From the NCBI GenBank assembly GCA_000310025.1, contig FN649746.1:756182-820181 (forward strand): a stretch of 64,000 nucleotides of DNA, written 5' to 3'. This document shows positions 1 through 64,000 of the stretch, piece after piece. The stretch is from Ectocarpus siliculosus (lineage: Eukaryota > Sar > Phaeophyceae > Ectocarpales > Ectocarpaceae). The notes below the pieces were generated by a model, which saw only the letters and a list, made by a program, of their open reading frames with translations, made no database searches and had not been told where the DNA came from. Made by a program: the position numbers and the translations under genes. The stretch's first letter is position 1; each line of letters begins with the position of its first letter.

Positions 1-4
1 CTTT

Positions 5-775
5 TCAGGGGGGGGGGGGGGGGGGGGCGTACTCATGTTTTGCATGCCTTCTTAGCGGTTAGACCATTGACCACGCCGCCTCGAGAGGACGGAGCATTGT
101 TCCCACAAGACGGACCACCGAGGGGCAGTCGGTCCTTCCTACTTCGCCGAAGGTGGCCAAATATTGTTTCCCTTCCCTAGTATCTGTCCTATCGATATCA
201 CTTCCTGCCTTGTCAGCCCACTTCCTATGCCCTAGTATAACTACCGTCTTGTCCTGGCTATTCCATGCCTAAAGGATCCCTCTGTAACTTATGTACATTT
301 AGTTCTGTCTCCTTTGCGTAAAACGGAAATTCTGCAACTACATGAACCCGGCCTTCCCACTCGAAACTGCATTCACGCTTGAAATTATCGTCGTCTTCTT
401 CCACCTTCCCAAATCTTCGTCCACGTTTTCGGAGGCCAATGTCCCCAGTCCTAAAAATGATTTCATTTTTGTTCCTGCATCCATTGGCCCATGTATGCGT
501 AAGTACTCCTTGAACCCTGTTCCTTCTTTCAATATTCCGTGCACATCTAGACCCTCCTTATCCTTGGGCTCTTTGGCTAGACTATTTATGTACAGACTTC
601 TCTCGGCAAAAGCAACAGGTTATCTTTTTCTTGAACTCCTCGAGGTCTACCGTTTCCAACGTATCGAATTCGACAATCTCGAACTCCTTCCATACGTCCT
701 CTACACCGTTTTTGCACTCCGTGGATTGTCACCCTTCTCTTGTTTCTCATTTCGCCTCCCAAGAGGGGGGCAAAA
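5..775 (-). mobile_element. LINE 3' end fragment with poly(C) tail
   Basis: Read on the minus strand this matches the last part of the LINE at 7199-10693 and the fragments at 36.1-37.6 kb. Shared landmarks are the peptide KEYLRIHGPMD-like block, a Cys/His finger region, and a 3' untranslated tail ending in GGCATGCAAAACATGAG followed by C residues (the G run at 8-27 on the plus strand). It is 5' truncated, as is usual for LINE copies made by target-primed reverse transcription. Several frame changes are visible, so it is a dead copy. The poly(C) rather than poly(A) end is characteristic of this family across the window. Confidence 0.8.
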
Positions 776-799
776 TACATAAAATGGACAGTAAACATT

Positions 800-1160
800 C
801 AACTCGTGAGAGTCCGATGAGAAAATACTCAGAAATTTCTCATGAGAACCTTCATTCTGACGCGCGACCACCGTAAGTAAGGTCTCGTTGAGACTCATGA
901 GACTCTTATGAGATGGGTACAAGCACCATTACTGGGTCTCCATCTATGTCCTCCGAGTACACAAAAAAAAGGTTATACAATGTATGGAGCACTACAAGTA
1001 GAAATATGGTGAGCCGATCTCACGCAGTCCCATGAGATCATAATGAGAACGTCATGAAAAATTCCTGAAAAGAATGATGCTATGGCCGTGAGCGTCTCAT
1101 GAGAACAAAGGTCGCCACAGTCGAGGCTTGCTCGTCCCAGGAGAGTCTCATGATACTTGT
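800..1160. repeat. Cluster of TCTCATGAGA-type palindromes
   Basis: About seven exact or near copies of the 10-base palindrome TCTCATGAGA (for example near 838, 895, 908, 1030, 1098 and 1146) lie within 350 bases at irregular spacing. No reading frame runs through them. They could be binding sites for a dimeric protein or the remains of a short element; nothing in the sequence decides this. Confidence 0.4.
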
Positions 1161-4100
1161 TTTGGTGTTGTTGCAGGGCGTGTGTGTGCGCGCCCCCGGT
1201 AGCTGAACTTGCTGCATTGCTAGTCGTGTTGGGCGATGGATGGCTCGGATCTACTTTCTGTCAAGGCGCTATATACAGGACAACGGGGGTCGACTGGAGG
1301 GACGGGAGGGGCGAATGCACTTTTACCCTTACGAGCACGCACGGCGGTTGCTCAACAACGCAGCATCAAAGCCCTTATTTGTGCGCGCCGTGATGTATTC
1401 GCGAAGCCACCTACCTCAATCCTTGGAGCAGATGTTCATAGTCCAACATTGATGAAACCGGACACGCATTGTTCTGGGGTTGACATACATTTCTCTCCCC
1501 GATGTCGTGAAGTTTACGGACGAGATCCATCCATCTCCCCGAGACCTGTCCAGTGTTGTCCTCCAAAGGCCGTTATTATTGTATAACATTGATATTTTGA
1601 GCAGGATGGAAGGGGATAAACCTCCACGGTAGTAATTCATGCATACGACCCTCATTGGTTGGCGTGAAGAGGTATTCGACAAGAATGATGCTCGAGCAAA
1701 ACACAACAAACGTGTCGCTGTCGTCATCTCGTCGTGCCGGCATTGAACCTTGACCCTGAGCGATGATGGCGAAAGGGCCGGGTTATCTGCCGCGTGCATG
1801 TGGATGGATACCGTCTGACTTTAGTTGAATACGCGGAGGTTCTGCCCATGCGTTACCCCATAGCGACTGCCTGGTGCCACGCGTGAGATATTCCCCCGGG
1901 CACACCTTGTTGGGGCTGCGTTGTTGCTACCTAGAAGAGCGGCAGTTGCACATTTATTTATCGACTTGACGTCCAACAACAAGACGACCGTTCCTCTGTT
2001 TTTTCATGACAGTGATCCCCGGCATCTTGCCGTTCGCGCCCGTACGCGTCTCCCTCACTACAAGTATGCCCCTTTCGTTGGCTTGGTTGAAGACAACAAA
2101 TGCCCTTGGGAGTAGGCGTGAAAGCGTTGGCCGTGCTATCGTGACGAGTGTTGTTCCCAATACAGTCTTTGTCCCTGAGTTTGGGAATGGTCCCTATTAA
2201 GGGAGAGTGACTAGGCGGGTCGCCCTGTAATATGGCAGGTGAGATCGTGCGACACGGATGGAAATGCTACTGAAGTTCGCCTTGTAATCTGGAGAGTGCC
2301 GGGTGCCCGGTATACGGCCGGCCACGTCGCTTGGCACTACAAAAAAAAACTACAGTAGTATTTACTGTAGTTTACTACAATGTATCAAAGAGAGAATCGA
2401 GAACAGAAGAAACTCAAATGGAAAAAATGGCAACGCAGCTTGCCTCGGGAAACCGTGCTGGTCCTCTAAGAGATCCTCGGTTCATATCTTTTTGAAGGTG
2501 CTGTAGAGAGCACGGACGAGATTAAGGTTCGCACACAACAACTCAATACCTGAACTGTGTGAAAAAAAACGCGTGCATTAACATCCTTGTTGCATCCTTT
2601 AGACGACGGTTTTGTCAAGAAAATAGTAAGCAAAGACGGACAACCATCGGCTAATACTAAATCTAATGTAGAGAGTACAGACGAGAAAAGATTCGCATAT
2701 TCATACTACCACAAGCAATCGGTGCTGCGTGCAAAAGTACGCGCGCTTTTTTTTCTTGCTGCATCCTACAGCGTTCGATGTCACACGCATCACCTGCGGG
2801 TGAACGCATCAGAGACAAATGATAATGATGTGTGCCGAAAAGTGGGTCATCAACGCACACTTGTACTTACGTCACACAGCGCACGCTCCCTACTGCTGAT
2901 GTGATGCCACGCTAAAACAATCTTGACGGTCCAACGCTGCTGTACAAACACCACGGGCACGGCACGACCGCTCATCCCAGTTCAACTTGAAGAAGGAGGT
3001 GCCCGCTCGTCACGGTCCACCGAGAGAACAATATGATTGATGAACCCGATGATAAACAAACAAAATGTTTAAGGGAAAAAAAATGTGTTGTCAAAGGAGC
3101 CGACAAACATACTATGCGTGCGTAAAAACAAGAACAGATGAATGTACCGCCGAAACGCGGCGGAATAAGCAGCCTCTTTGAGAGAAACGAGAGCAGAAGA
3201 AACCCAAATGGAAAAATAGAGCCCAAAGATCGTACCCGGGACTTACCCAAATAATAACGTCAAGACTAAGCAACAAGCAAAAACACGATGAAGTTTAACC
3301 CCAACCCATGCGAAGCCGACAAGTGATCTATCGCCACCGACAAAGTCGTTGGCCACGCGTGAGGCAGACCCATTCGTCTTGCTACGATCAAAGGGGTCGA
3401 CTCACGAGTGTTCTGTGGCGAAACACGCGTCTGGCCGACTCCGCCTTACTCCCGGCCCCCCTAACAGCTCTATTGATCGCCTTGTTAATTTTTTTTCGAG
3501 ACCCAACCATTCCAACCTCCTTCCTTGCGCCATCCCAACTCCCCTCCTTGCACATTTGTTCCCCGACGGGAGCTTCTCGATACTCGCGGGGGGTCAAAGT
3601 CCTTCTGTTCAGAACGTCTCAGAGAGCCAACTCCTGCTTGTCTTCCTCAAGAGGGTTTTGTGTGCACAGGATCGTTGCTAGATACGATGATGCTAGCCCC
3701 GCAACGTCTTCAGGCACATACTCACTCGGTCCTGCTCGCAGCAGCGGTGGCGAACACAGACCTGCTCAGCCCTACTTTGGACACCGTCACATACGCAATA
3801 ACGTCCCAGCAACAACTGCCGAGGTGAACCTTTCACCACATCCTTCATGCCGTTCGTAAATGAACCTGCTCAATCAAGCCGTAGGCCGCAGCTCGAGAGT
3901 GCAGCCAAGACATCATCACATCACATACAACTTTGTGCTTGAATGCGACGATTTCGTCGTCATGTACTCCAAAATATTCATAAAAATCATGACAAGACCA
4001 GGCTATGGTACCCCGCGATGCTGCCCCCTTCGAAGGGATGTCATACACACATGAGATATAACCAAATATATACCATAACAATATACAAGCGGACATTCGC

Positions 4101-5085
4101 GGCTGAAAGTGTGACAACCCTGTCATACACACCGCAAGCCAGAACGAAAGGTACAAACGAAGTTTTTTTCCGAATGCAGGGAGAGGTCACACCCTCGCAT
4201 GATAAGGTCTGGCGGTGTTTCGTACCGATGATGAAGCGCTAAAAGCACTCCTCTATTCTAGCATTACTGTGGAGGCCAACAAACCAGCCTACGCAGGGAG
4301 TCGATAGCCTCCCGAGGCTGGCTTCCCGTGGAGCGAAAAAAACCAAATACCCCTGATGAAGTTAAAATAATATATCAGTAAAAAATGGTGGATAAACCGT
4401 TACTGCTCGGCATAGCCGCGCGATCGTGGCTCGCACTGCTCACATGCGTCCTCCCTGCTTACCCTACCCCCCCTCCCCCACACCCGGCCGCGCGCCTGTT
4501 GATGTGTCGGTGTCACTCGTACATCGTACACGCTAAGCTACCAGCCCGTCTAGACAGCGTGTAACCGCTACTACCTCCCCCCCACACACACAAAAAGATA
4601 TCGACCGAACGAAAGTCAAAACATCAACATACCCCGGGACACGCGAGTTTCAAAAAACAGATGCCCTTCCGAGTTTCTTGACAACCACCCGACTTCGAGT
4701 GATCATGGTTGGCGCACCTCACCTGTGCCTTCCCACACGGTCGTGCCCCTCTTAGGGGTGTACGTGTACATTGTATCCGTTGAACCACCAACCCGTGTGG
4801 CCAGCGCGCAAAAATGCACCAAGGCTGCCCTCCCCCCATCCTCAAAACAACTCCACCAAACCAATAGCAACACCTTTGAGACCCCCCCCGAAACGCGAGC
4901 TGAGCAACCCGCCCGTCGCGTTCTGGCTTGGGCCCAATGAGGCGAGGGGTGCAAAGGCCGTTGAAAATTGTCACGGACGCCATGTTGCAGCCACGCACGG
5001 CAGGAGCAGCAGCGCACTCGGAACGTATTGCTGCATAAGCAATAGGCGGCGGCGCGACTGCTGCCTTGACTGCCTTGAGCTCGGT
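1161..5085. other. No gene recognised
   Basis: Open frames here are short, overlap on both strands and show no family motif or convincing splice structure. The 3' part (about 4.6-5.08 kb) may be 3' untranslated sequence of the Myb-like gene that ends at 5086 on the minus strand. Confidence 0.5.
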
Positions 5086-8000
5086 CTACACCCCGCCAAA
5101 CGTCCCGTCGTTCTCGCGCTTGACGCCGCCGCCGTCCTCCTCCGATTTCGCGGCTGCGGTCGCCAGCAGAGCAAGGTTGCGCAACGCGTCGTGGCCGCCG
5201 CCGCCCTCCGGCCCCGCAACCGTTCCGCCGGCTCCACGCCATTTCGCCCCCATCCCTCCGTGCCCGTAGTTAGAATCTATTTCCACCGGGACCGGCCACC
5301 CTGACGCGTTGGACTGGATGGCCGGGGGAGGCCCGCTGTACGAAGATCTCCAGTAAACGGGGTACCCCTGTCCGGCCGCCTGCGGGCGCTGCTGCTGCTG
5401 CTGCTGCTGTTGCTGCAAACTCATTGCCACGTGCTGGTTGGCGCTGCTGCTCGCAATGCTGCTGCTGCTGCTGCTGCTGCCGCCGCCGCTGCCGCTGTCG
5501 CTTGATGCTGCGCCTCTGCCCGAGGGACGGTGGTGCCCCTGTTGAATTACTCCGGTGTCTGGACGAAAACGGCGACGACAGGGACCCCGTGAATTCAGAG
5601 CATGCGGGGCTTCGGAGCCAACGCAGAGGTACGTATAGTGGTTTTTCCATTCTTGATCCCGACAGCGGAGGAAAGCTACAGATGCAGTTCGGTTTTTCAA
5701 TGGAAAAGACACCACCATCTGACCCAACCCTGCAACGGTGGGTTCGGTTCGAACGTTGGCCAATCAACAAGCACAACAAGACCCCGAGAAACTTCGATAG
5801 CAGCACACAAGATCCAAGGCTCTCTCCCGTACAACCTTCCAAAAATTACGCCCATCATGCCTCATCCGTGCTTGTTAGTATCACCCATCATGCCTCATCC
5901 GTGCTTGTTAGTATCAACTGCAACAACGCAGCGGGGATAAGAACCCCTCCCGGGCGCAGACCACCCGTGGGCGGGCCCACATTGCTGTTGTTGCTGTTGC
6001 TCAAGCGCCACCCGTCGAAGATACTCGTCGTGCCAGCGGTTGAAGCACTGCTCGGGGGTCTTTCCTCCGCCGACCGCGCAAGCCACCTGTCGAGAGACGG
6101 GTATTGAATGAGGCGGAGAAGAGACTTTGGGTAAAGAGCAGGGCGCATTGAGGTGGGCAAGAGGATGCGACAAACTGCACGCAGATTGCCGACAGTACAT
6201 GATGTGTCTGAGACCGGTGTGTGCACGAAGTGATTTTGTGCTGTTTTGGGATGGGTTACCACCGAACGACACCACAAGTGCCCCGGTAACCCATCCGAAA
6301 ACAAATTATGAAGCGGTTTGGTGTCTTGCTCGTTCGTGTAGTCGGCTTGGAGTGGGTGCGAGTTGCGTGACTCGCTTTCGCAGGCACTTTATGGATGTTA
6401 GGGCGGACCGAAACGATGGCAGCTAAGAAAGGCTCCCGTCACTATTAGGGAAGGCTGTGAAACAAACGGTATCAGTGAAAAGATCAATTTTTTGTGTGCA
6501 GTTGATGTGGATCACACAAGTACAGCATGCGCCGCCAATTGGACTACAGTTTTCGAGTGAGGCTCGTGCCTTGTTAATGGCCCAAGGCGAGCACCTGGTT
6601 CTGTCTTCTGTTTGGTGCTGGTGCGCCAACTAATAACTTCAGTCAGGCATTTCCCCCTGAAATCGCGAGGTTCTTGTGCCTTCTTCTACAACGACTGCCC
6701 AATACAGGACAGCCTTCATATTTTTTCGGGGATTCCGTAGTACACTCTACAGTATTGGTATGTAAAAGGCTAATAGCACGAGTAGATACAACGCAATTGC
6801 TTCACCACATGCATCCGCAACAGAGATATGTAGGCGGCCATAGCACGTGTAGCGATGAAGTAGCAATACCGCAATATGTTTCACCGCATGCATGCGCAAC
6901 AGAGGTATGCACAGCCATCCTGAGATCTTACAAGACGACATGACTTCCTGGATCGAACGCAGACCCTCTGTTCCGCGACAAGTTTGAGGCACAAGCGTAC
7001 GAAATGTGCATCAATGCATACAGAACGCGCCACCACTTAAGAACTTGACAGTTAAGAACTTGAAGGCTCATGAAATCCGAAACCTAACAAGTTGGCCATA
7101 ACAACAGGTACTCCGTCAGGAAGGCTACACAAAAACCTACTTAGTCGCCGTGGGGGTACCTCGTAGACAAGTGAGAAACGAGCATAGGCCAAAATAAGAG
7201 TGTGTGGCGCATTCTGCAGTGGGATCTTGGAACGTGTGCGGGTTCGCAAGGAGTGAGCGCGAACGGTTGGAAATAGTGGACCAGTGTGTGGCGCATTCTG
7301 CAGTGGGATCTTGGAACGTGTGCGGGTTCGCAAGGAGTGAGCGCGAACGGTTGGAAATAGTGGACCAAGTAGAACAAAGCGATCTAGATGTAATGGGGAT
7401 CCAAGAGACATGGGAATTGAAGGATGGAGACGTGAAGAGCAAACTAGGGAAATACCGGTGGGTAGGGAAGACAAGAAAGGGCTTAGACCCGAAGAAAAGG
7501 GGGGAGGGGAGAGTCGGATTCCTAGTCAAGGAACACTTGTTTGACGTGGTGGAAGTAGTGGTGAAAACGGAGTTCGAGGAAAGCCTATGGCTTAAAATAC
7601 CTGGGGAGCGGGGAGAGAAAGATTTGTTTCTAGGGAACGTATACGTACCACCGTCGTTGAAGAAAGTCGCAAGCAAGGCGAAGGAGAACTTTGGACAAAT
7701 TGGGGAAGATGCCCAGAGGTTCAGTAGGAAGGGACAAGTTGTCATGGTGGGCGATTTCAACTCCAGAGTAGGGAAAGTTTCCAGTAGAGGACAGGCGATC
7801 GGGCAGCACAGAGAAGACAAAGTGAATGACAACGGAGTGAGGATGCTTGAATTCTTGGGGAAGCAACGAGCTGATGGTGTTGAACGGTAGAAGGGAATGC
7901 GACAAGCCGGAGTTCACCAGACAAAGGGCAATCTGCAAGGAGTACTCGGTTCTCGACTACATCCTGGTAGATACGGGGAGCACACAGATCCCAGAGTTGC

Positions 8001-11000
8001 ACGTAAGTGCGATAGAAAATAGGCTCGACCGACCATGGGCAAAGACCGTCCAAGCTAGGAAGGCGGAGAGTAAGAATCAGAGGAAAGTGTTCCGGTGGAA
8101 AGTAGGGCGCTTGGGAAACCGGGGCACACGGGCTGAATTCCAGTGCCTGGTAGTGTAGAACACTTGCGGAATTTGCTAAGCAGCATTGAAGACGGACATG
8201 TAGACGTACAAGCAGCAGGGGACAGAGTGAGTGAAGGGTGGGAGTCCGTCGTGAAAGCAACGGCAGAGAGAGTAGTGGGAAAGAAGGTGGTACGATGTGG
8301 CGTGTCGGTCCAGTAGTGGGATGACGAGCTGAAAGAAGGAATAGGGGAACGTAGAGAAGTCTTCAAGCAGTACCTGAGTGAGGGGTCTGAGGGGAGTTGG
8401 GAAAAGTACACGGCCAGGAGGAAACAGGTGAAGGGACTAGTGAAAAAGAAGAAAAAGTGTGTATTTGGGACGAAGTAGTGCAGAAGGCCAACGGAGGCCT
8501 GGAGGGGAACGCCAAGCAGATGTGGGAAGGGATTAGTGGGATGGTACAAAAGACCGCGCAAGGGGGGGATACAGGGGTAGCAACTTTGCGAGGTGTGGAC
8601 GGTGGAATAGTCAGCAGCGGGGAAGGAAAAGGGGGAGTTCTATCAGGACACTACAAGAGACTTGGAGTGTCGTCGGAGAAGAAGCTTTTAAGAAGGAGGT
8701 GGACGAATGGGCCAAGGAAGAAGAAGAAACATCGAAGGCAGACGTTGGGAACGTAGAGCTAGAGAAGGAGTTCACTGAGGACGAGGTGGAGACTTGTGTG
8801 AACAAGCTGCAGCGCCACAAAGCAGCAGGGGCGGATGGGATAGTCAACGAGTTCATGAAATTTGGTGGGAAGGGGATGATCCACCTGATGGTACTCCTGT
8901 ACAACTGGGTGTGGAAAAACGAACATGCGCCAAGTAGATGGAGGGAAGGGGTGGTTGTCAACTTGCATAAGAAAGGAGAGAACACTGACCCAGGAAACTA
9001 CTGGGGGATCACACTGTTGATTACAGTAGGAAAAGTGTTGTGTAAGCTGCTGAACGATAGAATAGTGGGAATATTGGAGAAGGAACTTATGATAAGTGAG
9101 GGCCAGGCAGGTTTCCGAAAGAAGAGGGGGTGCGTAGACCACGCATTTCACGTTAGGGACAATCATCCAAGGTAGAAAGAGGGAGGGGAAGCCGACGTAC
9201 TGCTTCTTCCTGGACGTGAAAAAGGCATACGACACAGTATAGAGAAAATCGCTGTAGAAACATTTGTCCAAGTACGGGATCAAGGGGGAAATGTGGAGAG
9301 TGCTGAAGAAGATGACAGAGTGTACAAAAGCGCGGTCATGCTAGACGGAGAACTGTCTAAATTCTTCAACATTGAACACGAGGCCCCACAAGGTTGCACT
9401 TTGTCCCCAACATTGTTCCAGGTGTTCATCAACGATCTGTTGAAAGGCGTACAACCCTAACCCTAACCCTAACCCTAACCCTAAGTAGAGGTAGGGGAAA
9501 GCACGGTGTCAGGAATGCTGTTTGCTGATGACTTTGTTGGGGTGCCTGACACCCCTGAGGGACTGCAAATGCAAATTAATGCGGCGAAGGAGTTTACTGA
9601 TAAATGGAGATTGTCTGCCAACGTTAAGAAGAGTGCCGTCATGGTATGCAATGAGGACAGGGAGGAACCAGTAAAACATACCAGGTAGATGGAAGTGGGG
9701 GATCGAGGAGCTTGCAGTAGTGGACCAGTACACATACCTCGGAGTAGAGATCGCAAAATGCTGCTAGTGGAATGTACACATGTCCAAAGTAGCGGAAAAG
9801 GGCAAAGCATGAGCAGGGAAGCTGCACCCAATACTCGCAAACCGGCACCTTGATACACGCATCAAAATTGACGGTGTTGAAGAGCGTAATCGTACCGCCG
9901 CTAGAGTACGCCGCAGAAGTATGGGAAGGAAATAAGAAGGTAGTGAAAGACATCGAGGCGGCGAAGATGAAAGCAGCGAAAGTCATCCAAGGATGCTCCA
10001 AGCGCACAAGTAATGCAGCCGTCAGGGCAGAACTGGGGATCCAATTCCTACGATCGGGACGAGACGCAAGGAAGCTGACATAGCAGTATCGCATGTGCGG
10101 CATGGGAGAGGAAAGGAGAGGTTGCCGAGAATAGCCTGGGAGGCGAAGTGGGAAAACAAGAACAGGGGTAGACAACCCATGGAGTGGGTCAAGGCTGGGT
10201 ACGGAGGGTCTAAAAGGCTTCAAGGAGAAGATATCTGTTGCTTTTGCCGAGAGAGAAGAACAGAATCTAAGAAAAGAAACCAAGGATACGGAGGGCATCG
10301 AAGTGTACGGAATGTTGAAAGAAGGAACAGAGTTCAAGGAGTACCTACATGGACCAATGGATGTAGGGACAAAGCTGAAGGTCAAATTCAGGATCTGGGA
10401 CATTGGCCTTCGAGAACGTAGCCGGAAGACTCCGGAAGGTAGACGATGAAGACGCCAAGTTCAAATGTGATTGCGGTTCCGAGTGCGAAGACCGTGTTCA
10501 TGTAGTAGCGGAATGTCGGCTGTACAAGAAGGAGAGGGAAGTGTACATGACTGAGCTGGGAAGTACAAGAAAAGTACAGGGAGATGTTTCAGGCATGGGA
10601 TAGCCAGGAGAGGACGTTAGCTGTACTGGGGGATAGGAAGTGGTTTGAAAAGGCGGGAAGTGATATCGGTAGGATAGATAGACTAGGGAAGTAACCGATA
10701 CCGGCCCACGCTCACCCAGCCGTACTACTACAGGAACATACACACACACGGAAACAAGCAGCCTAGCTTGTGTAGCGCCTCGTACAATCTACGAAGGTAC
10801 AGTAGTAGTATCGACCAAAGCTCGAAATGAGCCAAACAGCTCAGCTGACAACCCAATTATTTGGAACAGGTCATTGACCAGGTTTCACAAGTAATGTTGC
10901 CAGCCATCTATTGAACCACCTGCCTTGCAAACTTGCCCTTGCCGCTTCTACGTAAGCACTGCACAACAGGGAACACAGTCTCGCTAATTTACTCGCAGCC

Positions 11001-13861
11001 TTGGTCTCGCAGGGTTTTGTTAGACTTGATCAATCTACCCCGCTTACTCGCGCGGACACCTACTTCCGAGTTATCACGCGGTGTCTTGCTAGGTTTTTCG
11101 CGAGCCAGTCGCTTCTTGCGTTTGCCGAATACGTGCTTGCACGTGCGACATCGCCACCCATGTTGCTCTGACCAATCGGCCACACGGGCGATTGGCGGGC
11201 TAGCGGCTGCTCCTCGATTCTCAGGGGGGTATGCATGAGAAAATTGCGAAGACGACCTTGTAGTATGCGGGGTATCTGCCATCTCTGGGCGATCTCTACG
11301 GCTCCACAGCGCCAGCAGCGCCAGCGGTGATGCACGCCGTGACAGAGAGCGGGACGCCAAAGGGCCGACGCCTGGGCGGAAAACCCGGGGATACATGGGT
11401 TATGTCCCCGCCCCGCCCCCCATCACCCCCCCCGGTGTTTGCCATCGGGGTTGGGTTTTCGTCGCTTGGCAGCGATGTTGTAACACAAGCCGATCACTTC
11501 GTGAGCTCGGCAACCAGGTTACAACTGCTTTTTTTTTGCCTTGTTTTTTTTTTGCTGTAGCCATGAATGGTGGTCGAGTAGATTGTGTTGTGCGGGGTCG
11601 AGAACCCTCACTCCGCGCAAAATGGGATAATCGCACCACGTTGAGTTATAATGGTCAAGCAACCTCAAGGTAGTTACACAGTGCTCTCTGGAAGTGAAAG
11701 CACCAGAAAACAAATTAAGTCATACGCAGCTGTCATCCGTACGCAAGGAAGTAAGCACAAGATGCCAACACCCTCAGGATGCAGCGCACCCTTCATGCGA
11801 CTCGCCGAATATCTCACGGAGCTTCGCGCTTGGTGATGTAGGAGCCTGTGGACCCGGTGAGAACCCGGCGTGCTCCGTCCCGGCTTTCTTTGTAGGGATG
11901 CGAGGTCAACGGTCGAACGACTACGGCATGCACGACTATGAGTACAACCTTTCCCCCCAAATGACCTCGATTTTCGCGTAGTAGGCCTATGTGTCTTGAA
12001 GTTGTTTTCACGTGCCCTAGGTGTCGTCGTAATTAGCATCGCCGGCACTAAAGTCAACCCCGGCACTTGTAATGCGTTATTATTTGCTGGCGGCTGGATG
12101 AGCCCATCACTCTGACCTGGACCTGCCCACCTGTGCGTCCACGCAAGTCACTTTTTTATTTTTTTTTATCATCAGTATGACGCAACGAATCCATCTCTCT
12201 GGGGGGGCAAACGGGACAACTTTCATCATAAAAATCGGAAACCTGAGTCAGCACTGCTGCTGTGAACCTCCAGAAAAGAAAGGCGAGTCCTTGAGGGTAC
12301 GTTCGTTCTTCGTCTGATAGCGACCTCTCTTCTTGGGAAAAGGGGGAGGACAAAGATGTGAGCATAATGCTGTAGACTGTGCATGCATGCATAGACTAAC
12401 TAATGCATGAACTACGGGTGGCTGGAAGCACACGTCACTACTACCACTACCATCATACGTTGCTGTGTGCAATGACTGCTGTGTATTCTGCGTATTACCC
12501 TTCGCGTCATGAAAATAATGAAAAATGCAATACCCACAGGGAAGATACCGCTGTAGCTGCTCTGGAAAACGTGGAAATACAGGTAGCTTGGCTGACGCTA
12601 CAGCAGTAGAATTCATGCTAATCTATTTCATGCTCTACTTGTACATGTAGACTGCACGTACGTACAGGTAGAGACGGATTCATTGTGTCATATGCGTACT
12701 TACTTGTCGCAGTAAATAAAAACGAAAATGATCCACAAGATTACACTGCCTGTAGCCGTCGAAATGCCGACGGCCCTTCGTGAGAGCGGTCGGCACCTCG
12801 CTATAACCACGCGTACTCTGCATACAGATAGATGCCGCGGTTTTGCGTCGGAATTCGCGCATGGAATCCAATCTGATCGCGGAGGGAATCTACAGCAGTA
12901 GCAGGATCCATCCGTTATTGTTGGTGTAGATTCCCTCCGCGATGTTGGGCACTGGGATGCCGTTGATGATGTTGGTGACTAGGTTGGCCGCCGCCGTTTT
13001 GGTTTGGATACCTTTCGTTTGCAGGTGAAAATGGCTTGGAGGATGTGAGAGCCAGAGGTGTGAGAAACCAGCGGGTTAAAATATGCATGCCTGCCTGTCG
13101 ATGGCCTCGTGCTTGGACTATACACACTCGCACTCGTGAAGTAACCTCTAATTAGCAGGACCGTGCCTCAGCCGAGCGCGCGACACGCACCTCTTCTTCA
13201 ACCTTCTTGTGTGCTGCTGTATGCATCATTCGCTCATACATGTACCCTCCCAAAGAACCGACGAACATATGTATCATACAGCGAAAACAAAGAGGCGAAA
13301 ATTATGTACGTAATAGTGTTCATTTCCGAGAGGACGAGAAAGAAAGTCTCCGCACTTTCTCCTCCTCCTGCTGTGTGCCGCAGGTATGTTGAGTTGGGGA
13401 TGGTGTTGTCTGCAACCCAAATTAGCAGCCAGCAGGCAACATTTTTACTGGAACAAACCAGCACGTTCGCTTGAGCGCGCACCAGACATCGACCCGGGAG
13501 TACTTTCATGCTGAAAATCGCCGAGGGTCACGCAAGAGGGACGTGACATCATCACTCACTCAAACGCCTAATGCCGACGATAGTACCAAAACAGGAGACG
13601 TGATCCTGCAGCAGTGTAGGAGCACAAGGCATTACACCGCCGACGCCCTCCTGTGGAATGGTTGAGTGTACGATATATGTTCCGAAGCTCGGGTCTATTC
13701 TGTATCACAAGGTAAAGACGGAGACATCGCACCTCTTTCCAGCATCCGAGGCCCCAGTTGTCCAATCCATTCTCTCGAACGCACTGCCGCAGTACGCCCA
13801 GCTCCACCTCCGTCCAAACAGGCGCGCCGCCCCTGCCGCCGCCAGCGCTGGCACTCCTCAT
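5086..13861 (-). CDS. Myb/SANT-domain poly-Gln protein (split by a 7.6 kb intron)
   Basis: Three exons are visible on the minus strand. Exon 1 (13861-13733, 43 codons) starts at an ATG and holds the first part of a Myb/SANT repeat, with WTEVELGVL and ending CWKE before a GTGCGA donor. Exon 2 starts at 6086 after an ACAG acceptor and continues in the same phase with VACAVGGGKTPEQCFNRW, completing the repeat: the W-x-x-V-A and final R-W positions fall where Myb repeats have them. Exon 2 then runs into a Gln tract. Exon 3 (5538-5086) encodes Ser/Gly runs, nine Gln, and an acidic end with a stop at 5086. The donor linking exon 2 to exon 3 is not certain, since exon 2 is open to a stop near 5894. 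Likely a nuclear DNA-binding regulator. Only one Myb repeat is seen; more could lie in undetected upstream exons. The intron hosts a LINE and other repeats. Confidence 0.65.
5851..5916. repeat. 33-bp tandem duplication
   Basis: Two exact copies of a 33-base unit beginning CCCATCATGCCTCATCC lie head to tail just downstream (minus-strand sense) of the open part of Myb exon 2. It looks like a recent local duplication. Confidence 0.85.
7021..7072 (+). mobile_element. Solo end of a TA-flanked inverted-repeat DNA element
   Basis: The sequence starting CAGAACGCGCCACCACTT directly after a TA matches both ends of the complete element at 35868-37923. The inner bases match the right end of that element (a spaced AAGAACTTG motif follows). 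No partner end was found nearby; the LINE begins about 130 bases further on, so the rest may have been lost or displaced. Confidence 0.7.
7199..7366. repeat. Exact 84-bp tandem duplication in the LINE endonuclease
   Basis: Two identical 84-base units (7199-7282 and 7283-7366) repeat the N-terminal endonuclease strand including SWNVCGFARSERERL. Being a multiple of three it keeps frame. Identity of the copies in an otherwise decayed element points to a late duplication or an assembly artefact. Confidence 0.85.
9453..9484. repeat. Interstitial telomere-type repeat, (CCCTAA)5
   Basis: Five perfect CCCTAA units preceded by AA interrupt the reverse transcriptase between the NDLLKGV segment and the FADD motif. 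CCCTAA is the complement of TTAGGG, the telomere repeat of many eukaryotes including brown algae. The flanking LINE sequence is colinear on both sides, so the array was inserted into, or replaced a few codons of, a pre-existing LINE. Confidence 0.9.
10989..11281 (-). CDS. Unrecognised small open frame, CxxC and basic tail
   Basis: From an ATG at about 11281 the minus strand encodes roughly 97 residues with one CxxC pair (WRCRTCKHVF) followed by a very basic stretch (GKRKKRLAREK). It lies inside the large Myb-gene intron on the same strand as that gene, so it could be a fragment of a transposon protein or an alternative exon. No family is recognised and the composition could arise by chance. 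Confidence 0.25.
11735..11960 (+). mobile_element. Short poly(C)-tail retroelement, copy A
   Basis: About 220 bases match, with scattered differences, the reverse complement of 55863-56085. Both begin near GTAAGCACAAGATGCC and end CGACTATGAGTAC followed by C-rich sequence. The last 60 bases resemble the 3' tail of the LINE family in layout (GAGGTCAACGG, GGCATG, TGAGTAC, C run), but the body differs. It may be a SINE-like partner mobilised by the LINE, or a divergent LINE 3' end. Confidence 0.6.
11965..13730. other. Intronic sequence, no gene recognised
   Basis: This is the 5' part of the large Myb-gene intron (minus-strand sense). It has short ATGC-rich runs and two exact copies of CTACAGCAGTA (12597, 12890), a word enriched across the window, but no supported coding or RNA gene. 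Confidence 0.5.
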
Positions 13862-15566
13862 GCTTGTGCGCGTATGTTGGTCGGCGGATGTTCGTGTACC
13901 GGGACAGCAGTAGATCAGGTTGATGCAACCCCTTGGTATGTATATCTGATGCTATCACACGATCACACGGCCGTCGTGAAGTGCTAGGTGTGTGATATAC
14001 AGTGGGGGGCCCTCTATAGTGCCGGTTGAATAGTGCCAACTGCCGGTATAGTGCCGGTAAAATCTCTCCACACAGAAAGCGCCCTCAATAGTGCCAAACG
14101 GCACTATTGAGGGCGGGCCTGGTATAGTGCCGGTTGGGCACCACGTCAGCCCGCAATAGTGCCGGTTCACACACGCACGCACACACACCACCACACTCCC
14201 AAAATACAGACACCGTGCTGCTGCAGTCCAACACAGCTCTACGCAGAGGCGCACCATGCCGTGTGCGGAAGGTGAACTGTGCCTTCAACAGAACAGAACG
14301 CCGAAGGCCCCTCATGGCCACGTCTGCAAGGGAGGATGTGGCGGGCGGCTCCATGGCACTTGCGGCAGCGTGGAGGGTGACTTCGAAACATCCCGCATCT
14401 GCAGTTCTTGCGTCGCTGCTAAGACTGGCAAGCGCAAAGCGACCGCAGCTGGGGTTGATGCTGGGGCGGGACCATCTAAACGTCCGACAGAGAAAGGGGG
14501 GGGGAAGAAGGCTTCTCGCGCGCGGCTGAGCAACGCTGACAAGGTTGAGGTCCTCAAGCTGCTGGATGCCAAGATTTCTCATGAGCAGATAGCAGATCGC
14601 TTTAACCCTTTCGTGACTGGGTTCTTTCTGGATCTTCCGCGTTTTTTTTTGTTCTGCCGGGACCGAATAGACCGATGAGTCATGAGACACACACACACGA
14701 CACCCGCACTTGAACTTTTGCACGTTTGTTTGCGCACCAACAGGTTCCCACATGGGTCAACCGCACGCACCCCATGGTGCCACAAAGGTTTAGTGCCCAA
14801 CAGCAGCGTAACCCTCACGTGAAGAATGTGATGAGTGACCGATAACTACACTGACTGCTGTACTGCTGTATGTAGGTGCTGTCGGAAACCGGAGGAGAGA
14901 GAGAGGAGAGGGCGCCGTATTTCTTTACCCCAAACACGATTACATGGTGATAGTCTACATGGATACAGCAGCAGCAGTAGAGATACATCGCATGCACAGC
15001 AGTTCTACCCCGCCGCCGATGCAGCACACTGGCGCAAGGCATGGCACCGCCTCCAATGCCACTTGGTTGGGTGATATATCCAGCGGAGACAAGAAGCACA
15101 CACGCACGCGGTTTGTTTGTTGGATGCATGCATGCGAAACGAAATGAAAAAGCACCAGCACCAGCAGCAGCAGCCCGCCGCAGCAGCAGCAGCCAAGCAC
15201 GAGCCGCGCGAGAGATAAACTATGCCTTGTGGTGGCGGTTGGTTGAAGACGGACAAGGAATACACTCGAACACACACGCGCGCAGGAGAACTCGGGGAGA
15301 GGCCTCGTAAGCTTGGCCTTCAGTTCTGCAACCACATTCCGAAGGCAAGGAAGAAGGCACACAAGTCAACAGCGAGAGCATGCTTTATCGTACCAGATAA
15401 AGACAGGTTTTATCATGCCTCCTATCGTGCCTGTAGTCACGAAAACCCTCTCAAAAACGCGAAGGCACGGGGGCGGGTGTCTCTTTTTGACACTTTGTCA
15501 CTCCGCCACAGCCTGCCAGCACAACAGCAGCAACAACAGCAGTACAGCAGTACCAACATCACCACC

Positions 15567-16818
15567 ATGGACCCAGAGGACATCGCTCAGTTCTGGGAGG
15601 CCAAAGCGGCTGAGTGGGACCCAGTGAATGCTCCCCTAGTTGTGTGGGACGAGCTGGTTCTCATCGCGGACACAACACCCCAGCTCCTGCCCGAGGCGAC
15701 ATCTGCTGCAGCCAGGGCGGTTGGGAAGCGGTTCTGCTGCCACGGGGACAACGAGCCCCAGCCCCTCCCAGACATAAGGGACCTGGCAGCAAGGAGGACC
15801 GCAGCTCAGCAGCACCCCGGACTCTGCGGGTACCACCACTCCCGCTGGATCGGGGATGTAGATTTCTCAAAGGCAGCCGAGAGGAGCTCGGGGGGGCAGG
15901 TCACAGCGAAGCGTCTGAGGAATCAAGTAAGTATAGTACAATTGATATTTGGCAACCCCACAAATGATGGGCTGCTGACCCAGATCGGTTGTGCACCTGC
16001 TGTGCGCGTTGCACCTCGTGTATTATAGGTGTGCTTCACGTTCAGCTTTGTTTGACATGGTGGCTTGTAAGAGTGCTACAACAGTACACTAGGCCCACAA
16101 ACTTCAACCTGGACTAACGTGCGTGTGTTTTTCGAGCCTGCGGATCAATGCAGCTGCCAGACAGATCATATCACCACACGAAGTAGACAGGAAAGAGGGA
16201 TGAGAGACCTGAAAGACGCGTTTACAGCAACCCTATCCCTATGAACCTCCGCAATGCTCAGCAAATGCTCTGGAAAGACAAGCGGCGCCCAGCGCGTCGA
16301 CTCCCCTTTTGAGACAGATATGGTGTTATCTTCCGTATCAGTTAGGTTGGAGACTCTCCCATTTCGTACGAATAGGCTGGCAGCCCGCAGCTTTGTACTC
16401 CCCGCATTAGACAGCAGTAGGGGTAACGATGTACTGGGGAGGCCGAGCATAATTTTCTGTCTTGTCCGAAGTTAGGTTTTGTAATCCGAACGGGCGGTTA
16501 GTAGTCCGAACGGAGAAAAAGACGCACGCGCCGCCCCATTGCGTGAACGTCTTTCTCTCACAGATACTGCATGCCACGTAACGTTTGTTGGCTCTCCATT
16601 TTCCCACGAAAGACTGGAGTGCACGCTCTAAAAAAACAAGCCTACGTCGTCGTTTTTTCCCCCGCAACGTGCAGGCTTCGTTCGACGTGAGCACCCGCCT
16701 CAACGCGAGGGGTCGTGGCGTTCAAATCACGAGGAGGGACTGCTTCACGCAGGCGTGCCGCGCGGTGTGGCCGGGAGACGAAGCCATACCAGCGGCCATT
16801 GCGGAGGCATTGTCGTGA
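15567..16818 (+). CDS. Two-exon passenger gene in the piggyBac element, unknown product (167 aa)
   Basis: The start ATG at 15567 has a near-ideal Kozak context (ACCACCATGG). Exon 1 (15567-15926, 120 codons) ends at CAA|GTAAGT. A pyrimidine-rich tract and GTGCAG acceptor at 16674 open exon 2 (16675-16818) in the same phase, with a TGA stop. The predicted protein of 167 residues begins MDPEDIAQFWEAKAAEW, has a central CCHGD and CGYHHSRW, and ends with a basic segment (RLNARGRGVQITRRDC) and a short helix. I do not recognise a family. It converges on the transposase gene and lies wholly within the TTAA-bounded element, so it travels with it. It may be an accessory transposition factor, a captured host fragment, or a gene relic; the good start and phase-matched splice sites favour a real gene. 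Confidence 0.5.
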
Positions 16819-18158
16819 TTCTCGAGCGCGTGTTTTAGGCTGATCATGGAGCCTGAGGGGTGGGGTGGGGGGGTGGAGAGGGTTTCGTACTTACAAGAGT
16901 TTCGAGCAGAACCTCAAGGTTTGCGCTTGGCTAGTTTGCAGGGCGTCGTGCCCCCGCATGACTTTGAGTTCGCTGGGTTTGTCATTCAATTCGCTGGGGT
17001 TATTTGGAGAAAGAGTGCTGCAAGGCACAACTCGGTGGAACAACCGATGGTGCAATGGTGTGATCTGAAAATTCCGTATGTTTCGTCGCATGTTGCAGGC
17101 GCGCTCGCCGGGAGATGTGTATTGCATTTTCGCAGAGATCAGCGCCTTGGTTTCGAGATGAAGAAATGGAATAAACATGGAACAAATGATCTTGCAAGTA
17201 TTCACGACTTGATCGCATGAAGGTCTCCGGAATGTCTGTCATTGGCACACGGTTGGATTCCGATGCCGTTTGCGGTCTCTGAACTACTGGTGAGCACCAC
17301 CGGCACGTGGTGTGTATGACGTTGTCGCACGAAAGGACTAGACTACACCGCACGCAGTGAAAAAACTAAAGTGCCAGGAAAACGTTGTTTATCTAGATGC
17401 CGAAGACTTCTTTCGATTTTATCTGCAAACCTTGGTATCTGCAAACCTTGTACACTTCGTACTCCATTCCTTGTCTACGTGCGAACATGTCTGTCGACCA
17501 AAGCACGGGATACCGACGCCAAACCTAAGGCTCTTGCCACATAGGTTTCGGGTTAAAAACGACACACAACGAGCGATACACGAGCCGTGGCTAATCGCAA
17601 CAACACTGACAGTAGTCACAAGCGAATGGGGGCTAAAGGGGGGGGGGCTAAAAACTCACTACCGCAGGTGACACCGCCGGCGCCCACCAACAGTTGCCCG
17701 ACAAGCACTCTTCACCGCATATCCCGGAGGACGCTTCAGACTCTAAAGACACACGCTTTCAGAAATAGCGCGGAATAAAAGACCTACAATATTGTGATTC
17801 AGTAACTTGCACTTTATCTCGCAAGGATGAAAACGATCGTACTTCGACCGCTACATGATACAGATGGGGTGGTAAACAAGTACACAACACAAACGCCCCA
17901 CACTATAATACCACTGCTATCGGGAAGACACAACAGGTAAACGACGGAGTAAAACATTTTCATGACGGACGGGAAGATGATGCGCTACGATCAGTCTGCC
18001 TGCCAAAAAATATGTCAAGGGACCCTTACACGAGTCGATCCCTGTTTCCTCCGCCCGAAACACTCGCAACAACAACAAAAAACGGTCACGAGCACCAGTT
18101 CATATCCTTCCGTGTCCTTTTTCCGAACTTCGAGGCCTCCCGTTCAGCCCGTGCGGCC

Positions 18159-21100
18159 CTAGCGTGCCTCGCCGGGTTCTCGAAGCATCCCTTGCACATC
18201 AAAACCCCCCCGCCCCCCTCCCGCCCTGCGACCGCAGAACGCCTCGCAGGCACACCCTTTTCTTGTCGTTTTCTTGCATCCGGGGTACATGCACTTGCGT
18301 TTTGTCTTAATGTGAACGCTCCCCCAAACGTCCTTCGGGGGTTCCGTATCTTTGACCTGTCTCCCCCCCTTGTTGAGGCTACCAACACCGCACCTCCCCA
18401 TGAGCTCCGTCGACATCTGTTCGTCCCAGTCCGACCTCTCAAGATTGGCCAACCTGCGGAGCTCCTTCACCACTCCCTCCAACTCCATCGACGACTCAAG
18501 GTCTAGGTCTCCTCTCTCGAGCCTCTCCTTCGCTTCACCGTCCCAGAAGGCTACCAAAGCCTTGAACATCACGAAAATGTTGGTGAACGTCTGCTCAATC
18601 TTGGCCTCCATCACTCGCCGCCAGTAGTTCGTGCACGCCTTGTGGTCATGGGCGTGGGAACCATTCTGTTGGTCGGCCGTATCTACTCCCCTCCATGTTG
18701 GCCACGTAATCCTTACGCATCCACGGCTGCTGTAGCTCCATGGGTTTCCCCTTCTGCCCAGCTTTGCGCAGGCTGGACACGCACGAAAAGGGGCAGGCAG
18801 GCGGGGGGCAGGCGGAACACATGGGTCAGGCACCACACTTGCGGCTGCGGCGACGACGAACTGGATGGAGGTCGTCGGACGTAGCAACCTATTTTTACCC
18901 CGGCGTAGCATCAGCCCCTGTCAACACTACAATGCTCAAGCCCCAAGCACGTTCCCGGTCGGTGAGAACAGCCTGTGTGACGAACCGAATACTAAAGGCA
19001 TGAACCCGAGCCGCTGCATTTTGGCAACACCAAACTTTGAACTCCATCAACCTTTGCACGAACCAGTTTGACCGACATGCTACTCGAGCGAGGCATCCGA
19101 CATGAAGACGCAGAAATAAAAACATGAATCTGGTCAACAACAACAAAAAAGGTCACCTGTAAGGTAGAGGTGCGAAATGGTCGTCGCCGCCGTCGTCGTC
19201 TTCCTTCTTGGGCTGGCCGATGGCGGCGCGAGGTTGCGCGAGGTGGATGGTGCTGCACAGGATGATATCCTTCGAGTCGAGCCACTGCACGAATGCGACA
19301 TTGCCGGCGCGGGCAAAGTGCATGTCTCCCCGCTTGACGGGGATGCGATCGAGGCTCTGCAAGAAAGGGATCGCGCCAGCGGTTCGGTTAACCCGGCACG
19401 TACCCACCGCGAAGATGTCGTGGCCCGCAAGACACTCGAACAGTGTCGGGCTTGTGAAGTAGTTGTCCATTGCGATGTGCACGCCAGAGCCGTCGATTTT
19501 GTCACCGAACTCCTTGCAGGCGTCGAGCAGGACATGTAGAACGTGCCGAGTGGTCCGTCCCAGAGGGCAGTCAGACCACTTCCTCAGCTTGGGATCCCCC
19601 GAAAATCCACCCTCGACGCTGCTGACGAAACAGTACCCCGCGACGTCGCAGATCGCGAGCATCTTCACGCCTGCATTGGAACAACGTGAATAGGGAAAAA
19701 TGGTGGAGCGAATTAACAAGGCGGCGCAGCAGTCAATCGTGCCCGTTTGCACTCTATTCGAGTTTGCCGCTTGAAACTCGTGGACAGTCATTGACGGTTC
19801 CAGCTCCGCCATTTTCGGCACCGCCGAGCTCTGTGTAGCAATCGAGCTTTGGATTATGCCCACGGGCATGATTTCTTCATGTGACCTAAACGCCAAATGT
19901 TCCTGCTCCTATTTTTCCAGTAGAGGGAGAGGGGGGGGGGGTCAACTCCACAAAGCAAAAATGACAACTCCACCACATGGTGGCCCTTAAAAACCGAATA
20001 CTATACAAGGTCTTCGCCCATGTCCCCAGCCGCCGAGCCCTCACACCGCAAGGCCGTCACAAGGAAAACACACAGTCGGCAGGAATCGTCCATACAACAC
20101 GAAACACAAACCGCGTACCGTGGGTGATGGGCTTCTTGGGCTGGTGTCTCATGAGGAAGTGCGCGTACCTCGACACAGTCTTCACCATCTGCTCGTCGTA
20201 GCACAGCCACTGGTTGAAGTCCATGTTTTCCGTCCACGCGGTGTTCAAGATGTCTTCGAGCTCTCTGCCGGTGAAGCGACGTCAAGATTAGCACGGAGGT
20301 GTGGCGTTGGTTAATCTGTTGTAGAACATTCGTGGGACACGAACGGACATACGAATGCTCGCCTATTGATTACACACACCAACCACGCTAGTCCGTAGCT
20401 ATGATCATCCCAACCGTACGCTACTGTAGTGGTCACGTGTAGTATTCCACGGGGAGGGCGGGTGGTGTACAACTGTACGCTACTGTAGTGGTCACGTGTA
20501 GTATTCCACGGGGAGGGCGGGTGGTGTAGGGCAACGACAGGTACAACGACATGAACCCTTTGGATTTGGATTCTAGGGTACTTGCCGGCTTGGAGGCCGT
20601 TTTATTTCACCACATGAAAAAATGGAGGAGCGTGGTCCAACAGTCAGAACGCTCGAAGTCTCCGACGGGTAAAACTCACCTGATGTGCCACTTCGAATCG
20701 AAGTCCGGGTTAGGGGTGTTGTCCTCGTCCAACAATCGAGGAGGAGCGTTGCCGTCCGAGCAGTGGATGAAACGGCAGTACAACAGCTCGAACAAGTCAC
20801 GCGGCATGCACGCCCTCACTAGAGGATAGTCGTCGTGCAACGATCTACTCCAGTGCTTCCTCATGCGCGTTTTCTTGGTGAGCCCCATCGTGATCGTGAT
20901 GCCCAGCATGCCGTAGATGTGCTTGCGCTCGAATGCGGGTTCCGGCAGGGTGACCCTGCCTAGAGTTCTCGTCTTCTTCATCTGATGCTCCTTGCGCTTC
21001 TCCGTAGCTCCGGGGGGTGGTGGTGTGGTGCAAAGGTTCACGTACTTGTTGGTCTGGAAAAGTATCACGTTTCGCGCGGAAGAGGTCAGGGACAACAAGA

Positions 21101-24048
21101 CGGAGCGAAGATTAGCATATTCGCCCCAGAGGTCGCGCCGAGGTGTCGTATATATACACAATGATTGTTGATGCAAGCCGTGGCAGCACAGACATGTTTG
21201 ATTAAATTAATCCGCATACGCCTTCCGCGGGTGTCTTGGAACGTAAGCAATACCGCAAGGGGCCACAACAGACTGTGTTCTCAGGCATCTACCTAGTACC
21301 CGCTTTCAATTGTTGGGTTGGTCGGGTGGATATCGGTAATCAAATTACAACATACATAACAGGGATCCCGCGCGCTGGATAGGGGGGGGGGAGGGTNNNN
21401 NNNNNNNNNNNNNNNNNNNNNNNNNNNNNNNNNNNNNNNNNNNNNNNNNNNNNNNNNNNNNNNNNNNNNNNNNNNNNNNNNNNNNNNNNNNNNNNNGCCA
21501 GTATGATTAGGCGACCAAGGCATGCAGACGACATCATGCAGTGTAAACACCAACAAAGGGCATACAATTCATCCCGCCCCCCCCCCTCCCCCCCTTCCCG
21601 CGGAACTACTTTCAAGTCCGACGCATAACGGCTCGGTCTCTTACTTGCGTGCAACCCCCCTAGTGAGTTGTTCGAGTGCAACTTAATAAGGAATGCGACC
21701 ACACGAAAACACCAATGCTCACCTTTTGCACGAAAAGATCTACTGCCTTGTCGGGGAACATCATGTTGAAGCACGTCTTCATCAAACCACTCAGCGGGAA
21801 CTCTCCGTTCTCGTCGCGGCCGCCCATGAAGGTATCGAGAGAGGGCAACTTCGATCGCGCGGACGCCGACAGCGAAGCAGCGCTGACCGCTTGCCGCCGG
21901 GTTCTCTTCTTGTGGTCCGTCGTTCCCGCAAAGTCAGGAATGCCGCGGTCAGTCCACGCCACCTCCGGGTACTCCTCCGCCTCAGCTTTCAACTCCTCCT
22001 GCTCCTGCTGCTGCTGCTTCTCTAGCTCCTCTCTCTCTTGTCGCTCCTCCTCCTCCACCTCCTGCCGCGGCCGAAGCTGTTTTTTTTTTTCCTTTTCTGC
22101 CGCTTTCTTGAGCCTCTCCTTCTCCCTGTCGCGTATGGCCTTGAGCTGGGTTGAGCACGTCGTCGGCAAACAGCGGAAACAGAGCGGCAGGTGTGTCAAT
22201 TCATACCCTGCCGTGTTGTGTTCAATCATCCGAAAAAAAATAAAGTCGTACGAGGCGACGGTGTCACTAACACCTACGAATCGAGCGAGCGAGAGATTCA
22301 CATGAAACTGACACGGCGATCAAAAGTAACACCATACAGGGCCAGTAGGGTGTTCAGGTCACGCACATGCATTTACATACTCCGAATCGTGAACTCGACA
22401 TTCGTTGCCCCCCTGCCAACATTGGAAACCACACCCGTGTTGAGCAACAGGAGCCAGGCACGGAGGCGTCAACATGATCATGCAAGCAACCAGGTGCTTT
22501 TTACCAACACTTCTAAGATTATTTTTGGTAGAGACTAGCGACCACACGAGGCGAAACAAAGTGCCTACCTAGACACGCGTTTGTTCAGCGTTGATAGGGC
22601 ACTCTCTACTCGGTATTCCAAGCGAAAAAAAAAACGTAAGAAACTGCTACAGCAGTATTGATTCGCACTATTTATCGGACTCAACTTTTGCACCACCATA
22701 AATCGTCGTCTTCTCTTAGGTCCGCCTATTCGCCTGGAAAATGCCAAGAGAAAAGTCTACACGAACACAAACCCACCTTTAGACCCCGCGCCCTCCTCTT
22801 GTTGCTCAGCAAGTACGCCCGCCTGTACTTGAGCTCCTGGATCTTCTTCATGGCGGCCACCACCTTCTTGTCGTTCTGCGACATGCTAGCGAAGGAGCCC
22901 TGGGTTCGCTCGTGGTCCCCCCCCCCGATGCTGCCGTCGGAATCATAGTTGGCTTCGTCTACTTGGCCGTTGCTCTTCACCGATTTCCTCCTACCCGTCG
23001 GCGTACTCTTGCATTTCTTTGCGGCACCCCTCCCCTCCCCTGGTGCACCCCCCGCCTTGCGCTTCCCCGGCACACCAACCGCCTTGCGCTGCTTCCCCGG
23101 TGCACCCCCCGCCTTGTGCCTCTTGCTGTCCCCTGGCTGCCTCTCGGTTGGTCGCTTCACCCCGACCTTACTCCCGATCTTCGCCTTGCTTTTCTTTCCC
23201 GCTGCAGCCTTTCCCTGCGCTTGCCGGCTGCTGCTGCTGCTCTTGTTGCTGTTGCTGCCGCTTGGTCTCATGCTGAACTCGGGATCGTCCACCTCTTCTC
23301 CGTCCACCTTTGCGGACCCTGGCGCTTTCTTCCCGGCCGTGGCGCTCGCCGACGGCACCGGCGCCGCCATTCCTAGCGCTTTCTCCTTTGCAACTCTGAC
23401 GACATCGATGAAGGAAGTATGTACGTTGAGTCCAAGCTGCAGACGGTCGAAGTGGTTGTGCTGTTTATGGCCTGCCTCACCTACACCCTCGCGCGCTGCC
23501 CACGGATCGTCGTGTTTCCGATAGAGCAGATGCACCCAGCGATCCCCCTCCTCGTCCATTTTGTCTTTTTTCTCGAACAAGAACATGCCTGCCGTGAGGG
23601 CTGCTGAGTACGGCTGAACTGTGCCGTACGTGGGGCTTGGCTCCCACAACATGATGTTCACCCCGTACTCCGACGCCAGAAAAGAGAACCAGGTCACGTC
23701 AATCCATTTTGTTGTTGCACTTAGCTGGGCTTTCTCGCGAAACCAACCGACCGTCTTATCCTCCGGCGCCGTCATTTCTTCCACGGCAGCTCCTAAAACA
23801 TCCGGTATACGCACACTCCGGGCCCGCCCAAGCTGGTCTGGTGAGAGTACAGCTGTCAAGTCCTCAACACCGGATGCGCCAAGAACATGTTCCGTGGCTC
23901 GACGGGCGACCACGCTCCTCATGTTCTCTGGGGTGGGGGCGGCCCTTGTTCTACCGAGGCAAACCTGCAGACCCGCGGACATCGCACTAAACCCGCAGTG
24001 GCCATCCGGCTTTACGGTATACACACCAGCGCGGTCGGGCAAGACCAT
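18159..24048 (-). CDS. OTU-protease-like / piggyBac transposase fusion, six exons
   Basis: Exon 1 (24048-22777, 424 codons) has an OTU-like fold pattern: VKPDGHCGF with the catalytic-type Cys at residue 18, WIDVTWFSFLASEYGV at 125-140, and HNHFDRL near 197-203 for the His. A long basic, repeat-rich linker (GAPGK-RKA units, likely nuclear signals) follows. Exon 2 (22145-21723) is coiled coil. Exon 3 (21053-20680) opens TNKYVNL and has HIYGMLGITITMGL; exon 4 (20264-20119) has LCYDEQMV; exon 5 (19670-19157) has ICDVAGYCF, MDNYFTS and QWLDSKDIIL; exon 6 (about 18753-18159) has GVDTADQ and a Cys-rich tail with CMYPGC. These are the piggyBac DDE/D blocks in order. Donors and acceptors agree in phase through all six exons, about 1108 residues. 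The stretch KPMELQQPWMRKDYVANMEG reads one frame off, and the last finger (MCKGCFEN) is out of frame after a G run, so this copy may be inactive. Confidence 0.75.
20416..20528. repeat. 59-bp tandem duplication in a transposase intron
   Basis: Two near-exact copies begin GTACGCTACTGTAGTGG, 59 bases apart, in the intron between exons 3 and 4 of the OTU-piggyBac gene. It has no evident function. Confidence 0.8.
21397..21496. other. Assembly gap (100 N)
   Basis: Exactly 100 N follow a run of G, inside the intron between exons 2 and 3 of the OTU-piggyBac gene. The round number suggests a gap of unknown true size. Confidence 0.95.
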
Positions 24049-25730
24049 AACCCTCCCACCTCTTGTCAATTATGTGGCTGCAAATGATGCGCGACGCAGA
24101 TCCATCGATGTGCTGCTGTACCCGTTGGCCCAACGCAGCCGGCTGGGGAGCTAGCTCCTGTTCCTTGCGAACGTGATACACAGGAACCCCGTCCATAGCG
24201 CTCGTGCGAAAAATCGCAACAAGCAGGAGGAAAAACAGCATCATTATCGCGTTTCTGCGTGCTGGACTGAGGTCCACAGCAGCACAGCAGCAGCGCGGGA
24301 TGCAGGGTGCTGCGGAGCATTGCAACTCCCAGGCTTTCAATTTTCTGTATAGGGGACGTGCTGTTTCTGTCCCCGGTCGTTACTTTGTTTCTTTTCGAGC
24401 GGTCTAGTCGTACCGTCGAGCCGTCGTCGACGCAGGTATCCACAGCTCAATTCGGTTCGAAAGTTGTCGCATATAAGAGTTATCGTGCCTGCTAACATGC
24501 CCGATTCGGGGGTGTAGTCACGTAAGGGTTAAGTGCTCGGAACGGCTGGTCTGCAAGGTGAACGCTGAACGGAAGGAAGTGGAGGCTAAGGCAGCTGCAG
24601 GCGACGGAAGCCAGAAAACCGCACGCAGAGGAGACTTTCCGGAGGTAGGTAGAGTACACGACATGCCTGGCAATTTCCTCTCGAACGTTGTTTTTCCCCG
24701 CCATTTTTCAAAAATGCCCTCATGTCGCCGATTTCTACTGCTGTACCTTTTTTTTTTTTGCCCTTCCTTGTTTCTTTGCCTTTCCCTTTTCGTCTTTTCG
24801 TATGTATCATATGGTGTTTTTTTTTTTCATGTCACCTCCTTTTTTTGTTATGTCTTTGGCCTTTGAGGTCCTCGATGTCCACACTCATAGACCTTCCGAT
24901 TATTTGTCCTTGAAATTGAAAGAGCACTGTTGTGTACATATTCGCACCCGCTTTTTTTTCAAAACAAACAAGCAGGCGGACAGTGATCATGAGGACACGG
25001 GGGGCGGCCGCCGCGCCCCACCGGCTTACGGTGAACTGTCTTCTCACTTCGGCGTCCTGGAGGTGGCCGCGCGGGAGAGTGGAAACGGGGACGCTGCGTT
25101 CCCACCTATCGAAAGCGAAGATGGCGATGATCGCGGCGCATGCCGCTAAGGGCGTGCGCCAGACAGACATGAGAGAGTTTGTTGATGAGTGAGGGGGGGA
25201 CAGCTATACCGCAGTTTTTTTCTTTTTGTTTTGTTTTATTTTTGTCCGCTTCGTTGCTGGCGCGTTTATTGGTTTTGTTGGCGTGTCTCATCACGCAACA
25301 TCGTAGGGAGGCAGCGAGGAACGTGATATTTTTTCAAGTATACTAAGTTGCACGGACAGGAGCTGTACACGGGGTTTGGCTCCGAAGGTGAATTCTGCGC
25401 GTGCATGCGGGAATGGTTTCGCGGCAAACTCAGCTATCAGAGTGGAACCCACATTTGTCTCAGAAAAGGCTGCCCCTGCCGCCCACAAAGTATATTCACC
25501 ACACTCGATCCACATGCTACTCTGTTGGCCTCGCAAATGGTAAGCGATACACCATGAACTCAAACAGCAGTGCCTCAGTAGTGCCAGACCGGCACTACTG
25601 AGGGATATCGATCACCCGAATAGTGCCGTTTGGCACTATTGAGGCACTATTCCCAGTTGTGCCGGTGCCCGCTATAGTGCCGGTGAACGCCCTGCGCACG
25701 TACCGGCACTATAGAGGGGCCCCCACTGTA

Positions 25731-26900
25731 TTCACATGCTCACAGCGTTTACTGGGTGGCTCGCAATTCTCCGACAAGCCCGGAATGTTCTGACTTTTCG
25801 GGGGGTTCTGTAACGGACTTGAGAAGCAGAAGGCGCTGGCACAGCAGGGCAGTCAATGCCTACAGTACTGCGTGCGGTGGCTGTTCCGAAAGCACGAACC
25901 CACCCTAGGCCGATGTCTTGCTCACTTGAATTTGGCGTGAGTTGTATGCAGGTTCTACGACTCGCGCTTCCGGGGTGGACATTTGTGCCTCTCACAAAAG
26001 TGACGTCATGCTCTACAGAAGAACACAAAGACGCACAGACCACGTGTTTTCTTTTACTCGAAGAGCCCAGACAACTTCAATGACCAACGCACGGACTGCG
26101 GGGGGCGCATATTTACAATTTACAATTTACAATTTACACTCACTGAATAGACTCCACCACATCCCGTTCGACTGCTGTGGGTATATCTCGAATGGGTAGT
26201 CTTTCTGTGTGTGTTTTTGTTAGTACAGTATTCCTTAATCCAAGGATTGTCAGAGAGAACCACAGTCCAAACATCCATCCCGATGGAAACCCCGGGAAAC
26301 CACCCGGAGCATCCCCGAAGTGGTTCTCGGGGTATCTTGTTGAGTTCCGTCTGCTGTGTACCACCTGACACGGCGGTGTGTTGTGGGCGCGTCGGGCTAC
26401 AACACCGTATGGAGAGAGCTCATTCAGTTCATCACACCGGAGACAGCAGAATCACGAGACGCCATATGGGGAGCTCGTGCAAACCCTGGTTGGTTGTGGT
26501 TGGAGAGCAAGAACAAAAACAGCTTTTAAGAGCGAACAATCGGGGAAGCGGGTAATTACGGAAAGCCGGTAAGTCGGCATGTTGCAACCTTCCGGCACTC
26601 CTGCGTACACCGCATTTTACACGATTGCATTTTTTTTTTTTCTTCAATTCAACAATCAGCGCTCACAGCACACACATCCTTTGCAGCCGTTTACGTATTA
26701 TACTCCAACCCGTGGTCACACAGAAGGGTTCCTCTCCCTGAGAGACCCCCTACTCACCCCTCCTGCGGTGCTTTGCCTTCGATTTCATCTTGTTTGTAAT
26801 GCGATTGCATCACCCTCTTCCCTCTCTGTGTGAACACACGAACTACGACCGTGATGTGTATTCATTCGTACGCCGTACATTCTAGTCTAGAAAGCGATCC
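25731..26900. other. No gene recognised; (ATTTACA)n at 26109-26137
   Basis: This spacer follows the right end of the pogo-like element. It holds about four copies of a 7-base unit ATTTACA and short poly(T) runs. No supported coding frame. Confidence 0.5.
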
Positions 26901-28465
26901 AACTCATATAAAATCACACGTCGGAAGATCATGATCTAGATGATCTGTGGAGTACAGATCAAGAGCACGCAGGTGTTTACCGATGATCTATGGATTCTAG
27001 ATCATCATGTACAGCAGACAATTGTACAGATCTACTGTGTCTATAGATCAAGAAACGGAAGTACCTGGTATCACAGATGATCTATGGATTATAGATCAAG
27101 AGCGCCAGTTTTTCGGATCAATCTGTGTCTAAGATCAGGAGTCTGAAAAATATCACAGATGATCCGTATATGACACAAGAAAGAAAACACACCCCGGTGA
27201 TAACATTTTGGAGTTTGAAAATATTATCACCGGGTGGGTGTGGTATCCTGTGGGGGGTGTGTTATCTTGTGTACCCCGGGTGATAAGCGAAAGATTGACT
27301 GACGAAGTAAGGGAAATCTGCGTTTTGTGAGAAGCGGCAGAAATAAACCGCTGGCCAATAAGAAAGCAGGAAGTGGACGAGTATGTTGATTCCTGTTTTC
27401 AGTATACTCGCTTCGCCGTGTTTACCGGGGGCGAGCGAGAGCACGTGTGTGTGCTTGTGGTGGCCAAGGGTTGTTTCTGCCGTGACGTTTCTAAAGTGCA
27501 GCTCGCAGGGGCCCCTATAAGGGGGGGTGATAAAACAGGGGGGGTGATAGCGCGTCCGAACACCCACAGCGTGTGTTTGGGTGTGTGATAAATGAGTGTG
27601 TGTGATAAAAGGGGGTGTGATAGCACGTCCGAACAGCCACAGCGTGTGCTTTGGGGTGTGATAAATGAGGGGGTGCGATAAAAGGGGGGGTGATAGCCAT
27701 GCCTGCACGTACACGTGCAGTGTAGGGACCTACCTAAAGGGGCGTGGAAAAACAAAGGGGCTCAACCGAGGTGACGAAACTCCTGAGCACATGACCTCGG
27801 CGATAACTCAACCCTCTCATCGCCAAAAAAAGTTTGAAACAAAATACGGGCTTGAATCGAGCAAGAAAAAAATAAAAATCGTAGGTACCTCGACCGATAC
27901 GATGATTGGCGGTGGCCACAGACTGCGTGCGCCATCCTTCCTGCCCCCCTCACAAAAACGTTTACTTGGTACTTGCGGCTGCATTCTGCTCTGCCTGCAC
28001 GTCTGCACGTTCATGTTGTTGGGGGTCTCCATGCGGGGTGTTTCCCCGCACACAGCTGACGTGGTTGTGTGTGTGATTGCCCAGGGCAGATGTGTCAACC
28101 CGGTGATAAAGAAGGAGGGGCCCCGTGACTATACGCGGCGTAACTAAAAATATCACCGGGGTGTTTTATCTTATGTACCCCCGGTGATAAATCGATGGTT
28201 TGTCAGAAGCGCCCAAAACTATCACCGGGGTGTCGTATTCTGTGGGGGGTGTGCTTTCTTATGTAGGTGTGTTATCTTGTGTCATATACGGTATAGTTAT
28301 AGATCAAGAGTCGGAAATATCACCGATGATCTACGGATTTTAGATCAAGAGCGGCAGATATCGAAGATGATCGATGGACGACAGATCAAGAGTCGGAAAT
28401 ATCTCAGATCGGATGATCTATGGATTGTAGATCAAGAGCGACAAACACGTTCGGATCTACACTCA
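26900..28465 (+). repeat. Minisatellite of GATCTATGGATT-type units, interrupted
   Basis: Imperfect units of about 50-55 bases contain GATGATCTATGGATT, TAGATCAAGAG and CGGAAATATC. About four or five units lie left of 27164 and four right of 28291, all in the same orientation. The block between them is a separate inverted-repeat element, so one array was split by insertion. The unit is rich in GATC palindromes. Confidence 0.7.
27164..28291. mobile_element. 1.1 kb non-autonomous inverted-repeat element
   Basis: Both ends carry CCGTATATGACACAAGA as a perfect 17-base inverted repeat. The subterminal parts hold many GTGATAA or TTATCAC motifs next to CCCCGG or CACCCC. The core has two 73-base tandem units (from about 27545 and 27618) with TGATAGC-CGTCCGAAC. 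No transposase frame is present. The superfamily is uncertain; TA or TATA at the junction is palindromic, so a target duplication cannot be told from the repeat itself. Confidence 0.65.
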
Positions 28466-28670
28466 GACTCTCGAAAGTCACAGAGCCAAAATATGTTGTT
28501 GCTGTTGTTGCTGTCTTCACATATAAAACTGAACTCTCTACCCAGTGTTATGGAGTGTGGCTGCTAGCTTGAATAGGGTACATCTTATTGTTGATAGGAT
28601 GTGGGTCGGTCCCAGGAGGTATACCCTTCAGACGCCTACCCTCTTAGAATTTGTCTAGTCTGTGTACCCT

Positions 28671-28703
28671 CTGAGGTGAAGTTGGATCCCCACTTCACCT
28701 CAG
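28671..28703. repeat. 12-bp perfect hairpin in the gypsy leader
   Basis: CTGAGGTGAAGT at 28671-28682 pairs perfectly with ACTTCACCTCAG at 28692-28703 around a nine-base loop. It lies in the leader or LTR of the gypsy fossil and could be a structured RNA signal or a chance palindrome. Confidence 0.55.
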
Positions 28704-29012
28704 ACCCTTGCTGATCGTCTCTCATCAATAACGAGCAACTTTCCCATCTCAACGTGGTCGTGGACAAGCGTGTCAACGACAGAACCTACCTTCATCTATC
28801 TCTAGGAGCAAGCTACCGCCCACGGCTTCACCTCCTTTAAACTTGGCGTCAGCGGCAGGATTAGGGTTACAGAAGGAACAAGAACCTCGTCTGCTACTGT
28901 TCGTCAAGACTCTCCTGGTGTTGTCAGCCGGGCCTCTTCTCGGATCGCACACGAGCCTTCTTCTACACTCGTTGGGAACCCCGTCGATTCTCCTTCTCTT
29001 TCGCAGCTTTCG

Positions 29013-30068
29013 TTGTCTTCGACCGTCCGCTGCCCCCGTGTGACAGCACCTGATACGAATGCGTCTTCCTCTGCTGTCCACCACGTGCTGACTGCACCAC
29101 TGCCATCGGGATCGGATGGTAGTGCCCACCATTCTGTGGAAGGTTCGGCTCCTTTGTCACGGGGGAGTAGTCCAGAGCTCCCTGCGTCAATGCAAAAACA
29201 TCCGTCTGCCGCAGGAAGGACTTCTCCTAACGAACAGGTCTCTAATAGCCGAATGGCCTCTGCTAACATTGACCTCGCCGGAGCCGCCGCCCGTAGGCCG
29301 CCCTCCAGATCATGGACCGGTGCGACTTCGCCCGCTCCTTCCTCGCTTTCTGGGTCCTCCCCGTCGGAGATGAGGACCCGTCCGCTTGGCCCACCCCCGC
29401 CCGTGCCTGGTGCCCGCTCTTTGCCCCATCGCCCTGCACCGGCTCCGCCGTTTGATGACAAATACGAGTACGCTTCGGATGACGTCCTCCTCTTCTGGAA
29501 ACCTCCGTCTGTGTTCTCGCAGTGGACTCCCTCGGCTTTTGACGTACTGGGGGTACGTTATTCATGTGGTGAGCAATTTATGACGTCTGAAAAAGCGAAG
29601 TTGTTTGGGGATATGACGTCGTATGACAAAATCATGGCTGCAACAGATTCTAAGACACACAAGTACTTGGGTCGTAACATACGTCCTTTCGACTATGCTG
29701 AATGGGAGCGTCGTCGAGAAGAGATCGTGCTTACGGGGTCGTATGCCAAATTTGCTCAAAACCATGACATGAAACAACATTTACTGGAGACGGGTACCCG
29801 CCTTCTTGCGGAAGCCAGCCCCTTCGATCGTATTTGGGGTATCGGCATGTCTGCATGCTTTCCAGAGGCTAGCGTTTCATCCAAGTGGGCGTCTAGCGGT
29901 AACAACTTGTTGGGAAAAGCTTTGATGGAAGTTCGGCGCCTTTTGCGTGATCATCCCTTGTCTGGCGAAGCTTCCTCCGCCTCCACTTCTCCCACGCCCC
30001 CCATTTCGCAGCCTCCTCCCCATGGACGTCGACGCACCCACGAGGTTGCTACTGCGGCAGGTTCGTAA
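29013..30068 (+). CDS. NADAR (YbiA-like) domain protein, first frame of the gypsy fossil
   Basis: A Ser/Pro-rich N-terminal half of about 145 residues is followed by a NADAR domain in the C-terminal half: FSQWTPSAFDVLGVRY, then EQFMTSEKAKLFGD, KYLGRNIRPFDYAEW, YAKFAQNHDMKQHLLETG, and AEASPFDRIWGIGMSA. The Glu in the EQF motif, the K-A-x-L-F-G-D block and the final D-R-I-W-G-I-G are the family's signature positions. NADAR proteins act on N-glycosidic bonds in NAD/ADP-ribose or riboflavin-related metabolites. The frame lies directly upstream of and on the same strand as the polyprotein, in the position of gag; no gag zinc knuckle or capsid motif was seen. It may replace, extend or accompany gag. 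Confidence 0.75.
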   Translation: MSSTVRCPRVTAPDTNASSSAVHHVLTAPLPSGSDGSAHHSVEGSAPLSRGSSPELPASMQKHPSAAGRTSPNEQVSNSRMASANIDLAGAAARRPPSRSWTGATSPAPSSLSGSSPSEMRTRPLGPPPPVPGARSLPHRPAPAPPFDDKYEYASDDVLLFWKPPSVFSQWTPSAFDVLGVRYSCGEQFMTSEKAKLFGDMTSYDKIMAATDSKTHKYLGRNIRPFDYAEWERRREEIVLTGSYAKFAQNHDMKQHLLETGTRLLAEASPFDRIWGIGMSACFPEASVSSKWASSGNNLLGKALMEVRRLLRDHPLSGEASSASTSPTPPISQPPPHGRRRTHEVATAAGS

Positions 30069-30099
30069 TCGCGGGAGGACCGGGGTGAAGACCCAGCTT

Positions 30100-32690
30100 G
30101 TCTCCGTTTGGACGCTCCGGGGGACCATGCTCCTGGTGTTCATCTGGTGGCCTCGACCTCCGCTTGTGCAGACCAACCTCCTCTTCTGGAACACGGGCCC
30201 AATCTGGTCGGCGGCACGCTCCTGTTGGACTCGGACTCATACACCACCTGGGTTCTGCTGTATGGAGGACCTACAGCCACTTCTCAACTCGCGCGAGTGG
30301 CGCTGCTGGACTCTGGGTCTCCTGCGTCTTTCGTGTCCGACTCCGTGGTCACCGCCATGATAGCTGCTGGAGCCCTGACAGCTGGCAGCGTTCGTGTTTA
30401 GCCCTCTCGTCGTTGGGGTGGGTTTGGTGATGGACCCGCCCTTGTGGCCACTCGGTCAGTTCGTCTCACCGTTAATTTTCTTCATGGAGATCGAGCTACC
30501 GCTTCCTTGGCGGTCTGGGCCTGCGTTGTTCCAGATGTCGCCATGGGGCACGCCGTGCTTCTGGGTCGTGATAGCTGGATGCGGTTCAACTCTCGAGGGT
30601 TCACCACCCTCCCCCACCCTGGACCGGACGGCCGGGTTATGGGCGAGCTCACGCTCTCTCCGCGTTTTACAGCTGGCGCTTGTGTTTACGCTACACACGA
30701 CGACGCTCCTGCCTCCGCGTTTCATCTAAAATATGCAGGGAGCTCGGGAATTTCCTTGGGACCGGAGCCTGCACTCGTTGAGGTGGACCTCGTCCGTTCT
30801 TCTGGCATGCCTGCGTTGATCGGAGAGTATCTGGTATCGTTCCGACCCGAAGTGGGGGCGCTTTCGTCCCCAGATGCATTTGTTTCCAATGGTCTCCAGC
30901 GTATTCCCTCTGCAGGTTGTGCCGAGCTGGAGCCGGGAGACGTTATTGCGGTGTCTGCCGCACCGCTATTACGAGTCCCGGTAGAAACCCTGAAGGCGGC
31001 ACCATCTTCGATTCCTACCGGCCCCACGGCCTCTACATCACCACATCGGGTCAACGTCGTTGGCCTCAAGTCCGGGACTCGCCGCTCTCCGGACCCAGCC
31101 TCCGCCCCGCCTCCTCCGAAGCCGCCTCCACAAGAACTACTTGACCGCTTCTCCGAGGCACAGCGCTCCAGCTTCCTGCGCTTGTGGGCTAGGCTGCCCG
31201 CACATATGCACGACATCGCTTTCGATCTACACAACCCGGGATGGACACCGGAGGCTATTGATCGTTTGGCCGATGCCCTTGTAGAGTATTCCGACGTGTT
31301 CTCTACTTCGAAAACCGATTTTGGTTCCTGCACCGTCATGCCATTCACTATTTCTGTCCCCGCAGGGACGAAGCCCGTCGCATCACGCCCGTATCGTATC
31401 AACCCGTTAATGCTGAAGAAAGCGGATGCCGTTTTGGACCAGTATTTGGCGGCAGGGCTCATTCAGCATTCTACTTCTCCATGGGCTTCTCCTCTGGTTG
31501 TCATCCCCAAGAAGGACGGATCGGTTCGCATCACCGTCAACTACAAGCGTCTCAACGGCCTGGTGGACTTGGATGGACAACCTCTCCCTCGGGTGGACGG
31601 TATCTTGGATTCTCTGTACACCGGGAAAGTGTTCTCCATCTTCGACCTCAACTCGGCCTTCCACCAGATCGTTTGTGATGAAGACACTGTCCCGCTCACC
31701 GCCTTTTGCACTCCCACGCAGTTGTTCGAATGGCTTCGGATGCCGCAGGGAGCCAACGCAAGCCCGTCTTGGTTCGTCAAGGTCATTAACAGAGTGGTGC
31801 ACGGTCTGGAGCGTGTGCTTGCGTATCTGGATGATGTTATCTGTTTCGATGAGGAACCTCTGGGACACGTGCTCAACATGATCGAGTTCTTCAAACGGCT
31901 GCGGCAGTGCAACCTCAAACTGTCTCCGGGGAAGGCTCGTGTCGGCGACACACACGCCAACTTCCTCGGTCACACCATCTCCCCGGCCGGGGTTAGCCCT
32001 GATGGCGTCAAGGTTCGGGCGCTCACGCACATGCCGCCGCCGACGAATGTTAAGCAGCTTTGGAGCCTTCTCGGTGGACTCAGCGACTACCGGAAATTCC
32101 TCCAGAATCTCGCCACCAAGGTGCGGCCTCTCAACTCTCTTCTCAAACAAGGCGTCCCCTTCAAGTACACCCCGGGCATGGTCGAGGTTGCCAAAACGTT
32201 GTTAAGCGAACTCGCGCGTCCCCCGATTTTAGTCTTTCCGGATTGGGCAGCGGTCGAGGACAGCAGCCGTCCTCTCCGTTTGTGTTCCGACGCGTGCATC
32301 GACGGCTTTGGAGCCTCCCTGGAACAAGAACAGCTCGATAGCTCGGTGAGACCCATTGTGTACATCAGCCGCGCTACTCTTCCTGCGGAGTGGAACTGGA
32401 CCGTTCTGGATCTGGAAGCTGGTGGCATTGTTTGGGCCATTAAGCGCCTTCGGGGTTACCTGTGGTCGACCAAGTTCATCATATATTCAGACCACAAAGC
32501 CTTGGAGAGCATTGGCATGGTTGGGGAACACAACGCTAGGGTGCAACGATGGCTCGAATTCCTGTCCAACTTCACCTACACCCTGAAATATCGGAAAGGT
32601 TCGTTCGGCAAACGGCAACGCGGATTTTCTTTCGCGGCTGACTTTACCAGCATAAGACACGGACAAAACCGGCCCCGATTGCATTGATGG
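30100..32690 (+). mobile_element. Gypsy protease-reverse transcriptase-RNase H part
   Basis: An aspartic protease motif (LLDSGSPASFVS, with LLGRDSW further on) precedes reverse transcriptase with FSIFDLNSAFHQI, RMPQGANASP and AYLDDVICF, then RNase H with CSDACIDGFGASL and IYSDHKALESI. This is the standard Ty3/gypsy order. It is part of the fossil at 28.5-35.9 kb. Confidence 0.85.
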
Positions 32691-33599
32691 TGTCGATCAA
32701 GCGGGTGTTTTCCTCATTCGGGCTTGCGGACTCAATTATCACTGGTCGTCTACACCGGAGGTCGGTTTGGGTGGGCTCCGCCCTCCCTGCTCGGCGGGAG
32801 TCTTTTCACCCCCAGCGCTGCAGCCCTCCGATTTTGGGGATTTTCGCCGTCATCACCCGCGCCGGCTGGATGTTCGAACGGACTCGACGATTGCTTACGA
32901 GGATTCTCGGAGGTCTCCGGGGGTCTTCATGGTCTCGCCTGTTCCCGGATCTTCAGTGCCTGTTTCCCCTTTGACTCCTGCTACGTCCCGCGGGATGTCT
33001 CCTGCCGCGTCTTTGGCGACTAGATATGTGCACGTTTTGTCTTCGCTTCCGGAGCGGGGACCGCTCATTTCTTCACGGACTCGGGCCAAGACTACCGCTG
33101 CTTCTGGAGGCACCGTCACCGGTCCCGCCTATGTCGGACGCCAGCCGCGGGCTACCATCGTCCCTCGGACATCGTCGCCTGCCCGTCGCCCTAGCAGGTC
33201 CCGCTCCACAAACAAGACCACCCGGACCGTCGCGCGTCTACTGCGGCCATCCGCGACGCCGGCATCGGCGTTTTCGTCGACTGCCCCTGCGCCACCGGTG
33301 CCTTCGCCGGCATCGGAGCGCCCTGCATCCCCGGTTTCGCCTTCTATACAGGCTTTGCCTTCTATACAGGCTTCGCCTGGGACTTCGCCCCTCCCGATGT
33401 CTCCTTCACGGACAACACCGCGACCTGCAGCTGTACCAGTCGCTGAGGCTCCTCGTTCTACAGCCTCTTCCGTTGGATCGCCTGACTTTAGTTTGGAACC
33501 TACTGACTTGGACCCCTCACACTTGCGGGCTTGTGTTCAGAGCTTTAGCACTGTGGATTGGGCTAGGGAACAACAGCGGGAGAGCGAATGCGTGGTGGC

Positions 33600-35710
33600 T
33601 ATGTTTTCTGTCTCGCGGTTCTCCCTCCCCACCCCCTTCTGACTTGCTAACCCTCAGTGCTCCTCTTCGCTCCCCTCGGTTAGACGATGTCCTTGCGTTG
33701 GCGGCGAAAACCAGACTGCACACAACCGACGACAACGTCACCCTCCTCGTACATAAATCGGCGCCATCGCCGATTGGGCGCTCTGGCGGCAGGACCACTC
33801 GTCTACCGGATACTGGTGTGCCCCGTGTCTACGTGCCAATGCTGATGCGTCCGTGGGTCCTTCATGCCTGCCATACCGCCGCGTCCTTCCATCTCGGTGT
33901 TCATCGTACACAACTGCTTGAGCGTTTCTACTGGTGGATTGGTTTGGATCGTTCCGTGCGCTGGTGGCTTCGAGCGTGTTTGGTGTGCCAAGCTCGCAAG
34001 ACTTCGCGTCAGACCGCTCGGTGGCCTGGTACGGTCGTCGGCGTCGACTTCTTTGGACCTCTGCCAGTGACTGCCAAGGGCAACTCCTACATTTTGTTGT
34101 TCACAGACCGTTTCAGCCGGAGAGCCGACATGTTCGCAGTTACAGCGGCGGAATTTACGGCGAAAGGGACGGCTCACATCTTCGTCAACCAGTACATGAC
34201 CAAGTGGGGATGTCCGACTACGTTATTGTCGGACAACGGACTGCATTTCTGCTCGAAGCTCTCCATGGCGATCTACGAGGTGATGAAAATCAAGAAGGTC
34301 ACCACCAGCTCCTACCACCCGCAGACCAACGGCGGCACGGAACGCGTCAATCACACGATGGCTCAGATGCTTACAGTGGTCGTCAACGAACAGCAAAACG
34401 ATTGGGACGTACATCTCCCGCACGTTGAGTTTGCCTACAACAATTCCGTGAACCAGTCGACTGGATTGGCGCCAAACGAGATCCACATTGGACGCATCCC
34501 GCGGCTTCCGCTTTCGGTTTTCGATCATCCCACGGTAGGTGGTCATCAAAGCTTGGCCCGCGACCAACTCGAGTATTGCAACTTGGCTGTCGATCGCCAG
34601 CGCCGGGCCTACGAACTTGTCCGTGAGTACAACGTCCTGAAGATTTCGCGAGTCGAACGCCGTAATTCATCCCTGCTGGACGCCATCCACAAGCTCCCTC
34701 AATTTACCGTTGGCGGGTGGGCTTGGGTCTACAACACGGCTGCTACGATTCGACAGGGTGTGCGGAAGGACACGGATCAACAGGTACTCAAGGCCAAATT
34801 CGCGCTTTCCTGGACGGGGCCCTACAAAGTTCTTGCGGTGGGTCCCGCTTCGGCCGACGCCACCCCAGATGGAAGCCCGTTGGCGCTTAAACTCCTCTAC
34901 CTGGACCTGCCTTCCGTTCTTTCCGGCCCAGCAGCTCGATGTCGCGTGTCTGCCCTTCGTTGCAAGCCCTGTCGCAATCCATACGAGACGGACGACCTGC
35001 CCCAATCTCTGCCCGCTGAGCTTTCGCGTTATGTTCTGCACTATTTCGGAGATAAATGTCCACCGTTTCACGTCACCGCGGATGATGTGTCGGTGCCTGT
35101 CGGGCGCCTCGAGGTCGACTACATTTCGGGACATCACCTGGTGCGGGGCCGTAGCGGCGTTCTCGCTGTCCTGTACCAGACGCATTGGCTAGGCCTGACT
35201 ACTCCTTCATGGGAACGGGAGTCCGACCTCGATCAATTCCGTCGACACATCCTCTTGTACTGGTCTAGAGAGGTCTGCCAAAGCAAGCAAGGTAACCGTA
35301 CGTATCGAGTGGCTCGGACGCGCGCGGCACAACGGGAGCTAGCCCGGAATCGTGGAGAACGCTATTTGCCTCCTGGGGCTGATCTTGTGCTTCACGCGAC
35401 TTGGCTCCGTCGTTTCAGCACTTCGCCCCTCCCGGTGGGAGCGCGGCTGTGGTACAAGGCCCGCGATGGATTGTGGTGGACCGGACGTATTGGTGCTCGT
35501 CAGGACGGCTCGTACATCGTTCGATTTCTGGATGACCCGGGCCCAAGCGTTCTCCCTCTGCCTGCGCACCTCTACTCCACCGCCGTGGACGCTGTCTGTG
35601 GATCATGGTGTTTAGAAAAACATCGTTCGCGCCCTTTGGGCGACACCCGTGGTCGCACTCCTCTCATTACTGACTCCTTACCATCGGCTGTTCCCAATAT
35701 CTCTTCTTAG
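33600..35710 (+). mobile_element. Gypsy integrase, chromodomain and Tudor-like part
   Basis: The integrase has the zinc-binding H-H-C-C head (ending CLVCQARK), a catalytic core with VDFFGPL, LLSDNG and SYHPQTNGGTERVN, and then a C-terminal region. VDYISGHHL, QTHWLGL and SWERESDL look like a chromodomain, as in chromoviruses. A further segment, LWYKARDGLWWTGRIGARQD, resembles Tudor or Agenet modules. Both could direct integration to marked chromatin. Confidence 0.8.
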
Positions 35711-36129
35711 CGTCGTCGTTTTCGTGTACGAGTTGGCCTATTTTGGGTTTCCTGTGGGGGGGACTACGTTTTCACCAAATCAGAGGATCCGCATTTTGGG
35801 CAATCCTCTAGAGGATTTTGCGGTTTCACCTATCCTCTGAAAGATTTTATCCCTAGCCATTTGTCTACAGAACGCGCCACCACTTAAGAACCGCTTATTT
35901 TTCATGAGGCTCGACTCTTATTGGTTGTCTCAAACCGAGCACATGTTCTTATGTTCCAAGTTCTTACAATATATAGCAGCCATCCCCCTGGGATAATACG
36001 GGGCTCTTTTGTTCTTATTGCTACGCCGATTACCCCATGCAGAAGACAGACAGGTCGCTCTGATGGATGTGTGGATTTCAAGAGCAGTAGCGTGTTTAAC
36101 ACCAGCAGTATATAACGCCCCCCCCCCTC

Positions 36130-36720
36130 AGAGCTCACCAAAGAAACCAAGGATAAGGCGGGTCTAGGATTGTACGGACTGTTGAGAGAAGGAACGGGGT
36201 TCAAGGAGTACCTACATGGACCAATGGATGCAGAGACAAAGGTTAAGGTCATATTCAGGATCGGGGACATTGGCCTTCGAGAACGTAGACAAAGATACAG
36301 GACTGTAGGAAGATATAGGACTGTACACGATGAAGACGACAACTTCAAATTTGATTGCGGCTTGGAGTGCGAAGACCGCGTTCATGTAGTTGCGAAATGT
36401 TCGTTGTACAAGGAGAGGGAAGTGTACATGCCTGAGCTGGGAAATAGAAGGAAGGTACAGGGAGATGTTTGAGGCATGGGGTAGGGAGGACAAGACGGTA
36501 GCAGTACTGGGGCATAACAAGTGGGTAGAAAAGGCGGGAAGTGATATCGGTAGAATAGATAGACTAGGGAAGACATATTTGAGCCACCTTTGGCAACGCA
36601 GGAAGGAACGATTGGCCATCGGTGATCGATCCTGTGGGAACAATGCTCCGTCCTCTCGAGGACGCGTGGTCAATGGTTTAACGACAAAGGCATGCAAAAC
36701 ATAAGCGTACGCCCCCCCCC
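36130..36720 (+). mobile_element. LINE 3' fragment with poly(C) tail, copy 2
   Basis: This matches the C-terminal part of the LINE at 7199-10693 (GTGFKEYLHGPMDAETK, the finger with CEDRVHVVAKC) plus the 3' tail GGCATGCAAAACATAAG and a run of C. A short duplication (AGGACTGTA, twice) breaks the frame near 36300. It is preceded by another poly(C) run, suggesting a tail of a still earlier copy. Confidence 0.8.
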
Positions 36721-36739
36721 CTACCTCCGCGCGAGAAGC

Positions 36740-37634
36740 ACGGAAACAAAAATGGCAGTACCGTATGGCTGATGTCGGAGAGGAGAGTTTGCCCAGAATC
36801 GCTTGGGAGGCGAAATGGGCAAACAAGAAAATTGGTAGAAAACTCACGGAAGAGTTCAGGTTGTACGTACGGTTGAGTTTAAAATCGATGGAGTCGATAT
36901 ATTGGAAACGGTAGGTCTAGAGGGGTTCAAGAAAAAGGTACGTGTTGCTTTTGCCTAGAGAAAGAACAGAATCTAGCCAAAGAAACAAAGGATAAAGAGG
37001 GATGTGTACGGGAAGTTGAAAGAAGGAATGGGGTTCAAGGAGGACCTACATGGACCAATGGATGCAGGGCCAAGCTGAAGGTCAAATTTGTGTACGGGAA
37101 GGTGAAAGAAGGAACAGGGTTCAAGGAGTACCTACATGGACCAATGGGTGCAGGACAAAGCTTCAGGTCAAATTGGGACTGGAGATATTAGTCTCCTTCG
37201 AGAACGTAGACGAAGATGTAAGAAGATGGACGATGAGGACGACATTTTTAAACGTGAATGCGGCTCCGAGTGCGAAGACCGGGTTCATTTAGTTGCGGAA
37301 TGTCCGTTGTACGACAAGTAGAGAGAAACGTACTTAACTGGGCTGGGAAAAGTTGGAAGGAAGGTACAGGGAGATGTTTCGGCCATTGAATAGCCAGAAG
37401 AAGACCGTAGCTGTCCTGGGGCATAGAAAGTGGGTCGAAGAGGTGGGAAGTGATATCGATAGGATAGATTGACCAGGGACAACATTTTGGAGCCACCTTT
37501 GGCACAGTAGGAAGGAACGATTGGCCATCGATGATCGTTCCTATGGGAATAATGCTCCGTCCTCTCGAGGACGCGTGGTCAATGGTCTATGTAACCGCTA
37601 AGACATGCAAGACATGAGAGTGCGCCCCCCCCCC
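36740..37634 (+). mobile_element. LINE 3' fragment with poly(C) tail, copy 3
   Basis: It starts just after copy 2 in the same orientation and ends in CATGCAAGACATGAG plus a C run. It contains a partial tandem duplication of about 85 bases (around 37005-37170) covering KEGTGFKEYLHGPMG. The finger and the 3' tail match the other copies. Frame changes are numerous. Confidence 0.8.
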
Positions 37635-37929
37635 TCCGCTCGTACAAGTATTACATCCGGAGGTGCCCCACCCCCCGCCCCGAATCTGAGACTATTTCCG
37701 GCTGGGGTCACCCCCCCACCTTCCTGAGTTACTATCGTGAAGTCCCCGTATTCTGGGGCTCTGTTCTTACCTGTATGCGCATTGGTACACCACAAAGGCG
37801 GGTTCTTGTTTTGTTATACCACGTCGTATCTGAGCACCTGTTCTTATGGACAAGTTCTTAGATTTTTTATTATTTGAGGCTCAAGTTCTTAACTGTTAAG
37901 TTCTTAAGTGGTGGCGCGTTCTGTACAGT

Positions 37930-39000
37930 ACCTGTGTGCAGTACTGCTGTAACTGTAGCGCTTTCCACTCGGGCCAAGAACGGAAGAGAAAAACTCACAA
38001 TTGCAATAAACCTACTGATGCTACTACTGTAGCTCGCTTTTGATTTCATCACGCGACCCTGGCCTCTAGCCTAGAGGTTTTCGAGGATACCAACCAGACT
38101 ACCGGGGCGACCGTATGCACAACAACCTACAAGTAATATATCTTGACTGATTGTCATGTCGGCGATCGGGTCGCTCTCGACGCAACAAAAACGATTGATT
38201 GATTGATTGGCAAAAGGGAATGTGCATGCAAAATATATACCGCGAGAGTATCATGTATCATTGTGTGTCCATTATGTCTGTCTGCTGATTGTGCTTAGGG
38301 TGACGACGCAAGATGACACACCCGGAAGATTTCCCATGGATGTGGGTGGGTGGGTTGATGAGAGGTAAAAATTGTTCTCGTCTCCGTACAAACAACATTG
38401 GATGGTCTCTTCTCCGAAAAGGCCTCTCCGCCTCCAAGGGAGATTCGAGGCGAGCCCACAGACAGGAGCTCTCAAAATACCCCCGGCGTTGTTGCCAAGC
38501 AAGCAGACCAGATTAATGCGCATTAAAATGGCTATACCTTACATAACTACCCTCAACTGGGAATGAACCCATTGGGGCCAGGACGGGTAATTCGATGGAG
38601 AGAAGTACTGACCTTTGCAAGGCAGCATCTTGTTTAGGATCGACTGACACACGTTACATGTAGGAAGTTGTCCCAGTCAGGAGAAAAATGTGCACAACCG
38701 GAGTATCGAACCAGTGTTGTCCTAGACGTCATTTGTGAAGGAGTACCGAGATTGTTCGGTAAAAACGTGGTTGACCACTCGGTATCTGTTCGTTGTTGAC
38801 CTCACAGGTGGCCGTTGCCGATACGAGCACTGCAAGCAATCCCTTGCTGCGCGGACCCGATACGTTCACCTCAGAAAGTGTCGGAAGCGGCGTGTAGTTT
38901 TTGCCGTCTCATGCTAGGATTGCGTCGTGATCAATGTTTAGTCCACTACAACCCCTGCGCCTCCACCTCCAACGGTTCCAAAACCCTGAAACCACCTATG
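37930..39000. other. No gene recognised
   Basis: No motif-bearing frame or splice structure is supported. A short (ATTG)n run lies near 38195-38208. Confidence 0.5.
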
Positions 39001-39003
39001 CAT

Positions 39004-40890
39004 TTACTTGATCAGTTTAACGTGTTGTGTACTCCAAATGACTTCGGTTCCAATCGCCCACTGCTTCTTCCTTTGGTGTGATACGACGAACACTCGCTGA
39101 ACTTGTTGGACGAGTCTCGCTAGCAGCGCCGCTGCGCCTTTCCTAACGACCTGGGGTAGATAGATATTTACACGTGTCCGGTCGCAAACGATCAGGGGAA
39201 CCCCTCTTCGAGGGCCGTTCGACGTGTAGACTAGTCTAGGCGTCCACACCAACTTCCGAATGTTGAAGAGCATTTGCAGCACGTCCGGTCCTTTCTCTAC
39301 ACGCAAACCTTCGGCTCTGAGTAAGAAACATGACAAGCCCTAACGAAATCTCTCCAGGCCAGACTCGGATACTACGACATCATACTTCTTGTCTCTGGCG
39401 ATAGACTCCTGCCGTAACGCGTCGCCGCTCCTATCGGAACATGCCCTCGAGCATCCGGACGACGCGATCCGACTGGAAGGCGATGAGTTTGTTGACCGAG
39501 GCCTCTTGCTCCCCCTCAGTGCTCCCGTATGCCCTGTTTACTTTCGGCTCCTCTCTGCTTCCTTCATCGTGCCCCCCTTCTTGCCCTTTCGCTTCATCGT
39601 CTCCCTGCTGACCTTCCTTTTCGTCCGCCTCCCTCTCGTTTTCGTTGCGATTATCGCCATCTTGGTCGCCGCCCCTCCCGCGCCGCCTAGCCGTAGCAGT
39701 CTCCAAAACCCGCACGTGTGCCCTACCGGCAGGAGATCTAGCAGGGTTGTTATTTTGTGAAGGGGTAGTGTTGCCGCCGCTCTTACTAGCGTCCGGGACT
39801 TGGGCTTTGCTCTCCAGCCCGGCGAAGTCCCAACCCAACCACGGCGTTGCCGCGTTCGGTCTCCCCTTCCTCAATTGATTATCGCCATACGGCGAATCAC
39901 GCTTTTCCTCATCCTGGACCTTGGTCTCCGCCGCAGTAGAATCCACCGCGACTGCTGCTTCTTGTCCTGTCGTGTTTCGAGTCCTGCCAACACCGGAATC
40001 TTCGTCCCTGTGTGTTTGCTGCTTTCGCCTACCGGGCCATAACCCGCGGGGCAACGAACCGTCATCTGCCAACGACGTTGCGCAATTTTCGTCACCGTCG
40101 CTGATACCACCGTCACTGGCCGGGAGCGGCCGCCGGTGCCAAGAGCGAAGACCGGTGACGTGCTCTTGCACCACCGTCGCAAAGTCTACGAAGCCGGCGT
40201 AGTCGAGGACGTGGTCCTTTGTGTCCTGCGATGGTTGCCCGAGGGGAAAGGTTTGCAAACAGCACAGGCCCGTGAAGCGTACGAAGTACAGTCGTCCCTT
40301 GCTCAAGGACACCACTGTTAAGGGCACCCCCCCGGACGAGGACGCCTTTTTCTTCACAGGCATGGTGCCCGGCAGAATGCACGACATAAGGGGGGTATCA
40401 ATCGGAAGGACACTCCCCCGGCTTAAGGACACGGGCTTCAAGGGGAACACCTTGTGTGTTCTTAACCATGGGACGAGTGTACATAGGCCGGTGGTCTAGG
40501 TTAAAGGTGTCCCCAACAGGCTTTGGTGGAGAGGCCGCGGGCTCGTGCCCTGGCATGATACCGGCGCACGTGTCCTTGAATGACCAAAGCTTCATCGTGT
40601 ATTCGTTGGCAGGAAGGGGGAGGGGAATGAGGGTGGCATGGTTGAAGGAAGTCCGAGGGGTCTCTTCGAGAGGAAGAATTCTGTGAGATCCCCTTTCTAC
40701 CATGGTGGCTCAAGGAGCGCGTTAGACCGGCGTTGAGAGAGAAAAACTGGACTTCCAAACTAGAAAAGTGGTGGCAGTAGTAAAGAACGTCGGTTGGTCG
40801 GCCTAGTGACGGCTCGGCATTGTGAATGCCACAGAGCGAGAAGATTTGTGGATGTAATTTGCTACCGTTGTTCAAGGCAGGAGCAGACAT
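39004..40890 (-). pseudogene. Unrecognised coding-like region, possibly a broken gene
   Basis: On the minus strand several adjacent open segments read like protein but lie in different frames. These are 40890-40500 (CGIHNAEPSLGRPTDVLYYC), 40700-40400 (ANEYTMKLWSFKDT), 40375-39431 (VVSLSKGRLYFVRFTGLCC, then a long acidic, charged region with repeated DE/GG pairs), and 39336-39004 (VLQMLFNIRKLVWTPRLVY). Two short blocks in the upstream part look like copies of one another (VPLKPVSLSRG and VPLTVVSLSKG). No splice signals clearly join the segments. It could be a decayed gene, a host gene with introns I cannot place, or a transposon protein. No family is recognised. Confidence 0.35.
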
Positions 40891-41370
40891 CCAAATGCAC
40901 GGAAGAAATACCGCTTTCTATCAATTCCTTAAATTCTGGAACCCTTGGACTAGTCCGCAACTTTCCGCGTTTTTTCAGAGTATTGGCCGGAGTCACACGG
41001 AAAAGAAAAACTTGCTCAACTTTTGCGGCAAAAGAAGTTAATCAACCCTATCCCCCATAGTGCCTGAAAACCACAGATGCTGTTAAACGAGACACACCGA
41101 TAAAGAAATCGACCATGGTGGTTAATCCGCAAGAAAATCAGTGGAAACTGCCGAGGCTCGTGTGCAACAGCTGTGACGTACGTCTGGTGTTTTTCCAAAC
41201 ATCCGTAGTTGTCCTAAAGTGTTGATGAGTGATCATTTTTATTTTATATGCAGTTGTCATCTGCCCGTTCGGAGACATCCAAGCATAAACAGTGATTCAG
41301 GATACGAATCATCGCAGTGGGAACGAAAGCGGGCCTGCCCATGTGCGGCAGGAGCATGTCCCTCGCTCAC

Positions 41371-44300
41371 CACGCAATCCCGAACGACCTCGGCGCCTTG
41401 AATCCCGAGCGTCATCGGATCTCGCCGGGTCACAACGGACCGCAGAAGGCTTCGCTCCCGGAACAGCCGGTACAGCTCACCCTCCCATTCCCACCCGAAA
41501 ATCTGTGCTCGGTTTTAGATGTATTGTTGCGTGATGGCCGTCAAAGGAAGAAATGAAGAAAGGAAGGGAGGAAGGCGGTGGTGCGCACGGACGGGGGGAG
41601 CGAACCCAAAGGGTGCTGCGTGAGATCTACCGAAAACAAACGTGAAAAGTCAGACGATGTTCCATGCGCGTGTCGGTTAAACACAATGAGAGTCCGAACA
41701 CTCCACGGGAATTAAACCTACTTTTTGTTGGGGTTCTGTTAGCTGAACGGTGTGCGGTTCAAAGCCGTGGCTGTGAGGCTCGCCGCCTAGAAGGCAAGCA
41801 TAGGAGGAGTACGCAGCGCTGCTGGTGACAGGCGTGCCCATCACGCGGCCGCCCCTCACCTACTCGCTCACCTGCCCATAAAGGTTGTTCACTGCGTGCG
41901 TTACGCCTCCTCGAAAGACGATGCAGGCGTCCGCGTTGTTCTTGGATCCAGGATCGATCCTGCGGGAAGAGGACGCGGTGATACATAGGGCCACGCCATT
42001 CCCCGTGTATCGTAGGCGTGCACGTGCCGTGCGGTAGATAACATGAGAGCAAAGTTTTGCGCCACAGAGAAGGATTGGCGACACTTGCAATACTCTTTTC
42101 TCCAACACTTACTTGCTGCCCCCTACGACAACTTGAAAAGGAAGACCCGTGTAGGAAGGATAACCCGTGTGGGAACTCGCACGCGCACGCGTTCTCAGCC
42201 GTACATCGTATGAACAAGAGACAACACTGGACACGTTTTCCAGATAAGGAAATGGGTTGCGCAACACTTCTTGCTAGTTTCCAACAATGGAAATTTCGAA
42301 ATTTCCAACCGCGTTGGTACCAGGTACAGACTCACTCACAGGTCCACCGAGAACCTTTCAAAACCATTCCATATTGAAGCAGAAGGGCCGATGTAAACAA
42401 ATAACACTCCTCCATTCGTCTCTGACATTGCTTTGCCGCAAGTCCAGATGGACATAGATCATGGTATCTTGTTTCTGTTTTTTCTCTCATTCAAGCACAC
42501 ATACTCATTGGTCAGCTGGATGGAACGGTCGATGCTAATCTTGAAAAAAAATAGCACACACACACACTTTTCATTGGTCAGCCGGTTAGCGCGGTCGACG
42601 CTAATAATAAAGACACACACATGCACACAAACTCGCCATGGCTGGTGGTGCGAGTAGGGACAAGCGGGTCTGGAGCACGCAGAAGTTGCCAGGAAACGGT
42701 CGCAAAGTTGGTTCCCGTGCGCATCGACCGCTTTGCCCCTGCCGGGAAGTCCCTCCCCCGTCGTAAGCCTGCCGCCGCCGATGGCCAAATAACGAAAATA
42801 ATGATTGCGGACATTTCTTTACTCCCTTGGTGCCCGTTTATCTACCAGACACCAAGTCAGGCCGTCCGACGAACAAAATATACACTTGTTGGCCTTTCGG
42901 CAGGGATCTCAACGGGGGGTGTGCGTGCACCGACTTTCCTGCTCCATCGCCAAGCGCCGTGAATTCATGGCCCAAGGTTATCGTTGACTCCCGTTTCCTC
43001 CCGTGCTTGTCTTTTCGGGCAAAAATAGGGGGAGGTTCGCACCTGGTTCGCACCCCGCGCTTTCTAACGTTAATTAGCGAGGGTTTCTCCACGCCTGGAC
43101 TACACAGTCAGAGACCTCTCTCATGCACGAAACAATTTAAATGGATTCCGCAAACGTTGCACCTCTGTTTGGCACGCTTGGTTAACGGGCGAATAGACGA
43201 ACGCTAAAGCACGAACGATCAATATAATCTTAAAGCAAAACTGTTTGAACAGTATCACCTCGACAACCCTGGCACGACCAAACGAGCTATTTAGTACACA
43301 CATACCTGCCCCATTGTAAAAATTCCAGCGTTCTCTTGGCGAGGTGTCCGGGTGTGAGCGGGTGGAGCCGCCACTCCCGCCGCAACCTGGAGCGGAGGTT
43401 CGCCATCGTGTGGTTCACGTGCCCGAGAACCTGCGGCAAAGTCAAGATAGAGCCCGAACATAAGAGCTTGGCCGTGAAGAAGTTGAGTCTCCGAAAGCTC
43501 AAAACATGATAACTTGAGCACTATGCGAGCCCTGATAAAAACCCTCACACTACAACCTATATACCGCGGCCATTTGTAGCCCACAGAGGAACAAGAACCC
43601 CAGTCTCGCCCAAAATTAGAGGTTCTTGCGGGCGCTATCTGTAGTCGAAAACCGCGAGTTCACCACGGGGTCATTGCCGATAGCAACAACGACACCCTCG
43701 TACACAGCAGCCATCAATCATGAAATTGAGTCGGTGATGATGTCGCTTATCTCTCCAAGTACGTGGGAGTTGCTCTTCCCTCTCGGACACGTGCGAGCTT
43801 TGGTTGTTGTGTTCAACGGTGAGCTACAGAGCAGAGGTAGCCTGAGCACCCCGTTTCGCTCGGATTGGGACAACCGCACGTTGCCCCACGTTCTACGTCG
43901 TCAAGTGCCCCCTCTTGTACGGGGCTTTCTCGTACCGACGAACTCGTCAGCCTTCTGAGCACCACGCTCGCCAACGCGCAAGAAAGCGTCGACAAGCTGC
44001 AAACCGGTCGTAGAGCTGTGGTGCGCGCTCGGAGAACACCAGCCTATTCCTACGATTTGATGGGCCCGTCGCAAGCTAACGGAGCCGCATCTAACACCTG
44101 AACATCGTGTGTTCTCTGGCATATGAAGCAATAGTGAACAATACCGCGGGGGCGGCCAAGATGTGCTTAGTGGCAAGTGCGACCCAAATTGTTTTTCGTA
44201 CCATGCTTTGAAGTGCACGTTTCTTCAGGTCGCTGGTGTTCGTGTTGTCAGGACCAGAATTTGCACTACATGTAGTAGGCGGGGATGCCATCCCACCCCA

Positions 44301-47300
44301 AAATATTTTCTTCGGGCGGGTCCATGCATTTGTCAGCACACCGCCACATCCCGTGGCGTTCGACCGATGCCGTGAACTGGCTCTAAGCGGTTGCAATACG
44401 GCATGCTGTATTTTCGAAGCATGAGTCCTCGAGAAAAGCCACCTAAGACTTGCAGCCACAACAGGCCGACGAATCGGATTTGAAAACGATTGTTAGGGTA
44501 AAAGAAAGAAACACGATCGACCTCAGTCCTGGCTAACCGCTCACCGATCCAACCGGAGAAAAGCCGAATCCCACCTCGTGAAAGGGGTACGAACGGCGAG
44601 TGTCTGTCGTTCGTCTACGGAGGCACAGGTAGTGACATACGCGTAGAGCGCACGCGGTGCCACCAGCGGGAAAGAAAAAAACGCTTCACCTGCGACGAGC
44701 GATAACCGAGCAGCTCGAGAATGGACAAAACATCGTCCTCGGAAAGGGAGACGAAACTGCCGCAGTGCCGCATCTTCGGTCCGCCCAGAAACCTCACGAT
44801 CCCGTCCGACGTCCCTACCACTATGCTTGTCGTTGTCACGAGTCCCGCGTGGGGGGACTCGTCGTCTGAGACCGGTATCTGTCCGGAACCGCGGTCTACT
44901 GCCTGTTTCATGGCAGACGCAACAACAGGTTGAAGGGACAGGTGAAATAAGTCGGAGGTGGGACGTGGTGAGGTAAGATAGCGATATCCCCAGACAATAC
45001 ACAAGTGTTCGAACGCTAACAAAAGCAGATCCATGTGTAGTCGACGTACTGCAAGGAAGCAGCCCCCCGTGCTGAAGAGATATAAAAAATCTTCAGTCGT
45101 GAATGTACACTTCTTCCTCCGTCTGTCTATGCAAGCACGCCCACCTGACAACTAGATCTTGTCTTCCTTAAAAATTATGGTCAACTTACGTCACCTTCAG
45201 CCTCGCGAAACGTGCCGACACCGGCGTCCCTGTACCCCAGTCCATGGCACCACCATCCGCCGCGCCCCCTTGCTCCTCTGCGACCCCGGACTCTTCATGC
45301 CGGTTTTGAGCACTGGTGGTGGCGTCCTCCCCGCCCTTGCACTCCCCCGACGGCATATCACCCGCATATCGCTTCTTTTCCTTAGCGGCTTCTTCGCCGT
45401 TCTCGCAGCCGTGCCCCACGCCGGCAAGCCCGGGTCCGAACTCTCTCACAAGAAGCCACCTCCCGGAGAGATGGGAGTAGACAAGAATCTGAAAGTGTGG
45501 GGGTGCGTCCCGATACCAGGGTGAGGAAAGGGTAGGGTGTCACTATCATCAGACCGTATACATGATAGCAGGATCCACGAACATAGACGCCAGCACCTCT
45601 CTACCCACCCGGGATGGAGGATGTCGGTTCGGCGCGTGGGGGAGGGGAAGAAGGCGGGATCCTTGTTTCTCGACATGCGGGTCGTTCCTACCACACAGCA
45701 CTAATAGAGGCACGAATGCTCGAGCAGCTGCGGTTAGTCGTGCGGGGCAATCGAATAGTGTGGCGACGAACAATAACAACAACAACAAAAATTAAAAAAA
45801 TCAATATGTACCGGGGGTTCCCGGTGTGATGTTGACCGGTGGGCACGGGGGAAGAATGAGAGGAAAATCTTCTCCAAAGTGAACAGAGGGGGCGGCCAAG
45901 GGCGTCAAGACAATTTCTAGTGGCAAGCACATGCGGAGGACTCTTGAGCGTTGCAGGATTGATACGTGTGACTATGCTGCAGCATCAGGTCGATATCCCC
46001 TCCTCACCGAGTCTTGTGTTTGTTACTAGCCGATCCGCCTGCCCACGCTGTCCATTGGTTCTGTGTTGCTCACAATATCGAGCACTGCTAAGCATAGCAC
46101 AGCAATGTGGAACTTGAGCGGCAGTCACAGTAGTTGACTCCCACGCCTAGAACTACGCAGCAGCAGTTTGTGTGTCGAAGACAACCACCGGAGAATGAAA
46201 TGGCATGGCCCCCCGTCGCCTTCGCTAGTCGTTCCTGAATGCAGATAGATGTGATCGTCACCCCTAGAAGCAAAACATCACCTCCTCCCTGACCCTCCCC
46301 CCCCCTCAAGGATCCCACCTTTCGGGCACCCTGGTCCACGACAAGCAGGTCACCATCGGGACTGAAAGATACGGAGCTCGGTCGTCGGAGCCCCTCGATA
46401 CTTTGCCCACCAAGCGGCACACGGGGGGCCGGCAACGGGGAGAAGAAACAAGACATCATGAACGTGAGTGGGGTACACCGGTTTTTGTATAGACAAGCGG
46501 CGATATTGCGTCCCCAAAACCGAAAGTTAAAAACCCCGAACAAAATAAAAAAACATCCAACCTACTGTGAATTGATCAACTTATTTTTTTGTAGAAGAAA
46601 AATTAAGGCCGGACGGAACGGCAGGGTGCAGGGTCTATGTTGGCTCTGGGGAAGGGGGCGAGGGTTCTCGGTTTGTCCACCGGCCGACTTCTGTTTAAAA
46701 AGGCCGAATGGACGGTGTGGTAGTGCGCTAGACCGACATATCAGTTGTGCGTCGTCACATCGTTCCCACAACACGTGCCGCTCCCTCACGCTGCGGAGCA
46801 TACCTTGGACGTGGGGCGAGCACCTAAAGGACAGCGCGATGCTCTCATCTATCGAGATACTTCGCCAACGAGACAGCTGCTGCTATTCCTGTACGACGGA
46901 GCACAACCAAGAACACCCCGAAAGTGTTCTAGTTTTCTCGTGAAAACCCACGAATACACTGTGCTTCTGAACAAAGGTAAAATAATAAAAGAGTTTCGAG
47001 TTAAAACAGTAGCCCGACGTTCAGGCAAGACCTTTGTCGAAAATTGTTGGGGTTCACTGGGGCGCATTCTCTCTGTTGGCGATATCAACTCTCGCTATTC
47101 CGGAGGGGGGGGCGTTCGTGTTATTGTGTCTCTACCGTTTTGCTTCCCCTCTGAACGTGTTTTTGTCCCTTATTTGAGACTATGCCGTCCCTCACCCCAC
47201 AAAGAGATAAAACGCATGCCACATTAAAAATGGGCACTTTGCCGAGCTCCTACCTGTGCAGATGCGTTATCTCGGTGGGATAGAACGGTCGGAGGGCCGG

Positions 47301-50300
47301 GGCGTAGTGAAGCAAGCGCACGCGACCACCCCCCCGCTCTGCCACGGCCACGATTCCTCGGTCCCCCCTGGCGTCGTCAACGCCAACTAGCCTCGCGAAT
47401 CCCCTGCCCCTGCCCGCCCAAGACGAAGGGGGAAGCCGACGGCGGGGCCCCCATGGTTTCCAATGAGGAGAAACAGTGCAAGGGGGACAATGGTTTTTAC
47501 CTTATATGGAGGGGGGGGAGTTGAGAGGAACAATAGTATATTGACACGAAGGAAGAAGGGAGCAGAAATAGAAGGGGGGAGCAGAAAGCAGAAGTGGTAA
47601 AATTGTTCGAGTAGCAAGAATTGCATTTAGATGCTGCAATCTACCAAGATAGAACCCAGACAACTTGGATCTACTCCAGGGCTTTGCTTTCACAACGCGG
47701 ACCGGGGGCTGAGCGAAACACCCATTTTCGCAACAATAATGCGAATCGGCACAAACCCATACACGCCCACCTGAACGCTCGCAGCAAGTTCAATAGCGAG
47801 TCGTAGACGAGGCCACATATTTCGACGCTTTTCCCCCCTTCTAGAACAGTGATGACTTCGTCCCTTATCTTGGCATACATGTCCGTCCGCCCGGCCGTCG
47901 CGCAGCACGATAAGGTTGGAGTAGCAAGTGTAGGACAAATAAGACGTCGGATGGTTGTTCATGGCTGCCAGAGAATCTGCGACTGGTTGGCCGGTTCTCG
48001 GGATATTGTGACCATCTCTCATCCACCCGCTTGCCCAGGCGGCAATTGTAATTTTATTTGTGCAGACTTCAAAGCATGTAGGAAAGCATGACACGAACTG
48101 ACGGCACTGGCACCTCGGAAGTTGGTACCGGAGTAGACGATGAAGCCTGCGAAGAAGTGTCATCTCTTTCGCCTCGTCTGCCCCCCTCTCCCCCCCCCTT
48201 ATTTTGCTTTATCTCCTCGTCTTCGCCTACTCCCCTTCGCCCTGGTTCGCGCCGACCACTCTTAGCATCTGCAAGTGAGGTCGTAGGCCTGCTGCACACC
48301 GAAATAATAACTCGGACAGCATCAGTAGAGTCGGCAGCAGCGCCATGTCAAGTAGCTTGTATCAGAGCTAACAGTCTCCGCGGCGGGGGGGGGGGTGTTC
48401 TACAGCCACTTGGTGCGGAGAGGAGTGGATGGTTGGCCGAAGTTTCTTTCTGTGTACGGAACAAAGACAGGGATGATGCGATAGACCAAAAATATGTGGC
48501 ACGAGCATTGGAGCACCAAGTGCCTTCGTCAGTGCCCGCCAACGATAGCGATAGCTCTACCATTTTAAAAACACTTGCTATGCAGTCGGCATCCTGGATG
48601 CTCGACTATGCATTAAGCCATAAAAACTGGGCACCATTGCAATAAAATATACCCGGTGACTCCCCAGTACCCCGAAACTTATTCTCGTACCGTGACTCTT
48701 GGTACAGCCAGAGAAGAACCCGAACCTCGGGAAAAATAAGAGACTCTTGGATAGAAACCCGTTTGTACCGGACGAGACGGTCAAAACAGGAGTTGCATAG
48801 GACTGCTTCCCTCCCATGGAACAGGCTAGTGAGTGTTGACGCCACAACCGTTTACGCCAGAATGCGTGACCAACGGGAGGAAGGGGGCTCCTCTTACAAT
48901 GCCGATTGAGAGCATCGGCTTCGATGGTCCTTGTCGCGCACGTTTTCGTTATTGGGCAAGCTGGGCGCTGTTTCCTCACGTGAACGAAGCTCGCGTCCAC
49001 CCATTCGCGCTGCACCCTCCACAGCAAGACACGACAAAGAAAATCCTGTCGACGATTCGTCTACTACAAGTGGGGGCTCCGTACATGCAGCATGAACAAG
49101 AAAGTACGGGCTTTCGCCAACACATTCCTCTGGATTCGAACTACTACCCGTTCCTGCACACGCGCCTCATCCATTCGAAGCCTTCCGAGCTGTCGTCTTC
49201 TCCCCGTTCTTCTGTAGACCGACGTCCCGAGAGGGAAGAGAAAGACTCGTCCTCGCTCTCTGCGGGCTCGCTTCCATTGGCAGCGGCGTGTTCGGCCTCC
49301 TCGGCTTCCTGGTATTGTGCGGTCAGAGTTTTTTTTTTCGTACAAGCCGGTAGCATGCAGCGCGCTACGAAAGTTTTTCGAGAAAATCCAAGAAATGATC
49401 AAGGGGTTGAAACGCGCGCCCTCTGGTTATCGGTGCAATTCTTCCACAGGGCCAGAGCTGCTTGTGGAGACTGCGTATGAACTGAGGCGTCAACACGCCA
49501 TTTCAAAAGAGAGCCATTCGGTCGGTGAGCATGTCCCGGGTTTGCCAAGGTCTTATGCGAGCTGATTAGTATCGTCCAAAACGGATGAACACATTGCATG
49601 CGCCACTACGCCACCTATCCTTCCGAACGTCAATGTTCACCTAATCACCCGACATACATTTGCTCCCGAAATTCGACAAGAACTAGCGGACCTGGTGCGG
49701 AATTTCCCACCCGAGCAACGCCCGCCCCCTGCCCCCCCCCACCCACCCCCCATGACGTCTCCCACAAGAAAATCACACACTCGCATCATAGTCTCGCATC
49801 ATAGTCGCACACTTTTCGAGCACCTTCGTCTTCGCGATAAACGACAGCTGGAGCTTGCCGGCAACTCCTGTTGCGCAGACCACGAACGCGCCAAGTGTGG
49901 GCTCCCCGGTGCCACCACCCTTGATGCTGCCAACTCGAAACTGCCCCGTGCTGCTTTCATTCTCCGACGTCGAGCGACGATCAATCGGTTTCTTGGTGTG
50001 CCCTCGGGGTGGAAACCCGGCAGGAGGTTTGCTGGTTGGGGCGGGGTTGGTTCGCGGAGGCGACGCGGGTGATAATAGCTCCCTCCTTGCTCTCTCCTCG
50101 TCCTCAGGGTTCGGCCAAAACCACCTCGGCGGTTCAGGGTTCCACGCCCAGACAGTAGTGGTGTCTTCCACTTCGCCTTCTTTTTCTTCCGGTTTTCTTT
50201 TCTTTTTCTTCTTTTTCCCTCCTTTTTCTGGGAATTCTCCAGCCGCCGTCCGCCGTGGCCTCCAGTACGCCACGTCGCAAGGTTGGCTCAGAGGCCCCTC

Positions 50301-51646
50301 GGCGTCTTCGGACTCACCCGCCACTCGGCGCTGCCTCAGCCCACCGGCGTCTTCCCCCCCCGCGAACACGAGCAAACAGGCACCATCATCGCCGTCGGCA
50401 TCATCTGGCCCCTGTTCGAAGTTGGCCGCTTGCCGTTGTAGCTCTCCTGCTCCACGCCCCGACTGATGGGGCCGGTGCTTCTTGTCTTGTTCGGGGGGGG
50501 GGTTCGGTGGCGCTTGAGATCGCTCCCAGGAACTCGGCATTTCTGGGCTTGAGGGTGTTGTTTGCCAGCTGCCTACCGTGCCGTCCATCGATGCGATACC
50601 ACTCACGGAAGATGAAGAAGAGGAGGAGGAGGTGACGTCGGGCTGGATACCGGGGTCATCGAGGGGATCCGCCAGCTCCTCGACGTGGAAGATCTGAAGC
50701 CTGCTGTTCCCTGTGTCGGCAACAATCATCTACAACGGCACGAGGGGAGATTTGGCGGGTTCGGCAGGTTCGGCGGCATCTTTCATATTAGCATTGCCCC
50801 ATTCTTGTGCGCATAGTCCAGAAAGGGTTCAAGTTAAGCTCCGCGGGGTTGGACACGTGCGGGCAATATTGGGGGGTGCGGATGTTCTACAGAGCGCATA
50901 CCACGAGCCCCCCCGGTAAAGCGCGAACGCACGACACACATTATTGTATGCCCTCGGTTGAAAAGCACAATGACCACTGGACTACCAACACCCTCTACCG
51001 GAGCAGCGATGACGAAACAAGACTTTGTCGTCGTATTTAGCATCCGGGTGAAAAATTGGATGGCACCCGGGTTATCGAGGACCGGTCTGTCTTTTTTTCG
51101 GCACGCTGTAGACCAACGTGTGCAGCATTGAGTGCATGATCTGTTCCGTAGTGTATACGTGGTACAGCGGGGGCAGCAGGTGTACCGTAAATCACAACAA
51201 CGAACTACATTCTCGCCATAAATCACAAAACACAAGACATGCTGGGGGCTCACATCTCGACGAGGTCGATTTCTGTTGAACGTACGGGTGACGAGCGGTC
51301 AGTGGGGAACAGCGACATGTGTCGCACAGTTATCGAGCGAACCGATCGCGGAGAGGCCAGGCCTAAGAAACCAAGCCACACACGGGCTAGCGACAAGAAT
51401 CGTGTATTCACGCCGCACTAGTCGGGCTGCAGGCTTACACCCTCTCTGAAGGACAGCTTTATTTTTGTGTGTTATTTTCAAACGAAACCTTAATACTCCC
51501 TCCCTCACCTCGCGGCGGCCGTCCACAAACGCTACACCTTCGGGACCCTGCATCCGCCCGGGTCTAATCTGCCCCCTCCTGCCGACAGACGCTAGGAATT
51601 TGCTCGTGGTGGCATCGAACAGCTGAACACGATTGTTGCTGTTCAT
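41371..51646 (-). CDS. NHL-repeat protein with C-terminal CCCH finger, about 12 or more exons
   Basis: Supported minus-strand exons: 51646-51509 (NSNNRVQLFD), 50729-49824 (MIVADTGNSRLQIF, then a long acidic, Lys-rich insert), 48268-about 48080, about 47930-47771, about 47410-47254 (GIVAVAERGGGRVRLLHY), about 46430-46319 (FSPDGDLLVVDQGARK), about 45449-45186, 44902-44690 (TSIVVGTSDGIVRFLG), 43430-43306, 42768-about 42645, 41959-41872 and 41502-41371. The repeated V-x-D-x-G-x-x-R-hydrophobic pattern is the NHL beta-propeller motif. Exon 42768 encodes CDRFLATSACSRPACPYSH, a CCCH zinc finger. Phases agree at 51509/50729, 44690/43430, 43306/42768 and 41872/41502. An exon around 49.1-49.3 kb (acidic) is possible but unplaced. 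NHL propellers bind RNA or protein, and CCCH fingers bind RNA. Whether the 3' exons belong to this gene or a neighbour is not proven, and the last exon is not seen. Confidence 0.55.
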
Positions 51647-54523
51647 CGCGAGGGTGAGACGGAGGCCTTCATCAGAATTACTTTGAGCTCGCCGGAAGCA
51701 ATGTTGTGTTGGCTTGAGGGGAAAATTGGAGCGGAGAGCTGGTGCAACTCGTCAGCGAATGGATAAGGGTTTTATTATGGTAGAATTGAGGCCCACACCT
51801 TTGCAAATTCAAGCGAAACCCGCCAGAGGGATTGAGCTGGAAGACGAACTTTCGCTCAATCTGGATTGTTATCACTAGCGGGTCTCAAGGAGCCACATAG
51901 CAAAACAGCAACAACACACGTTGAGATTCCTGTGTGCCACTCGCTGCTAGATGCAGGCCTGAGTTGTTACAAACTGCGGCGGTGCCTAATAAAAAATGAA
52001 GTCAGAAACGTCAGACTATGCTCTCCATCCCGGCTATCTACAATTCAAATTTACGTAGCTGTCTACGGAATACGTAGCTTTTTGAATGGAGAGATACATC
52101 TACAGTATTACTGTACATAGCTGTCTACGAAAGGACTTTTGAATGGAGGGTGGTACAGATTGGCGCCCTGTTTTGGTTTCGGCTATACATGTAGCAGTCG
52201 TACAGGAAGGAAGGACCCTTGATGGCACTTCACCACTTGCCGAAACGATCGACTGCATTCTACAGCAGTTTGTTCCCGATCAACACTGCATGATGAATGT
52301 CATGAGAGGTTATCACGCGGTTCGAGTCGCGTCGAGGACGCTCACCCACTGTCAGCAATGGCCAGCACCCTACTGTCAGCCGACAGAGCAGTTTGGCATG
52401 GTTGCGCGAATTCGCCAAGCGATCGTCCTTTCCTTCCCAGCCCGGGACCTGATGCCTTCCCATCACTACTACTGCAAACCTGTCGATGATGGGTAGCAGA
52501 TGAAAAACGTCACGTATGTGCGTAAGAGGTGGGATGCAGCGAATAGACTGTTGCTGCGACGGCACACACATGCATAGGCTTCGTGCTGTGAAGAGTAGCT
52601 GCAGCCTAGGGGTTGGTGGGGCGGATATCTGAAACAGACTTGCTGCAGACGGGCACATGTACGCCAGACCAGCGGCGATCGTACCCACGAAGGGAGGCAA
52701 TACGTGTGAAAACAGCATGCATGATGTGCTGCAGTCAACACACGTCACGTATGTTATGTTTCCTACAGTATCATGTACATAGGGCGACTTTCTTTATGAT
52801 GGCAGAACGGGAGAACCTGACCGCACCGTAGTACTTTCATCACGTATGTTCGCATAGACGATGGTTGGATTGACCGCCGACCCGCCGAGAGATCTTCGCC
52901 TACATGCTTGTAAGTACAAATGACATGTTCATATGCTAGTCTACTGCTGCAGCAGTAGGTTGGATCGTTGGTGAACATGTGTCTCCAGAAGTACGTCTAC
53001 GATGTTACAAGCCTTCAGTGGATCGAATGGCGCTAAAAACAAGCCGCTAACCTGTACGTTGCCAAGTGCGTCGGAAATCGTAGTAGTACCGTCTCGACAG
53101 CTCCCAATGTTTCCTAGTCTCCCCATAAACCCCTCGGTGCTCCATGATGCCAAGACAGAGGAGTCGTTGCTGCCGACGCAGCCGTAGTCTCGAGATAGCA
53201 TCTTCGCTGCCCTTGTATATCGTGTATCTTATGGCAGAAAAATCCGGATCCGACTCCCCTGTAGGTCTTTAGCTCGTCCACACCCAGGCGAAGATACCAT
53301 CAGGTGTCCAAGACAAGAGCAGAGAGCACATCACATGATCATGTCTCTCACGATGGATGGATCGCACGTGGATTGGGCTGGGGCTCCGCTAAACCAGAAT
53401 CTTGGATCTTGAATACGTAGGATACTGAAAACATATTTCGCTGCCCTTTGCGTGCCCCCTGCTGGTTGCTGTCCTGCTGGGGAGCAACTGCTGTCATCTC
53501 CGGTCCTACCCTCCTACCTGCTAAGCAGTGTGCTAACAACTTACGTGAGAGGGTAAGGGAAGCACAGAGGGTGCGATCAGCGGGGGTTGGGTTCGCGACT
53601 TCTCTTCCCAGGAGTTGCGCCACCGGGTGAGAAAGACACCAATATATATGTACGCAAGGGAAAAAGTGGCCGTTTGCATCCATGTCCGGAATCCAGACCA
53701 CGGCCAGCCTATGCGCGGCCTGCACTCAAGTTCACCCAGCAACTACAGCTAGTACTGCGGGAAACGTGGTCCATGTTTATAGTCAACGAGTGATGGTAGA
53801 GAGCAGCATGTTCTCTGCTCCATTTCTGCCCATGCACCATATGCACCCAGCTTATACGTACAGGTATTCAACGCATACGCAAGGTCAACACATAGGTGCT
53901 CAGATGATACAGCCAACAAACCCACAGAGAACAACAGCAGCTGTGTGGGTGAACTTGTGTGCGGACGTGCTCACGCCCCGTTCAAATATAGTGGTGTAGC
54001 CCCTTCCGCTTGCAGCTGCTGGCTTTTCGTGATCGTGTGCAGTATGGCTCCACCTCGGTATATCCCCCATTTGTTCTCTGCCATTGTTGAGAGTACCAGC
54101 GGAGGGACGAGAGCTGAAAGCCTCTACATGTGTTAGTACTCTAACTTCAAGACGATTAGGGGCTGAGAAATCGACAACTGCCGGGCTTCATGAACCTTCC
54201 CTGTCAGTAGTTAAATGTCCCTTACAGCAGTTAAAATCCCACCAGTATTGTCAGGAACGGTTATGGCATAGTAGAGGCGACAGGGGCGTTACACCACCCT
54301 CAGATCTACTGCTGGGCTACGTTGTCGGAAGGTTGCAGCTACAGCAGTATTTAGTTCCCGAGACCCTGCAATTCTGGATCCCAAACCAAACACAGCGGGA
54401 GGCCCTCAGTAGTTGTGAATCAGCACTACGTTGCCACATTGCCCAGCATGTACAGTATTACGACGGTGTTTTCGGCGGGCACAGATTTGTGACCACGCAA
54501 GGCGTCCTCGTCAGTTGTACTGT

Positions 54524-54556
54524 TATAGTATAGTATAGTATAGTATAGTATAGTAC
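54524..54556. repeat. (TATAG)n microsatellite
   Basis: About six head-to-tail 5-base units, TATAG, form a simple tandem repeat. Confidence 0.9.
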
Positions 54557-54605
54557 GGACATTAGAAGGTACTGAGTGGATACCGGAACGGTTTTTTCAT
54601 GTGAA

Positions 54606-54637
54606 GACAACAACAACAACAACAACAACAACAACAG
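54606..54637. repeat. (CAA)n microsatellite
   Basis: About ten perfect CAA units follow GAAGA, in non-coding sequence. Confidence 0.9.
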
Positions 54638-54679
54638 ACCGAATAACCACGTCGTTCTGTTCTCTGAAATAGTATCGGT

Positions 54680-54735
54680 GGCTCTGAATAGTGCCGGAAT
54701 GCTGGTCTGGTTCATACCGGCACTACTGTACCACA
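54680..54735. mobile_element. Possible remnant of the pogo-like family
   Basis: GAATAGTGCCGGAATG and the nearby ATACCGGCACTACTGTA resemble the subterminal repeats of the element at 14000-25728 in facing orientation. No complete ends were identified. Confidence 0.35.
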
Positions 54736-55436
54736 CTCCTCGTGCTCGCCGCCACGAGAACCGATCTCCTGGACAGCAGTGGCGGGTCGTTCAAAACGAC
54801 GCTGCTGAAAAGGACCTGCTACGACAGTATGAAAGTGCTCATGTAGACCTTGTGGTCCGGCTCCACCAAAAAGGGGTCGCACGTCACACGTGCCACGCCG
54901 CCGAGTTGGGAAAGTCGACAAGAGAAACAACGAAACGAACGCACGCATGCATGCTTCTTTTCGTTTACTAGTGGTTCCACGTTCGACCCAGCAGATGTAC
55001 ATGTATGTCCCATGTGTGGACCGCAGCCCGGTTGCGGGCGTCGACAGCATACGCATGCATATGAAAAAGCTGCAGCAGCTCCCACCAGAGTGTATCTGAG
55101 CGTGCCAGCACGCGTACGCCTATTTTAGCCGCGTCGTGATGTCCTGCACAGATAAAACACCCGAGGGTAGAATGGGACGCTTAGAACCCCAATGGGACGT
55201 TTTAGCATCCCCTCCTATAATAGCTAGAGTTTTTGGTTTGGATAGAGAAAACGTTTGCGGAGGAGGTAGACTGCGTGGCAGGTGGGTCGAGACTAGCCCC
55301 AACCGTTGCCCAACGCTGATATTTCTTTGATCTGAAAAATGCGCGACGACAGAAACATGACTGGTAATCAGTGTATCACTGATGAATCAGTGCAAAGGCT
55401 GATGATTCAGTGAATTAAGGCTCGTGCAGACTAACG

Positions 55437-55860
55437 TTAAGCCCAGTTATCAAGCAGGTTTTCCCTCCCACTCACGGCGAGGACTTTCAAATCCACATCC
55501 CCCTCGGGCTGCGGTATTACCTCGAACGGGTAGTAGTCTTCATCAATAGTGATTTGTTGTAAACATTCAAAAAGAAAACGCTTCTTCCAAGCAAGGTCGG
55601 TGTAATTCACAAGAACAACAACGTAAACGCTGATATCTTCTTCTCGGATTTTGCGCCCTGTAAAAAAACAAAAAAAAAGTAATTTTTCAGGTACATAGGC
55701 GTACACGCCTCGAAGTGGCCAGGTGTTCCCCCCGAGGAGGAATGTCTTCCGCCGCGAGGAGCCCCAGGTCCCGCGACGGCGGCAACTCGAAGAAGGTGAG
55801 GGTGGAGTTCTACCCCCGTCGGGAGGCCTCTTGTGTTGTGCACCAGGTACGGCAGGGGGA
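55437..55860 (-). CDS. 3' exons of an unrecognised gene
   Basis: The last exon (55657-55437) follows a T-rich tract and TACAG acceptor and encodes KIREEDISVYVVVLVNY, then LAWKKRFLFECLQQ, and ends RENLLDNWA with a stop. An upstream exon at about 55850-55690 encodes VHNTRGLPTGVELHP and a Gly/Pro-rich stretch, ending near possible GTGTAC or GTACCT donors. No family is recognised. A poly(C)-tail retroelement sits immediately upstream (55863-56085), so the rest of the gene may lie beyond it, or be lost. Confidence 0.5.
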
Positions 55861-55862
55861 GG

Positions 55863-56085
55863 TGGGGGGGGGGGTGTACTCATAGTCGTACATGCCGTAG
55901 TCGTTGGACCGTTGACCTCGCATCCCTACAAAGTCCAGACGGAGCACGCCGGGTCCTCACCAGACCAGGCTCTCACATCGCCAAGCGCGAAGCGCCGCTA
56001 GGTATTCAGCGAGTCGCATGAAGGGTGCGCTGCATCCTGCTAAGGGTGTCCGGCATCTTGTGCTTACGTTCTGACAGGGGGGGCG
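55863..56085 (-). mobile_element. Short poly(C)-tail retroelement, copy B
   Basis: This is the inverted counterpart of 11735-11960, with about 85-90 percent visible identity over 200 bases. On the minus strand it ends CGACTATGAGTACAC followed by about 11 C. The inserted C run abuts the upstream exon of the unrecognised gene at 55.4-55.9 kb. Confidence 0.7.
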
Positions 56086-56099
56086 GAGATAAGACGCGA

Positions 56100-56695
56100 C
56101 AATTTAGGGTCGGGGTTCCTTTTACTGTTTTAACCGCCACCGGCCAGGCTCAGTTGTTATCATGGTACGAGGTACAGTCACTCTCAGTGTAGGAACCCTC
56201 CGTCGGGTTACATACTCGTGTTATTTTACCCCATTGTTTCTTGCTTTTCGTGAACGATTGAGCCTTTTTTTGCTCAACACGGTAATATTCTTGACTACGG
56301 CACTCAGTCGGCGAAGCCGTTCGCAGCATGAAGATACACACAGGGAGAGACCTCAACTCGACCTGTAGCGACCCCGTTTTTCAAGCCTTGCGGAGACTGA
56401 CGGTCAATGAGTGCGCACGAAGATGAGAGGTTCACCGCAGCTAAGAAAAAGCTTTCGGGTACCGGCTGCTGAGTTCTCTTACAGGATACCGCTGTACGCT
56501 GGACTTCCCGTAGGATTGATTCTCGGACAACAGTTACGACTCCCCCCGCCTCTCCGCCGCCCCTTCGCTTTTCCTTCGCCATATCATAGTTCTCCTACTT
56601 CTCCGGTGACAGGTTTACAAGGGCAAAAACTTCTTTTTTCTAGTAGTGACAAGTACAACCCTCTGACCATGACACGCCTCTGACCCATCGTCCCC
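56100..56695. other. No gene recognised
   Basis: Short overlapping frames only, no motif or splice structure. Confidence 0.5.
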
Positions 56696-56699
56696 CCGC

Positions 56700-56781
56700 C
56701 GCTCCGTCCCCTCGAGGACGTGTGGTCAATTGTCTGCCTGCTAAGGCATGAAAACATGAGTGCGCCCCCCCCCCCCCCCCC
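56700..56781 (+). mobile_element. LINE-family 3' tail ending in poly(C) at an assembly gap
   Basis: CTCGAGGACGTGTGGTCAAT, GCTAAGGCATG and AACATGAGTGCG match the LINE 3' tail and run into at least 17 C before the 100-N gap. Confidence 0.75.
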
Positions 56782-56881
56782 NNNNNNNNNNNNNNNNNNN
56801 NNNNNNNNNNNNNNNNNNNNNNNNNNNNNNNNNNNNNNNNNNNNNNNNNNNNNNNNNNNNNNNNNNNNNNNNNNNNNNNNN
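56782..56881. other. Assembly gap (100 N)
   Basis: The gap starts directly after a poly(C) run. Another long G/C homopolymer block follows shortly after (56908-56932), so the homopolymers probably caused the break. Confidence 0.95.
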
Positions 56882-56930
56882 TTTTCCTGTAAAGGCTTAA
56901 AAAACAGGGGGGGGCCCCCCCCCCCCCCCC

Positions 56931-57112
56931 CCCTTCTTCCGCACCGGTGTTCGGGAATCCCCTCCTTTCGGCAAGGCTGGAAGTTCCGCCGCAGTGTCGT
57001 TGGAGGAGTTTTGTGACTCATCTTGCCCCCCCCCCCTCCTCCTTCGCATCCGTGTTCGCGAATCCTCCCTCTGGGCAAGGCTGGAAGTTCCGCCGCAGTG
57101 TCGTCGGAGGAG
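56931..57112. repeat. Duplicated 77-bp block upstream of the SAP gene
   Basis: Two similar blocks containing GGCAAGGCTGGAAGTTCCGC (56931-57008 and 57036-57112, offset about 104 bases) lie just upstream of the ATG at 57149. They may be duplicated 5' untranslated or promoter sequence. Confidence 0.75.
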
Positions 57113-57148
57113 TCTTCCAGCCTGTCTCCGGCATCAAGAGTCCTCGCC

Positions 57149-59981
57149 ATGGCGGACAAAGTAGCCGATGAAGAGGAGGGCAGCGATCTCGACAGCGAAG
57201 GTAAACGGCTGCAGTAGTGATTACACAGCAGTACGGTCGAATATTGAACGCGCAAGAAAGAGTAGATCGCGCGTCCCAAGGGTTCACAACGAAGGCCGCA
57301 ACGTTCAGCGACGATATGTACAGCTTCAAGGTGGGTGGGGGTGTACTCATGTGAACGCATGCCGTGGTCGTTAAACCATTGACCTCGCGGAGGGCGGGGC
57401 TTGGCCGTAGTTGTTAGTCTAACCATTGACCACACGTCTTCAAGAGGACGAAACATAGTCAAGGGGGGAAACGTCGCTTTTCCCGTCTTTGCATAAGAAA
57501 GACATGTACCACGTACGGTTTTAAAGAGAAAACCGGATTTGAGCGGGGAGTGTTGTTGGCTTGTCTCGACCCTTTTGTACATTCCCGCAGTCGCTACTAC
57601 TGCTGTGCAGGATATTCCTATTTCTACTGTGGTGCTATGCTCAGACACGTGCAATGATCCGATGATGGCGCATACTATGTACCACGGAATAATGCGACGT
57701 TAACCATCCGTTGCAACACAACAGACCTATGGCTGACGTTGAATCTACCTACAGCAGTAGCAGCTAAACCCGTTTCTTGGCGGTAGGCAAGGGCTTGCTA
57801 AGGCCGATGGACGATATTTTGTTTCCGGTCGGTACTGCGAGGGAGAGAGAGAGGTTACTTTGGGTGGAGGAGAGGCCAAAGGATGACGAACACTACTAGG
57901 GTCATGAGGGCCATGGAACTCAAGAAAGGCAAAGGAAAGGGTCGAGTTTGAGCGGGGTTGCTGCTGAATAAGGTCTGCTCGGGGTGGGCTCGGGGCAAAG
58001 GCTTCGGCTGTTGTCTCCCAGACAGAGAGATAGACAGACAGACAGACGGCGACATGAGCAGTGGTTGGATGCGGTGTTTCGTCCCGTTTTGTTTGGCAAA
58101 AGTAGGCAGGGACGATTGGCTATCGGTGATCGGTCCTGCGGGAACAATGCTCCGTACCTCTCTCGAGGAAGCGTCTAACTGCGAAGGCCGTATGTTAACG
58201 AAGTGCAAATAATCAAAATCTAGTGGACAATCTCAAAATCTAAATGCATTATCGTGGAAAACTGAAAAAAGAGGGTCGTGTATGTTAACGAGGATAGGAG
58301 ACAGATGAGGCGAAAAATCAAAAAGACCTGGCGCCAGGGGAAGAGCCAGCAGCGAAGCGAGCGGTGATTTTCCTAGGGTGCGTTTTGCGCTCTTCTGTTC
58401 ACGTGTTAGCCGATATCTCGCCAAATACTTAACGAGTTGCCTCAAGATTGGTGTCCGGAAGGAGCTGGTAACATGGGCTGTTGGGCAATGCCAAGGTTTG
58501 GCGCCGTGAGGTGCCGAATGCACCGGACAAAAAAGGTTGCGTTGAAGCAAAAATGGCAACGGTTGCGAGCGGTCACTTCAAGTTCGGTGTTTTGGGCCGC
58601 CACGGGTTTGGTTATCCACCGATAACTTTCCGAAGGAGGAAGCAACAGCAACAGCAACGCCACGCGGCGGGAGGTACCTCTCTGCTCCATCTTTCAAGCC
58701 CAAGGTCTGCTACCGTGGGGTATCGCGCGTATAGGGGAAAAAGTTTTGGTTGACCCTAAAATATCCACGTCAGAGAGCGGATAGTTCAAGTTCGCGCCGA
58801 ATGTCTGCTCACAGTTTAGTTTTTCAGCGACAACTCTTCGAAGGAGGAAGCAACAGCATTAGCAATGCCACGCGATAGGAAGTAGCTCTACCCACCATCT
58901 TTCTCGTACAAGGCTAGATACCTTGGGGTATCGTCAGTGTGGAGAAAAAAGGTTGCAACTACCCTATCCCGCACGGAACAGCCCGAAAAAGCCGCGCAGC
59001 CCTGTTCTGATCATCAGTCCGTTCACCGCTTGTCACGATCGGCATTTTCTCCTCGAGCACCCAACGAGCCGGCCCGGTTTTTGGTTTGCCGGCTAGCAGA
59101 GTCTTCTTCTGGCTACAAATAACGGCCATGGTGTCGGTGGTAGGGTGCCGATATCCCTTCTATAAGCAGCGTACAGCAGGTCGTGTCGTACACTTGCTTT
59201 GCAGCGGCCTCGCGGCAGGTGCTCCAAGCCTTCGAAGTCTTGAACTCCTTGCCTCTTTGATTTTGATTTTGATAAAAAAAGTCCCCCGGGGACTTCTTCC
59301 CAGACAGAGGAACTTCCGTAAAAGGGCGTCGTCAGGAGGTAGCAGATATTGGACCAAGCAGATCTCGATTTTGATTTTTTTTTTTGGCACTTCGTTAATA
59401 TACGGCCTAAGGCATGCAAAACATAAGAGTACACCCCCCCCCCCCTCTCCGACCCATTTTTTAGGTTTGCATGAGTACCCCCCCTCCAATGCTCCGTACC
59501 TCTCTCGAGGACGCGTGGTCTATGGTCCTAACCGCTAAGGCATGACAAACATGAGTAGAGTACCCCCCCCTCCCCGTGGTCAAACCCTCGTTCCTTCACC
59601 CTACCGACGACGATTTTTTTTTTGTGGTTTTATCTTCGGGGGGCACCAAGACGGGAGCGATGACTCCATTGGTCCGGGATCGACGACGCGTGGCACCGCC
59701 AGCGGTTCTGGAGACCTCGGAGACGCGCGGGCGAGGCAGAGGGGGCAGCGAAGGGGATACGTGCAGGAGAGGAGGGGGAAGAACAAGAAGGTGCCATGGT
59801 ATATGCTGCGTTATGTTTCGTGGTGATTTTGTTTCTTGTTTTGTCATCTGTGGTGGTATTGCTATTCGCCCCCAAGAACACAGTTTGGGCCAAACTAGGG
59901 TGATTCATTCACGACAAAGGCAGCCTGCCGTAGGTGATTGTTTCCTGGGTTCTTTCTTCAGTTGTCTTTGTTTTTTTTAAG

Positions 59982-60022
<41 letters not shown>

Positions 60023-61004
60023 TCTCTCTCTGCCTCTTCCTAACTTTTTTTGTTTTATTGTTCGGCGAACGGATGTACAAACCGTCCCTCGCCTGCCGCG
60101 CGAAAAAATATACAGTCCGCCGTTCTCAGACGCCCCACTCTCATCGACAACATCCCGCGAGGGTCTCCAACCGAGAGCCAGGCGTCGTCGAACGAGTCAT
60201 GGCGGCAAGCTCTCTTTGGAGGCGGCAGGAGCTGCTCTCCGAGGAGCGGTGTTCACGAAGAGCATGACGAGATGGGCGGTGGTCCAATTGTAGACGACGA
60301 GCAAGGGTTAGGCTTACACCTCGGGGAAGGGGCGTGCCAGGAGGAGCAGCAGGAGGAGGAGGAGGAGGCCGTGGAGGGCATGAATGTCAAGGATCTCAAG
60401 GCGAAGGCCATGGAGGTTTGTGTGGTTGGTTCGTTACCAGGGCGAAAAGCCATGGAGGTCGGTGTTGTTAGCTCGTTTGCCAAGGCGAAAGCCATAGAGG
60501 TTGGTTTGTGATGGTGGTGGTGTTTCTCTGTCAAGGCGAATGCCATGGCGGTTTGTTGTGGTGGTGTTGTTTGCTGTCAAGACGAAAGCCGTAGAGGTTG
60601 GTTTGTGGTGATGTTGTTTCTCTGTCAAGGCGAAACCCATAGAGGTTGGTTTGTGGTGGTGTCGTTGATTCGCCGTCATGGCGAAGGCAATGGAGGTTTA
60701 TTTGTGGTGGTATGGTTGTTTCGCTGCCAAGGCGAAGGCTATGCAGGTGCGTGTTGTTTTGTGCGTTGTTAGGGTTCGCGGTGTCGTGACTGGTCAAGGT
60801 CGGAAACGTCGGTGGCTAGCCAAGGTGGGGAACGGCAGTCTCATCTTGCAAAGCAGGCCTGATGACGATGCCTGACCGGCTGTGGTGCCAAAGTGGAGAG
60901 GATGGTACGGAAGAGCGCAGGCAGCATCGTGGTTCATGGTTGTGCCCCTTTAGATTTTCTGGGGATCTGTTTCCGTGTTTCTTTAGTGTGATGGTGTTGT
61001 TTTG

Positions 61005-61039
<35 letters not shown>

Positions 61040-64000
61040 TTGTTGTTGTTGTTGTCATCACGGTTTCCACTGTTTCTTGAGTATGGTTCTCGCCCCGCCG
61101 CCCCTGCCACCCCGCACCCTCCCCACTCGCAGCTGGGCATTCCCACAGGGGGCCGAAAAGGCCAGCTAAAGGCGCGCATAAAACACAAACTTTCTGCCTC
61201 GAGGCCCTCCTCCGAAGAACCGCCCGCCGCTGCTACTGCAGCCCAGCCGGAAACACCACAACTCGGCGAAGAGGTTGCCCAAGCGCTGGCTGATGGAGAG
61301 GCTTCTGCTGTTGATGGGTCGGAGGAAAATGCCAGTGCCAGTGCCGTTGTCGAAGACTCAGACACGTCGTCCGTTACGGTAAGCGCAAGCTGGGACGCGG
61401 GAACCGGTGGGCAAGAGGGCGAGGGAAGGAACGGCGGCGCCCGGCCGTCGATTGAAAGTGGTGGCGGGGTGACGGACCAAAACGAAGCAGCTCGAGAGGG
61501 CAAGGGGACGACACCTGGGGATGGCCCCGCTCCAAGCTTGGTCGCAGTTGCGGCCCCCCCGGCGGAAGAAGACGAGGTCCCCGCCTCCGGTGATGATGAT
61601 TCTGCGGGACCCCTGCCACCCGGCGTGGCGGCCGTTCGGCCGCCGGAGGATGGGGGTGGTGCTCTGCACCCGCCGGTCGAGGCCGGAGGCGATGAGGAGA
61701 TGGGTGAGCCGGCGGGTGGCGCGGCGGGCGTGCAGGCGGAGGAAGGCGGTACGTTGGAGCACGGGGGGGAGGGCGCCGCTGATGCTCAAGGGGGTGTGGC
61801 GCGGGGGCAGCAAGAGGGGATCGTCCGCGAGGAGATGGTTGTCGATTCCGTCCCTGCTGTCGTTGGTCCAACTCCATCTCTAAGGGAGAGCCTCGGGAGT
61901 GCAGGAGCCGTGTCAACAGGGCCAGGTTCGGACGCAGAGGAAGAGAGCGGCGGTGGAATTACGGCGGCAGCCGCGGCGGCGGTTGCATCAGGGTCGACAG
62001 CGCCTGGCGATGGCGGCGTTAAATCGGCGGACAGCAGCGGGGGTGTCGTTGCGTTCGGCGGGCGTGCCGAGGCGCGCTTGTCGGCGTTGGAAAGCGACGA
62101 CGGTGAGGATGTCGTAGAACCCGAACCGGTGGAAGACGATGATGAAATGACCGAGGGCTACGCTGTGGGTGAAGGGTTGGTCGAGGAAAGCGGCGGTGTT
62201 GATGGTGCGGGAGAGGAGAGTGGCGTCCGGTACCGTGAGGTAGAGGGCGGCAGGGAGGTAGGAGGTGACCGGGACAGACTAGGGGGAAAAGAAGAGGATG
62301 GGGGCAGCGGCGGGGAGGGAGGGGACGGGCAGCGGGGAGAGGAGGAAGAAGAGGCGGGGTTCGATTCCGAGGAGGAAAGTCTCATCTCTTCGGCGGCAGC
62401 AGGCGAGCCGGTGACGGCTGTTTCATGTCCGGCAGAGACGGAGCAAGGTGGCGCGGCGGGGCAGAGCGGGGTCGAAGAAGGAGCGGGGGATAGCGGGGAG
62501 GAGGAGGAGGAGGTTGTGCCGACAGCAGAGGAACTCACCGAGAAGTACCTGGAAGTGGAGGTGAGACAGAGAGGGAAGGGGAGGGACGGTGGTGAGCTAA
62601 GGAGGGGAGGGGGGGGTCAGGAACCGAGTTCTTCCTATGCCCATTAGGCGGCAACGCAGTTTGCATTGTAGTCCCGACCAAAATACCGAAAGAAGAATGC
62701 TTTTGGCTTCAGTTATACGGTCTGCCGCTCCCGTGTGCTCGGCTCTTCGACCTCAGCAAAGAACGCCTACCCTATGCTTCCTCGCCTGGAATCATGAACG
62801 TGCTTGCAGCGTCTCTGGAGGCCGATTCTATTAAACCCCGGCCTGGCTGGCGGTGGCGGCGGTGGCACGAACACCCTGCTCCCGAAAGGGGAGCTGCTGC
62901 TAGAGACGGAGGCGTTCAAGGAGAAGGCGAGAGTGTTGGCGGCGTGGTTCCACCCGGATGCCGACCCGGCCGACAGGCGATGCTCCAAGAGCAGCGCGGC
63001 TTCGTCTGTCGATCGGTCCAAGTCGGGGCGCGGGGTGGGTGGGAGCGCGGGGGGGGGCGGGCGGGGTGCGGGAGGGGCGACCGCCGCTGCTGCTCGGAAG
63101 GCCGCCGGTGTTGTTGGGGCCGGCGTGAAGGCTTCGACGACGACGCAAGGGTATAGGTGCGTTGCCGCCGGGCTTTGTGCAAAGGTGGCTTGCTGCCGTG
63201 TGTTTGTTTGTTTGCTTGTTTGTTTCGGGAAGGGGGAGGCGTGCCGCCGCGATTGGGAACTACCATGTGTTGGCAAGCGGTACCGTGCTTGAAAAATGTG
63301 CATACGATCACCCAAGGACTATTTCTACCCGTTTGAGAGAATGCCACAGCAATCGAAGGGCTGTTTTTTTTCACGTCTTTGCAGTGCGTGCTTCTTGTTT
63401 TCGCACAGCAGCTCCGTCAGAGGCCGAAAGGTTTTGACGCAATTCCTTTCTCGGTGTTAAGCGAGTGCCACAGCTACAATAGCATGTAGTAGGCAGTAGG
63501 CCAACCCGGGGGCCCCGCCATATCATACACCCCCAGAGTCCCCGCGGATGAGAATCGGGTGCCCAGTGCCCCACACGGCAGTGCCGACGTTCCGGGCTGG
63601 GAGTTGTTGTTGGTGCTGAATGGTGGATGTGGTGGGCTGGGTGTCGTTGCTGGTGGTGTTGAATGGTGCATAATAGTGGACCAGCAACCCCCTCCCTTCC
63701 ATAGTGGGCCGGCAACCCCCGTTCCTTCCCGCCACATACATACCCTTATGTAGCACCGTCTGCGATGCCCTTGTCCAACGATGACCACCGTGTGCCGATC
63801 CCAACGCCCCGCCGTGGCAACCACAGGTCCGCCGCCACCGGCACGCCTGCCATGGCGCGCTCTCGCCGCGGTTCGACAGCGTCAACCTCCGGAGCTTCTT
63901 CCCGCCCAAGCGAGAGCAGCGGAGGGGGCTCGAAGGGGCGTCCGGGGAAAGCTCGCGGGAGCGGCCAGCGCTTGTCCGTCAGCCCCCCCCGCGCGAGGGT
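57149..64000 (+). CDS. SAP-domain acidic nuclear protein, six exons seen, open at the window end
   Basis: Exons with agreeing phases: 57149-57200 (ATG in GCCATGG context, MADKVADEEEGSDLDSE), 59651-59790, 60116-60415, 61133-62560, 62810-63150 and 63827-64000 (partial). The SAP motif is split across one intron: NVKDLKAKAME ends at 60415, and LGIPTGGRKGQLKARIKHKL starts at 61133, giving the two-helix pattern with the G-(L/I)-P-T-x-G-x-K/R turn. The long fourth exon is 476 codons of Gly, Ala, Glu and Asp-rich, probably disordered sequence ending EELTEKYLEVE. The fifth has TEAFKEKARVLAAWF, the sixth a Ser/Arg/Gly-rich run. SAP domains bind scaffold-attachment DNA or RNA, so a chromatin or RNA-processing role is likely. 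The first intron carries LINE tails and a DNA element; the third carries a minisatellite made from the exon-3 end. Confidence 0.65.
57325..57460 (-). mobile_element. LINE-family 3' tail pieces
   Basis: On the minus strand, GAAGACGTGTGGTCAATGG and then GAGGTCAATGGTTTAACG, GGCATGCG, CATGAGTACACCCCC give two overlapping partial copies of the family tail, the second ending in a C-rich stretch. They lie in intron 1 of the SAP gene. Confidence 0.65.
58075..59445 (+). mobile_element. LINE-family 3' tail split by an inverted-repeat element
   Basis: The left part (58075-58185) matches the family tail from GGCAGGGACGATTGG through AACAATGCTCCGT to GCGAAGGC. The right part (59408-59445) continues with TAAGGCATGCAAAACATAAG and a C run. 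The 1.2 kb between them is a separate element. Confidence 0.7.
58186..59407. mobile_element. 1.2 kb inverted-repeat element inside a LINE tail
   Basis: The left end GGCCGTATGTTAACGAAG and the reverse complement of the right end GGCCGTATATTAACGAAG form inverted repeats of about 21 bases with one difference, followed on both sides by AATCAAAATC-like sequence. The interior has two diverged tandem blocks of about 215 bases (around 58615-58755 and 58825-58960) with GAAGGAGGAAGCAACAGCA. No transposase is present. Confidence 0.65.
59460..59575 (+). mobile_element. LINE-family 3' tail, further copy
   Basis: CAATGCTCCGTACCTCTCTC, GAGGACGCGTGGTC, CCGCTAAGGCATG and ACATGAGTAGAGTACCCC repeat the family tail and its C run immediately after the previous one. 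Confidence 0.75.
59978..60032. repeat. (CT)n tract before a SAP-gene acceptor
   Basis: A long CT/TTTCT run lies about 85 bases upstream of the TACAG acceptor at 60115, and may act as an extended pyrimidine tract. Confidence 0.8.
60397..60775 (+). repeat. Minisatellite derived from an exon end plus splice donor
   Basis: Eight imperfect units of about 40-55 bases each contain CAAGGCGAAGGCCATGGAG followed by GT and a G/T-rich stretch. The first unit is the true end of SAP exon 3 and its donor (60415/60416). The other seven lie in the intron, and all keep GT at the donor position. Confidence 0.85.
61008..61055. repeat. (GCT)n(GTT)n microsatellite in SAP intron 3
   Basis: About ten GCT units pass into about six GTT units some 75 bases upstream of the acceptor at 61132. 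Confidence 0.9.

What the first reader, a model, noticed from the sequence alone, without database searches (positions are those of the whole stretch)
18159..24048. An OTU-type protease domain fused to a piggyBac transposase
Seen: exon 1 carries VKPDGHCGF, WIDVTWFSFLASEYGV and HNHFDRL at OTU-like spacing. It joins, through phase-matched introns and a coiled coil, to exons bearing all the piggyBac DDE blocks. Known: OTU proteases remove ubiquitin, and piggyBac transposases normally have no such domain; I know of no described OTU-piggyBac protein. Inference: the protease could stabilise the transposase or counter ubiquitin-based silencing, or process the fusion itself.
Basis: partly seen in the sequence, partly recalled or inferred. 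Interest (0 to 1): 0.88.

Follow-up and report, generated by a model that had tools for sequence, protein, structure and literature searches.

The report
PiggyBac transposon with protease-like front end
A jumping gene, probably from a brown alga, seems to make its cut-and-paste enzyme with a front part that resembles a ubiquitin-removing protease; protease fusions are known in other jumping genes but this pairing may be new, and the protease call is still unproven.

Summary
The piggyBac half is real: exons 2-5 joined with the start of exon 6 match Pfam DDE_Tnp_1_7 at E=8.8e-30. Joining the flanks at one TTAA gives an open helix-turn-helix frame. So one 9.9-kb element, nested in a Tc1-like element, encloses both the OTU-like exon and the transposase. 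The OTU call is weaker. Cys, Trp and His boxes occur in OTU order; 0 of 20000 shuffles and 0 of 292 E. coli K-12 segments score as high. But Pfam lists no OTU match, an OTU HMM built here gives 2 bits, spacing is longer than in six solved OTUs, no homologue was found, and two AlphaFold runs failed. Fusion rests on phase, splice signals and the domain starting in exon 2. Exon 6 breaks frame twice; intron 2 holds a 100-N gap. OTU- or Ulp1-bearing transposases are known; OTU-piggyBac was not found in print. New variant of a known kind.

The parts
14602..24532 (-). piggyBac-type transposon, TTAA to TTAA, holding both the OTU-like exon and the transposase
   Evidence: TTAACCCTTWCGTGACT inverted at both ends; best of 2071 inward TTAA pairs, 0 of 300 random rounds reach 12 of 13; flanks joined at one TTAA give an open HTH frame
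24516..24532 (-). terminal repeat at the OTU side, TTAA plus CCCTTACGTGACT
14602..14618 (+). terminal repeat at the far side, TTAA plus CCCTTTCGTGACT; a diverged copy of its core sits inside at 14811
22777..24048 (-). exon 1, 424 aa: OTU-like region (residues about 10-205: D15/C18 box, Trp box from W115, H199 box), then a basic, repeat-containing linker
   Evidence: no Pfam OTU match
22146..22776 (-). intron 1, GT-AG, phase 0, 631 nt
21723..22145 (-). exon 2: charged, coiled-coil-like stretch (by eye), then the first 18 residues of the Pfam piggyBac match
   Evidence: the Pfam stretch starts at residue 124 of a query that begins with this 141-residue exon
21054..21722 (-). intron 2, GT-AG, phase 0, holding a 100-N gap at 21397-21496
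20680..21053 (-). exon 3, piggyBac domain
   Evidence: DDE_Tnp_1_7 E=3.8e-5 alone
20119..20264 (-). exon 4, piggyBac domain with CYDEQM (first catalytic Asp by recalled correspondence)
   Evidence: within the joined match; no match alone
19157..19670 (-). exon 5, piggyBac domain with MDNYFTS (second catalytic Asp by recalled correspondence)
   Evidence: DDE_Tnp_1_7 E=4.4e-12 alone; piggyBat 9c0f aligned here
18086..18772 (-). exon 6: GVDTADQ (third Asp, recalled) and Cys-rich pieces, with the frame broken inside 18675-18699 and inside 18194-18226
   Evidence: no piggyBac match of its later frame alone
15567..16818 (+). possible second gene on the other strand: exons 15567-15926 and 16675-16818, phase 0, 167 aa, unknown; weak prediction
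   Evidence: GT-AG sites, open frame of the first exon, no Pfam match, no clear codon signal
14000..14601 (+). left part of the outer Tc1-like element: TIR CAGTGGGGG..., HTH coding segment cut by the piggyBac insertion
24533..25728 (+). right part of the outer Tc1-like element, ending in the inverted TIR
   Evidence: 26 of 27 bases match between the two TIRs, TA on both sides

Best explanation
This is one copy of a piggyBac transposon, 14602-24532, whose transposase gene has gained an N-terminal OTU-like cysteine protease domain, joined through a basic linker and a coiled-coil-like stretch to a DDE_Tnp_1_7 catalytic core. Shown: one mobile element encloses both parts; the piggyBac core; open, phase-consistent exons 1-5; the three OTU-type boxes in order. 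Inferred: splicing of exon 1 to exon 2, an OTU fold, and catalysis by C18, H199 and D15 (D three residues before C is the OTUD-type arrangement, recalled). Most likely action, also inferred: the protease rides with the transposase into the nucleus and removes ubiquitin from the transposase itself, or from proteins at the transposition site. That would prolong the transposase's life or ease repair after excision.
For: TIR/TTAA ends and empty site; piggyBac match E=8.8e-30 in one stretch that starts in exon 2, on the same side of the N gap as exon 1; phases and GT-AG sites; three-block OTU score 46.0 against a maximum of 41.3 in 20000 shuffles, 25.8 in 292 E. coli segments and 18 in the other 43 of 44 window segments; with the Cys box kept, 17 of 5000 shuffles of the rest reach it, highest 59.7; hhalign score 28.2 against a maximum of 21.2 in 300 shuffles. 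Precedents: Ginger1 transposases with OTU or Ulp1, Helentrons with OTU.
Against: No OTU match in Pfam up to E=10; the one family listed for exon 1, ALN, is under its cut-off. No match in NCBIfam or PHROGs. A PDB sequence search gave two unrelated chains at E=0.36 and 0.93 and no OTU. The HMM built from six OTUs gives 2.0 bits, E=0.017 for one target. hhalign confidently aligns only the 17 columns of the Cys box, probability 27; forced to full length it takes H179 rather than H199. AlphaFold models at mean pLDDT 32 and 31 are uninformative. No relative confirmed in IMG/VR or GTDB genomes, none in plasmids, and only three phage records at E=4-8. One copy only, with a broken transposase frame. 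Weak codon signal in the OTU core: 0.068, against 0.051 for the best antisense frame (0.062 and 0.057).
Confidence: 0.55

Rival explanations
1. Two genes in one transposon: an OTU-like accessory protein ending at its own stop (22726), and a separate piggyBac transposase starting in or before exon 2.
For: Without splicing, exon 1 runs only to 22726. The frame upstream of exon 2 is open from 22319 and contains an ATG. Autonomous Harbinger elements in Ectocarpus carry two genes (PMC12477816).
Against: GT-AG pair in phase 0. The upstream extension 22319-22146 scores below zero in all six frames, also when intron 1 is left out of the background model. By eye, the charged stretch runs on across the splice.
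Confidence: 0.2
2. The exon 1 domain is a cysteine-protease-like or other domain that is not OTU, and the three boxes are a coincidence of motif.
For: No profile match, no OTU in a PDB sequence search; spacing longer than in six OTUs; no structure; with the Cys box kept, chance does reach the score in 17 of 5000.
Against: 0 of 20000 shuffles and 0 of 292 ORF segments reach the three-block score. The Asp-x-His of VTD deubiquitinases is absent after the Cys (sequence).
Confidence: 0.25
3. A decayed, inactive copy: whatever the domain once was, this locus makes no working fusion. Compatible with the main reading of the family.
For: Two frame breaks in exon 6.
Against: Exons 1-5 have no stop and keep their splice sites; both breaks lie in G-rich stretches and the window has two 100-N gaps, so assembly error is possible. 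The ends still match at 12 of 13.
Confidence: 0.45

Closest known systems
piggyBac superfamily DNA transposons
   Same: DDE_Tnp_1_7 core, TTAA target, 13-bp TIR starting CCCT; published rule 12-19 bp starting CCYT (PMC5601938, passage)
   Different: 9.9 kb, five predicted introns, extra N-terminal OTU-like domain and linker, possible second gene
Ginger1 DNA transposons (PMC2836005, passages)
   Same: a transposase fused to an OTU or Ulp1 protease domain
   Different: there the domain is C-terminal on a Gypsy-integrase-like transposase; here N-terminal on piggyBac
Helentrons/Helitrons with OTU or VTD domains (PMC4067079; PMC9741609; passages)
   Same: mobile element carrying a deubiquitinase-type domain
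   Different: rolling-circle RepHel enzyme; VTD has an Asp-x-His motif not seen here after the Cys
OTU deubiquitinases of solved structure: OTUD1, OTUD3, OTUD5, OTU domain-containing protein 2 (7pl7, taken as yeast), and two OTU1 chains (3by4, 4boq; taken as yeast OTU1 and human YOD1 from recall)
   Same: Asp-containing Cys box, Trp box and H-aromatic-D/N box in order
   Different: longer spacing, HF instead of HY, no profile-level match
Teratorn (PMC5601938, passages)
   Same: large piggyBac element with added genes
   Different: carries a herpesvirus genome; the term OTU does not occur in that paper's main text

Membership tests
piggyBac superfamily | DDE_Tnp_1_7 transposase domain | tested here: met
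   E=8.8e-30, 104.6 bits against cut-off 22.4
piggyBac superfamily | TTAA target site at both ends | tested here: met
piggyBac superfamily | TIR of 12-19 bp starting CCYT | tested here: met
   CCCTTWCGTGACT, 12 of 13 identical; rule from PMC5601938
piggyBac superfamily | three catalytic Asp in one reading frame | tested here: inconclusive
   DEQ and DNY in frame, GVDTADQ only after a frame break; correspondence recalled
piggyBac superfamily | C-terminal Cys-rich domain | tested here: inconclusive
   Cys-rich pieces in two frames
OTU protease | match to the curated OTU profile | tested here: not met
   no match up to E=10; own six-sequence HMM 2.0 bits
OTU protease | Cys, Trp and His boxes in order | tested here: met
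   0 of 20000 shuffles, 0 of 292 E. coli segments; the Trp box alone is weak, 4.2
OTU protease | box spacing as in known OTUs | tested here: not met
   100 and 85 residues against 58-73 and 48-57 in the six used; other OTU subfamilies not compared
OTU protease | OTU fold | tested here: inconclusive
   AlphaFold without relatives, pLDDT 32 and 31
OTU protease | ubiquitin cleavage | not testable with these tools
   needs an enzyme assay
VTD deubiquitinase | Asp-x-His motif after the catalytic Cys | tested here: not met
   none after C18 in residues 19-233 (read from the sequence; motif)
Ginger1 | Gypsy-integrase-type core with C-terminal OTU or Ulp1 | tested here: not met
   core is DDE_Tnp_1_7 and the OTU-like part is N-terminal

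The most novel reading that the evidence does not exclude
A piggyBac lineage in brown algae has captured an N-terminal OTU-type deubiquitinase as part of its transposase, so that the enzyme that moves the DNA carries its own means of escaping or editing ubiquitin signals.
Probability: 0.5. Interest if true: 0.68.

Novelty: new variant of a known kind. Interest (0 to 1): 0.5.

Why it matters
Protease domains of the deubiquitinase or SUMO-protease kind sit on unrelated mobile elements (Ginger1, Helentrons, Mutator). An independent capture by piggyBac, at the other end of the protein, would strengthen the case that control of ubiquitin is a recurrent need of transposition. piggyBac is a standard genome-engineering tool, so whether a cis deubiquitinase alters transposase stability is directly testable.

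Tried and rejected
Relatives of exon 1 were sought in IMG/VR (7 pattern stretches, none confirmed), GTDB genomes (27 stretches, none confirmed), phages (three records, E=4-8) and plasmids (none); of exon 5 in IMG/VR (2 stretches, none confirmed). General OTU relatives to widen the profile were sought in IMG/VR (54 and 33 stretches, none confirmed). So no selection test or deep alignment was possible. No genome is held for the window. Exon 1 was folded twice without an alignment: useless, so no fold search was run. A tblastn hit of exon 1 at 58105-57989 (E=0.075) was judged chance. TTAA at 17553 was considered as the far end and rejected, because its TTAACCC faces the wrong way. A first null for the TIRs without a distance limit was polluted: 132 of 2000 rounds reached 12 or 13, and the window itself gave a 13 among its pairs. 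It was replaced by inward pairs 2-20 kb apart. In one search the 5000-shuffle table came out empty (0 rows), so only the single-target score is used. Codon scoring had intron 1 in its own background; rerun without it the upstream extension of exon 2 is still below zero in all six frames. Codon scoring does not separate strands well (exon 2 coil: sense 0.335, antisense up to 0.422) and is weak for the OTU core.

Full report
Observation. The minus strand from 24048 carries six predicted exons: 24048-22777, 22145-21723, 21053-20680, 20264-20119, 19670-19157 and 18772 onward. Phases run on and there is no stop through exons 1-5; all five predicted introns are GT-AG, 384-669 nt. Exon 6 does not hold one frame: it breaks inside 18675-18699, before GVDTADQ, and again in a G-rich run at 18194-18226. 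Intron 2 holds a 100-N gap at 21397-21496.

The transposase. Exons 2-5 with the first part of exon 6 match Pfam DDE_Tnp_1_7 at E=8.8e-30 in one stretch, residues 124-458 of 514, and the solved piggyBat transposase 9c0f at E=4.2e-7. Alone, exons 3 and 5 match (3.8e-5, 4.4e-12); exons 2, 4 and the later frame of exon 6 do not. The joined stretch starts in exon 2 (141 residues), so exon 2, on the OTU side of the gap, carries the start of the domain and the stretch spans the gapped intron. This supports the scaffold order.

The ends of the element. TTAACCCTTNCGTGACT occurs twice without mismatch, inverted, at 14602 (+) and 24532 (-). Of 2071 inward TTAA pairs 2-20 kb apart it is the only one with 12 of 13 matching inner bases (next best 10), and 0 of 300 rounds at random sites reached 12. 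The published piggyBac rule is TTAA plus a 12-19 bp TIR starting CCYT (PMC5601938, passage seen). Joined at a single TTAA, the flanks give one open frame, RLSNADKVEVLKLLDAKISHEQIADRF/KCSERLVCKVNAER; this joined protein matches HTH_23 at E=2.8e-4, 21 bits, under its 24.6-bit cut-off. Outside lie CAGTGGGGG[G/C]CCCTCTATAGTGCCGGT repeats at 14000 (+) and 25728 (-), 26 of 27 identical, each next to TA: a Tc1-like element (by TA, CAGT and HTH; correspondence recalled) into which the piggyBac element jumped. The OTU-like exon starts 484 bases from the 24532 end and is therefore part of the transposon.

The OTU-like region. Pfam shows no OTU match up to E=10 for exon 1 or its parts; it lists only ALN, E=0.11-0.31, under its cut-off. 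NCBIfam and PHROGs show nothing, and a PDB sequence search gave two unrelated chains (E=0.36, 0.93). I made a three-block matrix (Cys, Trp, His boxes) from six OTUs of solved structure. Exon 1 scores 46.0, at PDGHCGFSAM, KWIDVTWFSFLASEYGVNIMLW and HFDRL. None of 20000 shuffles reached it (maximum 41.3), none of 292 ORF segments from 100 kb of E. coli K-12 (maximum 25.8), and none of the other 43 of 44 window segments (maximum 18). The six OTUs themselves score 85.8-100.5 on a matrix built from them. With the Cys box kept and the rest shuffled, 17 of 5000 reached 46.0, the highest 59.7, so the Trp and His boxes add something but not much; the Trp box alone scores only 4.2. Spacing (100 and 85 residues) is longer than in the six (58-73 and 48-57). 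hhalign gives probability 27, confident over 17 columns only; its score of 28.2 exceeds 300 of 300 shuffles (maximum 21.2), but a forced full-length alignment takes H179 as the His. A six-sequence HMM gives 2.0 bits. AlphaFold without relatives failed twice. I put the OTU-like fold at about 0.7.

Fusion or two genes. For fusion: phase-0 splice sites, a charged stretch that by eye runs on across the splice, the piggyBac match beginning in exon 2, and a below-zero codon score in all six frames for the open extension upstream of exon 2. Against: no transcript; exon 1 if unspliced would stop at the 17th codon after the donor; and that extension does contain an ATG. I put fusion, given the rest, at about 0.8.

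Mechanism. The linker is basic and repeat-rich (three copies spaced 27 and 30 nt at 23035-23122), as nuclear proteins often are (inference). An N-terminal deubiquitinase on a transposase would act first on its own molecule or its partners: cis protection from the proteasome. The Ginger1 authors propose instead that OTU or Ulp1 domains may act on repair after or during transposition (PMC2836005, passage). Both are inference here.

Prior work. Ginger1 (OTU or Ulp1, C-terminal), Helentrons (OTU), Mutator (Ulp1) and VTD-bearing Helitrons show that such domains recur on mobile elements (passages seen). The Ectocarpus TE survey lists four PiggyBac families, and the term OTU does not occur in its main text (PMC12477816, passages and section 5 seen); its supplements were not looked at (no look-ups allowed). 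A search for 'piggyBac' with 'OTU domain' found 2 papers, neither on transposon proteins by title and start of abstract. Nine broader searches showed no OTU-piggyBac paper among the titles and abstract starts listed, but several lists were cut (for example 20 of 1550, 15 of 111). Passages of PMC8086355 and PMC12062965 mention none. Subscription papers and Repbase were not searched.

Source. A Gypsy element with an upstream NADAR domain (E=8.1e-44) is a combination reported from Ectocarpus, so a brown alga is likely (inference).

Verdict. A real, well-bounded piggyBac element with an OTU-like N-terminal exon: a probable new variant of a known kind. It rests on one copy, with motif-level support for the protease and a broken 3' frame.

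Noticed in passing
window 28806-35710 (+): Gypsy retrotransposon with an upstream NADAR domain (E=8.1e-44), RT/RNase H, and integrase zinc-binding (E=3.4e-12) and core (E=1.6e-6, under its cut-off) domains; the NADAR-Gypsy pairing is already reported from Ectocarpus (PMC12477816)..
   Followed up: partly
window 14000-14601 and 24533-25728: Tc1-like element with 27-bp TIRs (26 of 27 identical) and TA flanks, split by the piggyBac insertion; encodes an HTH segment..
   Followed up: partly
window 15567-16818 (+): Possible two-exon gene inside the piggyBac element on the opposite strand, 167 aa with a few Cys and His residues, no Pfam match..
   Followed up: partly
window 14000-14165 and 25569-25728: Several palindromic copies of TAGTGCC/GGCACTA within the outer element's ends, perhaps transposase binding sites (inference)..
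   Followed up: no
window 20411-20528: Tandem pair of 59-bp units, 98% identical, in intron 3..
   Followed up: no
window 7198-7890 (+): Endonuclease/exonuclease/phosphatase domain (E=4.3e-11), LINE-like by inference, with a short tandem duplication in its N-terminal part..
   Followed up: no
window 56782-56881: Second 100-N assembly gap, flanked by G/C-rich sequence..
   Followed up: no
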